Made by a program: the position numbers and the translations under genes. Below, one piece after another: positions 1-45,705 of a stretch of DNA of 45,705 bases (the first letter of the stretch is position 1; each line of letters starts with the position of its first letter). The stretch comes from Chlorobium sp. (lineage in GTDB: Bacteria > Bacteroidota > Chlorobiia > Chlorobiales > Chlorobiaceae). A model generated the notes under the pieces. That model saw only the letters and a list, made by a program, of their open reading frames with translations. It was not told the DNA's origin and made no database searches. Location of the stretch: contig SZXY01000139.1 in the NCBI GenBank assembly GCA_005843805.1, positions 1 through 45,705 of the forward strand. The letters are read 5' to 3'.

Positions 1-234
1 TGCGTGCAATAAGATAAGGAGACGGTCTATCGGGATAATTTGGGGTATAACCATGCCGTCGCAATCCGCTATGCGTGCAATAAGATAAGGAGGTGGTATT
101 TCACCTGAAGAGGCGCTGCTTGAATTTGTCGCAATCCGCTATGCGTGCAATAAGATAAGGAGTGCTTGGTAAAAAAATAGACGATGATTCTCTGGAAAGG
201 TCGCAATCCGCTATGCGTGCAATAAGATAAGGAG
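1..234. CRISPR. CRISPR array, one end (3 complete repeats, 1 partial)
   Basis: A 35-bp unit starting GTCGCAATCCGCTATGCG and ending AATAAGATAAGGAG occurs identically at 58-92, 128-162 and 200-234. Its last 21 bases fill 1-21, so the array continues off the left edge. Spacers are 36, 35 and 37 bp (22-57, 93-127, 163-199) and are unrelated to one another. The repeat can fold through GCA..CGC pairing with GCG..TGC around a TAT loop. Read on the minus strand it ends GGATTGCGAC, which resembles the ATTGAAAC-like ends of many type I/III repeats, so transcription leftward with the leader at right is possible but not shown. No cas gene lies in the window. Confidence 0.95.
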
Positions 235-379
235 AGTACCTCTGGAAACCCGCACCGGACAAGGGCTGCTGGCGCGAAAACCGGAGGATCGGTATTTTTC
301 AGTCATGTCAAGGCACAAAACACCTGTTTTCAATAGATCGGACATCTGTATCTTATCAAATAATTATGAGTTATGCAAT

Positions 380-484
380 AACCTGAGGATAATTTTTTGT
401 CAAACATACCTTAACTTATTCTTTCATATCTCGTTACGCCACTTTTTCCCGATTTTCCGAACTGCCAAAAATTATCCTCAGGTT
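380..484. repeat. Perfect 18-bp inverted repeat, 69-nt spacer
   Basis: The arm at 380-397 (AACCTGAGGATAATTTTT) is exactly inverted at 467-484. Pairing stops abruptly on both sides of each arm. The region 235-684 has no convincing gene. The arms could be the ends of a small MITE-like element, an insertion-sequence remnant or a long hairpin; no clear target duplication is visible. It lies between the CRISPR end and the DUF4438-like gene. Confidence 0.6.
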
Positions 485-617
485 TTTCCACTCTGGGGCT
501 GGTCTTTCAGAGCGGCATGGTGTTTCAAAAGTGTGTTTTGTCTGCTGCTTTTCACCTTTACCGGTTCCCGAATGAAACTTCCTGATGTTGGCGGTGACAT
601 CGGGTTTTCAGTAGCAA

Positions 618-647
618 CCGGGGGCCGTCACGAATCGACACCCCCGG
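618..647 (-). other. GC-rich hairpin downstream of the DUF4438-like gene
   Basis: CCGGGGG (618-624) pairs with CCCCCGG (641-647) across a 16-nt loop. It begins about 40 nt beyond the stop codon of the minus-strand gene ending at 685. There is no U-run, so it is not a classical intrinsic terminator, but it may protect or end that transcript. Confidence 0.35.
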
Positions 648-684
648 ATTGCACTGCAAAGCGAAGAGCTTGCATTCCCTGCCT

Positions 685-1581
685 TCACTCCTTCCCGTTC
701 AGCGTTGTGCCAATACCGAGGCGGTCGGCGATGTTGGCTGCAGGGTCAATGACCGGCCTGATGAGCGGTGATGCACAGGTCAGAAGCGTGGTGACGCCCG
801 GCCCGTGACCGGCTTCGAGGCAGTCGCTGTGGATGACGATGCCTATGGTGATGGCTCCCTTGCGGTACGCCCTGCCGTAGCGGTTGTCGTGGTCAAGGAG
901 GGCGACGAAGTCTCCAAACCGGATTTTGTCGATGCCGTACTCTTTGACGGTGTCGGGGTCGCTGGTCATGATGTCGTAGTCCCCCTTGGCGACATGGGCT
1001 GAGCCGATGCCTGAGCCCATGCAGACGGCGGGCACAATGGTGGTGACTGGCACTTCGAGCACTCCGCCTTCGAGTTCCTGGATCTTCATGGCCTGAAGCA
1101 GTGCCGGGTCGAGGTTGAAGAGGGTGATGTCGGGGTGGTCGGTGAGCTTGAGGCCCTGCCCTTTGGCACGAATGATGATGGTGTCGGTGTAGAGCAGCTT
1201 TTCCTTGACCTCACGCTCAAAATCGACAATGACATGTTCCGATCCGCCGTGATGGCCAAGCACCCGGCCCTGGGCGCCTTTGGCTTCGCCGGTGGCGACG
1301 GTGGCGAAGTTGCCGACGCAGGAGTAGATCTGGAGACCGACGTTGGGGTGCTCGAAGGGTTTGTTGGTGTCGGCGGTGCAACTGACGCCGGGTTCGATAT
1401 GGTCGCCCTGCCAGCCGAATGCGGGGTCTCCGACCTGGACGTTGAGGGTTATGCCGCCAATGGAGGGGAGCAGAAAGGGTGTGCCATGATGGTCAACTTC
1501 CCAGTTGCCTCTGGTTCTTGGTTGACCGGGCTGGCATTGGAGCAGAAATTCTACAAGGTGCGGTTCGTTGGTGTTGAGCAT
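685..1581 (-). CDS. DUF4438-like protein, function unknown
   Basis: A 298-residue soluble protein with no signal peptide or membrane segment. The sequence (start [14 protein letters not shown], then conserved-looking [47 protein letters not shown] and a C-terminal [10 protein letters not shown]) resembles the DUF4438 family known from Thermotoga and other anaerobes; the assignment is from memory of that family and no reaction is established. The His/Asp/Gly-rich motifs ([24 protein letters not shown]) would suit metal or phosphate binding, which is inference. The start was set at 1581 because the longer frame runs into the upstream gene; an alternative ATG at 1632 has AGGA just before it but would overlap that gene. 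It lies 34 nt downstream of the four-cysteine protein gene and is probably co-transcribed. Confidence 0.6.
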
Positions 1582-1615
1582 TGAGTGTGTGTTGATTGTG
1601 TTTGAAAAAAAACGG

Positions 1616-2359
1616 TCAGAGAATCTCTGCATCGAATCCTGGACGAATAAAGGATCGCGCAGCAGGAAAAACAACTTCGAGTGATCGACGTAGCCGGTCG
1701 AGGTGAAGCAGAATGGAGAGGGTGCTGTCCTCCTGTGAGGGATAGTCCGGGTAAAAGAGGCTCCACGCTGCAAGTGAGCGGTCTATGGCAATGAGAACAA
1801 TTTTGGCGGTTCCGCTGGCGTCGCTTTCCGGTTCATTGCCTGCAGCATCCGGTTCAATCATGCGGCCTTCTACAGCGCGAACAATTTTCGGGTAGAGAAA
1901 GTACTGGTAGTGACGAATAACCTGAAGAGGCTCTTCAAGGTGTGGTGGTGGGTTGGTCAAAATCGAGTCACCCGATTCCGTCAGCTCGTCCATGGCGGCA
2001 AACCATTCGTTAACCATCCCTGCATAGACAAGTGCGGCAGTGGCCGAGGGGTGTTCACGTGCGTTGCGATGAAAACTCTCGGGCGGCTGGGAGAGAACGG
2101 TCTCTTTCTGCAGGTCATCTGGTTCAATACCCTCCCGGAGGGCCATTTCCCTGATAAAGCGCATTGCCTGCACCAGCGCTTCGCCCATCTCCTGCCAGAA
2201 CTGCGCGTTGAGCGCATCAAACTCCTTCAGCGCCTCTCCGCTCTCTCTCTCTTCAGCTTCAATACGGAACTGGAGACAGCGGGAGGTGAACGGGCAGCGT
2301 TCGCACCAGCGATCACAATAGTTGTAGATGCCTGGAATCAGCTCTGGTTCAACCGTCAT
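1616..2359 (-). CDS. Hypothetical protein with N-terminal four-cysteine motif
   Basis: A 247-residue acidic, soluble protein that I do not recognise. Near the N-terminus it has C-x3-C-x2-C-x5-C (Cys14, 18, 21, 27, in the segment [15 protein letters not shown]), a spacing that could hold zinc or an iron-sulfur cluster. The rest looks largely alpha-helical, with Glu/Arg-rich segments at about 30-75 and hydrophobic helices around 110-160. It shares an apparent transcription unit with the DUF4438-like gene downstream and is divergent from the M23 peptidase gene at 2546. The start at 2359 places the cysteine motif at the extreme N-terminus, as expected for a small metal-binding knuckle. No function is proposed. 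Confidence 0.6.
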
Positions 2360-2545
2360 GTGTGACTCATTTTAGCGGTTTCTGACAGTTAGTGCAACAT
2401 CTGGATAAAATAGTTTTCCAACTTAAAAATCACCCAATAATTGTATTAGCCAAGTACTAAAATTCTGATAGTAAGAACATAATGGTACATTGGAAGTTTA
2501 TGAAATGCTCGATACCTTACGCGACACGAAACGAAATGATGAGTT

Positions 2546-3892
2546 ATGATCGAACAAAATAAAATATCCCGGTTTGTGCTCAACCGGCTGGAACTCCTTA
2601 AAAAATCTTTTACTCCTTCGCTCTGGCTGCCGATCATTACTGGTGCACTCGTTCTCATCTTTACCACACTCTCTCTTTTACAGTCCAATCCCGGAAGCTT
2701 CAGTGATGAACTTGGCTTTACCGGTGACAATGATGTTGTGACCATTGAAGGGGGTGCTCCGCAAAAAACTCCGCTCGTTATGCGGGAAGAGGTCAGAGCT
2801 GGCCAGTCACTTTACACTATTCTTCTAACCAAAGGGCTCTCTCCCACAGATATTGACGGTATAACAAAACAGCTCAAGGGCAAGTTTTCAATTCGCGCTC
2901 TCCGGGCTGGCAACTTTTACGAAACGGCCAAAAAGAGTGATGGAACTCTCCAGCGGCTCTCTTTTGCTGTTGACCGGACAACAACCATACATATTGAAAA
3001 AGAAAACGGAAACTTCCATGTTCGCCGGGAAGTAGAGGGGTATGAGACAAAAGTTGCTTCTCTTGAGGGCAGCGTTACCAAAAGCCTTTCTCATACGCTT
3101 CAGTCCAGTAAACGATCTGCCCTTCTCAACCAGATTAAACCTCTCTTTTCGGAGAAGATTGATTTCAGGCACGATATAAGGCCTGGAACAAAATACAGGA
3201 TTCTTTTTGAAGAAAAATGGCTGAAGAATGAATTTATCACAACAGGCAAAGTTCTTGCTGTTGAACTTTCTCTGCCAAACCGCATCTGCAGGGCTTACCT
3301 CTATACTGACAAGAATGGAAAGTCGGGTTATTTTGATGAAAATGGGAGCGGCCTCGAACGCACTGCTCTCTTTTCCTCGCCTTGCAACTATTCACATATT
3401 TCAAGTGGCTTCGGATACCGGATTCATCCACTGACGAGAACAATGCATTTTCACGGCGGGGTCGATATGGTGGCAACCACTGGTACCCCAGTTCGCGCTG
3501 TTGCCAGCGGGAATATCATTTTCAGGGGCAGAAAAGGTGAGGCGGGCAATATGATAACGCTGACCCATTCGGGTGGTTATTACAGCCAGTACCTGCATTT
3601 GAGCCGTTATGCCCCGAACATTGCCTCCAGCGCCAGAGTCCAGCAGGGTGAGATCATCGGTTATGTTGGTTCGACCGGCAGCTCGACTGGATCGCATCTC
3701 GATTTTCGCATCATCCATAACGGCAAACCTCTTAACCCGATTGGCGCACTCGCTTCTTCGACTTCAGGCTCCATTTCACGTTCAGAGATGGGCAATTTTA
3801 TGGCGAGCATCAGCGCCATGAAAGCCCGGCTCGACAATAACCGGGTGCTTGTGGCTGGAAGAGATAAGAGATCGGGTGAAGCGATACTGTAA
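2546..3892 (+). CDS. M23 family cell-wall metallopeptidase, membrane-anchored
   Basis: A 448-residue protein with one N-terminal membrane anchor (about 27-46), a periplasmic N-terminal domain that looks like the LysM/OapA-type region of MepM-like endopeptidases (AGQSLYTILLTKGLSP, about 85-100), and a C-terminal LytM/M23 domain (about 285-400). M23 enzymes cut peptide cross-links of peptidoglycan in the periplasm. Zinc-site motif H-x3-D is visible at His303/Asp307 (HGGVD), and His351 lies in SQYLHLS. The usual closing H-x-H motif reads His384-Leu-Asp386 (GSHLDFR), so the usual second His, normally a zinc ligand, is Asp. Such HLD variants occur in other M23 proteins as far as I recall, so activity is uncertain rather than excluded. 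It is a single gene, divergent from 1616-2359 and convergent with arfB. Confidence 0.85.
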   Translation: MIEQNKISRFVLNRLELLKKSFTPSLWLPIITGALVLIFTTLSLLQSNPGSFSDELGFTGDNDVVTIEGGAPQKTPLVMREEVRAGQSLYTILLTKGLSPTDIDGITKQLKGKFSIRALRAGNFYETAKKSDGTLQRLSFAVDRTTTIHIEKENGNFHVRREVEGYETKVASLEGSVTKSLSHTLQSSKRSALLNQIKPLFSEKIDFRHDIRPGTKYRILFEEKWLKNEFITTGKVLAVELSLPNRICRAYLYTDKNGKSGYFDENGSGLERTALFSSPCNYSHISSGFGYRIHPLTRTMHFHGGVDMVATTGTPVRAVASGNIIFRGRKGEAGNMITLTHSGGYYSQYLHLSRYAPNIASSARVQQGEIIGYVGSTGSSTGSHLDFRIIHNGKPLNPIGALASSTSGSISRSEMGNFMASISAMKARLDNNRVLVAGRDKRSGEAIL

Positions 3893-3956
3893 GACATGAT
3901 GTTGAAACTCTCAACCTGAAAAAACCTGGCAACTGGCACACTCCTTGCTCTGGTCA

Positions 3957-4379
3957 TTACAGGTCAACAGGCCCTCTGAGTGCCTTGACGGCTGAACGTT
4001 TTTCCTTGCTTTCAAGACGTCTCAGCCTTGAAGCACCGGTTGGTCTGGTTTTTCTGCGTTTTTCGGGCACAATGGCCGCCCTGTCAATAATCGTCTGAAG
4101 CCTCTCAAGTGCATCCTCACGGTTTTTCTCCTGCGTCCGGTAACGTTGCGCTTTGATGACAAGAATCCCCTCTTTTGTAATGCGCTGATCTTTCTGGTTG
4201 AGCAGACGTTCCTTGATCTCTTCTGGTAGTGAGGATGCCCTGATGTCAAAGCGGAGATGAACAGCGGTTTCAACCTTGTTGACATTCTGGCCGCCAGCTC
4301 CCTGAGAGCGCATCGGGTGAAGCTCGATCTGGTTTTCCGGAACGGTTATCTGCGGAATGTTCTTCTGGTCGTCACTCAT
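3957..4379 (-). CDS. arfB: ArfB-type peptidyl-tRNA hydrolase for ribosome rescue
   Basis: A 140-residue protein matching the ArfB/YaeJ/ICT1 family. It carries the release-factor catalytic loop RSQGAGGQNVNK with the GGQ triplet at 29-31, preceded by the typical ELHPMRS strand, and ends in the basic helical tail (RRKTRPTGASRLRRLESK) that enters the empty mRNA channel of stalled ribosomes. It lacks the codon-recognition domains of RF1/RF2, and its length is normal for the family. The family hydrolyses peptidyl-tRNA on ribosomes that have run off a broken mRNA. Its start overlaps the stop of the HAD hydrolase gene by 8 nt, which indicates co-translation. Confidence 0.9.
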   Translation of the reverse strand: MSDDQKNIPQITVPENQIELHPMRSQGAGGQNVNKVETAVHLRFDIRASSLPEEIKERLLNQKDQRITKEGILVIKAQRYRTQEKNREDALERLQTIIDRAAIVPEKRRKTRPTGASRLRRLESKEKRSAVKALRGPVDL

Positions 4380-5007
4380 TGCAGTGCTCTCCGATCATTT
4401 TGGGGTGCTGTGAGCGGGCAATGCCACAAACCGCTTCGACGATTCCTGGCCAGGAGTCAAAGAGAATGCTTTTTATACCGACTTCGGCTGCCGAAGTGCA
4501 GTTTTCGGGCTTGTCGTCGATCAAGAGAAACTCATGCGCCGGATATCCCGATGCGGAAAGAAGATGCAAAAAGGCTTCGGGAGAACTTTTCAGCAACCCG
4601 CTTTCACAGGAGAGAATGTAACGCTCCCTGTTTCTGAGAACAGGATAGTGCTCAAGGAGAAAGGTGAAGTGCATGGGATCTGTATCGCTCATGATCCAGA
4701 GCCTATGCTCACGACTGACAAGCTTCACCCCCTCTTCTGCCCCTTTCAGCGGAGTGAAGATATTCTGCCACAACTCAATGAGATCGGAGTCGGGCATTGT
4801 TCTGGTCATCGGATCACTGGCAATCATGGCGAGATAATCGTGCGGAGTGATCATGCCACAGTCAAGGCTCTTTTTCAGCTCTCCTTCACAATATTTCCGG
4901 TATAGCTCCTGCGACTCTGCCACGCCACCCTCCGCAACACCCTCACAAAAACGCATAAAATCAAACGAAACAACCACGTTGCCTATATCGAGTAAAATAA
5001 TGCTCAT
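4372..5007 (-). CDS. HAD-IA family hydrolase (YihX-like phosphatase)
   Basis: A 211-residue haloacid-dehalogenase-superfamily protein. Motif I is LLDIGNVVVSFD near the N-terminus (nucleophile Asp7), motif II is IMSDTD, motif III is the Lys of LLKSSPEAF and motif IV is LLIDDKPEN. The D-x-G-N form of motif I and the helical cap insert around 20-95 resemble E. coli YihX (glucose-1-phosphatase) and related small phosphatases. The substrate cannot be read from sequence. The second motif-I aspartate of classical HAD phosphatases is Gly here, as in YihX. It is the first gene of a two-gene unit with arfB. Confidence 0.8.
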   Translation of the reverse strand: MSIILLDIGNVVVSFDFMRFCEGVAEGGVAESQELYRKYCEGELKKSLDCGMITPHDYLAMIASDPMTRTMPDSDLIELWQNIFTPLKGAEEGVKLVSREHRLWIMSDTDPMHFTFLLEHYPVLRNRERYILSCESGLLKSSPEAFLHLLSASGYPAHEFLLIDDKPENCTSAAEVGIKSILFDSWPGIVEAVCGIARSQHPKMIGEHCNE

Positions 5008-5201
5008 AGTGCTGCTGAAAGATTTCTGTCACCCACCATAACCGGCCAAATGCTCTTCATTGTCATATCCCGAAGGAACTTTTCCAGGGTTCAGAGTGGC
5101 CTGCAAGATGTTTTTTTATGCTGTTTGCCCCGCAAAGATCAATATCATTGCCCTTCGCAGCAGAAATTACAAAATGCGAATGGTTAAAAGCGATTTTTTG
5201 C

Positions 5202-5239
5202 AAAAAAAATAACACTCCGGCTTCTATTGGAAAAGCCGG
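5202..5239 (-). terminator. Intrinsic terminator downstream of the cold-shock gene
   Basis: A 7-bp stem (5217-5223 with 5233-5239, CCGGCTT/AAGCCGG) closes a 9-nt loop. On the minus strand it is followed after 7 nt by eight U residues (5202-5209). It lies about 120 nt beyond the cold-shock gene stop. I see no gene in the rest of 5008-5360. Confidence 0.6.
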
Positions 5240-5360
5240 GTGCTTTCAAGCATGACTACCGCATTATTCAAAACAAGCGGAAAGTGCTTATGACTAACCC
5301 GGTGGGTTGCCACACGGATTAAAAATGGAGAGAAGAACCGCCCTGTGGTTTGGAATGAAT

Positions 5361-5570
5361 TCAGATAGGGGTTACATCTTCAGCCTGAAGGCCTTTTGCT
5401 CCCTGAGTTACTTCCATCAAGACCTTCTGGCCTTCAACAAGAGTTTTGCGCCCGGTGCCGTTGATTGCACTGTGGTGCACAAACACATCCTTGCCGCCTT
5501 TCTGCTCGATGAAGCCGTAACCTTTTTCTTCGTTGAACCATTTGACAGTTCCTTCAACCTGATTACCCAT
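5361..5570 (-). CDS. Cold-shock domain protein (CspA family)
   Basis: A 69-residue single cold-shock domain. Both RNA-binding motifs are intact: RNP1 as KGYGFIE (about 16-22) and RNP2 as DVFVHHSAI (about 29-37). The protein starts [15 protein letters not shown] like CspA. Members bind single-stranded RNA and DNA in the cytoplasm and melt mRNA structure. The start is supported by a good ribosome-binding site (AGAGG, 6 nt before the ATG), one of the few strong ones in the window. The gene appears to stand alone, with its own terminator at 5202-5239. Paralogues are common, so no specific csp letter is assigned. Confidence 0.93.
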
Positions 5571-5734
5571 ATCTACCTCTTTTTATTTTTGCCAGTGAAA
5601 CTTGGCGTTACTATGAGCGAACCTCGACATGAAGCGCCCAAAAACGAATTTATTTTTCGTAAAATTAATTTACTCACTTTAAGCTAATTCAAAAAGGAAG
5701 TTGTGCAGTTTACTTCTCTTTTTTATCATTGGCA

Positions 5735-5772
5735 TAAAAAACCCGGAAACTCTCCAGAAGAGTTCCCGAGTA
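5735..5772 (-). terminator. Intrinsic terminator for the WD40 gene
   Basis: On the minus strand, CGGGAACTCT and AGAGTTTCCGGG form a stem of about 11 bp (one mismatch or bulge) around a short CTGG-type loop, followed by a run of six U residues. It starts about 26 nt after the WD40 stop codon. Confidence 0.8.
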
Positions 5773-5797
5773 TCGTAACTCCAATGGAATAAAGCTT

Positions 5798-6748
5798 CTA
5801 CCTGATTGCCCAGAGCTTGATCTTGCGATCATCGCTTCCGCTGGCAATTATTTTTCCATCAGGAGAAATATCTACTGACTGCACTTCGAGCACGTGACCC
5901 CGATAACTGTGCAACTGTGTGCCGCTTTTTACATCCCAAAGTCTGACCGATTCGTCGTTGGCTGCACTTGCAACCTTGGTGCCATCGGGGCTGAAACAGA
6001 CACTGCGAACGGCATCTTCATGACCTTCGAGTACCTTGAGGATCTCTCCCGTTGCAGCATCAAGAATCTTGACCTTCCGGTCACGCCCGCAAAGCGCAAT
6101 GAGCTTGTCGTCGGGACTGAAGAGCACTGCATGTGAAAGATTATCACCGGTCTTTAAGTTAGCAATATTTTTACCGGTTTCCGCATCCCATATTTTTATG
6201 ACGGGTTCTTCACCACAACTGACAATCTTTTTGCCATCATGACTATAGGCAAGACTTTCAATGTAGGATTTATGGCCAAGAATTCTTGACCTTTCTTTTC
6301 CGGTTTCAGCATCCCATAACCGGATAGTGGTATCGCGTGAACAACTTGCCACTGTTTTGCTGTCCGGACTGAACGCAACCATACGAACCGCAGTGTCATG
6401 TCCTTTGCAGACATGCAAACACTTGCCTGTCTCGGCATCCCATATTCTCACAGTGCTGTCGGTGCTCCCACTTGCAAGTTTCTTGCCATCACGACTGTAA
6501 TCAATGCACTCTACCCATGTTTCGTGCCCTTTCATGGTCAGCAGGGCTTTGCCTGATTCAACATCCCACAGCATTACCTGTTCATCAAAACTGCCACTGA
6601 CAAGTTTTTTGCCGTCCGCGCTGAATTTCACACCCAGTACCCTGTCAAGATGACCTTCCATCGTCTTGATCAGGTTGACGTCTTCAATAATCTTCGGAAG
6701 TTTCAGTTCAACTTCTTTTTTCCCGAATATTTTCGATAAGAAACCCAT
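5798..6748 (-). CDS. WD40 repeat protein, single seven-blade propeller
   Basis: A 316-residue protein made almost entirely of seven WD40 repeats of about 42 residues, each with the G-H ... D-G-K ... S-G-S-x-D ... (I/L)-W-D pattern (e.g. GHETWVE, SRDGKKLASGS, VRIWDAETGK). The fifth repeat is weakest: its GH is replaced by TGD and its final Trp is lost (KILDAATG). Seven repeats are just enough to close one beta-propeller, normally a protein-interaction scaffold; no enzymatic domain is attached. A short amphipathic leader (MGFLSKIFGKKEVELKLP) precedes repeat 1 and there is no export signal. The ATG at 6748 is preferred over an upstream TTG at 6790. It lies between cruC and the cold-shock gene on the same strand, with its own terminator; partner unknown. 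Confidence 0.88.
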   Translation of the reverse strand: MGFLSKIFGKKEVELKLPKIIEDVNLIKTMEGHLDRVLGVKFSADGKKLVSGSFDEQVMLWDVESGKALLTMKGHETWVECIDYSRDGKKLASGSTDSTVRIWDAETGKCLHVCKGHDTAVRMVAFSPDSKTVASCSRDTTIRLWDAETGKERSRILGHKSYIESLAYSHDGKKIVSCGEEPVIKIWDAETGKNIANLKTGDNLSHAVLFSPDDKLIALCGRDRKVKILDAATGEILKVLEGHEDAVRSVCFSPDGTKVASAANDESVRLWDVKSGTQLHSYRGHVLEVQSVDISPDGKIIASGSDDRKIKLWAIR

Positions 6749-6867
6749 GGCAATTGTCTTGTTTGAATTGATACTCTTTTGCCCGCCCAACTCACTGGAA
6801 CGGAAAAAACCTATGTTAAGTGCTGCAATTTAAAAAAATTTATCACCTTCCACGAATTCTTGTGCCA

Positions 6868-8007
6868 TCATGAAAAATTGTACCGTCTCCCTTTCCATAT
6901 TGCCCCTTTGCCAAATTTTATAATGAAGAAAGAGTTGAAGGCTATGGCAATCAACATAATCTGGGAAAAGAGGTTCAAAAGAGCAAAAAGAAGTGGCTGA
7001 CGGAAAACCTTTGCAATAATGAGCCTGCTGAGAAGAGCGACCGAGATCTGCGAAAGCGGCAGCCAGAAAAGTGGGAGGCTGAACGTTCCGCTAAACATTG
7101 AACTGCAGAGAAAGCCGTATGGAGCAATGTAAAAGGCTGTGGATAAGAGTATAAACAGAAAAAAACCAGGGGAGCTGTAGCCAAGTCCTGCAAAAAGGTT
7201 TTTTGAAAACCCGTTCCATATATCCCTGAGGTTGCGGTACATCCGGCAACTGACCACATCGGTGCCGTTGAAAGCAACAACGCGTCCACCAGCTTTTTTC
7301 ACAGCCTTGCAGAGCGAGACATCTTCAACAATGGCATCTTTGACCGCAGCATGACCTTCGATACGATCATAAAACTCACGCCGGAAAAGAATGAACTGGC
7401 CTATGGCAAAACAAAAAGCGGCCATCCTCGTTGTACGAACCAGGCGGATCGGCAAATAAGACATGAGGATAACATAAACCATCGGTATCACAAGCTTTTC
7501 CCAGAACGAGCGTAGCTCCTGACCCGGCGTCAGGGAGAGCATGTCAGCTCCTGAGGCAAGCATGGCCCCTACCGAGCGGCGAAGGGCATCAGGCTCATGC
7601 ATGGTATCAGCATCGGTAAACAGTATCAACTCTCCCCTGGCCTGGCGCCCGAGCTGAAAACAGGCCCAGGCTTTGCCATGCCATCCGTCGGGCAACTGCT
7701 CTCCCTGAATGATCCTGATGCGCGGGACTGACTCGCTGGCAAGAGCACGCAAAATCTCCGGAGTTGCATCGGTCGAGCCGTCATCGAGAACAAGAATCTC
7801 GAATGCTCCGTAATCCTGCCGCAGGAGCGAACGCACACAGCGTTCAATGTTCTCTGCTTCATTGCGGGCCGGCACAAGAACTGAAACAAGTGGTTGAGCG
7901 TGAATGGAACGCCACGGCATAGCGGGAAGATCGATCAGATTTCTCAGCAAAATCCCTAAAAACACCAAGAGTGAGAAGAGTACCAGTATCTGATAGAAAA
8001 AGAGCAT
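6868..8007 (-). CDS. cruC: Family-2 glycosyltransferase, likely chlorobactene glucosyltransferase
   Basis: A 379-residue membrane glycosyltransferase with an N-terminal membrane segment (about 3-26), a GT-A domain (about 40-260) and further C-terminal membrane segments (about 275-365). Motifs include VPARNEAENIERCV, LDDGSTD, the metal-binding D-x-D in LILFTDADTMHE, and EDVSLCKAVKKAG in the acceptor region. This architecture matches the CruC/CrtQ/HpnB-type GT2 proteins. In Chlorobaculum tepidum, CruC adds glucose to hydroxychlorobactene and, from memory, lies close to bchK (CT1987 and CT1992), the same arrangement as here. HpnB (hopanoid) or another lipid acceptor is the main alternative. There is no recognisable Shine-Dalgarno sequence: the ATG sits 10 nt after the U-tract of the hisG terminator. 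Confidence 0.72.
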   Translation of the reverse strand: MLFFYQILVLFSLLVFLGILLRNLIDLPAMPWRSIHAQPLVSVLVPARNEAENIERCVRSLLRQDYGAFEILVLDDGSTDATPEILRALASESVPRIRIIQGEQLPDGWHGKAWACFQLGRQARGELILFTDADTMHEPDALRRSVGAMLASGADMLSLTPGQELRSFWEKLVIPMVYVILMSYLPIRLVRTTRMAAFCFAIGQFILFRREFYDRIEGHAAVKDAIVEDVSLCKAVKKAGGRVVAFNGTDVVSCRMYRNLRDIWNGFSKNLFAGLGYSSPGFFLFILLSTAFYIAPYGFLCSSMFSGTFSLPLFWLPLSQISVALLSRLIIAKVFRQPLLFALLNLFSQIMLIAIAFNSFFIIKFGKGAIWKGRRYNFS

Positions 8008-8016
8008 GGCGGCTAT

Positions 8017-8043
8017 AAAAAAAGGCCGACGTCGCGGTCGGCC
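8017..8043 (-). terminator. Strong intrinsic terminator between hisG and cruC
   Basis: A perfect 7-bp GC-rich stem GGCCGAC/GTCGGCC (8024-8030 with 8037-8043) with a 6-nt loop is followed on the minus strand by seven U residues (8017-8023). It ends the hisG transcript, but its U-tract finishes 9 nt before the cruC start codon, leaving almost no room for a separate cruC leader. Confidence 0.85.
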
Positions 8044-8072
8044 TGCAGTTTGATGAACAAGGCAGAAGCCTT

Positions 8073-8957
8073 TCAGTCAATAAGTTTGTTGATATTGTAC
8101 TCGAAAATACCTTCAGCCCCTGCTCTTTTAAGCTCGGGAATGAGGTTGCGCACAATCTTCTCGGTAACGATCACTTCAAGCGCCACCCACTCCTCTTCTA
8201 CAAGGTGAGATATGGTCGGCTGACGCAAGGCTGGAATAATGGCAATAATCTTTTCAAGGGAGGATTTCGGGGCGTTCATTTTAAGCCCGACTTTGCCATG
8301 GGCATTGATTGCCCCCTGCAGGAGCATTGCCATGTTTTCGATCTTCTCGCGTTTCCAGGGATCGTCCCATGAATTTTTGTTGGCGATCAACTTGGTGTTG
8401 GATTCCAGAATGGTATCGACAATCCTCAGCTTGTTGGCCCTCAACGAAGAACCGGTTTCGGTTACCTCAACAATGGCGTCGGCAAGATCAGGAGGCTTGA
8501 CCTCTGTAGCTCCCCAACTGAACTCAACGGAGGCGTTGACCCCGTTCAGTGCAAGATATTTTTTTGTAATATTGACCACTTCGGTCGCAATATGCTTGCC
8601 TTCAAGATCCTTGACCGATTGAACCGGTGAGTTTTCGGGAACAGCCAGCACCCAGCGAACCGGCCTCATGGAGGCTTTAGAGTAGACCAGATCGGCAACT
8701 TCGACCACATCTGAATCGGTTTCGATAATCCAGTCTTTTCCGGTCAACCCAACATCAAAGGCACCCAGCTCGACATAATGGGCCATTTCCTGGGCCCTGA
8801 TGAGTATGGCTTCCAGTTCATCGTCTTCTATAGAGGGAAAATAGGAACGGCTTTGTACAGAAAAACGAAATCCTGCATTTGCAAAAAGCTCGATGGTGGA
8901 ATCCTGCAAACTTCCTTTCGGCAAACCAAGTTTCAGCACCCTGTTTACATTACTCAT
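8073..8957 (-). CDS. hisG: ATP phosphoribosyltransferase, long form
   Basis: A 294-residue HisG, first enzyme of histidine synthesis (ATP + PRPP to phosphoribosyl-ATP). The length fits the long, homohexameric form that carries its own C-terminal histidine-binding ACT-like regulatory domain (about 215-294) and needs no HisZ. Recognisable segments are [11 protein letters not shown] at the N-terminus, [10 protein letters not shown], the binding loop around [14 protein letters not shown], and [14 protein letters not shown], the PRPP-binding loop. No other his gene is nearby, so the pathway is scattered in this genome. The gene stands between the LpxH-like gene (31 nt upstream) and its terminator at 8017-8043. 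The start is supported by the normal family N-terminus. Confidence 0.95.
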
Positions 8958-8987
8958 AGCAACAACTGTCTATAAAATTAATTAACG

Positions 8988-9719
8988 TTATAAATCCTTT
9001 AGTCGAAATACCCCATTGTTGAACTCCCCATAGGCAAGAGAGCCATCAATCCAGGTACCAAGATTGATGTAGTGAGCTGAACCTCCGGCAAGCTCCTTTA
9101 TGCCCCTGACATGGTTATGACCACATAAAAAATAGTCAAACTCCTTTTCCAAAGCCAGCGATTCAGCAAATTCGAGCAAGCGGTCTATTTCAAAAATGCG
9201 GTCGGCGGGTTTATGGGCACGGCTGAGCTGTGAAAACCGTTTTATGAGCCAGACTGCAAAATCCTGGTGAAAGCCTGAAAGAAGGGCAAGATTGAAGCGG
9301 TTCCGTATATATCGAACAAAAAACTTGTACCCGATATCTCCTTTGCCAAGACCGTCGCCGTGTGCCATCACAAATTTCCGGCCTTCAAAAAGCAGTTCAT
9401 GCATTCCATAGATCGTTTTCACTCCAAGCTCATCATCAAAATAGCGACCAAGATTAAAATCATGGTTTCCGGCAATATAAACGACCTCGATGTTGTGACG
9501 CACAAGGTCGGACAATAAACAAAAAAATCCGGAAAATCCCTTTGGAATGACATATCGGAACTCCATCCAGTAATCGAGAATATCACCAAGCATATAGAGC
9601 GAACGGCCTTCTGCCTTGATAATGGCAAAAAGCCGTTCGAGATTTTCAAGCTTCAACTGCTCGCTTTTTTTGTCCTGCAGTCCGAGATGAATGTCGCTGA
9701 TAAAGTAAATGGCTGGCAT
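8988..9719 (-). CDS. lpxH: Calcineurin-like phosphoesterase, UDP-2,3-diacylglucosamine hydrolase (LpxH-like)
   Basis: A 243-residue metallophosphoesterase with the full set of metal-binding motifs: SDIHLG near the N-terminus, GDILDYW (about 45-51), GNHD (about 87-90), AHGDG (about 120) and CGHNH plus INLGTW towards the C-terminus. The order and the DYWMEF and FHQDFAVWLI segments fit LpxH-type enzymes, which release lipid X and UMP from UDP-2,3-diacylglucosamine in lipid A synthesis at the inner membrane. Green sulfur bacteria make lipopolysaccharide, and lptC lies at 36.9 kb. Start: ATG at 9719 has GAGG 6 nt before it; an upstream ATG pair at 9731-9734 would add five residues. A general UDP-sugar phosphoesterase role is possible. 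Confidence 0.8.
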   Translation of the reverse strand: MPAIYFISDIHLGLQDKKSEQLKLENLERLFAIIKAEGRSLYMLGDILDYWMEFRYVIPKGFSGFFCLLSDLVRHNIEVVYIAGNHDFNLGRYFDDELGVKTIYGMHELLFEGRKFVMAHGDGLGKGDIGYKFFVRYIRNRFNLALLSGFHQDFAVWLIKRFSQLSRAHKPADRIFEIDRLLEFAESLALEKEFDYFLCGHNHVRGIKELAGGSAHYINLGTWIDGSLAYGEFNNGVFRLKDL

Positions 9720-9743
9720 CTCCCCCCTCATCATGCATTCATA

Positions 9744-10463
9744 TCACAAAACCGAGGACGCGACAATGACCGCAAGAGGAATTGTAATATTATCAACCTC
9801 TTTGGGGCTTACCCCTTCAACGATAGTGGCAATGAGTGCTATGGCTATAATTTTTCCGGCTCCGAACGATCCTGGAACAATAAAATGAATAAAGAAAAGT
9901 CCGGCTCCTACAGCGCCCAGAAGAAAGGCAAGACTGCCTTCAACACTCTTGTCACTGAGGATATGGTACTTGATTCTGCCGAATCGGGTACCGATAATCG
10001 GAGCAAGTCCATCTCCCCATCCAAGCATGGCCATGGCAAGCACACCGGCAGGCTGCTTGTAATAAACAGTACCACAGATCATGGCGACAATGACAAAATA
10101 AAGAGTGCCCTTCAGCAGTTCACGTTTGTCACCGGTACGAGTCATGGTTTTGACCGCCTGGTCGTCATCGGCAGCAAATAGCCCTTTCTGGATCAGAAGC
10201 ACGGTCCAGACAGCAAAAACGGTGATGTTGAGGTAGTGCGACCAGTCGCCAGCCACATCGACAAAAAGGGGAAGAAAAATAATGGCTGATCCGGCACAAA
10301 TGTGGGTGATCTTTCGGCTTATATCTCTTGGCAGACCATGATTGGTCACCAGATAGTCCATGAGAGGTGGAACACTGAACACATAGACAAAGGTCAACAG
10401 AGTCACCAGTGCATTATGCCATACCACCGGGAGTGAAAAAAAAGTTGCCTGAAGAGTATCCAT
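9744..10463 (-). CDS. Phytol/polyprenol kinase-like integral membrane protein
   Basis: A 239-residue protein with about seven membrane segments, belonging to the dolichol kinase/phytol kinase/CDP-diglyceride synthetase-like group. Characteristic segments are RDISRKITHICAGSA near the first third, MLGWGDGLAPIIGTRFG in the middle and SVEGSLAFLLG, followed by the C-terminal TIVEGVSPKEVDN. In plants and cyanobacteria the VTE5-like members phosphorylate free phytol so it can re-enter chlorophyll or tocopherol synthesis. Position next to bchK suggests handling of the farnesol or phytol tails of (bacterio)chlorophylls, which is inference. It lies 24 nt upstream of the LpxH-like start, probably one transcript. 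A polyprenol or dolichol kinase of undecided substrate is the alternative. Confidence 0.75.
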   Translation of the reverse strand: MDTLQATFFSLPVVWHNALVTLLTFVYVFSVPPLMDYLVTNHGLPRDISRKITHICAGSAIIFLPLFVDVAGDWSHYLNITVFAVWTVLLIQKGLFAADDDQAVKTMTRTGDKRELLKGTLYFVIVAMICGTVYYKQPAGVLAMAMLGWGDGLAPIIGTRFGRIKYHILSDKSVEGSLAFLLGAVGAGLFFIHFIVPGSFGAGKIIAIALIATIVEGVSPKEVDNITIPLAVIVASSVL

Positions 10464-10605
10464 AGCATGACAATGATTAAAGGTTACGCAATTCCCGTAT
10501 ACAGGAATTATTCAAAACAGAGAGAACTCCAGAGATCCCAGAACAACTGTAAACCGCATTGCACAATACTTATGCACTTTTCATGATAACAACAATTCAC
10601 TCAAA

Positions 10606-11604
10606 TTACCAGTATTTCGAGCCAACCATTCCTGCAACAACGAGATTATTGATTAAAAACAGAATATTGTTTGCTACCTGAAAGCGGAGGAATGCATTGT
10701 GCTCCTGAACATCACTCTTGCCGATTGCATTACCGAACCCACCCCCAACCGCTCCGCTCATAAATGATATCCCGCCTTTGGGGTCATTCAAAAGCTGAAC
10801 CTGGAGAACCAGATTAAAGGCGAGGCCAAGCAGGACAAATGCCGCAGGAATGATGAATCCCCATGTAAATGAAAGGTATGCAAGCACGGCAAAAACAATG
10901 TCAATAATCAGAAATGAGACCCGAAATGTATTTTTGGCGCCGATCATGACCGTCAGTGACTTGAGCCCGCTTTCCTTGTCTCCTTCCGCAGACTTGAAGT
11001 CGTTGAGAATGATCAGGGCAACAGCCATAAAAAAGTTTAATCCTGCAAGCCATAGAGCCTCGGGACGTATATCACCGAAGAGAGCGTTGGCCGATAAAAA
11101 GGAGACAAACCCATAGGAAAAACCTACGGCAGGAGCAGAGAAAAAAATATTGGTTTTCAGCTTGAAAGGCGGCGCAGAGTAGAGATAGGCAACAACAAGA
11201 GCTGAAAAAATGGAAACGAAAATAACGATGCCACGCATTCCACCAATATGCAGACCAAGAAAGAGTCCAAACCCGAGTGCAAGCAAGAGAACGATAATGC
11301 TGTTGCCGAGAGCCTCTTTCTCCGTGAGCCTTCCGGAAGGAATCGGACGGGTAGGTTCATTGACCCTGTCCAGTTCAAGATCGAAATAGTCATTGACCGA
11401 CTGGCTGAATCCGGTGCCGAGAGGCCCGAACATGAGAAAAATGATGAGCAGCAACAAATAGTCGTGAAGGGTAGGTTGCATGACTCCTGAAGCCATGACA
11501 CCTCCGGCAAGGCAGGGAAATACACTTATCCAGGTAACAGGATCGAGCAATTCAAGATGTGCTCTGACTTTATCGACAAACCCAACTCTTGCGGCAACTG
11601 GCAT
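10606..11604 (-). CDS. bchK: Bacteriochlorophyll c/d/e synthase (UbiA prenyltransferase)
   Basis: A 332-residue UbiA-superfamily prenyltransferase with about nine membrane helices. The first Asp-rich motif is NDYFDLELDRVNEP (71-84) followed by TRPIPSG, the hallmark of chlorophyll synthases; the second is NDFKSAEGDKESG (201-213). The family esterifies a (bacterio)chlorophyllide with a prenyl diphosphate at the inner membrane. Green sulfur bacteria have three paralogues: ChlG, BchG and BchK. I favour BchK (farnesylation of chlorosome pigment) because in Chlorobaculum tepidum bchK, from memory CT1992, lies near cruC (CT1987), as here, and the next gene upstream is miaB. BchG remains an alternative that a tree would settle. 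The 142-nt gap to the phytol kinase-like gene may hold a separate promoter. Confidence 0.82.
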   Translation of the reverse strand: MPVAARVGFVDKVRAHLELLDPVTWISVFPCLAGGVMASGVMQPTLHDYLLLLIIFLMFGPLGTGFSQSVNDYFDLELDRVNEPTRPIPSGRLTEKEALGNSIIVLLLALGFGLFLGLHIGGMRGIVIFVSIFSALVVAYLYSAPPFKLKTNIFFSAPAVGFSYGFVSFLSANALFGDIRPEALWLAGLNFFMAVALIILNDFKSAEGDKESGLKSLTVMIGAKNTFRVSFLIIDIVFAVLAYLSFTWGFIIPAAFVLLGLAFNLVLQVQLLNDPKGGISFMSGAVGGGFGNAIGKSDVQEHNAFLRFQVANNILFLINNLVVAGMVGSKYW

Positions 11605-11743
11605 GCTTTACTTCTCTCCGGTACCCGGATTACGGGCTTGTTAAATAATGATAAGGACTCCTGAACAATAATTTACAAATACGACTCAAGATAAAAAAAC
11701 ATCGACGAGATAAAAGGTTTGTTCCTCGAAAACACCGCTGTAA

Positions 11744-13072
11744 TCAGCTCTCTTCCGGCCTGCCAACCAGTGTGGCTGATGTGGCTGATGTGATGAGCAC
11801 CTGAACCAGATCACCCGGCTGAAAGCCTTTACGATCAAACACAACAACACGATTGCCAGGCGTGCGACCCATCAGTTGCTCTGAAGAGCGACGGCTGTCG
11901 GATTCGGCAAGAACCTCTACCGATGAACCGATCGCCTGCTGATAGAGTTCAGCGGAAACGCTGTTCTGCAGGTCAATAATCTCCTGCAACCTTCGTTTTT
12001 TGACCACTTCCGGCACGTCATCCTCAAAAGTACGGGCAGCAAGCGTTCCTGGTCGGGTTGAATAAAAAAACATGAATGCGGAATCAAACCGGACATCGGC
12101 CAGCAGCTCAAGCGTCATCTTGTGATCCTCCTCCCGCTCACCGCAGAATCCGGCAATGATATCGGTTGAAAGTGCCACGCCGGAAATAACCGAGCGGATG
12201 AGCGCGATTTTTTCACGATACTCTTCGATAGTATGGCCCCGGTTCATCAGAGCGAGCATTCGTGAAGAGCCGGACTGTACCGGCAGATGAATATGATTGC
12301 AGATGTTCGGGCGGGCGGCAATGGCTTGCACAAGCGCTTCGGAGATATCTTTCGGATGAGATGTGGTAAAACGCACTCTGGCCTGGGGAGCTTCACGACT
12401 GACCGCATCAAGCAGGGCCGCAAAATCCCGTCCCTCTTCAGCGTCTCTGTAAGAGTTGACATTCTGGCCGAGCAGGGTAATCTCCCTGTAACCGGATGCG
12501 ACCAGCTTGCGAACTTCACCGATAACCGAACTGAAGGGATGGCTTCGTTCGCGTCCACGGGTAAAGGGCACGACGCAAAAGGCGCACATGTTGTTGCACC
12601 CACGCATGACTGGCACAAAGGCGCTTATTGATCCCTCTCTCAATGGATCGATACCTTCATAGGTTTCCGCAGCGTTAAACTCCAGCGAGGCTTGCTTTGC
12701 TCCAGAGCGTACCTGTTCTATCAGCGATGGAAGGGAGCGGTAGGTATCGGGGCCGGCAAGAAAATCAATTGCCGGAGAGATCGAAAACATCTCTTCTTTC
12801 TGAAACTGTGGCACACAGCCGGCCACGCCGACAATGAGATCCTTGTTTCTTTTTTTCAGTCCCTGAAGATGCTGCAGATAATGCTCTATACGATCAACGG
12901 CATTTTCCCGGACCGCACAGGTGTTGAGCAGAATAATGCCAGCCGTCTCATCGCTTTCAGCGGGGCGGTAACCTTCCTGCTGCAGCAGCGCTGATATGAT
13001 CCCTGAGTCTGCCTGGTTCATCTGGCAACCAAAGGTGTAAATAAAAAAACTGTCACTCCCGCCTGTTCTCAT
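11744..13072 (-). CDS. miaB: tRNA-2-methylthio-N6-dimethylallyladenosine synthase
   Basis: A 442-residue radical-SAM methylthiotransferase. The N-terminal UPF0004 domain supplies Cys16 ([10 protein letters not shown]), Cys52 (NTCAVRENA) and Cys86 (VGVAGCVPQ) for the auxiliary 4Fe-4S cluster. The radical-SAM motif is Cys159-x3-Cys163-x2-Cys166 ([20 protein letters not shown]). A C-terminal TRAM domain (about 375-435) binds tRNA. MiaB thiomethylates i6A37 of tRNAs reading UNN codons, including the tRNA-Leu/Phe/Tyr classes. The details ([22 protein letters not shown]) favour MiaB over MtaB or RimO. ATG 13072 is used; an upstream start at 13123 would add 17 residues without family support. Confidence 0.95.
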
Positions 13073-13143
13073 AATGAATATTCTCTCTGTCCTGTATTTT
13101 TTCTGAACGTTAAAAACTAACAACCAGCATCAAACCACTACCA

Positions 13144-13575
13144 TCAGGCCGAAATTCTCCGGGCAACAAAAAGCGAAAAAAGAGCTGTTAACGAAAGCTG
13201 GAAAAGCGGAAAAAGCCCTATGCCGAACAGCGTCGGCATAGAGCTCCGGTATTGCCAGAGGTGCAACTCAAAAAGAGTGATATACTCAACAGCATAAGCC
13301 GCAACAAGGCCGGAAAGAAAAAAAAACAAACTGTTGCGCAACCCGCTCCAAAACCATCTGCGTGCCACAAGAGCCGTAAAACAGTATAGAGCAGTTATGC
13401 CCAAAGCATCCATAAGCGCCATGAAGAGCATCATCGGCACGTAGTCCGAGGCAGCCATTGCCGGATGAGCTTCATAGAGCAACCCGTGAATCGATTCCCA
13501 GCAGAAATTGAGAAAAAAAGCGGTCACTGCAAGAGCAATAAAAAACGATGCTTTTTTTCTGATCTCTGTGATCAT
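13144..13575 (-). CDS. Small four-helix membrane protein of unknown function
   Basis: A 143-residue integral membrane protein with four predicted helices (about 10-28, 45-68, 80-102, 112-138) and short polar loops; I do not recognise the family. Trp26, Glu27 and His30 (FCWESIHGLLYEAHP) sit at the end of helix 1, and a second Glu (VEYITLFELHLW) lies in helix 3. Its ATG overlaps the nifU stop as ATGA, so it is translationally coupled to Fe-S cluster assembly genes. The context suggests a sulfur or metal-related membrane role, but nothing in the sequence proves it. The gene is last in the cysK-iscS-nifU unit, with no clear terminator after it. Confidence 0.65.
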   Translation of the reverse strand: MITEIRKKASFFIALAVTAFFLNFCWESIHGLLYEAHPAMAASDYVPMMLFMALMDALGITALYCFTALVARRWFWSGLRNSLFFFLSGLVAAYAVEYITLFELHLWQYRSSMPTLFGIGLFPLFQLSLTALFSLFVARRISA

Positions 13576-14183
13576 GCACCGAAATGGATATGCTTGAATT
13601 TTTCAAGCAGCAGTTCAGCCTCATCCTTGCATTGACCACATACTGTGCCGAGCTTGGTTCTCTCCTGCAATTCAAAATAGGTTCGGGCTCCTTCAAGCAC
13701 AGCATCCTCGATATCATGGTCGGTAATGTTCATGCACTGGCAGATAATCTTGACCTGCTCCTGCTTTACCTTGTCCTCCTGACCATTGCGGGTGTAATAG
13801 TTGTTGATGGCCGCCCTGAGTGCCTTGTCGCCAAGCACCGAGCAATGAATCTTGTGATCCGGCAGTCCTCCGAGCTCCATGGCAACCTCTTTGGGAGAGA
13901 TATGAAACGCCTGGTCGAGTGTACGGCCCTTGACCATTTCGGAAAGAATGGAGGTACTGGCAATCGCGCTGGCACAGCCATAGGTTTTCCACTGACAATC
14001 GATGATTACCTCTTTTTCCTTGTCCACCTTTATGACAACCATCATCTGGTCACCGCACTGCAGGTTTCCTTCCATTCCAACACCGTCGAAATCATCTGTA
14101 TTTTCTCCCTGCAGAATATTTTTCGGGTTCATGAAATGTTCTTTCAGTTTTTCGCTATATGCCCATTCACCTGCTTGCAGCAT
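13572..14183 (-). CDS. nifU: NifU-like Fe-S scaffold: IscU domain plus 2Fe-2S BFD domain
   Basis: A 203-residue scaffold. The N-terminal IscU-type domain (about 8-132) has the three cluster cysteines Cys43 (LQCGD), Cys70 (YGCASAIASTS) and Cys114 (KIHCSVLG). The second domain (about 146-200) carries the permanent 2Fe-2S site of NifU/bacterioferritin-associated ferredoxin, Cys148, Cys150, Cys182 and Cys185 (ICQCMNI ... VCGQC). Full NifU proteins also have a C-terminal Nfu domain; it is absent here, so this is a two-domain form. The start overlaps the iscS stop by 17 nt and the stop overlaps the next start as ATGA. It receives sulfur from the adjacent desulfurase. It may serve general Fe-S assembly rather than nitrogenase alone, as no nif structural gene is here. 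Confidence 0.92.
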   Translation of the reverse strand: MLQAGEWAYSEKLKEHFMNPKNILQGENTDDFDGVGMEGNLQCGDQMMVVIKVDKEKEVIIDCQWKTYGCASAIASTSILSEMVKGRTLDQAFHISPKEVAMELGGLPDHKIHCSVLGDKALRAAINNYYTRNGQEDKVKQEQVKIICQCMNITDHDIEDAVLEGARTYFELQERTKLGTVCGQCKDEAELLLEKFKHIHFGA

Positions 14184-15372
14184 GTAATCCTCCTTTTATG
14201 TACGCCGTTGACATGTTTCTGATTTTTTGAATTGTTCGTGGTAAAACATCGAGCAGGTAGTCCACCTCCTGCATTGAACTTTCACGCCCCATACTGAAGC
14301 GGATCGAGCCATGAGCACGCTCGGCATCCACACCGGTTGCAAGAAGCACATGAGAAGGATCAAGAGAGCCTGAGGCACAGGCTGATCCGGTTGAAACAGC
14401 AATGCCTTCAAGATCGAGGTAGAGCAGAATCGCCTCACCTTCAACTCCGTCAAAAGAGACGTTAAGGGTGCTGGCAAGTGAATCGGTCGGATGTCCATTG
14501 AAAGAGATATCATCGATACGTTCCGCAATACCATCTTTAAGGGCCTGCTTGAGGGCAAGCATCCGCTCCTCCTCCTGGGGCATTTCGAGCGCTCTCATCT
14601 CAACCGCTCTTCCAAGACCGAGAATTCCGAGAGTGTTCTCCGTTCCTGCACGCCTTCCCCGCTCCTGGTGACCACCCCTGATGAGGGGGCAGTAGGGAAT
14701 ACCTTTCTTTACAAAAAGAGCGCCGACTCCTTTTGGCCCATATATCTTGTGGCCGGAAATTGTAAGGAAATCAACACCAAGCGTCCGGACATCTACCGGA
14801 ACCTTGCCAACAGCCTGGACAGCATCGGTATGCATCAATGCACCGCTTTCATGCACCATTCGGCTGATTGTTTCAATATCCTGCAGGGTGCCAATCTCAT
14901 TGTTGGCCATCATGACCGAAACAAGACCAACATCATTGCCAAGCATACCGGCAAGCTGATCAAGATCGATTTTGCCATACTGGTCTACATCGAGATATTT
15001 TACTCCCACACCACGATGTGCAAGACATTCAGAAGTTTCAAGCACACAGGGATGTTCGATCTTGGTTGTAATGATGGTGCTGCGCATCCTGCTGCCGGGT
15101 ATACACTGACTCGAAGCACAGACAAAAAGTGAGAGCACGGTATTATTGGCTTCAGAGCCACTGCCAACAAAAATAATCTCGTGTTCGTGTGCACCGATAA
15201 AATCAGCTACCTTGCGGCGGGCATCCTCCACATTTGCCCTGGCTTCACGCCCGTAAGCGTGCATGCTGGAAGGATTGCCAAACACCTCCATCGCCGCTAT
15301 CATCTCTTTCTTTACCTCGGGGTGCAGCGGCGTTGTGGCATTGTGATCAAAATAAACCTTCATGTCTGCCAT
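14167..15372 (-). CDS. nifS: Cysteine desulfurase (NifS/IscS type)
   Basis: A 401-residue class-V aminotransferase-fold PLP enzyme that removes sulfur from cysteine as a persulfide for Fe-S clusters and thio-cofactors. It begins VYFDHNATTPLHP, has the His-Lys PLP site SGHKIYGPKGVGALF with Lys209, and the flexible catalytic loop STGSACASGS with Cys332. The loop and the RGGHQERGRRAGTEN segment define group I (NifS/IscS), not SufS. It sits 55 nt downstream of cysK, the source of its substrate, and overlaps nifU by 17 nt. Whether to call it NifS or IscS is a matter of naming: NifU-like partner, but no nif genes in view. Confidence 0.95.
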   Translation of the reverse strand: MADMKVYFDHNATTPLHPEVKKEMIAAMEVFGNPSSMHAYGREARANVEDARRKVADFIGAHEHEIIFVGSGSEANNTVLSLFVCASSQCIPGSRMRSTIITTKIEHPCVLETSECLAHRGVGVKYLDVDQYGKIDLDQLAGMLGNDVGLVSVMMANNEIGTLQDIETISRMVHESGALMHTDAVQAVGKVPVDVRTLGVDFLTISGHKIYGPKGVGALFVKKGIPYCPLIRGGHQERGRRAGTENTLGILGLGRAVEMRALEMPQEEERMLALKQALKDGIAERIDDISFNGHPTDSLASTLNVSFDGVEGEAILLYLDLEGIAVSTGSACASGSLDPSHVLLATGVDAERAHGSIRFSMGRESSMQEVDYLLDVLPRTIQKIRNMSTAYIKGGLHAASR

Positions 15373-15427
15373 AATACTTCAATATTCGTAGTTTCGGCTT
15401 AAGCCATTAATGTTTGATTTTTTTGCT

Positions 15428-16354
15428 TTACTGTTCGTCAAAAAGCCATGTGGAAAGATACCGTTCGCCACTGTCAGGCAGAAGCACAACAACTGTCTTT
15501 CCTTCCATCCCCTCCCGTTTTGCAACATCGAGCGCAACTTTGAGTGCCGCGCCGGAAGATATGCCACAAAGAATGCCCTCCCTGGCTGCAAGAGTCCGGG
15601 CCATGGCACCAGCATCTTCATGAGTGACCGCAATGACCTCGTCAATAATATCGCGGTTGAGAATATCCGGAACAAAACCAGCTCCTATACCCTGAATCTT
15701 GTGGGGACCAGGTTGAGCACCCGAAAGCACCGCAGAACCCTTCGGCTCAACGGCAATAACCCTGATATCGGGACGGTGCGCCTTGAGTACCTCTCCAACA
15801 CCGGTTACAGTTCCACCGGTACCAACACCTGCAACGAAAACATCCACCACTCCGTCAGTATCATTCCAGATCTCCAGGGCGGTTGTTGACCTGTGAGCAG
15901 CCGGATTTGAAGGATTCTGAAACTGTTGCAGAATCAGGCTGTCGGGAATCGATGCTGCAAGCCGCTCCGCTTCAGCAATCGCGAGCTTCATCCCTCCGGA
16001 ACCATCGGTCAGAACAAGTTCAGCCCCGAGAATCTGCATCAGCCTGCGGCGTTCCACACTCATGGTATCGGGCATCACAATCTTGAGCCGATACCCCTTG
16101 GCCGCACAGGCAAATGCAAGTGCAACACCGGTATTGCCGCTGGTTGGCTCAATAAGGGTTGTATTGGGGGTGATCCGACCCGCTTTTTCGGCATCTTCAA
16201 TCATGGCAACCCCTATCCTGTCCTTGACACTCGACAGCGGGTTAAACGATTCAAGTTTGACAAGAACGGTCGCCCTGCACCCTTCTGCAAGACGCTGAAG
16301 TCTGACAAGAGGGGTATTGCCTACTGTCCGGGTAATTGAATCATAAATTTTCAT
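15428..16354 (-). CDS. cysK: Cysteine synthase (O-acetylserine sulfhydrylase A)
   Basis: A 308-residue fold-type II PLP enzyme that makes cysteine from O-acetylserine and sulfide. Diagnostic segments are the PLP lysine Lys44 in [11 protein letters not shown], the substrate loop [11 protein letters not shown] (about 69-79), the phosphate-binding [10 protein letters not shown] (about 175) and GISSGAA near the C-terminus. The [12 protein letters not shown] stretch is typical of CysK rather than cystathionine beta-synthase. It is first in the cysK-nifS-nifU-membrane protein operon, so one transcript carries cysteine synthesis and sulfur mobilisation. A plausible promoter lies 35 nt upstream (16389-16418). 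Confidence 0.95.
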
Positions 16355-16388
16355 ACGAGAGTCTTGCCCATACTGTTAGAAAAAACAA

Positions 16389-16418
16389 ATAATAGCCAAT
16401 TAACTTTCTTTATCACAA
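16389..16418 (-). promoter_or_regulatory. Putative sigma-70-type promoter of the cysK-nifS-nifU operon
   Basis: On the minus strand TTGTGA (16413-16418) and TATTAT (16389-16394) are separated by 18 nt, and the -10 box lies 35 nt before the cysK ATG. The boxes match 4/6 and 5/6 of the consensus. No transcript data support it. Confidence 0.45.
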
Positions 16419-16890
16419 TAACTGCTCCACCAACTTCCGGGAACTCCCTGAAAGGGATCAATTAAAAGATACTCTCCTGAAATGAAGCTTTTTTCAGCAA
16501 AAGCCGAAAAGGACTATTACTGAAAAAGCGCTCTAAAGCTTTCAACTCCTCCACTGCCAATCTTTTCCTGCATTATAATTTCATGTTTAACCATGAATAT
16601 GCATTAAGAAATGATTAAACAACACTATTAATTCCAACAACAGGACTTTTTTTATCCTGTTTTTATAAAATGCACAACATCACTCATAATAATTAGGTAT
16701 GGCGCATGGAAAAAGGTTGATGGTAAACAAAAAGCAATCAGCCAGAAGTGATGTATTTTACCGATACTGACCCGGAATCATTCATAAATGCAATCCGGGT
16801 AGTGGAAGAAAAGAGTGCCGGGATCAGGCCACATGAAAAGCCAACATCGGTTAAAGAGTTGCGCTTCAAGAGTCTCGTGATGTTTTTTGG
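16419..16890. other. AT-rich intergenic stretch without a gene
   Basis: No convincing coding frame on either strand. The one structure is AACAGGA (16639-16645) pairing with TCCTGTT (16655-16661) around a T-rich loop, followed by T3 on the plus strand; it would be a weak plus-strand terminator with no gene to end. Confidence 0.4.
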
Positions 16891-17481
16891 TCAGGAATTG
16901 CTTTTGAGGCGGGATATTTCATCCCTGAGTCTGGCTGCTTCTTCATAGTTCTCATTGCTTATCGCGCTGTTGAGTGCAGAGGTCAGTTCATCGAGCCGTG
17001 CATCGGGACTGAGAATAACTGCAGGTGGCTCTTCAGGTTCTATTGGCCTCTCCTCATCGCCCTCTTCATTCTGCTCTTCCTTGATACCAGCCTCATTCAT
17101 GATCTCTTCGGTAACGAACAATGGAGCGTTGAAACGCACGGCAATGGCAATGGCATCACTGGGACGTGCATCGATTTCATGCACTTCACCGTTGACCTCA
17201 CAGACAACCTTGGCATAAAAGGTCTCGTTGTGCAGTTCATCAATAATGATCTCATTGACATGCAGATGAAAGGCATCAGCAATATTTTTGAACAGATCGT
17301 GGGTAAAGGGCCGCGGCGGTTTGATATTTTCAAGCTTCAGGGCGATTGCCTGTGCTTCAAATCCACCGATAATGATCGGAAGTTTGCGTTTCCCCTCCAG
17401 TTCATACAGAATGAGGGCATAGGCTCCGTTGGTATGGGGGCTTGTCGAAAGCCCGAGAATATCTACCTGAAGTTTACGCAT
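16891..17481 (-). CDS. Bifunctional nuclease family protein (DUF151) with UVR tail
   Basis: A 196-residue protein. Residues about 3-135 form a DUF151/bifunctional nuclease domain: LPIIIGGFEAQAIAL, the loop PRPFTHDLF and the hallmark DARPSDAIAIAVRFNAPLFV. After an acidic linker (about 137-165) comes a UvrB/UvrC-type helical hairpin (LDELTSALNSAISNENYEEAARLRDEI). The plant founding member has RNase and DNase activity; bacterial roles are not well defined. This domain pair is common in Bacteroidota and Chlorobiota. It appears to be a single gene, 69 nt downstream of etfA. Confidence 0.9.
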   Translation of the reverse strand: MRKLQVDILGLSTSPHTNGAYALILYELEGKRKLPIIIGGFEAQAIALKLENIKPPRPFTHDLFKNIADAFHLHVNEIIIDELHNETFYAKVVCEVNGEVHEIDARPSDAIAIAVRFNAPLFVTEEIMNEAGIKEEQNEEGDEERPIEPEEPPAVILSPDARLDELTSALNSAISNENYEEAARLRDEISRLKSNS

Positions 17482-17550
17482 TGTCTAAAAAAAATTAACG
17501 TTACACCGGGTTATAACAAGTTGAATATCGTAACACTAAAGTACAGTTAT

Positions 17551-18537
17551 TCATTTCCTCTTCAAAAATTCCTCTGCCTCAACAATCAGCTTCGGCAGAA
17601 TATCATGCAGATCACCGACAATTCCGAAATCAGCAACATCAAAAATCGGAGCATACCGGTCACTGTTAATGGCAACCACCGTTCGGGCTGAACCAATGCC
17701 GGCAAGATGCTGAACTGCACCTGATATGCCACATGCAATATAAAGAAGCGGTGCCACGGTTTTTCCGGTCTGCCCGATCTGTTCGGCATGGGGACGCCAT
17801 CCTTCGTCAACAACCGGACGACTCGCGCCAACAGCTCCACCAAGAAGAAGGGCAAGCTTTTCGATGAGCGCAAAACCTTCAGCACCTCCCACCCCTCTGC
17901 CCCCTGCAACAACTATGCCTGCCTCGGCAACATCCAGCCTCTCGTCACACATCACCATTCGACGAACCACTGCCGAAAGCTCCTCACTCTCAAGGTGGCG
18001 CAGTTCAAGAGCAATGAAGGTGATGTGACCTCCCAAAGAGATCACTGAATCCGCTTTACGTGCTGGCAACGTATAGATCCTCAGAGGACGCTGCGCCACA
18101 AACGATGCAATGGCTGAAGCGGAATAAACCGGACGAGTGCAAGCCCCATCTTCACCGCCTGTTGCACTCAAATGGAGAGAGCCCGACAACAGTGAGGCCT
18201 GAAGGCGCAGAGAAAGTCTGGGAGCCAAGTCCCTGCTGAGTGAGGTATCGGCAAAAAACAGGGTGCTGCACGATTCCTTTTCAAAAATATCTGCAACGAG
18301 GCTGGCATAATATTCGGGATTGCAGAAGCTCACTCTCTCTTCCGGAGCATGATAAATAACTCCATCCCCGACCAGAAAGCCAGCCAGAGAGCCAATATCT
18401 GCCGATCCCGCAAGAATACCGAACACCGCAGAATCTTCCGATAATGCCGCAAGCTCCTGTACCCTGTTCCAGATGTCAATGGAAGCCTTTTTGACAACGC
18501 CTTCCCGCTGTTCAAGAAATACCAGAAAATTGTTCAT
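17551..18537 (-). CDS. etfA: Electron transfer flavoprotein alpha subunit
   Basis: A 328-residue EtfA/FixB homologue. The N-terminal half has the alpha/beta ETF fold; the C-terminal FAD-binding domain (about 200-320) contains VVAGGRGVGGAEGF, GASRPVVDEGW, IGQTGKTVAPLLYIACGISG and the closing AINSDRYAPIFDVADFGIVGD. EtfAB accepts electrons from flavin dehydrogenases and passes them on to a quinone oxidoreductase or, in bifurcating types, splits them. It follows etfB by 18 nt. No acyl-CoA dehydrogenase, ETF-quinone oxidoreductase or FixC/FixX gene is in the window, so its partner is unknown. The N-terminal half (about 1-190) looks less conserved to me than the FAD domain. Confidence 0.92.
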   Translation of the reverse strand: MNNFLVFLEQREGVVKKASIDIWNRVQELAALSEDSAVFGILAGSADIGSLAGFLVGDGVIYHAPEERVSFCNPEYYASLVADIFEKESCSTLFFADTSLSRDLAPRLSLRLQASLLSGSLHLSATGGEDGACTRPVYSASAIASFVAQRPLRIYTLPARKADSVISLGGHITFIALELRHLESEELSAVVRRMVMCDERLDVAEAGIVVAGGRGVGGAEGFALIEKLALLLGGAVGASRPVVDEGWRPHAEQIGQTGKTVAPLLYIACGISGAVQHLAGIGSARTVVAINSDRYAPIFDVADFGIVGDLHDILPKLIVEAEEFLKRK

Positions 18538-18555
18538 GTATTGTCTCCTCGCCCG

Positions 18556-19299
18556 CTAAAAAAGAGCACGTTCATTGCCGAGAATACGAATCAGTTCTTT
18601 TTCGTCCTGCACAAAACGGCATATTTTTTTTCGTTCTGCGGCTTTTATTCCGCTCATAAGGACATAGGGAGGTTCATCAATGATCAGAGGCAAAAGATCA
18701 ATCGGTTTTTTTCTGGCTTCCATGACTGCTTTGACCGATGTTTTACGGGGCACGTTTAAACCTTTTTCGGTGCTGAGCACTGCCGGACAGGTGACCTCAA
18801 GATATTCAATACCACCTTCGATTTCCCGTTCAAGCTTCAGGCACTCTCCTGAAAAAGTCAGCGCGGTAATGGCACTGACCGATGCTATACCAAGCAATTC
18901 TGCAAGCATTGGTGGAACCTGGCCATTTTGAAAGTCAGTTGACTGTTTGCCGCAAAAAACAAGATCGGGCAAAGCATCCACATAAAAAGAGGAAATCGCC
19001 CGCGAGAGAGCCAGTGCGATCTGATACGGATCCCATACCTCTGCCTCAACAAGAACAGCCCGATCTGCACCCATGGCAAGAGCTTTACGAAGCAGCTCTT
19101 TGGCTGACGGAGGAGCAACGCTGAAGACCGTTACCTGGCTGCCCTCATGCCGCTCTTTGCAACGCACTGCTTCCTCAAGGGCATATTCATCATAAGGGTT
19201 CATCACCTCAGTGACTCTCAAGCGATCTATTGTTCCGTCAACGAATCCTATAACCGAAGAGGTATCGGGTACCTGACAGAGACATACGGCAATGTGCAT
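18556..19299 (-). CDS. etfB: Electron transfer flavoprotein beta subunit
   Basis: A 247-residue EtfB/FixA homologue: N-terminal HIAVCLCQVPDTSSV, then VTEVMNPYDEYALEEAVR, MGADRAVLVE, FCGKQSTDFQNGQVPPMLAELL, and the C-terminal PRKTSVKAVMEARKKPID that is the ETF-beta signature region. EtfB binds AMP or, in electron-bifurcating members, a second FAD; which applies is not certain from sequence alone. The start at 19299 gives the usual N-terminus; an ATG five codons upstream (19314) is possible. It is the first gene of the etfBA pair. The 240 nt upstream (19300-19539) hold no gene. Confidence 0.92.
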   Translation of the reverse strand: MHIAVCLCQVPDTSSVIGFVDGTIDRLRVTEVMNPYDEYALEEAVRCKERHEGSQVTVFSVAPPSAKELLRKALAMGADRAVLVEAEVWDPYQIALALSRAISSFYVDALPDLVFCGKQSTDFQNGQVPPMLAELLGIASVSAITALTFSGECLKLEREIEGGIEYLEVTCPAVLSTEKGLNVPRKTSVKAVMEARKKPIDLLPLIIDEPPYVLMSGIKAAERKKICRFVQDEKELIRILGNERALF

Positions 19300-19539
19300 G
19301 AAGGTTTTTCCCATGTTGTTATGAAACAGCCGCTACCTGCATGTAATCTTTGCGGAAGCCACCGGGATTTCAAACCCAAAACTTATCAATAGTGTATGAT
19401 GGAAGAAGCGATTATCCAATAAAATCTTTTTTGGGGCGAGTTTTTAACCACAGGTAAACACAAAAAAGTGTCATACAACCCTCTCAAAGGCAAAAAAAAT
19501 TCTAATGGCGGCATTTATTCCTCTCGTGCCTGAAAGCAC

Positions 19540-19573
19540 AAAAAAAAAGCCGCTGGGAAGCGGCTTTCAAAAA
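19540..19573 (-). terminator. Strong intrinsic terminator of the COX24-tRNA operon
   Basis: A perfect 8-bp stem AAGCCGCT/AGCGGCTT (19547-19554 with 19559-19566) with a GGGA tetraloop is followed on the minus strand by a long U-run. It starts 14 nt after the tRNA-Leu 3' end. Confidence 0.9.
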
Positions 19574-19579
19574 AACAAG

Positions 19580-19661
19580 TGCCCGAGAGGAGATTCGAAC
19601 TCCTACACCTTTCGGCGCTACCCCCTCAAGATAGTGTGTCTACCAATTTCACCACTCGGGC
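19580..19661 (-). tRNA. tRNA-Leu (anticodon GAG)
   Basis: A class II tRNA of 82 nt. The acceptor stem GCCCGAG/CTCGGGC, D-loop AATTGGTAGAC, anticodon stem CTATC/GGTAG with loop TTGAGGG (anticodon GAG, reads CUC/CUU), a variable arm and the T-loop GTTCGAATC are all visible. The discriminator is A. The 3' CCA is not encoded. It is co-transcribed with tRNA-Lys. Confidence 0.95.
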
Positions 19662-19696
19662 TTGTTCAATATCAAAAAAACAATAATAAAATCCTG

Positions 19697-19769
19697 TGAG
19701 AATAGAAGGACTCGAACCTTCGACCCTCTGCTTAAAAGGCAGATGCTCTACCGACTGAGCTATATTCTC
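19697..19769 (-). tRNA. tRNA-Lys (anticodon TTT)
   Basis: A 73-nt tRNA. The acceptor stem GAGAATA/TATTCTC, D-arm AGCTCAGTCGGTAGAGC, anticodon stem TCTGC/GCAGA with loop CTTTTAA (anticodon TTT) and T-loop GTTCGAGTC are intact. The discriminator is A and CCA is not encoded. It lies 30 nt after the small basic-protein gene. Confidence 0.95.
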
Positions 19770-19799
19770 GACCCAATAAAGGTACAAAAGTACCGGAAC

Positions 19800-19907
19800 T
19801 TACTTGTTCTGGTATCTCTGGCGCTTCTTGTGGCGATTCTTCCTGCGCATTTTTTTGCGCTTGTGGACTGCCATTTTATGGCGTTTTCTCTTTTTTCCGC
19901 AGGGCAT
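19800..19907 (-). CDS. 35-residue AURKAIP1/COX24-type basic protein, putative ribosomal protein
   Basis: Translating the minus strand from 19907 gives a 35-residue protein that starts MPCGKKRKRHKMAVHKRKK and continues with R, K and H in most positions. This matches the AURKAIP1/COX24 domain family of tiny basic proteins annotated in Bacteroidota and Chlorobiota genomes. Relatives are mitochondrial ribosomal protein mS38 and mycobacterial bS22, so a ribosome-bound role is likely but inferred. An AGAGGA sequence lies about 14 nt before the ATG. A good promoter (19941-19970) and the tRNA-Lys gene 30 nt downstream make this a protein-tRNA-tRNA transcript. It is short enough to be missed by default gene finders. 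Confidence 0.85.
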   Translation of the reverse strand: MPCGKKRKRHKMAVHKRKKMRRKNRHKKRQRYQNK

Positions 19908-19940
19908 AAGTAAGTGTCTTTCCTCTTGTTTTAAAGGCAG

Positions 19941-19970
19941 ATAATATATGAATTTTTTTCAAAAACGCAA
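19941..19970 (-). promoter_or_regulatory. Putative promoter of the COX24-tRNA operon
   Basis: On the minus strand TTGCGT (19965-19970) and TATTAT (19941-19946) are 18 nt apart, with an A/T-rich spacer. Transcription would start near 19933, leaving a leader of about 26 nt that includes the AGAGGA site. Confidence 0.5.
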
Positions 19971-20036
19971 GCATTAATTCATTGCGATAGTGGAATTCCT
20001 TCAGATATCGTCATTTAATGGGTGCAAAAGCGTGCC

Positions 20037-21326
20037 TCAGGCATTCATGTATTTGAAGAACTCCTTGTTGTCTTTGGTGTCGGCCATTTTCTCTCGCATG
20101 AACTCCATGCATTCGATCGGGTTCTTGTCGGCCAGATATTTTCTGAGAAGCCATGTTCTGGAGAGCTCTTCCTGTGAAAAGAGAAGCTCCTCCTTGCGGG
20201 TACCGGAACGGAGAATATCGATAGATGGAAAGATCCGTCGTTCTGAAAGCCTTCGATCGAGCAGAAGCTCCATATTACCCGTACCTTTAAACTCTTCGAA
20301 GATGACATCATCCATACGTGAACCGGTATCGACAAGTGCGGTGGCAATAATGGTCAGACTTCCTCCCTCCTCGATATTGCGGGCTGCTCCAAAGAAACGT
20401 TTCGGCTTGGTAAGTGCATTGGCATCGATACCACCCGACAGAATTTTACCGGAGTGCGGAATGATAGTGTTGTGAGCCCTTGCAAGCCTGGTAATGGAAT
20501 CAAGCAGGACCACCACATCCCTGCCAACTTCGACAAGCCGCTTGGCCTTTTCCAGTACCATGTCAGCCACAAGCACATGCCGCTCAGGATCTTCATCAAA
20601 GGTGGAACTTACAACCTCTGCCGGTACGCTCCTGGCCATGTCGGTCACCTCTTCAGGACGCTCATCAATAAGCAGAACAATGAGGTAGACTTCAGGGTGG
20701 TTTTTGATGATCGCATTGGCAATCATCTGCAGAAGCATGGTTTTACCGGTTTTCGGCTGTGCCACAATAAGACCTCTCTGTCCTTTGCCGATCGGAGTGA
20801 AAATATCCATGATACGCCCGCACGCTTCAGACTGCTTTGTTTCAAGCTTGAGACGTTCTCGAGGGAAAAGAGGAGTGAGGTTTTCAAAATAAGGTCTTTC
20901 ACGGGTAATTTCAGGGTCGTTGCCGTCGATAGTGTTAATCTTGAGCAAAGCAAAAAAACGCTCACCCTCCTTTGGTGCCCTGACCTGGCCGGATACCGTA
21001 TCTCCGGTACGCATGTTGAAGCGTTTGATCTGGGAGGGGGAGACATAAATATCGTCAGGAGAGGAGAGGTAGTTGTAATTGGCGGAACGCAAGAAACCGT
21101 AGCCTTCCGGTATGACCTGCAGAACACCGGTATTGACCATGACATTGCCGCTTTCAGAATCGGTATTCTTCTGGGACTGGGCTTCAATAATCTTGAAAAT
21201 CAGCTCTTCCTTGCGTAAGCCCGCAGCAGTGACACCAATCTCTTTGGCTAAAGCATGCAACTCATACACTTTCTTTTTCTGGAGCATATTGATGTCCAGA
21301 CCTTTAAAAACCGGATTGTTCGACAT
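20037..21326 (-). CDS. rho: Transcription termination factor Rho
   Basis: A 429-residue Rho helicase, the hexameric RNA-dependent ATPase that ends transcription. Visible regions are the N-terminal helical domain (about 10-45), the cold-shock RNA-binding domain with PEGYGFLRS and [13 protein letters not shown] (about 65-120), Walker [13 protein letters not shown] (about 200), [12 protein letters not shown], Walker [17 protein letters not shown] and the R-loop/Q-loop segment [14 protein letters not shown]. Length is ordinary and there are no insertions. It is probably monocistronic. About 315 nt of non-coding sequence precede it, which would suit Rho autoregulation, though no attenuator is evident. 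Confidence 0.97.
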
Positions 21327-21643
21327 TGTAATTTGTATTCAACGCTTGTTAATGTAAAAAAGAACAGGAAAAGGCCGGATAACACGCCGCTGGTGCACGG
21401 GATACCCAACATCATGGTCAATGCCACGAATCATTAACGGATATTACCTTTAACGCTTTACCATGTAACATGAAAGCAGGAAACAGAAGATGACAGGGGA
21501 AGACTATCTATAATTGATAAAGGGATAAACACAAAAAGGAATCATGGACAGGGATGTTCCCTTAACATAAAAGGAGAATTTTGGTAGCTTGTTTCAAATA
21601 TAAAATTTTTCCATAAAAAAGCGTACTTCAAAAAGAAGCTTTA
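21327..21643. other. Non-coding stretch between folC and rho
   Basis: No gene is seen on either strand. Just after the folC stop there is only a weak imperfect hairpin (AAGCTTC with GAAG-TAC-GCTT, then a U-run, near 21613-21640) that could end the folC transcript. The remainder is A/T-rich and is presumably the rho promoter and leader. Confidence 0.4.
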
Positions 21644-22915
21644 TCACAAAGCGGCTGCAATAATGTCGCCGGCAAGATAAAAAGAGCCCGTCACAAGTAT
21701 CAGATCATCCTCACTGGCCTTTTCAAGCAGATATTGAAGCGCCTCTCTCCCGCTGCCCATCACTTTCGCCAGGGCTCCTTCCTGTTGACATAAAACGCCA
21801 AGTTCTTCGGCTGTCACACTGCGTTCGGAAGGAATATTGACCGTAACGAACGAACAATCAAGACGAAGAAGTTCACGGATAACCGCACGGGCATCCTTGT
21901 CCGACACCAGACCAAGAACAACATGGAGCTGACGATATGCCGACCGGAATGAGAGCAGGCTGTTGACGGTTTGACGCATTCCATCCGGATTGTGAGAAAC
22001 ATCGAGAAACAGTGCAGGATGTGAACTGATTTTTTCAAGTCTTGCCCTGTAGCCTGTCTGCAACAACCTTTCCAGCCCTGAGGATATATGCTCTGCAGCA
22101 ATGCCTGCATCTTCGGCAACCATAACGGCCAGAGAGAGATTGGTGGCATGAAACAATCCTGTCAGCGGAGCTTTAAGCGCCGGGTAATGTTTTGATTGCG
22201 TCGTAACATCTACAACAAGCTCTCCGGCTTCAGCAGAAATGAGCTTGCAGTGAGAATCTCTGCCAGCAACAAAGAGCGGAGCGTCACACGATTCAGCCAT
22301 TATCCGTATCGGCAGAAAAGATTCTGGTTCGGTGACAGCGGTAAATACCCTGCACCCTTTTTTAATAATGGCAGCTTTTTCAGCGGCAATCAGGGAAAGA
22401 GTCCCGCCCAGCCACTCTGTATGATCTTTGCCGATTGTCGGAATCACCGCATAGGCTGAATCGACAACATTGGTTGCATCGAGCCGCCCCCCCATTCCGG
22501 TTTCGAGAATGGAAACATCAACGCCTTCATCGCCAAACCAGGCAAATGCCATTGCAGTTGTAACCTCAAAAAAAGTTGCCGGGTGATTGATAACCGAATC
22601 CCTGAGAAGTGAGCAGTAGTGAACTACCTTCTGGCGCGAAATCTCTTTACCGTTGATACGCATTCTTTCGGTAAAATTCACCAGATGAGGAGAGGTGTAG
22701 AGGGCTGTCTTTTTCCCGCTGGCCTGAAATATGGAGGCCAGTGCAGCCGCAACAGTTCCTTTTCCGTTAGTACCTGCGATATGAACAACCAGTCCCAATC
22801 GTTTATGCGGTGAACCCAGAATATCGAGCAAACCATGTACACGCTCAAGACCGGGTTTAATACCAAACCGATGCAGGGGGTAGAGAAAATCGAGCGCGTC
22901 CTGGTAAGTCACCAC
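21644..22915 (-). CDS. folC: Bifunctional folylpolyglutamate/dihydrofolate synthase
   Basis: A 423-residue Mur-ligase-family enzyme that adds glutamate to dihydropteroate and then further glutamates to folates. The P-loop is HIAGTNGKGTVAAAL (about 46-60); other signatures are YTSPHLVNFTERMRINGKEI, FFEVTTAMAFAWF, ETGMGGRLDATNVV and LDVSHNPDGMRQTV. The length is right for a complete two-domain protein. It lies 7 nt downstream of ruvA and is likely co-transcribed with it. Confidence 0.95.
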   Translation of the reverse strand: MVTYQDALDFLYPLHRFGIKPGLERVHGLLDILGSPHKRLGLVVHIAGTNGKGTVAAALASIFQASGKKTALYTSPHLVNFTERMRINGKEISRQKVVHYCSLLRDSVINHPATFFEVTTAMAFAWFGDEGVDVSILETGMGGRLDATNVVDSAYAVIPTIGKDHTEWLGGTLSLIAAEKAAIIKKGCRVFTAVTEPESFLPIRIMAESCDAPLFVAGRDSHCKLISAEAGELVVDVTTQSKHYPALKAPLTGLFHATNLSLAVMVAEDAGIAAEHISSGLERLLQTGYRARLEKISSHPALFLDVSHNPDGMRQTVNSLLSFRSAYRQLHVVLGLVSDKDARAVIRELLRLDCSFVTVNIPSERSVTAEELGVLCQQEGALAKVMGSGREALQYLLEKASEDDLILVTGSFYLAGDIIAAAL

Positions 22916-22922
22916 GTTTCAG

Positions 22923-23525
22923 CTAACTGTTATGAATTGAAACCAGAGCCGACTTGACCACCTCTTCAACAGTTTGGTCGGGATGTTGTTCGATAATGCT
23001 GATAACTGCTTTTTGAGCGACAAGTCTTGAAAAACCGAGCGTTACAAGAGCATTGACAGCATCATCACGTAACCGTGAGGAGTGCATAGCAGCCGAAGAA
23101 GCCAGACCGACAACAGGGGGAAGTTTCAGGATTTTATCCCTCAGTTCAAGAATAATCCTTGCTGCAGTTTTCTTTCCGACACCGCTTATGCCATAGAGCC
23201 GTTCAGGAGCATTGGCGAGAATGGCTTCATGGACATCAGGAACCTGCAGTCCCGAAAGAACCGCCAGGGCGAGTTTTGGCCCTACACCCGAAGTAAGCAG
23301 GAGCAGCCGGAACAATTGGCGTTCTTCTTCCTTTGAAAACCCGTAAAGCTGCAGGGCATCCTCCCTGACATAAAGATGAGAAAAGAGAAGCACTTCACTG
23401 CCCGGCTCGGGCAACTGACGACAGGTATTTGCGGAAATGAGGAAGCGGTAGGCTATACCAGCCACCTCGACAAGCGCTTCTTCCGGTAAGACGGAAACCA
23501 GCTTGCCACGAAAATATGCAAACAT
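22923..23525 (-). CDS. ruvA: Holliday junction branch-migration protein RuvA
   Basis: A 200-residue RuvA with its three domains: the N-terminal OB fold ([20 protein letters not shown] onward, to about 65), two helix-hairpin-helix motifs ([16 protein letters not shown] and [19 protein letters not shown], about 72-130) and the C-terminal UBA-like domain (about 150-198) that contacts RuvB. RuvA clamps four-way junctions for the RuvB motor. It lies between rpsT and folC on the minus strand. Confidence 0.95.
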
Positions 23526-23544
23526 GACAGAAAGTATGGAAACC

Positions 23545-23589
23545 CGGTCTGAAAATGCGCAAAATCATCTCAGCAACTTTTTCAGACCG
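23545..23589. repeat. Perfect 11-bp inverted repeat between rpsT and ruvA
   Basis: CGGTCTGAAAA (23545-23555) is exactly inverted at 23579-23589, with a 23-nt loop. It is downstream of rpsT and just upstream of ruvA, so it could be an rpsT mRNA 3' structure or a ruvA leader element. There is no U-run. Confidence 0.5.
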
Positions 23590-23643
23590 AATGTCAGACA
23601 ATTAAGATCAGTCTATTGGTCGGTATCAGCTCTTTTTCCGCTC

Positions 23644-23919
23644 TTACTCTGCCTTCACGTAACTGCTTAACAGCCGTGTCAACTGAGACTTTTTGCGGGA
23701 TGCTTTATTGGGATGAATGTAACTCTTGACCCCGAGACGATCGAGCTTCTGTACCGCTGAACGGTAGGCAACTTCCACTTCTGCCTTGTCTGCACGGGTA
23801 TCAATCAGTTTCTGCATGGTTTTGACAAGAACTTTCAGCTCTTTTTTCCTTGCTCTGTTTCTGGCATTTCTTCTTTCTGACTGCCTCAGTCTCTTTTCAG
23901 CCGATTTGTGTAAAGGCAT
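23644..23919 (-). CDS. rpsT: Small ribosomal subunit protein bS20
   Basis: A 91-residue basic three-helix protein with the bS20 pattern: [25 protein letters not shown] at the N-terminus, a middle helix, and [17 protein letters not shown] at the C-terminus. It binds 16S rRNA early in 30S assembly. It is divergent from the phosphohexomutase gene at 24163. Confidence 0.96.
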
Positions 23920-24162
23920 ATACGGTCGCTGTTAGGATAAAAAATTGTTCAATAAGCAAAAGGCATTTAATATAGAAGAAACAAGCAACAATTCAAAAGG
24001 CATTCGAGAAAAACCGCAAGAGCCTGTCTGATTTGAAGCTAAAGGATGCCAACATGGCAAGACGACCTTTTCTATCAATTACGCAATGGCGGCAGGATTG
24101 ACATCTCCCCTTTTTGTTATATTGGGCCAACCTGTTCAATAAACTGGAACTCCGTACGTATT

Positions 24163-25587
24163 ATGAGCCTGATGATAAGCGTTTCCGGCATAAGGGGAAT
24201 TGTCGGTGAAAGCCTGACCCCGAAAAATCTCACTGCATTTGCGATGGCTTTTGCCTCCTGGACTCTTCAGAAAAAAAAGGAACGTCAAAAGGAGCTGCCG
24301 GGAGAGAAGCCAAGAATAGTCATTGGCCGCGATACCCGGCCCACCGGCAAGGCGGTCGGAGATCTGGTCAGCAATACCCTGCTGCTTTGCGGATGTGATG
24401 TTACCGATCTTGGAATAGCCACAACACCAACTGTTGAAATTGCCGTTGCAGATGAGCATGCCGATGGTGGACTGATCATTACCGCCTCACACAATCCGGT
24501 TGCATGGAATGCCCTGAAAATGCTCAACCACCGGGGCGAATTTTTAAGCGCTGCCGACGTTGATGAACTGCTCGACATTGCTGAAAAAGAGCTTTTTTAC
24601 CCTGCACGCTGGGACGCTATCGGCTCCATCACGCACAATGACCGGTATGACCAGGTTCATATCGACAAGATCCTCAAACTACCCTTTATTGACACCGCAG
24701 CGATTGCTGCTGAGCACTTCCGGATTCTGGTTGACTGTGTTGAAGGTGCCGGATCGTCAATTGTCCCGCAGCTTTGCCAGCAGCTCGGCGTCGAAAGCAT
24801 CGTTGAGGTTGCCTGTGGCGGAAGCGGTCTCTTTCCCCGGAACCCGGAACCAATCGAGGAAAATCTTGCCGACACCATCGCTACCCTCAAGAAGAGCGGA
24901 TGCGATTTTGCCCTTGTCGTTGACCCTGATGTTGACCGGCTGGCCATTATCTCTGAAGATGGATCACTCTTCGGCGAAGAGTACACGCTTGTCGCCTGTG
25001 CAGATTTTTACCTGAAAAAGAATATCGGGCCAGTAGCAAACAACCTCTCCAGCAGCCGTGCCCTGAGAGATATTGCCAATCGCTACGGGGTGAACTGTTA
25101 CAGCGCAAAGGTGGGAGAAATCAACGTCACAGAAGTGATGAAAGAGCAGGGAGCGGTCATCGGTGGAGAAGGCAACGGCGGAGTTATCCTGCCTGAGCTG
25201 CACTACGGACGGGATGCCCTTGTTGGTATAGCACTTTTCCTTCAGGCATTCACCCTCTGGCGCAGCAGCAACAAGGGCGGCACAATGTCTCAGTTCAGAC
25301 GCCAGTTTCCCGACTATTTCATGTCAAAGCAGAAGATTATCCTCGGCAAAACCGGACGAACAGGACTTGAAACAATATTTACCGATATTGCCTGTGAGTA
25401 CGATAGTGCCGAAGCAAACCGCCTTGACGGACTGAAACTCGATTTTGCCAATAGCTGGGTACATTTGCGTCCATCAAATACCGAACCTATTGTACGAATC
25501 TATTCCGAAGCGCCGTCAAAGATAGAGGCTGAAAGGCTGGCTGACGAGCTGAAACTTCAAATAGAGCAAAGAACCTCCGGGAAGTGA
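24163..25587 (+). CDS. glmM: Phosphoglucosamine mutase-type phosphohexomutase (archaeal-like)
   Basis: A 474-residue alpha-D-phosphohexomutase. The phosphoserine loop is [11 protein letters not shown] (Ser109), the metal site DPDVDR (254-259), the sugar loop GGEGNGG (334-340) and the phosphate loop RPSNTEP (about 437-443). Bacterial GlmM usually has GGEQSGH in the sugar loop; the GEGNGGVI form is familiar from archaeal and Bacteroidota/Chlorobiota enzymes. It is likely to make glucosamine-1-phosphate for UDP-GlcNAc, feeding the GlmU-type domain at 37.9 kb, but phosphomannomutase or phosphoglucomutase activity cannot be excluded. The start at 24163 was chosen because the family begins [17 protein letters not shown]; the frame is open further upstream (24046), but that extension looks like leader sequence. 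It is followed by an ABC exporter 39 nt on. Confidence 0.85.
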
Positions 25588-25626
25588 CTGACCGGCAGCA
25601 AGGCATCTGATCTTTTCTGAAAATCC

Positions 25627-27453
25627 ATGAGCAACAATCCGACCACAAAAAGCTTCCGCACGCAGCAGGATGAAACACTTCAAAAAAAGAGAAAGGGATC
25701 GGTTGATCGCTACATTGTCTCCCGCCTTTTAGCTTATATCAAGCCCTATAGCAACCTTGTCGTCGCCGCTGTTGCGCTAACCATAGCCGGTTCCTTTCTT
25801 GGCCCTCTGAGACCTTACCTGACGAAAATTGCCATAGACGATCATATCGCCAAAGGTGATCTCAAGGGCCTGGCAATCATCAGCATTTTTCTTGCTGCAG
25901 CCATTCTGCTCGACGGCATCAAGCAGTTTATCACTACCTGGATGACACAGGTTATCGGCCAGAAAGCGGTTTTCGATATCCGGATGGATATTTTTTCCCA
26001 CCTGCAGAAACTCCCCGCAAGGTTTTATGACCGAAACCCCATAGGAAGGCTGATCACACGCACAACCAGTGATGTCGAATCGCTCAACGAGATGCTTTCA
26101 AGCGGCATAATCACCATTCTTGGCGACATCCTGCAGCTTTTTTTCATTGTAGTGCTGATGGTATGGATCGACTGGCAACTGACCCTTATTGTGCTCTCCA
26201 TTCTCCCCCTGATGATCTATGCAACCATAACCTTCAAAAACAGGGTGAGGGTGGCGTTCCAGGATGTTCTCACCCATCTTGCCCGGCTCAATACCTTTTT
26301 CCAGGAGCACCTTACCGGCATGACCATAGTGCAGCTCTTTAACCGTGAAAAGCGGGAGTTCGGCAAATATTCCTCCATCAACGCAGACCACCGGGATGCC
26401 AATATCCGCACGGTCTTTTACTTCTCTATCTATTATCCCCTTATCGAGGTTCTGAGCTCGGCAGCAGCAGGACTTGTCATCTGGTACAGTGGCGTCCGCC
26501 TGCTCAAGGCTGATCTCACCATTGGCGTGGTCATCTCGTTTGTTCAATATATCTGGCTTTTTTTCCGACCGCTGCAGCATCTCTCCGACCGCTTCAACGT
26601 CATTCAGAATGCCATTACAAGCTCCGACCGCATTATTAAACTGCTCGACGAGCACGAAGGCATAGAAACCCAGGCAGGATCGCACCATCTTGCAACCTTC
26701 AGGGAGAAGATCAAATTCAACAATGTCTGGTTTGCCTACGACGGCGAAAACTGGGTATTGAAAGATATCTCACTTGAAATCCGGCACGGGGAAAAAATTG
26801 CCATTGTCGGCGCAACCGGAAGCGGCAAAACCACCATTATCAATATTCTCTCAAGGCTGTACCCTTACACAAAAGGATCGGTAACCATTGACGGTATCAG
26901 CCTGAAAGAGATACCGGAACTCTCACTGAGAAAACTTGTCGGCGTTGTCATGCAGGATGTCTTTCTCTTTTCCGGCACCATTCGTGACAACCTTGCCTTT
27001 GGAAATCCTGACGCCAGTGAGGAGACCATAAGGGAAGCGGCCAAAATTGTCGGAGCTGACCAGTTCATCGAAAAGCTTCCCGGCGGCTACCAGTACAAGG
27101 TGCTTGAAAACGGCACTGGGCTCTCTTCCGGCCAGAAACAGTTGATCGCCTTTGTGCGGGCACTCCTTTACAATCCGGAAATTCTGGTGCTCGATGAAGC
27201 CACGAGCTCGGTTGACACTGAAACCGAAACCCTTATCGATGCAGCAACAGCAAAGCTGATGAGCGATCGCACCTCCATCATTATCGCCCACAGGCTCTCA
27301 AGTGTGCAGAAAGCTGACAGGATCATTGTCTTACACAAGGGTGTTATCAGGGAGACAGGAAACCACCAGGAGCTGCTTGCAAAAAGAGGACTCTACTACA
27401 AGCTCTACCTCCTGCAGCACCCGGAGGCCAACCAATCCAACGAAAACAACTAA
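25627..27453 (+). CDS. ABC exporter, fused membrane and ATPase domains
   Basis: A 608-residue half-transporter of the MsbA/BmrA-like exporter class. A six-helix ABC transmembrane domain (about 35-340) is followed by the nucleotide-binding domain (about 365-600): Walker A GATGSGKTTI, Q-loop VVMQDVFLFSGT, signature LSSGQKQ (the usual LSGGQ is LSSGQ), Walker B ILVLDEATSSVD and the H-loop IIAHRLSS. It would work as a homodimer or with a partner in the inner membrane. The substrate is unknown; lipid, drug or peptide are all possible. It is probably co-transcribed with the phosphohexomutase gene, although the two need not share a function. Confidence 0.9.
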   Translation: MSNNPTTKSFRTQQDETLQKKRKGSVDRYIVSRLLAYIKPYSNLVVAAVALTIAGSFLGPLRPYLTKIAIDDHIAKGDLKGLAIISIFLAAAILLDGIKQFITTWMTQVIGQKAVFDIRMDIFSHLQKLPARFYDRNPIGRLITRTTSDVESLNEMLSSGIITILGDILQLFFIVVLMVWIDWQLTLIVLSILPLMIYATITFKNRVRVAFQDVLTHLARLNTFFQEHLTGMTIVQLFNREKREFGKYSSINADHRDANIRTVFYFSIYYPLIEVLSSAAAGLVIWYSGVRLLKADLTIGVVISFVQYIWLFFRPLQHLSDRFNVIQNAITSSDRIIKLLDEHEGIETQAGSHHLATFREKIKFNNVWFAYDGENWVLKDISLEIRHGEKIAIVGATGSGKTTIINILSRLYPYTKGSVTIDGISLKEIPELSLRKLVGVVMQDVFLFSGTIRDNLAFGNPDASEETIREAAKIVGADQFIEKLPGGYQYKVLENGTGLSSGQKQLIAFVRALLYNPEILVLDEATSSVDTETETLIDAATAKLMSDRTSIIIAHRLSSVQKADRIIVLHKGVIRETGNHQELLAKRGLYYKLYLLQHPEANQSNENN

Positions 27454-27474
27454 AAAAACCTGCGAATCCCTTCT

Positions 27475-27510
27475 TTTGTCCACTGTGTCCATTTCGTCCA
27501 CTTCGTCCTT
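27475..27510. repeat. Four tandem 9-bp units ending GTCC
   Basis: The tetranucleotide GTCC recurs at exact 9-nt spacing (27478, 27487, 27496, 27505) in units close to TTCGTCCAC. The block sits in the 65-bp gap between two convergent genes. No coding role. Confidence 0.6.
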
Positions 27511-27518
27511 TCCTTTCT

Positions 27519-28787
27519 TCACAGACTGCTGTCCCTCAGCACTCCGACCGGCTCAAGCCGCGCAGCCCTGGCAGAAGGAAGAATAGCAGCAAGCGTACTG
27601 ATAAGAACAGTGACACCGATGACCACAAGAAAATAGATGGGGTTATAGGACATGCTGAACCCGGTTTTGGTCAAAGGCCCCTGCGAGCTCTCTATTGGAA
27701 GACTGGCAAAAATATTTATCGCGCCAATAGCCAGCACCCCTCCGGCAAGCGCTCCGGCAAGCCCAACCATAAACCCTTCGAGCACAAACATGCTGACCAG
27801 TTGGAGAGCAGAAAAGCCAAACGACTTCATGATGGCAATATCCCGGCTCTTTTCAAACACGGTCGTAACGAGAATATTGGCCACCCCAAAACCCGAAACA
27901 ACTCCGACAAATGCCACCAGTGAAAAAACGATATAGCCAATACGTGTAAAAAGAGAGAGAATACTTGCATTCTCCTCCTGCCAGGTCATGCAGCGGTACC
28001 CGGTAATGCGCTCAAGCTCCCTTGCAAGACCGGAATTGTTCAGCGGATCAATCACTTTCAGCGCAATACCCGACACCTTGTTTGAGGGCAACCCTTCAAT
28101 GATCTGACCAAACTTCAGTGAGACAAAAACACTGTTATCGACCGCATTGATACCCGAAAAGAATATTCCCGCCACCTTGCACTGCCGACTTGCGCCTGAA
28201 GAGGGAATGATGATGATATCGTCATTCAGCTTGAGGTTCATATCCCTTGCCACGGTTCGCCCGACAAGGAGTGCGTTGGACGTTTTGGCAAACGAGGCTA
28301 TATCACCTTCGAGCAGTTTCTTCTGGATACCGCTGATGGCATCCTCCTTCTCGATCTGTACCCCCTTGAGCAGAAGCGGCTGGTTGCGGCTGCCCTTGAC
28401 CGCCATCACCTGTGAGACCACATAGGGTGAGGCGACAACAACCTGTTTTTGATATTGCCTGGAACTGAAAACTTCAAGAATCTGGCGATAATTGCGCACC
28501 TCTTCCCGATCGAGTTTCTGGATATTATCATCAACAAAAGCAACTTCAGAGTTCCCCTCTCTCTCAAAAAGATTGACTGGCATAGGATTCATCTTTTCGC
28601 CCTTGAGTGTTATATGGGGCGCCACATTGACAATGGTCTCGACAAAGGAATCCAGCAGTCCACGGGTCAGGGAGTTGGTGGTAATCAGCACCATCGTACT
28701 GACCGCTACCCCAAAAATAGTGGTCAGTGTCTGTCGGCGCCGCCCAAGCAGATGCCGCACAGCAATATCAAACAACGTTTTCAGCAT
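27519..28787 (-). CDS. ABC transporter permease, FtsX/LolC/MacB family
   Basis: A 422-residue permease with one N-terminal membrane helix (about 20-42, after the basic segment RHLLGRRRQTLTT), a large periplasmic domain (about 45-275) and three C-terminal helices (about 285-310, 335-365, 380-405), the type VII ABC (mechanotransmission) layout. LolC/E-type members extract lipoproteins and MacB-type members drive efflux. No cognate ATP-binding subunit is adjacent: the exporter next door already has its own ATPase, is on the other strand and is a different type. The DevC/LolC group is favoured by the C-terminal ending LPSARAARLEPVGVLRD. Confidence 0.85.
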   Translation of the reverse strand: MLKTLFDIAVRHLLGRRRQTLTTIFGVAVSTMVLITTNSLTRGLLDSFVETIVNVAPHITLKGEKMNPMPVNLFEREGNSEVAFVDDNIQKLDREEVRNYRQILEVFSSRQYQKQVVVASPYVVSQVMAVKGSRNQPLLLKGVQIEKEDAISGIQKKLLEGDIASFAKTSNALLVGRTVARDMNLKLNDDIIIIPSSGASRQCKVAGIFFSGINAVDNSVFVSLKFGQIIEGLPSNKVSGIALKVIDPLNNSGLARELERITGYRCMTWQEENASILSLFTRIGYIVFSLVAFVGVVSGFGVANILVTTVFEKSRDIAIMKSFGFSALQLVSMFVLEGFMVGLAGALAGGVLAIGAINIFASLPIESSQGPLTKTGFSMSYNPIYFLVVIGVTVLISTLAAILPSARAARLEPVGVLRDSSL

Positions 28788-28889
28788 GACGAAGCCATAA
28801 TAAATTTTGGCAAAAAGTTATGGGGAGTCTTGATAAACGAACAATAACGAATTCCCTTAAACCTTTAGCCATCTCAACACTTGAAAAAG

Positions 28890-29258
28890 TTATCTTGTCA
28901 ACTGATAATCATGAATCAATAAATCAGCAGAAAGATTCAATTTCGGGGTCAATTTTCTGATCATCTCAACAGTCAATTTACGTTTACGTCCAAGAACTTC
29001 CGAAACCCTGCTTTTGCCACCGATTGCATCAACAAGGTCACTTTGAGTTAATTGCATTTCTTCCATTCGAATCTTGATCGCTTCAATCGGATCTGGAGCT
29101 TCTACAAAATAATGCTTTTTCTCATATTCATCAATCATTAATCCAAGTATATCAGCTTCATCACTTTCTTCTGTTCCCACTATTGCATCAAAAATAACCT
29201 CTAATCTTTTTAATGCCATTTGGTAATCATCTTCTGTTTTTATCGGTTTAATATTCAT
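28890..29258 (-). CDS. higA: HigA-type antitoxin
   Basis: A 122-residue protein. The N-terminal part (MNIKPIKTEDDYQMALKRLE) is the HigA signature region that neutralises HigB; the C-terminal part (about 60-115) is an XRE-type helix-turn-helix (MQLTQSDLVDAIGGKSRVSEVL) that would bind the operon promoter. The toxin gene comes first, as is typical of higBA. Start: ATG 29258 has AGAG just before it and gives the family N-terminus; ATG 29270 directly abuts the higB stop codon and would add four residues. This is the first gene pair of the accessory island. Confidence 0.9.
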   Translation of the reverse strand: MNIKPIKTEDDYQMALKRLEVIFDAIVGTEESDEADILGLMIDEYEKKHYFVEAPDPIEAIKIRMEEMQLTQSDLVDAIGGKSRVSEVLGRKRKLTVEMIRKLTPKLNLSADLLIHDYQLTR

Positions 29259-29270
29259 AGCTCTTGACAT

Positions 29271-29567
29271 TTAAATTATATTTGCATCAATTTCATTATA
29301 TTCCTGATGAGTTCCAATGAATCGGATAAAAATCCATTGTTTTTCAAAATTAAATTTTGCAACTATTCTATACGAGTTTTCTTTTATGTTAAAAATAATC
29401 CGGTTATCTTTCAGGATACTGGCATTAGCATAAGTCTGCTTAACCTCATTAGGAGATTTCCAGTCAGAATTCATTACTGTATCATACCATGTCTTCAAAT
29501 GCTGCTCAACATCAGGATGCTTCTCCCAATATTTTCTTAATGTACTCTTTGCAAATATCCTGCACAT
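29271..29567 (-). CDS. higB: HigB-type mRNA interferase toxin
   Basis: A 98-residue RelE-superfamily toxin of the HigB group: TLRKYWEKHPDVEQHLKTWYD, then a basic beta-sheet core with NRIIFNIKENSYRIVAKFNF and WIFIRFIGTHQEYNEID at the C-terminus. These enzymes cut mRNA on the translating ribosome. It appears full length with no frame breaks. Its stop is directly followed by the higA ATG, so the two are coupled. Confidence 0.9.
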   Translation of the reverse strand: MCRIFAKSTLRKYWEKHPDVEQHLKTWYDTVMNSDWKSPNEVKQTYANASILKDNRIIFNIKENSYRIVAKFNFEKQWIFIRFIGTHQEYNEIDANII

Positions 29568-29586
29568 TTAAATCAAAATCAGATTT

Positions 29587-29592
29587 ATTATA
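29587..29592 (-). promoter_or_regulatory. Perfect -10 box upstream of higB
   Basis: TATAAT on the minus strand lies 19 nt before the higB ATG. No clear -35 box is seen (TGCGTC at 17 nt). The setting is what a self-repressed toxin-antitoxin promoter would look like. The remaining gap up to 29650 holds no gene. Confidence 0.4.
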
Positions 29593-29649
29593 TATTGCAT
29601 TGATACTATGACGCATTAATAAAATATTTTCTGACTGATAACCATGACT

Positions 29650-29787
29650 TTAGAGTCCCGGCAGATATCCAATAAAAACTTTAGATACTCCCTCCAATAT
29701 TGGCTTATACTTCAGAAGTATAGAACCTGTTTCATCGACCTTAAAATAACAAGATAAAATATCAGCATCGACAAGCACTCTATTCAT
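29650..29787 (-). pseudogene. Truncated VapC-like PIN toxin remnant
   Basis: A 45-residue frame starting MNRVLVDADILSCYFKVDET, which is the first strand of a PIN domain with its catalytic Asp (VDADIL). A complete VapC has about 130 residues with three more acidic residues; here the frame runs into unrelated sequence and stops. Its ATG overlaps the antitoxin stop codon (ATGAATAG), as in intact vapBC pairs. It is probably inactive. Confidence 0.7.
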
Positions 29788-30017
29788 CAATTCTTCTCCT
29801 GTTTCTTTGACGATTGCTTATCAATTTAGTTGTAAATTCATTAAATACAGTATCGTCAATATTTTGCCATGCTCCAGCAAATGATAAGGTTTTAGATTTT
29901 TTTATATTTCCTTCTTTCAAGTTTAGATAAAAAGTCATCTAACTCTTTCAATTTATCAGCAGGAATTTGATTAATTTTCCTTACTATTTGGCTTCTTCTC
30001 TGTGTATCAGTAATCAT
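29780..30017 (-). pseudogene. Frameshifted VapB-like antitoxin
   Basis: The first 42 codons (starting MITDTQRRSQIVRKINQI) read into a stop at 29892-29894. Removing one base from the run of seven A residues (29897-29903) restores a 78-residue antitoxin-like frame with the C-terminal segment TLSFAGAWQNIDDTVFNEF and stop at 29780-29782. That tail is familiar from antitoxins paired with PIN toxins. A one-base insertion (or a sequencing error, or slippage on A7) therefore splits the gene. It lies 63 nt downstream of the 58-residue protein gene. Confidence 0.7.
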
Positions 30018-30080
30018 CACAGTAGTGATAATTTTTATAGCAATCTATAAAACAGATTGTAACCCTCGTTGGGATAAGGA

Positions 30081-30257
30081 TTATCTCGCATTTATCTTTG
30101 GTGATTTTTTCAAAACCACTCTTTTAACCACTTTCTTTTTTTGCAATTTTCTGGCTCGAATAAACTCACTTATCTCTTTCCTTTCCTTGTCATTCAATGG
30201 CGGACTTTGTATGATAAGATCAACGCCGTCCTGTTCTTTTATTAAACCCATTATCAT
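30081..30257 (-). CDS. 58-residue basic protein coupled to the PD-(D/E)XK-like gene
   Basis: A short frame starting MIMGLIKEQDGVDLIIQSPP. Its second half (DKERKEISEFIRARKLQKKK onward) is helical and strongly basic, ending KSPKINAR. I do not recognise it. Its ATG overlaps the upstream stop as ATGA, the third such junction in the cassette, which argues it is translated; a second in-frame ATG (30251) is an alternative start. It could be a small nucleic-acid-binding or inhibitory subunit, which is a guess. Confidence 0.55.
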   Translation of the reverse strand: MIMGLIKEQDGVDLIIQSPPLNDKERKEISEFIRARKLQKKKVVKRVVLKKSPKINAR

Positions 30258-30754
30258 TTAATCACTATTTCAGCTTGCGCATCAATTCTGAAACCAGTTC
30301 TTTGAAAAAAAGCTTTTTTCTCTGCTGCATCAATAACCGTAAAACCGGGATGCCTTTTGTTGCAAGCACAAGCCTTCTTGTACCTGAACCCTTCAAGATT
30401 GTGGTTCGCACGAAGCAGCTTGACTGTATTTTCTAATTGCTTTTTTGCATCAGGGAGCCAACCGCCTGTGCCTTGCTTTTTCAGTTCAACCAAAAAGAGA
30501 GTATCAGAAAATGAAAGCAGGCCGTCACAAGTGCTTTCCTTATCCTTTGTGCCATCCTTAAAGACAATTACGCAATAGTCAATCGCTGTGAAGGAAATAG
30601 CAACCTGATTACAATTTATAACTTTTGCATTCCACCTGGCACTATCAGTAGCATTGGTATAAGCCTTTGTTCCATTCTCATCATCGCATATTCCAAAAAG
30701 CTCGTCACTCCTTGAAGGCTCCCTGCACTCTGTGTCAAAAAAATTCACCCTCAT
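30254..30754 (-). CDS. PD-(D/E)XK nuclease-like protein of the accessory cassette
   Basis: A 166-residue soluble protein. The central part has Asp77, then Glu90-Leu-Lys92 (CDGLLSFSDTLFLVELKK), the D...ExK arrangement of PD-(D/E)XK nucleases, followed by a helix with Gln106 (PDAKKQLENTVKLL) as in many members of the fold. Eight cysteines/histidines, several in KKACACNKRHPG, might bind metal. I know no named family for it. It overlaps the ATPase stop and the 58-residue frame start as ATGA on both sides. Together with an OLD/AAA15-like ATPase this resembles ATPase-nuclease defence modules; the nuclease call is a motif-level inference. Confidence 0.6.
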   Translation of the reverse strand: MRVNFFDTECREPSRSDELFGICDDENGTKAYTNATDSARWNAKVINCNQVAISFTAIDYCVIVFKDGTKDKESTCDGLLSFSDTLFLVELKKQGTGGWLPDAKKQLENTVKLLRANHNLEGFRYKKACACNKRHPGFTVIDAAEKKAFFQRTGFRIDAQAEIVIK

Positions 30755-31998
30755 AGCTCTTGCTCAATTTCAAGAAGTGAATCAAAAAGATGATTTCCTT
30801 CGGCAAGCATATCATTCAAATAATTTCTGTCAGAAGGTATTCCTTCAACAGAATCCAGTTTTTTAATAGTGCCATCCTTTTCGTTCAATTGAAATACGAT
30901 GACACTATCATCTGAAAGCAAAACTTTTTCAGGAATAAGCTTATACAACTTCGGCAGCATCAGCAGCTTTCTTTCTGATTTTTTTATCTGGCCTTCCAGA
31001 TATTTTCCTTGAATTGCTACGCTTAAATAGTTGATAATGTAAGGGCTATGGGTAGTCATTATCAATTTGTTACCTGTATTCATACCATTAAACTTCAGGA
31101 GGCTCTGAAGCACCTGCCATTGAGAGTTTGGAAACAAATTCTGTTCTGGTTCTTCAACAATATTGATAAAAGCTGTTTTATTGAATCTGGATGAAAGCAC
31201 AGTGATAGCAACTCTCTATTGTTCATCTGTTAAACTTTCATTACTCCAGATTTCTTCAAAACCTTTTTTAAAGCGCTGCATCTCTTCACTGCTCATTGGT
31301 TCTTTACTGGATTCGCTCTGCTTTTTAACAGAGTTTGCCAAATATCCTGAAACCATATACAATGGAACAAGTGACTGAAATCCACTCGAAACATCAGTTA
31401 GCTTTACCTTGTAACCATCTCCTTTTAAATTGAGCGTATCGTTGAGTTTGTCGTATTCAATATCAACGTCGTTGACAGGAAGTTTTTCCAATCCTTTCAT
31501 TTCATTCTTTGCATTATCAAACTCGGTCAGGAACTCCTTCAATGATGCAGATGAAAGCTTTAACTCTTTTGGTGTTTTAACATAGGCAATAAAGTTTCGT
31601 TCCGCAGGCACATACATTATCTGAGGCAGTGGATACGGTTTGCTAGAAACTTCATTAATGATCAACCTGCCATTGTCATACTTGACAGAATAGGCGTCAC
31701 CTTCATATTCAATGGCGCTGTTATCTTTGCCATTGGTTTTAAGGTAGCTTTCTATACGATGGTAATTCAGGAACTGATTTTTAAGTTTGTTCTTCTTCTC
31801 GAACCATTTTTTATTGTAATCACCCCTTACCAAGGCTTTTTCAATCCAGGTAAAGGTTGATATCAACTTTGCTACCGTGCTTTTTCCCGAACCCTGATTA
31901 CCGATAAAAACGGTAACCTTTTGGACATCAATCCAGCCATCATTCTCCTCATACCCTTTTTTTATAGGGCCGAAATTCTGTATCTTAATTCTGCTCAT
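30751..31998 (-). pseudogene. AAA15/OLD-like ATPase interrupted by one in-frame amber codon
   Basis: One continuous frame of 416 codons with a TAG at codon 261 (31216-31218). Before it: N-terminal strand MSRIKIQNFGPIKKG, Walker A GNQGSGKST (33-41), YVPAERNF (about 129-136) and the signature-like SSGFQSL (204-210). After it, in the same frame: RVAIT, Walker B FINIVEEPEQNLFP (277-290) and the H-loop THSPY (316-320). Neither half alone (31216-31998, or from a GTG at 31200 to 30751) has a complete ATP site. No other break is seen, so the mutation looks recent, or the codon is read through. The order of motifs is that of AAA15/OLD-type ATPases, many of which act in phage defence. Start and stop overlap neighbours as ATGA. 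Confidence 0.85.
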
Positions 31999-32102
31999 TT
32001 TATATCACACCCAGAAAATTCATCATCATGATACTCACCTCTTGTTGCTTCTAACTTCCGAAACAGTTCGCACAGTTGATGCTGTACCTCCGTGGCCGTC
32101 AT
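31995..32102 (-). CDS. 35-residue frame coupled to the ATPase start
   Basis: A short frame starting MTATEVQHQLCELFRKLEATR and ending in an acidic stretch and DIK; its TGA overlaps the ATPase ATG as ATGA. It has no Shine-Dalgarno and no alternative upstream start in frame before a stop. It may be a real leader peptide or small subunit, or the 3' remnant of a lost upstream gene. The overlap pattern shared with the next two junctions is the main reason to list it. Confidence 0.35.
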   Translation of the reverse strand: MTATEVQHQLCELFRKLEATRGEYHDDEFSGCDIK

Positions 32103-32228
32103 GAAAAAAAGCCAAAACGTATCACAGCGTTTCTGTTTTTGACAGATACTTTCAGAAAAGCTTTTGATAAGGACACTGTGTCAGTCAAAGAAATGTACGT
32201 ATTTCACAGGAAAGCAAAAAGCAAGAAC

Positions 32229-32402
32229 TCAAAAGCTGGATGGTTCTTTGCAGCGCCTCTTGTTGACCAGTTCAGCAAGCTTGGTAAAGCTGTCTCCAAA
32301 TTTTTTCGGGAAATTGAACAACACCTCTCCATAAAAGAGATGACGCCTGGTTTTCTCTGCGGCTGGAAGTGCATTATCTTCATCTTCAAAGAACATGGTC
32401 AT
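32229..32402 (-). CDS. 57-residue frame downstream of the orphan antitoxin gene
   Basis: A frame starting MTMFFEDEDNALPAAEKTRR and ending RRCKEPSSF. It begins 2 nt after the antitoxin stop, the position expected for a toxin, but it is too short for and does not resemble a RelE/ParE toxin. It could be a remnant or a chance frame; a longer plus-strand frame covers the same bases. Confidence 0.25.
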   Translation of the reverse strand: MTMFFEDEDNALPAAEKTRRHLFYGEVLFNFPKKFGDSFTKLAELVNKRRCKEPSSF

Positions 32403-32404
32403 GT

Positions 32405-32611
32405 TCAGGATTTGATGAAAACTTCTTCCATCGGAATAGCTTCAAGCAGACCTTCCCTGTAGCTTTTGAGACGTTTCTCTGCCTCTTCAACCCATAGTTC
32501 ATTAATTTTCGGGTCGGGCTCATCAAGGCTTCGCAGTAATCCATCGATAATAATCAGTCGATAGACCGGCTTGAGGGCCATTGCCTGCTCAAGTATCTCT
32601 TTTGTATTCAT
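32405..32611 (-). CDS. Addiction-module antitoxin (TIGR02574-like)
   Basis: A 68-residue protein starting MNTKEILEQAMALKPVYRL. The pattern LLRSLDEPDPKINELWVEEAEKRL and the ending EAIPMEEVF is that of the putative addiction-module component family, antitoxins normally paired with a RelE/ParE-type toxin encoded just downstream. Start: GGAGG lies 5 nt before the ATG at 32611 (an ATG directly upstream at 32614 is too close). No complete toxin follows. Confidence 0.8.
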   Translation of the reverse strand: MNTKEILEQAMALKPVYRLIIIDGLLRSLDEPDPKINELWVEEAEKRLKSYREGLLEAIPMEEVFIKS

Positions 32612-32614
32612 CAT

Positions 32615-32875
32615 CGCCTCCTCATTTGCAGAGTCATAGTGTTTGATCTTTTACCAATGCGATATACCTTTCAATATACCATGAAATCAGGTGTCACGGA
32701 GTTGGGGCAGATAAAATGAAAGCCGATGACAAGGGAAAAGCAGGCACCAGGCTCTTGCGATTCAACAAATAAAGGGGTTGCGGAGCCTCTTCTGTTATTA
32801 CGGGTTCATGAATATGGGATATTTTTATTAAGTTGTACATTTTACAATTCCTGCAAGGAACTTATCCGGGACGGC
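32615..32875. other. Intergenic region upstream of the IPP isomerase
   Basis: Divergent spacer between the island and the isoprenoid operon. The frame of the isomerase is open back to 32726, but that part is not family-like. I see no convincing promoter pair or hairpin. Confidence 0.35.
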
Positions 32876-33949
32876 ATGAGCGACAGAACAGGTAACAGAA
32901 CAATCGAGCGGAAGCAAAGCCATGTGGATATCTGCCTGCATGGTGAGGTGGCCTTCAGCGGAAAAACCACAGGGTTTGAGAAGCTTGAGTTTGAGCATAA
33001 TGCCTTGCCGGAAATTGCTTTTTCGGAGGTTGACCTTTCGACGACCTTTCTTGGCAGAAAGATCAATGCACCGCTGATGATCTCTTCCATGACGGGCGGG
33101 TACAGCGAAGCGGCAACCCTGAACCAGCGTCTTGCAGAGGCTGCTGAACGGTTTGGTATTCCGCTTGGTGTTGGCAGCATGCGCCAGGCACTTGAAAATT
33201 CGTCGTATCGGGAAAGTTTTGCCATAGTAAGAAAATATGCCCCGTCCGTGCAGATTTTTGCCAATATCGGTGCGCCGGAAGTTGCCAAAGGGTTAACCGA
33301 CAATGAGATCGCGATCATGCTCGATCTTCTGGAAGCTGACGGGCTTATCGTTCATCTCAATGCGGCACAGGAGCTTTTTCAGCCTGAAGGGAATACTGAT
33401 TTCAGCCATTTTCTTGATCGACTCGCCATCATCACGGCAAAAATTTCCGTTCCGGTGATTGCAAAAGAGGTGGGATGCGGCATTTCGGCTGCTGCTGCCC
33501 TCAAGCTTCTTGAGGCTGGCGTTAAAGTGATTGATGTGGCTGGTGCTGGTGGCATCAGTTGGCAGAAGGTTGAGGAGATCCGCTATACAAGAGAGTTTGG
33601 ACAGGAAAAACGGTTCAGCTTGCCAGCTCTCGATGAGCTGTTGAACTGGGGAGTTCCTACAGCTCAATGCTTGTTTGATATCAGTGAGCTTAAAAATAAG
33701 TATCCTGATTTTTCTGAAATTGAAATTATCGCTTCGGGTGGAATCCACAGCGGCATAGATATTGCTAAATCATTGGCGCTTGGTGCGCAACTTGCCGCTT
33801 CGGCGAGGTATATTCTCAAGGCCCTTCATGAAGGCGCGCTTGAAGAGACTATTGAAACCTGGCTGAACGATCTCCGGGCAGTGATGTTCCTGACTGGTTC
33901 TGCTAAAACAGAAGAACTTCGCTGCAAACGCCTAATCATTAAACCATGA
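32876..33949 (+). CDS. fni: Isopentenyl-diphosphate delta-isomerase, type 2 (FMN-dependent)
   Basis: A 357-residue TIM-barrel flavoenzyme interconverting IPP and DMAPP. Typical segments are [10 protein letters not shown] at the N-terminus, [15 protein letters not shown] (about 62-76), [21 protein letters not shown] (about 160), the FMN-binding [11 protein letters not shown] and VAGAGGISW, and [19 protein letters not shown] near the C-terminus. The start at 32876 fits the family; the frame is open 150 nt further upstream without similarity. The TGA overlaps the next ATG, so IPP/DMAPP balance and prenyl chain building are co-expressed. In this organism the products feed chlorobactene, bacteriochlorophyll tails and menaquinone. 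Confidence 0.95.
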
Positions 33950-34959
33950 CCGACCTCATAATGACGATGCCTATAACACAGGAACTTGTTGACAAAAAGT
34001 ACCGTCAGTACCACTCAAGGATCAATGATGCTCTCGGAACCTGTTTCGACAAGGAGAGTCCATGCACCCTTTATGCTCCTGCGAGGTATATTCTTGAAGG
34101 GAAGGGAAAGAGAATCCGGCCGTTTCTTACACTGCTGGCTTCAGAAGCTGTTTGTGGTTCTTCGGAGCACGCTCTTGAAGTAGCTCTGGCTGTTGAAATC
34201 CTGCATAACTTTACCCTGATTCATGACGATATCATGGACCAGGCTGATCTCCGTCACGGCAGACCTACGGTTCACAAGGAGTGGAATGTCAATGCCGCTA
34301 TCCTGACGGGTGACATGATGATTGCCTACGCTTATGAGCTTGCCCTGCAGGCGAAAAGCGACCGTCACGCTGAACTTATTCATATTCTCAACGATGCCAA
34401 TATCACAATTTGTGAGGGGCAGGCGCTCGACATGGAACTGGAAGAGAAAAAAGATACCACGATTGAGGACTACCTCGACATGATTGCAAAGAAGACCGGA
34501 CGCCTTATTTCAGCCGCTCTTGAGGCTGGCGGCGTTGCTGGCAATGCAACGGATGAACAACTCCGGAATCTGGTGCTGTTTGGTGAAAAAATCGGAAGGG
34601 CGTTCCAGATACAGGATGATTACCTCGACATCATGGCTGATAATGGCAAGTCAGGCAAAATGGCTGGCGGCGATGTCATCAATGGCAAAAAAACCTACCT
34701 TCTGCTCCGCTCTATCGAGTTGAGTTCAGGAAAAGATCGTGATCTCCTTCACTCAATCATCCAGAATAAAGGAATCGGGGCCGAAAGGGTGCCTGAAGTG
34801 AAAGCTGTCTTTGAACGATGCGGCGTTTTGAAGGAAACTGCTGCACTGATAAACACACACACCGAAGAGGCTCTTTCGGCAATCGAGCAGCTTCCCCATG
34901 CTGAAGGAAGAGAGTACCTGAAAGGGTTTGCAAACATTCTCATGAAAAGGAATTTCTGA
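33946..34959 (+). CDS. Polyprenyl diphosphate synthase (FPP/GGPP synthase type)
   Basis: A 337-residue trans-prenyltransferase. The first Asp-rich motif is DDIMD (94-98, in [17 protein letters not shown]), the second is DDYLD (about 224, in [13 protein letters not shown]), and the basic [11 protein letters not shown] (51-61) binds IPP. Phe at the fifth position before the first motif is compatible with FPP or GGPP length control, but chain length cannot be fixed from sequence. The start overlaps fni as ATGA; internal ATGs six and eight codons on are possible starts. It probably provides farnesyl or geranylgeranyl diphosphate for BchK and carotenoid synthesis. Confidence 0.9.
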
Positions 34960-34974
34960 GTTTTTCGGTGCATC

Positions 34975-36132
34975 ATGTCAACCACCCCGGTAATGGAAAA
35001 CAAGGTGCTGCTGCTGGTGCTGACCCTGATTCCGGGTATTGGTCCAGCAAGAATCAAGGCAATCACAGCTCATCTCGATAACCTTTCAGATGTACTCTAT
35101 CTGGATGTGGATGAGCTTATGAAGGTTCCTGGAATTGGAAAACCTCTGGCACTGGATATCTATAATTTTCTTCACAATAGTTCGACACGCCATGCAGCAG
35201 AACAATCGGCGGGAAAGCAGATTGCGCTGCTGCAGCGTTACAAGGCAAGCATTGTAACCATTCTTGACACTGATTACCCTCCCCTGTTAAAGGAAATTTA
35301 TGATCCACCTCCCTGCCTCTTTGTCCGGGGCACACTTCCTCTTGCCGATACTCCCACTCTTGCGGTTGTTGGTACCAGACAGGCTTCGCAGTATGGCAAG
35401 CAATGTGTGGCAAAGCTCTGCCGTGATCTTGTCAGGAGTGGAGTGGTCATCTTCAGCGGACTGGCTTACGGTATCGATAGTGCAGCTCACAGCGCTACAT
35501 TGGAGAATGGAGGAAGAACTGTTGCCGTTCTTGCAAGCGGCGTTGAAACCATCTATACTGATCCGAAAGGAAAGCTGTGGCCGAAAATCATTGAAGAGGG
35601 TGCTCTCGTTTCCGAGGAGTGGATTGGCTCTGAACTTTCACCCGGAAAATTCCCAAAACGTAATCGCATCATATCGGGATTCTCTTCGGGAACCCTCGTC
35701 GTGGAATCTGATCTGAAGGGCGGATCGCTGATTACGGCTGCAACCGCCCTTGAGCAGAACCGGGAGGTTTTTGCCGTTCCCGGAAGCATTTTTTCACCTG
35801 CCTCTCGTGGAACAAACAAGCTTATCCAGCAGGGAGTGGCAAAGCCAGTCATGAGCGCTGAGGATATCCTGACTGAACTTGGGCCTCAATTTAGAAAGGC
35901 TTGTTCCACCAAAGCAGAAATAGCATATAGCGCTCCTCCTGCCAACAGGTTCAGTCCGGAGGAAGAGCATATCCTGCGTTGCATGAGTTCAGAGCCTGTT
36001 CATATTGATGTACTTGCCATAGCATCAGGCTTCGATCTCTCATCCCTTCTGGTTCACCTGTTTGAACTTGAATTGAAAGCGGCAGTCTTGCAACAACCAG
36101 GACAGTTTTTCCTGAACAATATCAAGCGATAA
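34975..36132 (+). CDS. dprA: DNA-processing protein DprA
   Basis: A 385-residue DprA/Smf. An N-terminal helix-hairpin-helix/SAM-like region (LTLIPGIGPARIKAI, MKVPGIGKPLALDI, about 12-60), the Rossmann-like DNA-binding domain (about 95-305) with LAVVGTRQASQYGK, SGLAYGIDSAAHSATL, LASGVETIYTD, FPKRNRIISG and AVPGSIFSPASRGTNKLI, and a C-terminal winged-helix DML1-like domain (about 320-385). DprA loads RecA on incoming single-stranded DNA during transformation and is also widespread in non-competent species. It lies 15 nt downstream of the prenyl synthase gene. Confidence 0.95.
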   Translation: MSTTPVMENKVLLLVLTLIPGIGPARIKAITAHLDNLSDVLYLDVDELMKVPGIGKPLALDIYNFLHNSSTRHAAEQSAGKQIALLQRYKASIVTILDTDYPPLLKEIYDPPPCLFVRGTLPLADTPTLAVVGTRQASQYGKQCVAKLCRDLVRSGVVIFSGLAYGIDSAAHSATLENGGRTVAVLASGVETIYTDPKGKLWPKIIEEGALVSEEWIGSELSPGKFPKRNRIISGFSSGTLVVESDLKGGSLITAATALEQNREVFAVPGSIFSPASRGTNKLIQQGVAKPVMSAEDILTELGPQFRKACSTKAEIAYSAPPANRFSPEEEHILRCMSSEPVHIDVLAIASGFDLSSLLVHLFELELKAAVLQQPGQFFLNNIKR

Positions 36133-36360
36133 GAATCCCGCAAAACACCTCTCAATACCAGCAATCATGACCTCCCCAGTCTCGGCGAAAAAAATCTTCA
36201 TTTCTCCTGTCAATGTCGGTTTAACTCTTTAAACGTAAAGGCTGTTGAGCTTTTCATAGTTTTTTACCTGGGAATTATTACCTTTGAATGTATTAATAGT
36301 GGCAACATGGCCATTATGCATTAGCAACTCATTAAAATGATAACCTTAACCATTGATTTG

Positions 36361-36906
36361 ATGAATCATTCAAGAGAATTTATAGCGTTTTCCCGCCGTG
36401 TCGTAATGGCTGTTACCGTGAGCCTTTTGCTCGGTTCTCCTCTTTCGTTTGCCGCACAACAGGATAGTGGAAAGGTCGGTGTCGTTGATTTCCCTAAAAT
36501 CCAGCAAATGTTGCCTGAAACCAAACAGGCTGCCTCCACTCTGCAGGCAACAGTGGCTCCAATACAAAAAGAGCTTGCACGTCTTGAACTGGCTTTCCAG
36601 AAAGCCACTGCTGAATACAGGCAACTGCCACCATCTACCAAGCCTGCAGTAAAAGCACAAAAAGAGAATGAGGTAAAGCTTAAAGCCCAGGCTGCCCAGA
36701 ATTATCAGCAGGAGCAAAACGCTCTTCTTCAGAAAAAAGAACAGGATCTGACGACTCCGATCCGTGATAAAATCGTCGCTGCAATCAAGGTAATTGCTCA
36801 ACAGGAAGGGTTCTCGGTCGTTGTTGAAAAAAACGCATCCTGGTACACAACTCCTGAGCATGACCTTACTGCCAAGGTGATAAACCAGTTAAATATTCAG
36901 CAGTAA
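36361..36906 (+). CDS. Skp/OmpH-family periplasmic chaperone
   Basis: A 181-residue protein with an N-terminal export signal (basic REFIAFSRRVVMAVTVSLLLGS, cleavage likely near SFAAQQ). The mature part starts KVGVVDFPKIQQMLPE, typical of OmpH/Skp, continues with a long coiled-coil hairpin (about 55-130) and ends with the beta segment FSVVVEKNASWYTTPEHDLT. Skp holds unfolded outer-membrane proteins in the periplasm. It precedes lptC by 13 nt, so both serve the envelope. The start is uncertain: ATG 36337 would add eight residues. There is no clear ribosome-binding site. Confidence 0.85.
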   Translation: MNHSREFIAFSRRVVMAVTVSLLLGSPLSFAAQQDSGKVGVVDFPKIQQMLPETKQAASTLQATVAPIQKELARLELAFQKATAEYRQLPPSTKPAVKAQKENEVKLKAQAAQNYQQEQNALLQKKEQDLTTPIRDKIVAAIKVIAQQEGFSVVVEKNASWYTTPEHDLTAKVINQLNIQQ

Positions 36907-36919
36907 TTATTCTTCCGCC

Positions 36920-37468
36920 TTGAAAAAGTTTATCGTTCTTTTTCTGCATCTTATGCTGATAGTTGCCATGGGGTGCGGCAATCCACGGAAGGAGCGCCGC
37001 ACTCCGGAAACAAGCTTTGTGGGGATCAATCATCCCCTTCAGGAGAGCTGGGCTGTCACACTTGCCATTACAGAATCAGGTATCAAACGTGGAGTCATTG
37101 AAGCAGGGCACGGCGCTGAATTCAAAATCAACACCGGTAGTGAACATCATCTTGACAGGGGAATCAAGGTTACCCTCTTTGACGCCAACGGCCATACCTC
37201 GACAACCATAACGGCCGAAGAGGCTGTTATTCATGATAATCAGGATATTGAAGCTATTGGTAACGTTGTCATTACTTCCGGAGGCACAACTGTCATAAAA
37301 ACCGGGTATGCAAAACGGACAGCCAAAGACAACATGATTCGTTCAGACAGGTTTGTTACCATTTCCAAGCCTGCTGAAACCGTGAGGGGTTATGGATTTG
37401 AAAGTGACCAGGAGTTGAAAAGGTATCGGATTTTCAGGGGAAGCGGTGAAGCATTTATAAAACAATAA
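36920..37468 (+). CDS. lptC: LPS export protein LptC-like lipoprotein
   Basis: A 182-residue protein with a lipoprotein-type signal (LHLMLIVAMGC, Cys19) followed by an OstA/LptC-like beta-jellyroll region: SGIKRGVIEAGHGAEF, IKVTLFDANGHTSTTITAEEAVI, DIEAIGNVVITSGG, ending IFRGSGEAFIKQ. LptC sits at the inner membrane and passes lipopolysaccharide from LptBFG to LptA; E. coli LptC has a membrane anchor, whereas many others are predicted lipoproteins. The start codon is TTG (36920), with no visible Shine-Dalgarno, but the signal peptide begins there. It is grouped with the Skp-like gene. Confidence 0.8.
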   Translation: MKKFIVLFLHLMLIVAMGCGNPRKERRTPETSFVGINHPLQESWAVTLAITESGIKRGVIEAGHGAEFKINTGSEHHLDRGIKVTLFDANGHTSTTITAEEAVIHDNQDIEAIGNVVITSGGTTVIKTGYAKRTAKDNMIRSDRFVTISKPAETVRGYGFESDQELKRYRIFRGSGEAFIKQ

Positions 37469-37486
37469 TGAAAGTTTGTCAGTTCA

Positions 37487-37873
37487 ATGAAATTACACGT
37501 ATTGAAATCAAAAATCCACAACGCTATTGTGACAAGTGGTGACCTTGAATATGAAGGCAGCATCACTATCGACAATGAGCTTCTTGAAATGGTCGATATG
37601 ATTCCCAATGAAAAAGTCCTTGTTGTCAACAACAACAATGGCGAGCGGTTTGAAACCTACATTATCAAAGGCGCTCAGGGATCAAGGGAAATTCAGCTCA
37701 ATGGTGCTGCCGCACGTTGTGCGCTGGTTGGAGATGAGATTATTATCATGACCTTTGCCGTGATGGAAGAGGCAGAAGCTCGAAACTACAAACCGATGGT
37801 GCTGATTGTCGACAGGCATAACAACCCGAAGCGGCGTCACCGTGTAGGCGAGGAAGATGAAGAGTTATCGTAA
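37487..37873 (+). CDS. panD: Aspartate 1-decarboxylase proenzyme
   Basis: A 128-residue pyruvoyl enzyme that makes beta-alanine for pantothenate and coenzyme A. The self-cleavage site Gly24-Ser25 is intact ([10 protein letters not shown]), as are Lys9 (LKSKIHNA), Arg54 and Tyr58 (GERFETYII), and [17 protein letters not shown]. The C-terminal tail is acidic. No other pan gene is near. It is 18 nt after lptC. Confidence 0.96.
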
Positions 37874-37917
37874 TGTTGTGCTCCTCTCCCGGCTAACACA
37901 AAAATTATAAAGAATCC

Positions 37918-38652
37918 ATGGCCCTTGCTGTAATCATCATGGCTGCCGGAAAAGGTACACGAATGCAGTCAGAGCTGCCAAAAGTGCTGCACCCTGCCAA
38001 CGGACGTCCATTAATCGAATATGTGCTCGATACAGCCTCCCTTCTTGATCCCGAAAAAATAGTTCTCATTATCGGACACCAGGCGGAACTGGTCAAGAAG
38101 GCTGTTGCAGCGTACCCTGTAACCACCGCACTGCAGGAACCGCAACTTGGAACCGGTCATGCTATCATGCAAGCAGAAGCTAATCTCGGCAATTTTGAAG
38201 GTGAGGTACTCATTCTGTCTGGAGACGCGCCTTTGGTCAAAGCCAGTACACTGCAAAAACTGATTGCATTTCACCGATCTGCCAATGCCACAGCCACAGT
38301 CCTGACCGCAGAGCTGGGTGATCCAACCGGGTACGGCAGAGTTATCAGGGAGAAACAGAGTGACAGTGTCCTGAAAATTGTGGAACAAAAGGATGCTTCA
38401 GAGGAAGAGCGTGCAGTTCGTGAGATTAATTCCGGTGTTTATGCGTTCAATGCATCCTTGCTTTTCAAGGCTCTGAGGCAGATCGGGACAAACAATGCCC
38501 AGAAAGAGTACTATCTGACCGATGTTTTCGGTATCTGTTTCCAGAACGGCCAGAAGGTATGCGCCTTCAGGACTGACAATCCGGATGAAATCATCGGCAT
38601 CAATACCCCGGAACAACTCATTGAAGCCGAACGGCTGCTCCTGGAGCAATAA
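37918..38652 (+). CDS. Stand-alone GlmU-type N-acetylglucosamine-1-phosphate uridyltransferase domain
   Basis: A 244-residue nucleotidyltransferase matching only the N-terminal half of GlmU: IIMAAGKGTRMQSELPKVLH (7-26), EPQLGTGHAIM (about 79-89), LSGDAPLV, GDPTGYGRVI, EQKDASEEER, INSGVYAF and YYLTDVF. It lacks the left-handed beta-helix acetyltransferase domain (a typical GlmU has about 450 residues), and no such domain follows in any frame. It would join UTP and GlcNAc-1-P or a related sugar phosphate, with acetylation done elsewhere. It fits with the archaeal-like GlmM at 24.2 kb. Confidence 0.85.
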   Translation: MALAVIIMAAGKGTRMQSELPKVLHPANGRPLIEYVLDTASLLDPEKIVLIIGHQAELVKKAVAAYPVTTALQEPQLGTGHAIMQAEANLGNFEGEVLILSGDAPLVKASTLQKLIAFHRSANATATVLTAELGDPTGYGRVIREKQSDSVLKIVEQKDASEEERAVREINSGVYAFNASLLFKALRQIGTNNAQKEYYLTDVFGICFQNGQKVCAFRTDNPDEIIGINTPEQLIEAERLLLEQ

Positions 38653-38667
38653 AGATATCCAAGCCAC

Positions 38668-38686
38668 GCCGGATTGAAAATCCGGC
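38668..38686. terminator. Hairpin between convergent genes
   Basis: A perfect 8-bp stem GCCGGATT/AATCCGGC closed by a GAA triloop lies in the 60-bp gap between the GlmU-type gene and the convergent VOC gene. No strong U-run flanks it, so termination is likely only by position. Confidence 0.4.
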
Positions 38687-38712
38687 TGTTGAAAAAGAGA
38701 TACACTACTGGT

Positions 38713-39219
38713 TTATTTTCTGGAACGACGGCTTTTTTTGACTTCCGCACTATCGCTCTCTTCTGCTATTTTCGGACGGTTGGGAGCAACGTGAACGTTC
38801 GGTGAGGAGATATCGATATCGGCGCTATCGTTATTTATACCTGTATCACGCATGGAGTAGAATTCAACGAGATTACCGTCGGGATCCATGACAAAAAAGG
38901 CTCTGCCTTCACGGCGATGAGCTGGACGGGTAACAAGATGCACCCCTCTGTCGTCCAGATAAACTGCGGCGGCATCCACTTCGGCATCTGAAGAGAGCCT
39001 GAACCCGAAGTGATCGACCCTGATATCCCTTGCTTCAGGAGAACCGCGTGTTTCAGCCTTCACCAGCACCAGCATGTCCGAATTTATGCGCAGATAAGTA
39101 ATATTTGCACCAACCCTGTGGTCAAGCTTGAGGCCAAGAATGCCTCCGTAAAATTCTTCGGCCATGCGCAGGTCATTGACACGAAGGGTAATCTGGTTAA
39201 TCCCCGTCAGTTTCATCAT
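38713..39219 (-). CDS. VOC-family (glyoxalase/dioxygenase fold) protein
   Basis: About 168 residues. Residues about 3-125 form the paired beta-alpha-beta-beta-beta modules of the vicinal oxygen chelate fold: INQITLRVNDLRMAEEFYGGILGL, IRVDHFGFRLSSDAEVD and FFVMDPDGNLVEFYS, the latter with a metal-site Glu. The first metal ligand position is Gln (NQITL) where His is common. The C-terminal 45 residues are polar, ending in the basic KKSRRSRK, with no known domain. The reaction is unknown. The start (ATG 39219, or 39216) overlaps the rpoZ 3' end by 23 nt. Confidence 0.8.
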   Translation of the reverse strand: MMKLTGINQITLRVNDLRMAEEFYGGILGLKLDHRVGANITYLRINSDMLVLVKAETRGSPEARDIRVDHFGFRLSSDAEVDAAAVYLDDRGVHLVTRPAHRREGRAFFVMDPDGNLVEFYSMRDTGINNDSADIDISSPNVHVAPNRPKIAEESDSAEVKKSRRSRK

Positions 39220-39550
39220 CTTCTTCAACTTGAATGACCTTTTTCTCTACGGTTTTTTCCAGGGTATAATCGTATTTGCGATCAAAGTACTCGGCAACAG
39301 CCTTGTGCGATGCCTTTTCACGGATTTCAAATTCAAGGCTGATGGCTATCTGTTCGGGAAACACCTTGTCCGACTCGGATTCGCTGCTCGGATTGCGAAT
39401 CATCTCCTTGTAGGGCAGAAGCTTCTCTTCAAGTTCAGCCCTCTCTTCATCATGTATTCTTTTTGCTTTTTTGGAAATTGCGACCACTGTCTCGTACAAA
39501 TTCGAGTGCGCACTTCTCAACTTGTTCAGGTCAACCGGTTTAACCGACAT
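39197..39550 (-). CDS. rpoZ: RNA polymerase omega subunit (Bacteroidota/Chlorobiota type)
   Basis: A 117-residue protein resembling the Rpb6/omega family as found in Bacteroidota and Chlorobiota: VKPVDLNKLRSAHSNLYETVVAISKKAKRI at the N-terminus, followed by EFEIREKASHKAVAEYF and an acidic tail (VEEDDETDGD). Omega supports RNA polymerase assembly. Position directly downstream of gmk (11 nt) matches the common gmk-rpoZ arrangement, which strengthens the call for this divergent version. Confidence 0.85.
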   Translation of the reverse strand: MSVKPVDLNKLRSAHSNLYETVVAISKKAKRIHDEERAELEEKLLPYKEMIRNPSSESESDKVFPEQIAISLEFEIREKASHKAVAEYFDRKYDYTLEKTVEKKVIQVEEDDETDGD

Positions 39551-39561
39551 TGCACTTATTT

Positions 39562-40146
39562 TTACGTGTTATAAAGAAATTTGCTGATTATTGCCGTAAC
39601 ACTCTCAACCGTCCGGTCAAGATTGTCGTTGACTATTACCTCATCAAACTTGTCTGCATATTCCAGCTCCAGCCGGGCACGCTCAAGACGGAGTTTCAGC
39701 CCCTCTTCATCTTCACTGCCCCGCCCTTGAAGTCTCTGTTTCAGGATCTCCATACTGGGTGGCTTGAAAAAGAGCAGTAATGAATTTTCGGGAAAGAGAC
39801 GTTTAAGATTCAGTGCACCCTTGACATCGAGATCAAGCAGAATATGGGCACCAGCATCAATAACTTCCTGTGTTTTATCAAGCAGGGTACCGTAATGGTT
39901 GTCAAAAAAGAATTCATGTTCAATGAAGCCTCCATTCCGGATCTTTTGCTCAAACTCTTCCTTGCAAAGAAAATAATAGTTGACGCCCTCTTCCTCGCCT
40001 GCTCTTTTCTGTCGGGTCGTGGCCGATACTGAAAACCGGAGATTCTCAATACGATCGAGCACCAGCCGGGCAATTGTTGATTTTCCCGTCCCCGATGGAG
40101 CTGAAAAAACAATAAGTTTCCCTCGCTGTTGCCTCTCTTGAACCAT
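39562..40146 (-). CDS. gmk: Guanylate kinase
   Basis: A 194-residue kinase converting GMP to GDP. Walker A is FSAPSGTGKSTIA (about 14-26); GMP-binding segments are RFSVSATTRQKRAGEEEGVNYYF and FIEHEFFFDNHYGT; DLDVKGALNLK and RLQGRGSEDEE complete the family pattern. It overlaps nothing, lies 4 nt downstream of yicC and 11 nt upstream of rpoZ in one transcription unit. Confidence 0.97.
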   Translation of the reverse strand: MVQERQQRGKLIVFSAPSGTGKSTIARLVLDRIENLRFSVSATTRQKRAGEEEGVNYYFLCKEEFEQKIRNGGFIEHEFFFDNHYGTLLDKTQEVIDAGAHILLDLDVKGALNLKRLFPENSLLLFFKPPSMEILKQRLQGRGSEDEEGLKLRLERARLELEYADKFDEVIVNDNLDRTVESVTAIISKFLYNT

Positions 40147-40150
40147 ATTA

Positions 40151-41038
40151 TTACTCTATATTTTGTAATTGTTCCCTGATTTTCTCCAGATCTTCCTTGA
40201 TCTGAACAATTTTCTGGGAAATTTCAGCATTCTGGGATTTTGATGCAATGGTGTTTGCTTCACGCAACTGCTCCTGTAGCAGAAAATTCAGTTTTCTGCC
40301 GGTTCCGCTCTCATCGTTGCGCAACTCTTCAAGAAAAAACTTGTTATGACTGGCAAACCGTATTAACTCCTCTGTAATATCGAGTTTATCGGCAGCAAGC
40401 ACCAGTTCCATTTCAAGACGATCCCGGCTGTAGACCAGATCTTTTCCGGCAACAGCCTCTACTTTTGCAGCAAGTCGTTTTCTTACCGCTTCAAGATTAT
40501 CGGCAGCAAGGGTCGCAATAAGCTGAAGGGTTTTTTCGATTTCAGTAATTCTTTCACTGAAATCCACCGAAAGCTCCTCACCTTCCCTGCGTCTCATAGC
40601 CTTGAGACGAGCAATCGCGTCCTGTAAAAGATTTTTGACGATTGGCCAAAGCTTGTCTGCGTTGTCCACCGAGGAAGAACCGTTATCCAATATTTCCGGA
40701 AACCGGAGCAAATGCTCAAGGAGGACGGGAGCATCAAGAGCTGCTTCTCTCTTGATCGTGTCAAGTAACTCTTTATAGGCTTTTACTTTCGAAACATTGA
40801 CACTGACAGAGAGAGGATGTTCCTCATCAAGCTGAATTTGAATAAAAGCTGCAATTTTCCCGCGCTGAAAATGCGCCCGGATCATTTCCCTTACTTCAAG
40901 TTCAAAAGAAAGCAACTGACGAGGAAGCTTCACACTGATCTCAGCGAACCGGTTATTTACCGAACGCAACTCTACAAGAGTCCGAACACCGCTTTCAACT
41001 GACTCCGCACTGCCATATCCGGTCATACTTTCCAACAT
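40151..41038 (-). CDS. YicC family endoribonuclease
   Basis: A 295-residue YicC/YloC protein: the N-terminal domain begins MLESMTGYGSAE and continues ELRSVNNRFAEISVKLPR; the C-terminal domain (about 210-293) contains EMELVLAADKLDITEELIRFASH, GRKLNFLLQEQLREANTIASKS and ends VVQIKEDLEKIREQLQNIE-like. E. coli YicC is a Mn-dependent endoribonuclease that helps degrade the small RNA RyhB. Its usual partner gmk follows 4 nt later, as in many genomes. Confidence 0.92.
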   Translation of the reverse strand: MLESMTGYGSAESVESGVRTLVELRSVNNRFAEISVKLPRQLLSFELEVREMIRAHFQRGKIAAFIQIQLDEEHPLSVSVNVSKVKAYKELLDTIKREAALDAPVLLEHLLRFPEILDNGSSSVDNADKLWPIVKNLLQDAIARLKAMRRREGEELSVDFSERITEIEKTLQLIATLAADNLEAVRKRLAAKVEAVAGKDLVYSRDRLEMELVLAADKLDITEELIRFASHNKFFLEELRNDESGTGRKLNFLLQEQLREANTIASKSQNAEISQKIVQIKEDLEKIREQLQNIE

Positions 41039-41063
41039 AGTTTCCCCTGTTGCGTTCTTTGTT

Positions 41064-41095
41064 AAAAAGACAACCTGCAGGGTGTGAGCCTGCAG
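41064..41095 (-). terminator. Intrinsic terminator after rpsO
   Basis: A 7-bp stem CTGCAGG/CCTGCAG (41075-41081 with 41089-41095) with a 7-nt loop is followed on the minus strand, after GTTGTC, by five U residues. It lies 32 nt beyond the rpsO stop and separates rpsO from yicC. Confidence 0.65.
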
Positions 41096-41126
41096 AGATC
41101 GGGCAAAAAGAGTTCAAATAGTCGGG

Positions 41127-41396
41127 TTACTTGCGAAGATCAAGTTCGGCAATCACCTTGCGGTAACGGTCGATATCGACATTTTTCAGATAATTCAGGA
41201 TTTTCTTGCGCTTGGCTACCAGCATCAAGAGTCCACGACGGGAATGCTTGTCCTTGAGGTGCAACTGCAAATGACCGGTAAGATCTGTGATTCTGCGGGT
41301 GTATAACGCCACCTGAACCTCGGATTTTCCGGTATTCAGGTCTGAACCACCGAACTGCTTGATAACTTCCGCTTTATGTTCTTTTGTCAGGCTCAT
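41127..41396 (-). CDS. rpsO: Small ribosomal subunit protein uS15
   Basis: An 89-residue uS15 with the family pattern: KHSRRGLLMLVAKRKKILNYL near the C-terminus and GKSEVQVALYTRRITDLTGHL in the middle. It binds the central domain of 16S rRNA. It is last in the infB-rbfA-truB-ribF-rpsO string and is followed by a terminator. Confidence 0.97.
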   Translation of the reverse strand: MSLTKEHKAEVIKQFGGSDLNTGKSEVQVALYTRRITDLTGHLQLHLKDKHSRRGLLMLVAKRKKILNYLKNVDIDRYRKVIAELDLRK

Positions 41397-41444
41397 ATCT
41401 CTTCTTATGTTATGTTAAATCGGTTGACCTTTAATATAATATTA

Positions 41445-42407
41445 TTAACAATACAACTCTACCGCTTTTTTATCTTTTTCAAGCTGGATTTTCAGCTCTT
41501 CAAATGAGGAAAATTTTTTCTCCTCCCGGATGAAGCTGAGCAGATTGAAGCAGAGAAAGCTTCCGTACAAGTTTCCGCTATAGCGCAAAATATGGGCTTC
41601 AACTGTTTTAATGCCGTCAGACGAAACTGTCGGACGTACACCGACATTCATCATGGCCATAAAAGAGCTCCCGTTTACCTCCGTACGGGCCAGGTAAACA
41701 CCTGCACGCGGGAGCAACTTGTCTGGATCGGAGAGTTGAAGATTCACTGTCGGAAATCCGATTTCCCGTCCACGCTGCTCTCCCTCAATGACAGTACCAC
41801 TGATCATGTAGGGAGAACCAAGAAATTCATTGGCTTCCGCGATCATACCGTTTTCAAGCAGTTTTCTTATCCTTGTACTTGAAAAATGTTCATGGCCGAT
41901 CAGTACCTCATCAATCACCTCAACGTCAAAACCAAGTTCGCCCCCCAAAGACTCGAGTGTCTTGCCGCTCCCGCTCCGGTTACGACCGAAGCCATGATCA
42001 TATCCTACAATGATGCTTTTTGCTCCAAGCAACCTGACAAGAACATTTCTGATAAAATCTTCCGAGCTGCGTGAGGCAAATTCCTCGGTAAAACGCACAA
42101 CAAACAGAAGATCAACCCTTTCTCCTCTTAGAAGATCAATTTTTTCATCAAGGGTGGTCAACAGTCCGGGAGAAGCTGAGAGTGAAGCATTGAGAACTCT
42201 TCTTGGATGTGGCTCAAAGGTCACCACAACACTTCTCAGACTGCGGCTTTCTGCGCGGGCAACCATACGAGCAATAATCATGCGATGCCCTTTATGCACA
42301 CCATCAAAGGAACCTATCGTTACCACTGAAGCGACAGAAGCAAAATCGACCGGTGTAAGGGAGCCATAGCTATAGACATTGTGATTGTCATACTCAACAA
42401 TACGCAT
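41445..42407 (-). CDS. ribF: Bifunctional riboflavin kinase/FAD synthetase
   Basis: A 320-residue RibF. The N-terminal adenylyltransferase domain has VTIGSFDGVHKGHRMII (about 30-46), VTFEPHPRRVL, VGYDHGFGRNRSG and FSSTRIRKLLENG. The C-terminal riboflavin kinase domain (about 195-318) has SGTVIEGEQRGREIGFPTVNL, GVYLARTEVNG, MMNVGVRPT and EAHIL. It converts riboflavin to FMN and FAD. It lies 18 nt downstream of truB. Confidence 0.95.
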   Translation of the reverse strand: MRIVEYDNHNVYSYGSLTPVDFASVASVVTIGSFDGVHKGHRMIIARMVARAESRSLRSVVVTFEPHPRRVLNASLSASPGLLTTLDEKIDLLRGERVDLLFVVRFTEEFASRSSEDFIRNVLVRLLGAKSIIVGYDHGFGRNRSGSGKTLESLGGELGFDVEVIDEVLIGHEHFSSTRIRKLLENGMIAEANEFLGSPYMISGTVIEGEQRGREIGFPTVNLQLSDPDKLLPRAGVYLARTEVNGSSFMAMMNVGVRPTVSSDGIKTVEAHILRYSGNLYGSFLCFNLLSFIREEKKFSSFEELKIQLEKDKKAVELYC

Positions 42408-42425
42408 AGTTCCTTTTCTCTCCCT

Positions 42426-43160
42426 TCATGGATCAATGGTTGACGAGTGCTGGAGAATATCTTCAATGACCTCGGATACCGTTCTGGCAGAACTCAAAAG
42501 ATAGCTGCCGATAGCAACTCTCCTGAGGACAGTCAGGTAGCCTCCAACACCAAGGGCCTGGCCGAAATCATGCGCAATAACCCTGATATAGGCACCTTTG
42601 GAAACATGAAGGGTAAAATAAATCATCGGAAGCTCAATACGATCAATCGTAAATCGATGGATAACGATTTCCTTTGCTTTTCTCTCCTTGATCACCTCTC
42701 CCTTTCTGGCATGTTCATAGAGGCGCTTTCCGTTGTGCCATGAAGCCGAATGCATGGGTGGCTGCTGCTGGTGAACGCCAACCAGGGCTGAAGCTGCCGC
42801 CCTGATCTCTGTATCCGTCAAATGTTCCACGCTGCACTGAGCGTACTCGGCAGTTTCAGTATCATGACTTTCCGTCATGACACCGAGCTTTATAACGCCA
42901 TCATACACCTTGTCAAGCGTTTCAAGAGTGGCAATTTCTTTGGTTTTCCTGCCTGAAGCAAGAATCAAAAGGCCTGTGGCTTTGGGATCAAGAGTTCCGC
43001 AATGGCCAACCTTGCACTTCTGTCCGCTCCGCTTGAAGGTATTCCTGATTTTGGCAACAACATCAAACGATGTCCAGTCCAAAGGCTTGTCAATCAGGAG
43101 AAAATCATCTCCACAACGAAGATGCTCTCTGTTAGGCTGTTCATCCATGGACGCTGACAA
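42426..43160 (-). CDS. truB: tRNA pseudouridine-55 synthase
   Basis: A 244-residue TruB. The catalytic Asp58 lies in GHCGTLDPKATGLL; KPLDWTSFDVVAKIR at the N-terminus and SKGAYIRVIAHDFGQALGVGGYL near the C-terminus are family signatures. It is close to the short TruB form, with little sequence after the core and no evident PUA domain. It makes the T-loop pseudouridine of tRNAs. It is 11 nt downstream of rbfA. Confidence 0.95.
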   Translation of the reverse strand: MSASMDEQPNREHLRCGDDFLLIDKPLDWTSFDVVAKIRNTFKRSGQKCKVGHCGTLDPKATGLLILASGRKTKEIATLETLDKVYDGVIKLGVMTESHDTETAEYAQCSVEHLTDTEIRAAASALVGVHQQQPPMHSASWHNGKRLYEHARKGEVIKERKAKEIVIHRFTIDRIELPMIYFTLHVSKGAYIRVIAHDFGQALGVGGYLTVLRRVAIGSYLLSSARTVSEVIEDILQHSSTIDP

Positions 43161-43171
43161 AAAACTCTCTG

Positions 43172-43531
43172 TTAACCGTTTTCAACGGAACCTTTTCTCA
43201 CCTCGTTCAAAAGCTGCTCGATCCTGTTTGCCCGCTCATAGAGGCGATCCTCATGGAATTCAAGTTCCGGAATACGCCGGAAATGATGCCGAATCCTTGC
43301 TGAAAGGATTTTTCTGATACTCTTTGTCTCTTCCTTCAGTAATGCAATGGCTTCGGCCTGCTCTTTCGGCGTACCGATAATGGAAACATAAATCCGTGCG
43401 ATACCCAGGTCAGCCGTTACCTTCACTTCGACAACAGTAATGATCGGTCCACTTCGGGGCAGCTCCTTTTGAAGGATTGCCCCGAGTTCCTGCTGAAGCA
43501 GTGATGCAACTTTCTCCGTACGTATCGACAT
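43172..43531 (-). CDS. rbfA: Ribosome-binding factor A
   Basis: A 119-residue single KH-like domain protein: RTEKVASLLQQELGAILQKEL at the N-terminus, TVVEVKVTADLGIARIYVSII in the middle and IRHHFRRIPELEFHEDRLYERANRIEQLL near the C-terminus. RbfA assists late 30S maturation near the 5' end of 16S rRNA. It is 18 nt downstream of infB. Confidence 0.95.
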   Translation of the reverse strand: MSIRTEKVASLLQQELGAILQKELPRSGPIITVVEVKVTADLGIARIYVSIIGTPKEQAEAIALLKEETKSIRKILSARIRHHFRRIPELEFHEDRLYERANRIEQLLNEVRKGSVENG

Positions 43532-43549
43532 AGATCAACAATAATATGT

Positions 43550-45705
43550 TCACAGTTTCCGTTTTTTCTCGACAATCTTGTAAGCCTCAACAATGTCGCC
43601 AACCTTTATATCATCATAATTCTTGAGACTCAGACCGCATTCATAACCTGCATCGACCTCTTTGACATCATCCTTGAACCGCCTGAGCGCTTCAAGCTGT
43701 CCTTCGTATATCTGAACTCCGTCCCGGAGCAGACGTACCTTGGAGTCACGGAAAATCTTGCCTTCAAGCATATAACATCCTGCGACGTTGCCAACCTTGG
43801 GCACTTTAAAGACCTGGCGGATTTCAAGAGAACCAAGACTCTCTTCATGGAGTTCAGGAGAGAGCATGCCCTCAAGCGCCTTCTCGACATCTTCAAGCAC
43901 ATGATAAATGACACTGTAGAAGCGAACATCGAGATCTTCCTTTTCTGCAAGCTTTTTGGCGTTGACATTTGGTCGAACCCTGAAACCGATAATAATGGCA
44001 TCGGAAGCTGCAGCAAGAAGCACGTCAGTTTCCGTAATCTGACCAACTCCCTGATGAATAATCTGTACCTTGACCTCTTCGTTCTGGATTTTCATGAGAC
44101 CGTCTGCCAGAGCCTGAATGGAGCCGTCAGTATCAGCCTTGATAATGACGCTCAGCTCTTTCATCAGCCCCTCCTTGATCTGGCGAGCAATACTGTCAAG
44201 CTTGACTCGCGTACTGCGACGGAAGTCATGCTCGCGGCGAATAACCTGCCGTTTCTGGGCAAGGTCACGTGCCTCCCTGTCGGTTATCATAACCGTCAGG
44301 GCGTCGCCTGATTGCGGAAGATCTTCAAATCCAAGCACCCTGACCGGCTGTGAAGGGCTGGCAAAAGGAATTCTCTTGCCGCGTTCATCCATAAGGGCAC
44401 GAACCTTGCCCATGGTATTGCCGGCAACAAAGGGATCGCCAACCTTGAGTAATCCTCTCTGGACAAGAACCGTTGAAATAACGCCTTTGCCTTTGTCAAG
44501 CTCTGACTCGACAATAATTCCACTGGCCATGACATCGGGAGAATAATTACCCCTGAGCTCACGCATTTCAGCTTCTGTCAAAACTTTTTCCATCAGTTCG
44601 GCAATACCGATACCTTTTTTGGCAGAAATTTCCTGGCACTGGTACTCTCCGCCCCACTCTTCAACAAGCACACCGGCTTCAGAAAGCTGGGTTTTGATTT
44701 TCTCGGGATTGGCCTCGACCTTGTCAATTTTATTGAGCGCGACAACAATCGGTACTCCAGCAGCCTTTGCATGATTGATTGCCTCGATGGTCTGGGGCAT
44801 CACACTGTCATCAGCCGCAACGACAAGGATGACGATATCGGTTACCTGCGCACCCCTGGCTCGCATGGCCGTAAAGGCTTCATGACCCGGAGTGTCGAGA
44901 AAGGTTATTTTCCTGTTGCCTTCAACCGTCACTTCGTAAGCGCCAATATGCTGGGTAATACCACCCGACTCACCAGCAACGACCTTGCTGCTTCGGATAT
45001 AATCAAGTAATGAAGTCTTGCCGTGATCAACATGACCCATGATGGTAACGACCGGAGGACGTGTCTGCAAATCAGCTTCAGCATCATCCTCTACATGAAC
45101 TGCTGTTGCCTCTACCTCGGATATAAACTCTGCCTCGAAACCAAACTCAAGGGCAATCAGTTCAATCGATTCGCGGTCAAGCCGCTGATTGATGGTAACA
45201 AACTTGCCAAGCGAAAAACACTTCTGAATAATGTCCTTTGCCGTAACCCCCATAAGCTCTGCCAGTTCATGCGGCGAAGCATACTCGGTAACCCGGACAA
45301 TCATGCGCTGGGACTCACGGAAAGCTTCTGCCTCTTCATGCTCGCGCTCACGGTCTATACGGCGCATCCTGCGGAATTTCTGGCGTGAACCTGAACCGGT
45401 GCCATCTTCCATACCGCTGATGGTTGTGCGAATGTTGGCCGAAATTACCTTGTCATCAACTTCAGGCTTCTTTTTCTTCTTCCCTTTTTTCTTTTTGACG
45501 GCACTATCCTGTACCACTGCTTTCGGCTTTTCGTCACCGGCAGCTTTGAGCGGTTTCTTTGCAACGACCACTTTCTCTTCTGCCCGGACTTCCTCCGTTA
45601 CCTTCGGCTCAAACTCATCCTTGAGGGCATCTGCCTGCTCCTTGAAATTCTTTTTGCGGTTTTTCTTGTTCCGGTCGGTATACATATCGAGGGTACCAAC
45701 AACGG
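43550..45705 (-). CDS. infB: Translation initiation factor IF-2 (5' end outside the window)
   Basis: At least 718 residues are visible. The frame stays open to the right edge (VVGTLD precedes the first internal Met), and IF-2 proteins usually start with a longer lysine-rich N-terminal region, so the true start lies beyond. Seen here: the charged linker ending in the IF2N-type domain ([21 protein letters not shown]), the G domain with [15 protein letters not shown] (G1), [11 protein letters not shown] (G2), DTPGHEAF (G3), NKIDK (G4) and SAKKGIG (G5), then domains II, III and IV to the C-terminus ([16 protein letters not shown]). It delivers initiator tRNA to the 30S subunit. Confidence 0.97.

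What the first reader, a model, noticed from the sequence alone, without database searches (positions are those of the whole stretch)
30081..32102. Four reading frames chained by three ATGA overlaps: candidate ATPase-nuclease system
On the minus strand, a 35-residue frame, an AAA15/OLD-like ATPase, a PD-(D/E)XK-like 166-residue protein and a 58-residue basic protein are joined at 31998, 30754 and 30257 by the same 4-base stop/start overlap. This gives strict translational coupling and suggests subunits of one machine. The block sits in an AT-rich island among toxin-antitoxin genes. ATPase plus nuclease with small partners is a recurring layout of phage defence (OLD/Gabija, Septu, PARIS-like), but I cannot match these genes to a named system.
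Basis: partly seen in the sequence, partly recalled or inferred. Interest (0 to 1): 0.72.

Follow-up and report, generated by a model that had tools for sequence, protein, structure and literature searches.

The report
Broken copy of candidate phage-defence pair
In a Chlorobium-type green sulfur bacterium (placed by gene content) this stretch holds a two-gene candidate anti-phage system, an ATPase and a small nuclease-like protein already catalogued as PDC-M29 but never tested as far as I could find, and in this genome the ATPase gene is cut in two by a stop codon while the two extra small frames do not belong to it.

Summary
The block is a copy of the two-gene candidate defence system that PADLOC catalogues as PDC-M29: ATPase PDC-M29A (E 9e-191 when read through the stop) and nuclease-like PDC-M29B (E 1.6e-58). 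Only these two genes belong together. A neighbouring B was found for 19 of 20 full-length A copies in a 395-genome sample of the phylum, and 15 of 18 intact homologues keep the 4-base ATGA overlap. All 18 homologues have Lys or Arg there, and no CUA-anticodon tRNA was found. So this copy is probably inactive, or the base is a sequencing error. Defence context elsewhere is strong: inside type I restriction-modification operons, beside a CRISPR array, beside HEC-01. In Chlorobium the window's site is a variable toxin-antitoxin/defence spot. Best mechanism (inferred): PARIS-like, the ATPase senses infection and controls a PD-(D/E)XK-type effector. One phage (Microcystis phage Mic1) carries an intact A without B.

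The parts
31216..31998 (-). PDC-M29A, N-terminal piece (260 codons): Walker A GNQGSGKS at 31902-31879, signature-like SSGFQS at 31389-31372
   Evidence: PDC-M29A E 9e-191 when read through; AAA_15; motifs invariant in homologues
31216..31218 (-). in-frame TAG at codon 261 of the ATPase gene; Lys or Arg in all 18 homologues
   Evidence: no CUA-anticodon tRNA found
30751..31215 (-). PDC-M29A, C-terminal piece, same phase: Walker B Glu pair at 31155-31150, switch His at 31050-31048; possible GTG restart at 31200
30751..30754 (-). ATGA stop/start overlap of ATPase and nuclease-like gene, conserved
   Evidence: 15 of 18 homologues identical in layout
30254..30754 (-). PDC-M29B, intact 166-codon gene; PD-(D/E)XK-type motif D77 (30526-30524), E90-x-K92 (30487-30479), Q106 (30439-30437)
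   Evidence: E 1.6e-58; conservation; weak PDDEXK_9 in two homologues
31995..32102 (-). 35-codon frame, judged not to be a gene of the system
   Evidence: not found upstream of any homologue
30081..30257 (-). 58-codon frame, unrelated small gene; start more likely at 30251 (MGLI...)
   Evidence: two homologues in the genus, away from any A/B pair
29783..30017 (-). vapB-like antitoxin gene broken by a frameshift
   Evidence: tblastn with the G057 VapB, two frames, E 2.6e-29
29731..29787 (-). vapC-like toxin remnant, about 19 residues
   Evidence: E 1.9e-6
29271..29567 (-). HigB-like toxin, apparently intact
   Evidence: PF09907 E 3.7e-30
28890..29270 (-). HigA-like antitoxin (helix-turn-helix), next to HigB
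   Evidence: position and same pair at this site in G044, G056, G059; weak HTH_3
32405..32614 (-). solitary antitoxin-like gene (Unstab_antitox)
   Evidence: PF09720 E 1e-13
27519..28787 (-). permease gene, left border of the variable spot
   Evidence: present in 65 of 65 genomes of the genus
32876..33949 (+). fni-like gene (isopentenyl-diphosphate isomerase, named from its sequence by eye), right border of the spot
   Evidence: present in 65 of 65 genomes of the genus

Best explanation
It is a copy of the candidate two-gene defence system PDC-M29, sitting in a toxin-antitoxin/defence spot of Chlorobium-type genomes and broken here by a stop codon in the ATPase gene. In intact copies the mechanism I think most likely is as follows. 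The ABC-type ATPase (A) is made together with B through the overlapping start, holds B in check or positions it, and senses infection. Once triggered, it releases or activates B, a metal-dependent PD-(D/E)XK-type nuclease that cuts nucleic acid and stops phage growth. Shown here: the gene pair, its conservation and coupling, the ATPase motifs, the catalytic-type motif of B, the defence context and the stop codon. Inferred: that B is a nuclease, that A controls B, the trigger, and that the window copy is inactive.
For: PADLOC PDC-M29A E 9e-191 and PDC-M29B E 1.6e-58. A and B adjacent in 19 of 20 full-length copies in the phylum sample and on a Persicobacter plasmid. ATGA overlap kept in 15 of 18. 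Walker A, signature, Walker B Glu pair and switch His conserved. B: E90, K92, Q106 invariant and D77 nearly so; weak PDDEXK_9 over that stretch in two members. Defence context: inside type I R-M operons of G043, G014 and G248, probably also G004 and G040, beside a 37-repeat CRISPR array in G050, beside HEC-01 in G167. Variable spot between the permease and fni-like genes: median gap 119 bases, 15 of 60 above 350, with higBA, vapBC, a SIR2-like protein or PDC-M29 as cargo. Stop: sense codon in all 18 homologues, no CUA tRNA found. PARIS precedent for the layout (PMC12409363).
Against: No experiment and no solved relative of B. The structure models are poor (B pLDDT 34; A 53). The PDDEXK_9 hits are below the curated cut-off. 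Not every homologue lies beside known defence genes (for example L054, L017, L051). dN/dS near 0.1 on both sides of the stop fits a working gene and a sequencing error as well as a very recent break.
Confidence: 0.68

Rival explanations
1. The stop codon is a sequencing or assembly error and the organism carries an intact, working PDC-M29 operon.
For: No other lesion in A or B. dN/dS is about 0.1 before and after the stop, as in intact pairs, and A shows no change at columns otherwise invariant.
Against: Decay is usual at this site: vapB frameshifted and vapC truncated next door, and G052 has a deleted copy of the system. The genome is 99.95% complete. No read data were available.
Confidence: 0.25
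2. The two pieces are both translated (restart at GTG 31200, 15 bases after the stop) and work as a split ATPase with B.
For: An in-frame GTG lies five codons after the stop; B is intact. In a distant relative (L057) the homologous ATPase is also read as two frames, 252 and 148 codons, before a B-like gene.
Against: No clear ribosome-binding site before the GTG. All 18 close homologues are unsplit.
Confidence: 0.06
3. It is a member of a known ATPase-nuclease system (PARIS, Gabija/OLD or Septu).
For: The ATPase profile is distantly similar to AriA (E 7e-20), GajA and PtuA.
Against: PDC-M29A scores 632 bits against 70 for AriA. No AriB, UvrD-type helicase or HNH family match for B and no Toprim match for A.
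Confidence: 0.03
4. A/B is not a defence system but a repair or mobile-element housekeeping pair.
For: Some homologues lie among metabolic genes (L051, L054).
Against: Patchy distribution (20 of 395 genomes), positions inside type I R-M operons and next to CRISPR and HEC-01, and the variable-spot location.
Confidence: 0.1

Closest known systems
PDC-M29 (PADLOC-DB phage defence candidate; models PDLC04562, PDLC04563, PDLC04564)
   Same: Both proteins match their models over full length, in the same order, with overlapping genes.
   Different: The ATPase gene here carries an in-frame stop; two unrelated small frames lie beside it.
PARIS (AriA ATPase plus AriB Toprim nuclease; PMC12409363)
   Same: Two genes: an ABC-type ATPase and a small separate effector nuclease; AriA is among the nearest other ATPase profiles (E 7e-20).
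   Different: B has a D...ExK...Q motif and no AriB match, so it is not a Toprim effector by the tests made; the trigger is unknown.
Septu (PtuA ATPase plus PtuB HNH nuclease)
   Same: An ATPase plus a small nuclease.
   Different: No HNH match for B; PtuA is only a distant profile match (E 2.9e-10).
Gabija / OLD class 2 (GajA plus GajB; PMC10568477)
   Same: OLD/AAA15-type ATPase core.
   Different: No Toprim domain in A and no UvrD-type helicase partner.
HEC-01 (PADLOC candidate: ATPase plus DUF4276)
   Same: A two-gene ATPase candidate system, lying directly beside PDC-M29 in G167.
   Different: Different ATPase family and a DUF4276 partner.

Membership tests
PDC-M29 | ATPase matching PDC-M29A over full length | tested here: met
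   E 9e-191, residues 1-414, with the TAG read through
PDC-M29 | adjacent PDC-M29B | tested here: met
   E 1.6e-58, residues 1-165; ATGA overlap
PDC-M29 | both genes intact | tested here: not met
   in-frame TAG at codon 261 of A; B intact
PDC-M29 | anti-phage activity | not testable with these tools
   no paper naming PDC-M29 in the searched library
PD-(D/E)XK nuclease (B) | D...(D/E)xK catalytic motif | tested here: met
   E90 and K92 invariant, D77 nearly so (Glu in one), Q106 invariant, 17 sequences
PD-(D/E)XK nuclease (B) | PD-(D/E)XK core fold | tested here: inconclusive
   AlphaFold pLDDT 34; weak PDDEXK_9 below cut-off in two of 17; no PDB relative
PARIS | AriA-type ATPase | tested here: inconclusive
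   AriA E 7e-20, but 70 bits against 632 for PDC-M29A
PARIS | AriB Toprim nuclease | tested here: not met
   B matches only PDC-M29B models
Gabija / OLD | Toprim domain fused to the ATPase, and GajB helicase | tested here: not met
   no Toprim match in A; partner is PDC-M29B
Septu | HNH nuclease PtuB | tested here: not met
   no HNH or PtuB match for B

The most novel reading that the evidence does not exclude
PDC-M29 is a guard of type I restriction-modification: a PARIS-like sensor ATPase that frees a PD-(D/E)XK effector, instead of a Toprim tRNase, when a phage disables restriction. This would explain why it lies between hsdS and hsdR in several genomes. The orphan A gene of Microcystis phage Mic1 would then be a decoy or a captured sensor that blocks host B.
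Probability: 0.2. Interest if true: 0.65.

Novelty: new member of a known kind. Interest (0 to 1): 0.36.

Why it matters
The family is catalogued but, as far as I could find, untested. The data here cut the proposed four-gene machine to a two-gene pair, point to intact homologues to test (for instance those inside type I R-M operons), suggest a PD-(D/E)XK effector in place of Toprim or HNH, and supply a phage with the ATPase gene alone as a natural probe of the mechanism. They also show that defence and toxin-antitoxin genes at this Chlorobium spot turn over and decay, so the window copy is the wrong one to clone.

Tried and rejected
Four-gene operon: rejected because the 35- and 58-residue frames are not conserved beside A and B. 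Stop codon as a recoded codon: no CUA tRNA among the tRNA genes found, and no homologue has a stop there. 35-residue frame as a scrap of a RhuM-type gene (which lies just upstream of A in L045): likeness not significant (E 0.02). Sequence search of the PDB with the B profile: nothing; with A: only FtsE-type ATPases. Pfam, NCBIfam and PHROGs for B: nothing beyond weak PDDEXK_9. Viral contigs with the B profile: none; with the A profile: two distant hits. E. coli genomes: no match. Literature search for PDC-M29 by name: no paper.

Full report
What is there. The window is a 45.7-kb contig of a 2.38-Mb genome. On the minus strand lie a frame 31998-31216 (260 codons), a frame 31200-30751 (149 codons), a frame 30754-30254 (166 codons) and small frames 32102-31995 (35) and 30257-30081 (58). 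The first two are one gene cut by TAG at codon 261; read through, they give a 415-residue protein.

Identity. Read through, the ATPase matches PADLOC PDC-M29A at E 9e-191 over residues 1-414, and the 166-residue protein matches PDC-M29B at E 1.6e-58. AriA, NsnB, GajA and PtuA are far weaker matches to the ATPase. Pfam sees AAA_15 and AAA_21 in the ATPase and nothing in B or in the 35- and 58-residue frames.

Two genes, not four. In a 395-genome sample of the phylum the PDC-M29A profile finds 20 full-length copies, and a neighbouring PDC-M29B was found for all but one, a second copy in G014. The 58-residue frame has only two relatives in 65 genomes of the genus, on contigs away from any A/B pair. 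The 35-residue frame has no counterpart upstream of the 18 homologues, where the corresponding frame has 0-32 codons. Since the ATPase starts ATGA, a stop/start overlap with any frame in that phase is automatic. The A/B overlap at 30754 is real: 15 of 18 homologues keep exactly ATGA, two have longer overlaps and one has none.

The stop codon. All 18 homologues have Lys or Arg at codon 261 (AAA, AAG, AGA, AGG, CGA or CGG) and none is interrupted. The stop parts Walker A and the signature motif from the Walker B Glu pair and the switch His, so neither piece can be a complete ATPase. No tRNA with a CUA anticodon was found among the genome's tRNA genes. dN/dS is about 0.1 before and after the stop, as in intact pairs. 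The lesion is therefore very recent, or it is a sequencing error; I cannot decide between them. B is intact, but if its translation depends on the ATPase being read to 30754 it should be reduced (inference).

The B protein. Over 17 sequences E90, K92 and Q106 are invariant, D77 nearly so, and W41, N47, F55-A57, D59, C61 and C76 are invariant too. D...E-x-K...Q is the arrangement of PD-(D/E)XK nucleases (general knowledge). Two homologues give weak PDDEXK_9 hits over this stretch (E 0.0024 and 0.005, below the cut-off). The AlphaFold model is of no use (pLDDT 34). The nuclease assignment is probable, not proven.

Context. In the genus the junction between the permease gene and the fni-like gene is short (median 119 bases at 60 junctions) but exceeds 350 bases in 15, including this window (4,088 bases). 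The cargo differs: higBA in G044, G056 and G059; vapBC in G057 and G039; a protein with SIR2 and TPR likeness in G044; and PDC-M29 in G027, G033 and this window. In the window a vapB is frameshifted and a vapC cut to about 19 residues beside the system, so decay is usual here. Elsewhere PDC-M29 lies inside type I R-M operons (G043, G014, G248 by Pfam; probably also G004 and G040, whose downstream gene begins like the confirmed HsdR), about 470 bases from a CRISPR array of 37 repeats (G050), and next to HEC-01 (G167). G052 holds a deleted remnant.

Evolution and mobility. Trees of A and B are broadly alike, but L017 and L018 sit differently in the two, which suggests occasional partner exchange. 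A complete pair lies on a Persicobacter plasmid. Microcystis phage Mic1 carries a full-length, motif-bearing A (44% identical over 98%) and no B anywhere in its record.

Mechanism. The closest studied layout is PARIS, in which a hexameric ATPase holds AriB and releases it when phage proteins such as Ocr bind (PMC12409363). I think PDC-M29 works in this general way with a PD-(D/E)XK effector. This is likeness of working, not membership: B is not Toprim by the tests made, and A is far closer to its own family. The position between hsdS and hsdR makes guarding of restriction an attractive but untested trigger.

Verdict. Ordinary in kind (a catalogued candidate system), useful in detail, and broken in this genome as sequenced.

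Noticed in passing
L116:4001-5239 (Microcystis phage Mic1, MN013189.1:16586-17824): A phage carries an intact PDC-M29A homologue (44% identical, 98% covered) beside a DNA adenine methylase, with no PDC-M29B anywhere in the phage record. It could be a decoy, a captured sensor or something else.
   Followed up: partly
window 28788-32875: The gap between the permease gene and the fni-like gene is a variable toxin-antitoxin/defence spot of the genus: 15 of 60 junctions exceed 350 bases, with different cargo.
   Followed up: yes
window 29731-30017: A vapBC pair in decay: vapB frameshifted, vapC reduced to about 19 residues.
   Followed up: yes
L064:8186-13572 (G014:C8): An orphan PDC-M29A without room for a B, near a second, distant ATPase/nuclease-like pair and a DNA methyltransferase-like gene.
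   Followed up: partly
L056:8050-9884, L057:7167-8744: Distant ATPase plus B-like pairs with overlapping genes suggest a wider family around PDC-M29; in L057 the ATPase is read as two frames, 252 and 148 codons.
   Followed up: partly
L050:1903-2606 (G052:C8): A second broken PDC-M29 copy, with internal deletions in A and a truncated B, near what looks like a CRISPR array (by eye, from repeated translations).
   Followed up: partly
L017 and L018: A and B sit differently in their trees (L017: distant A, near B; L018: near A, more distant B), which hints at partner exchange.
   Followed up: partly
window 30254-30754: B has three invariant cysteines (C10, C61, C76) besides the nuclease-type motif; their role is unknown.
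   Followed up: no
L117:2639-4202 (Bacteroides finegoldii plasmid, NZ_OY725969.1): A distant A homologue (29% identical) overlaps a 166-codon hypothetical gene inside a polysaccharide gene cluster; possibly another pair of the wider family.
   Followed up: no
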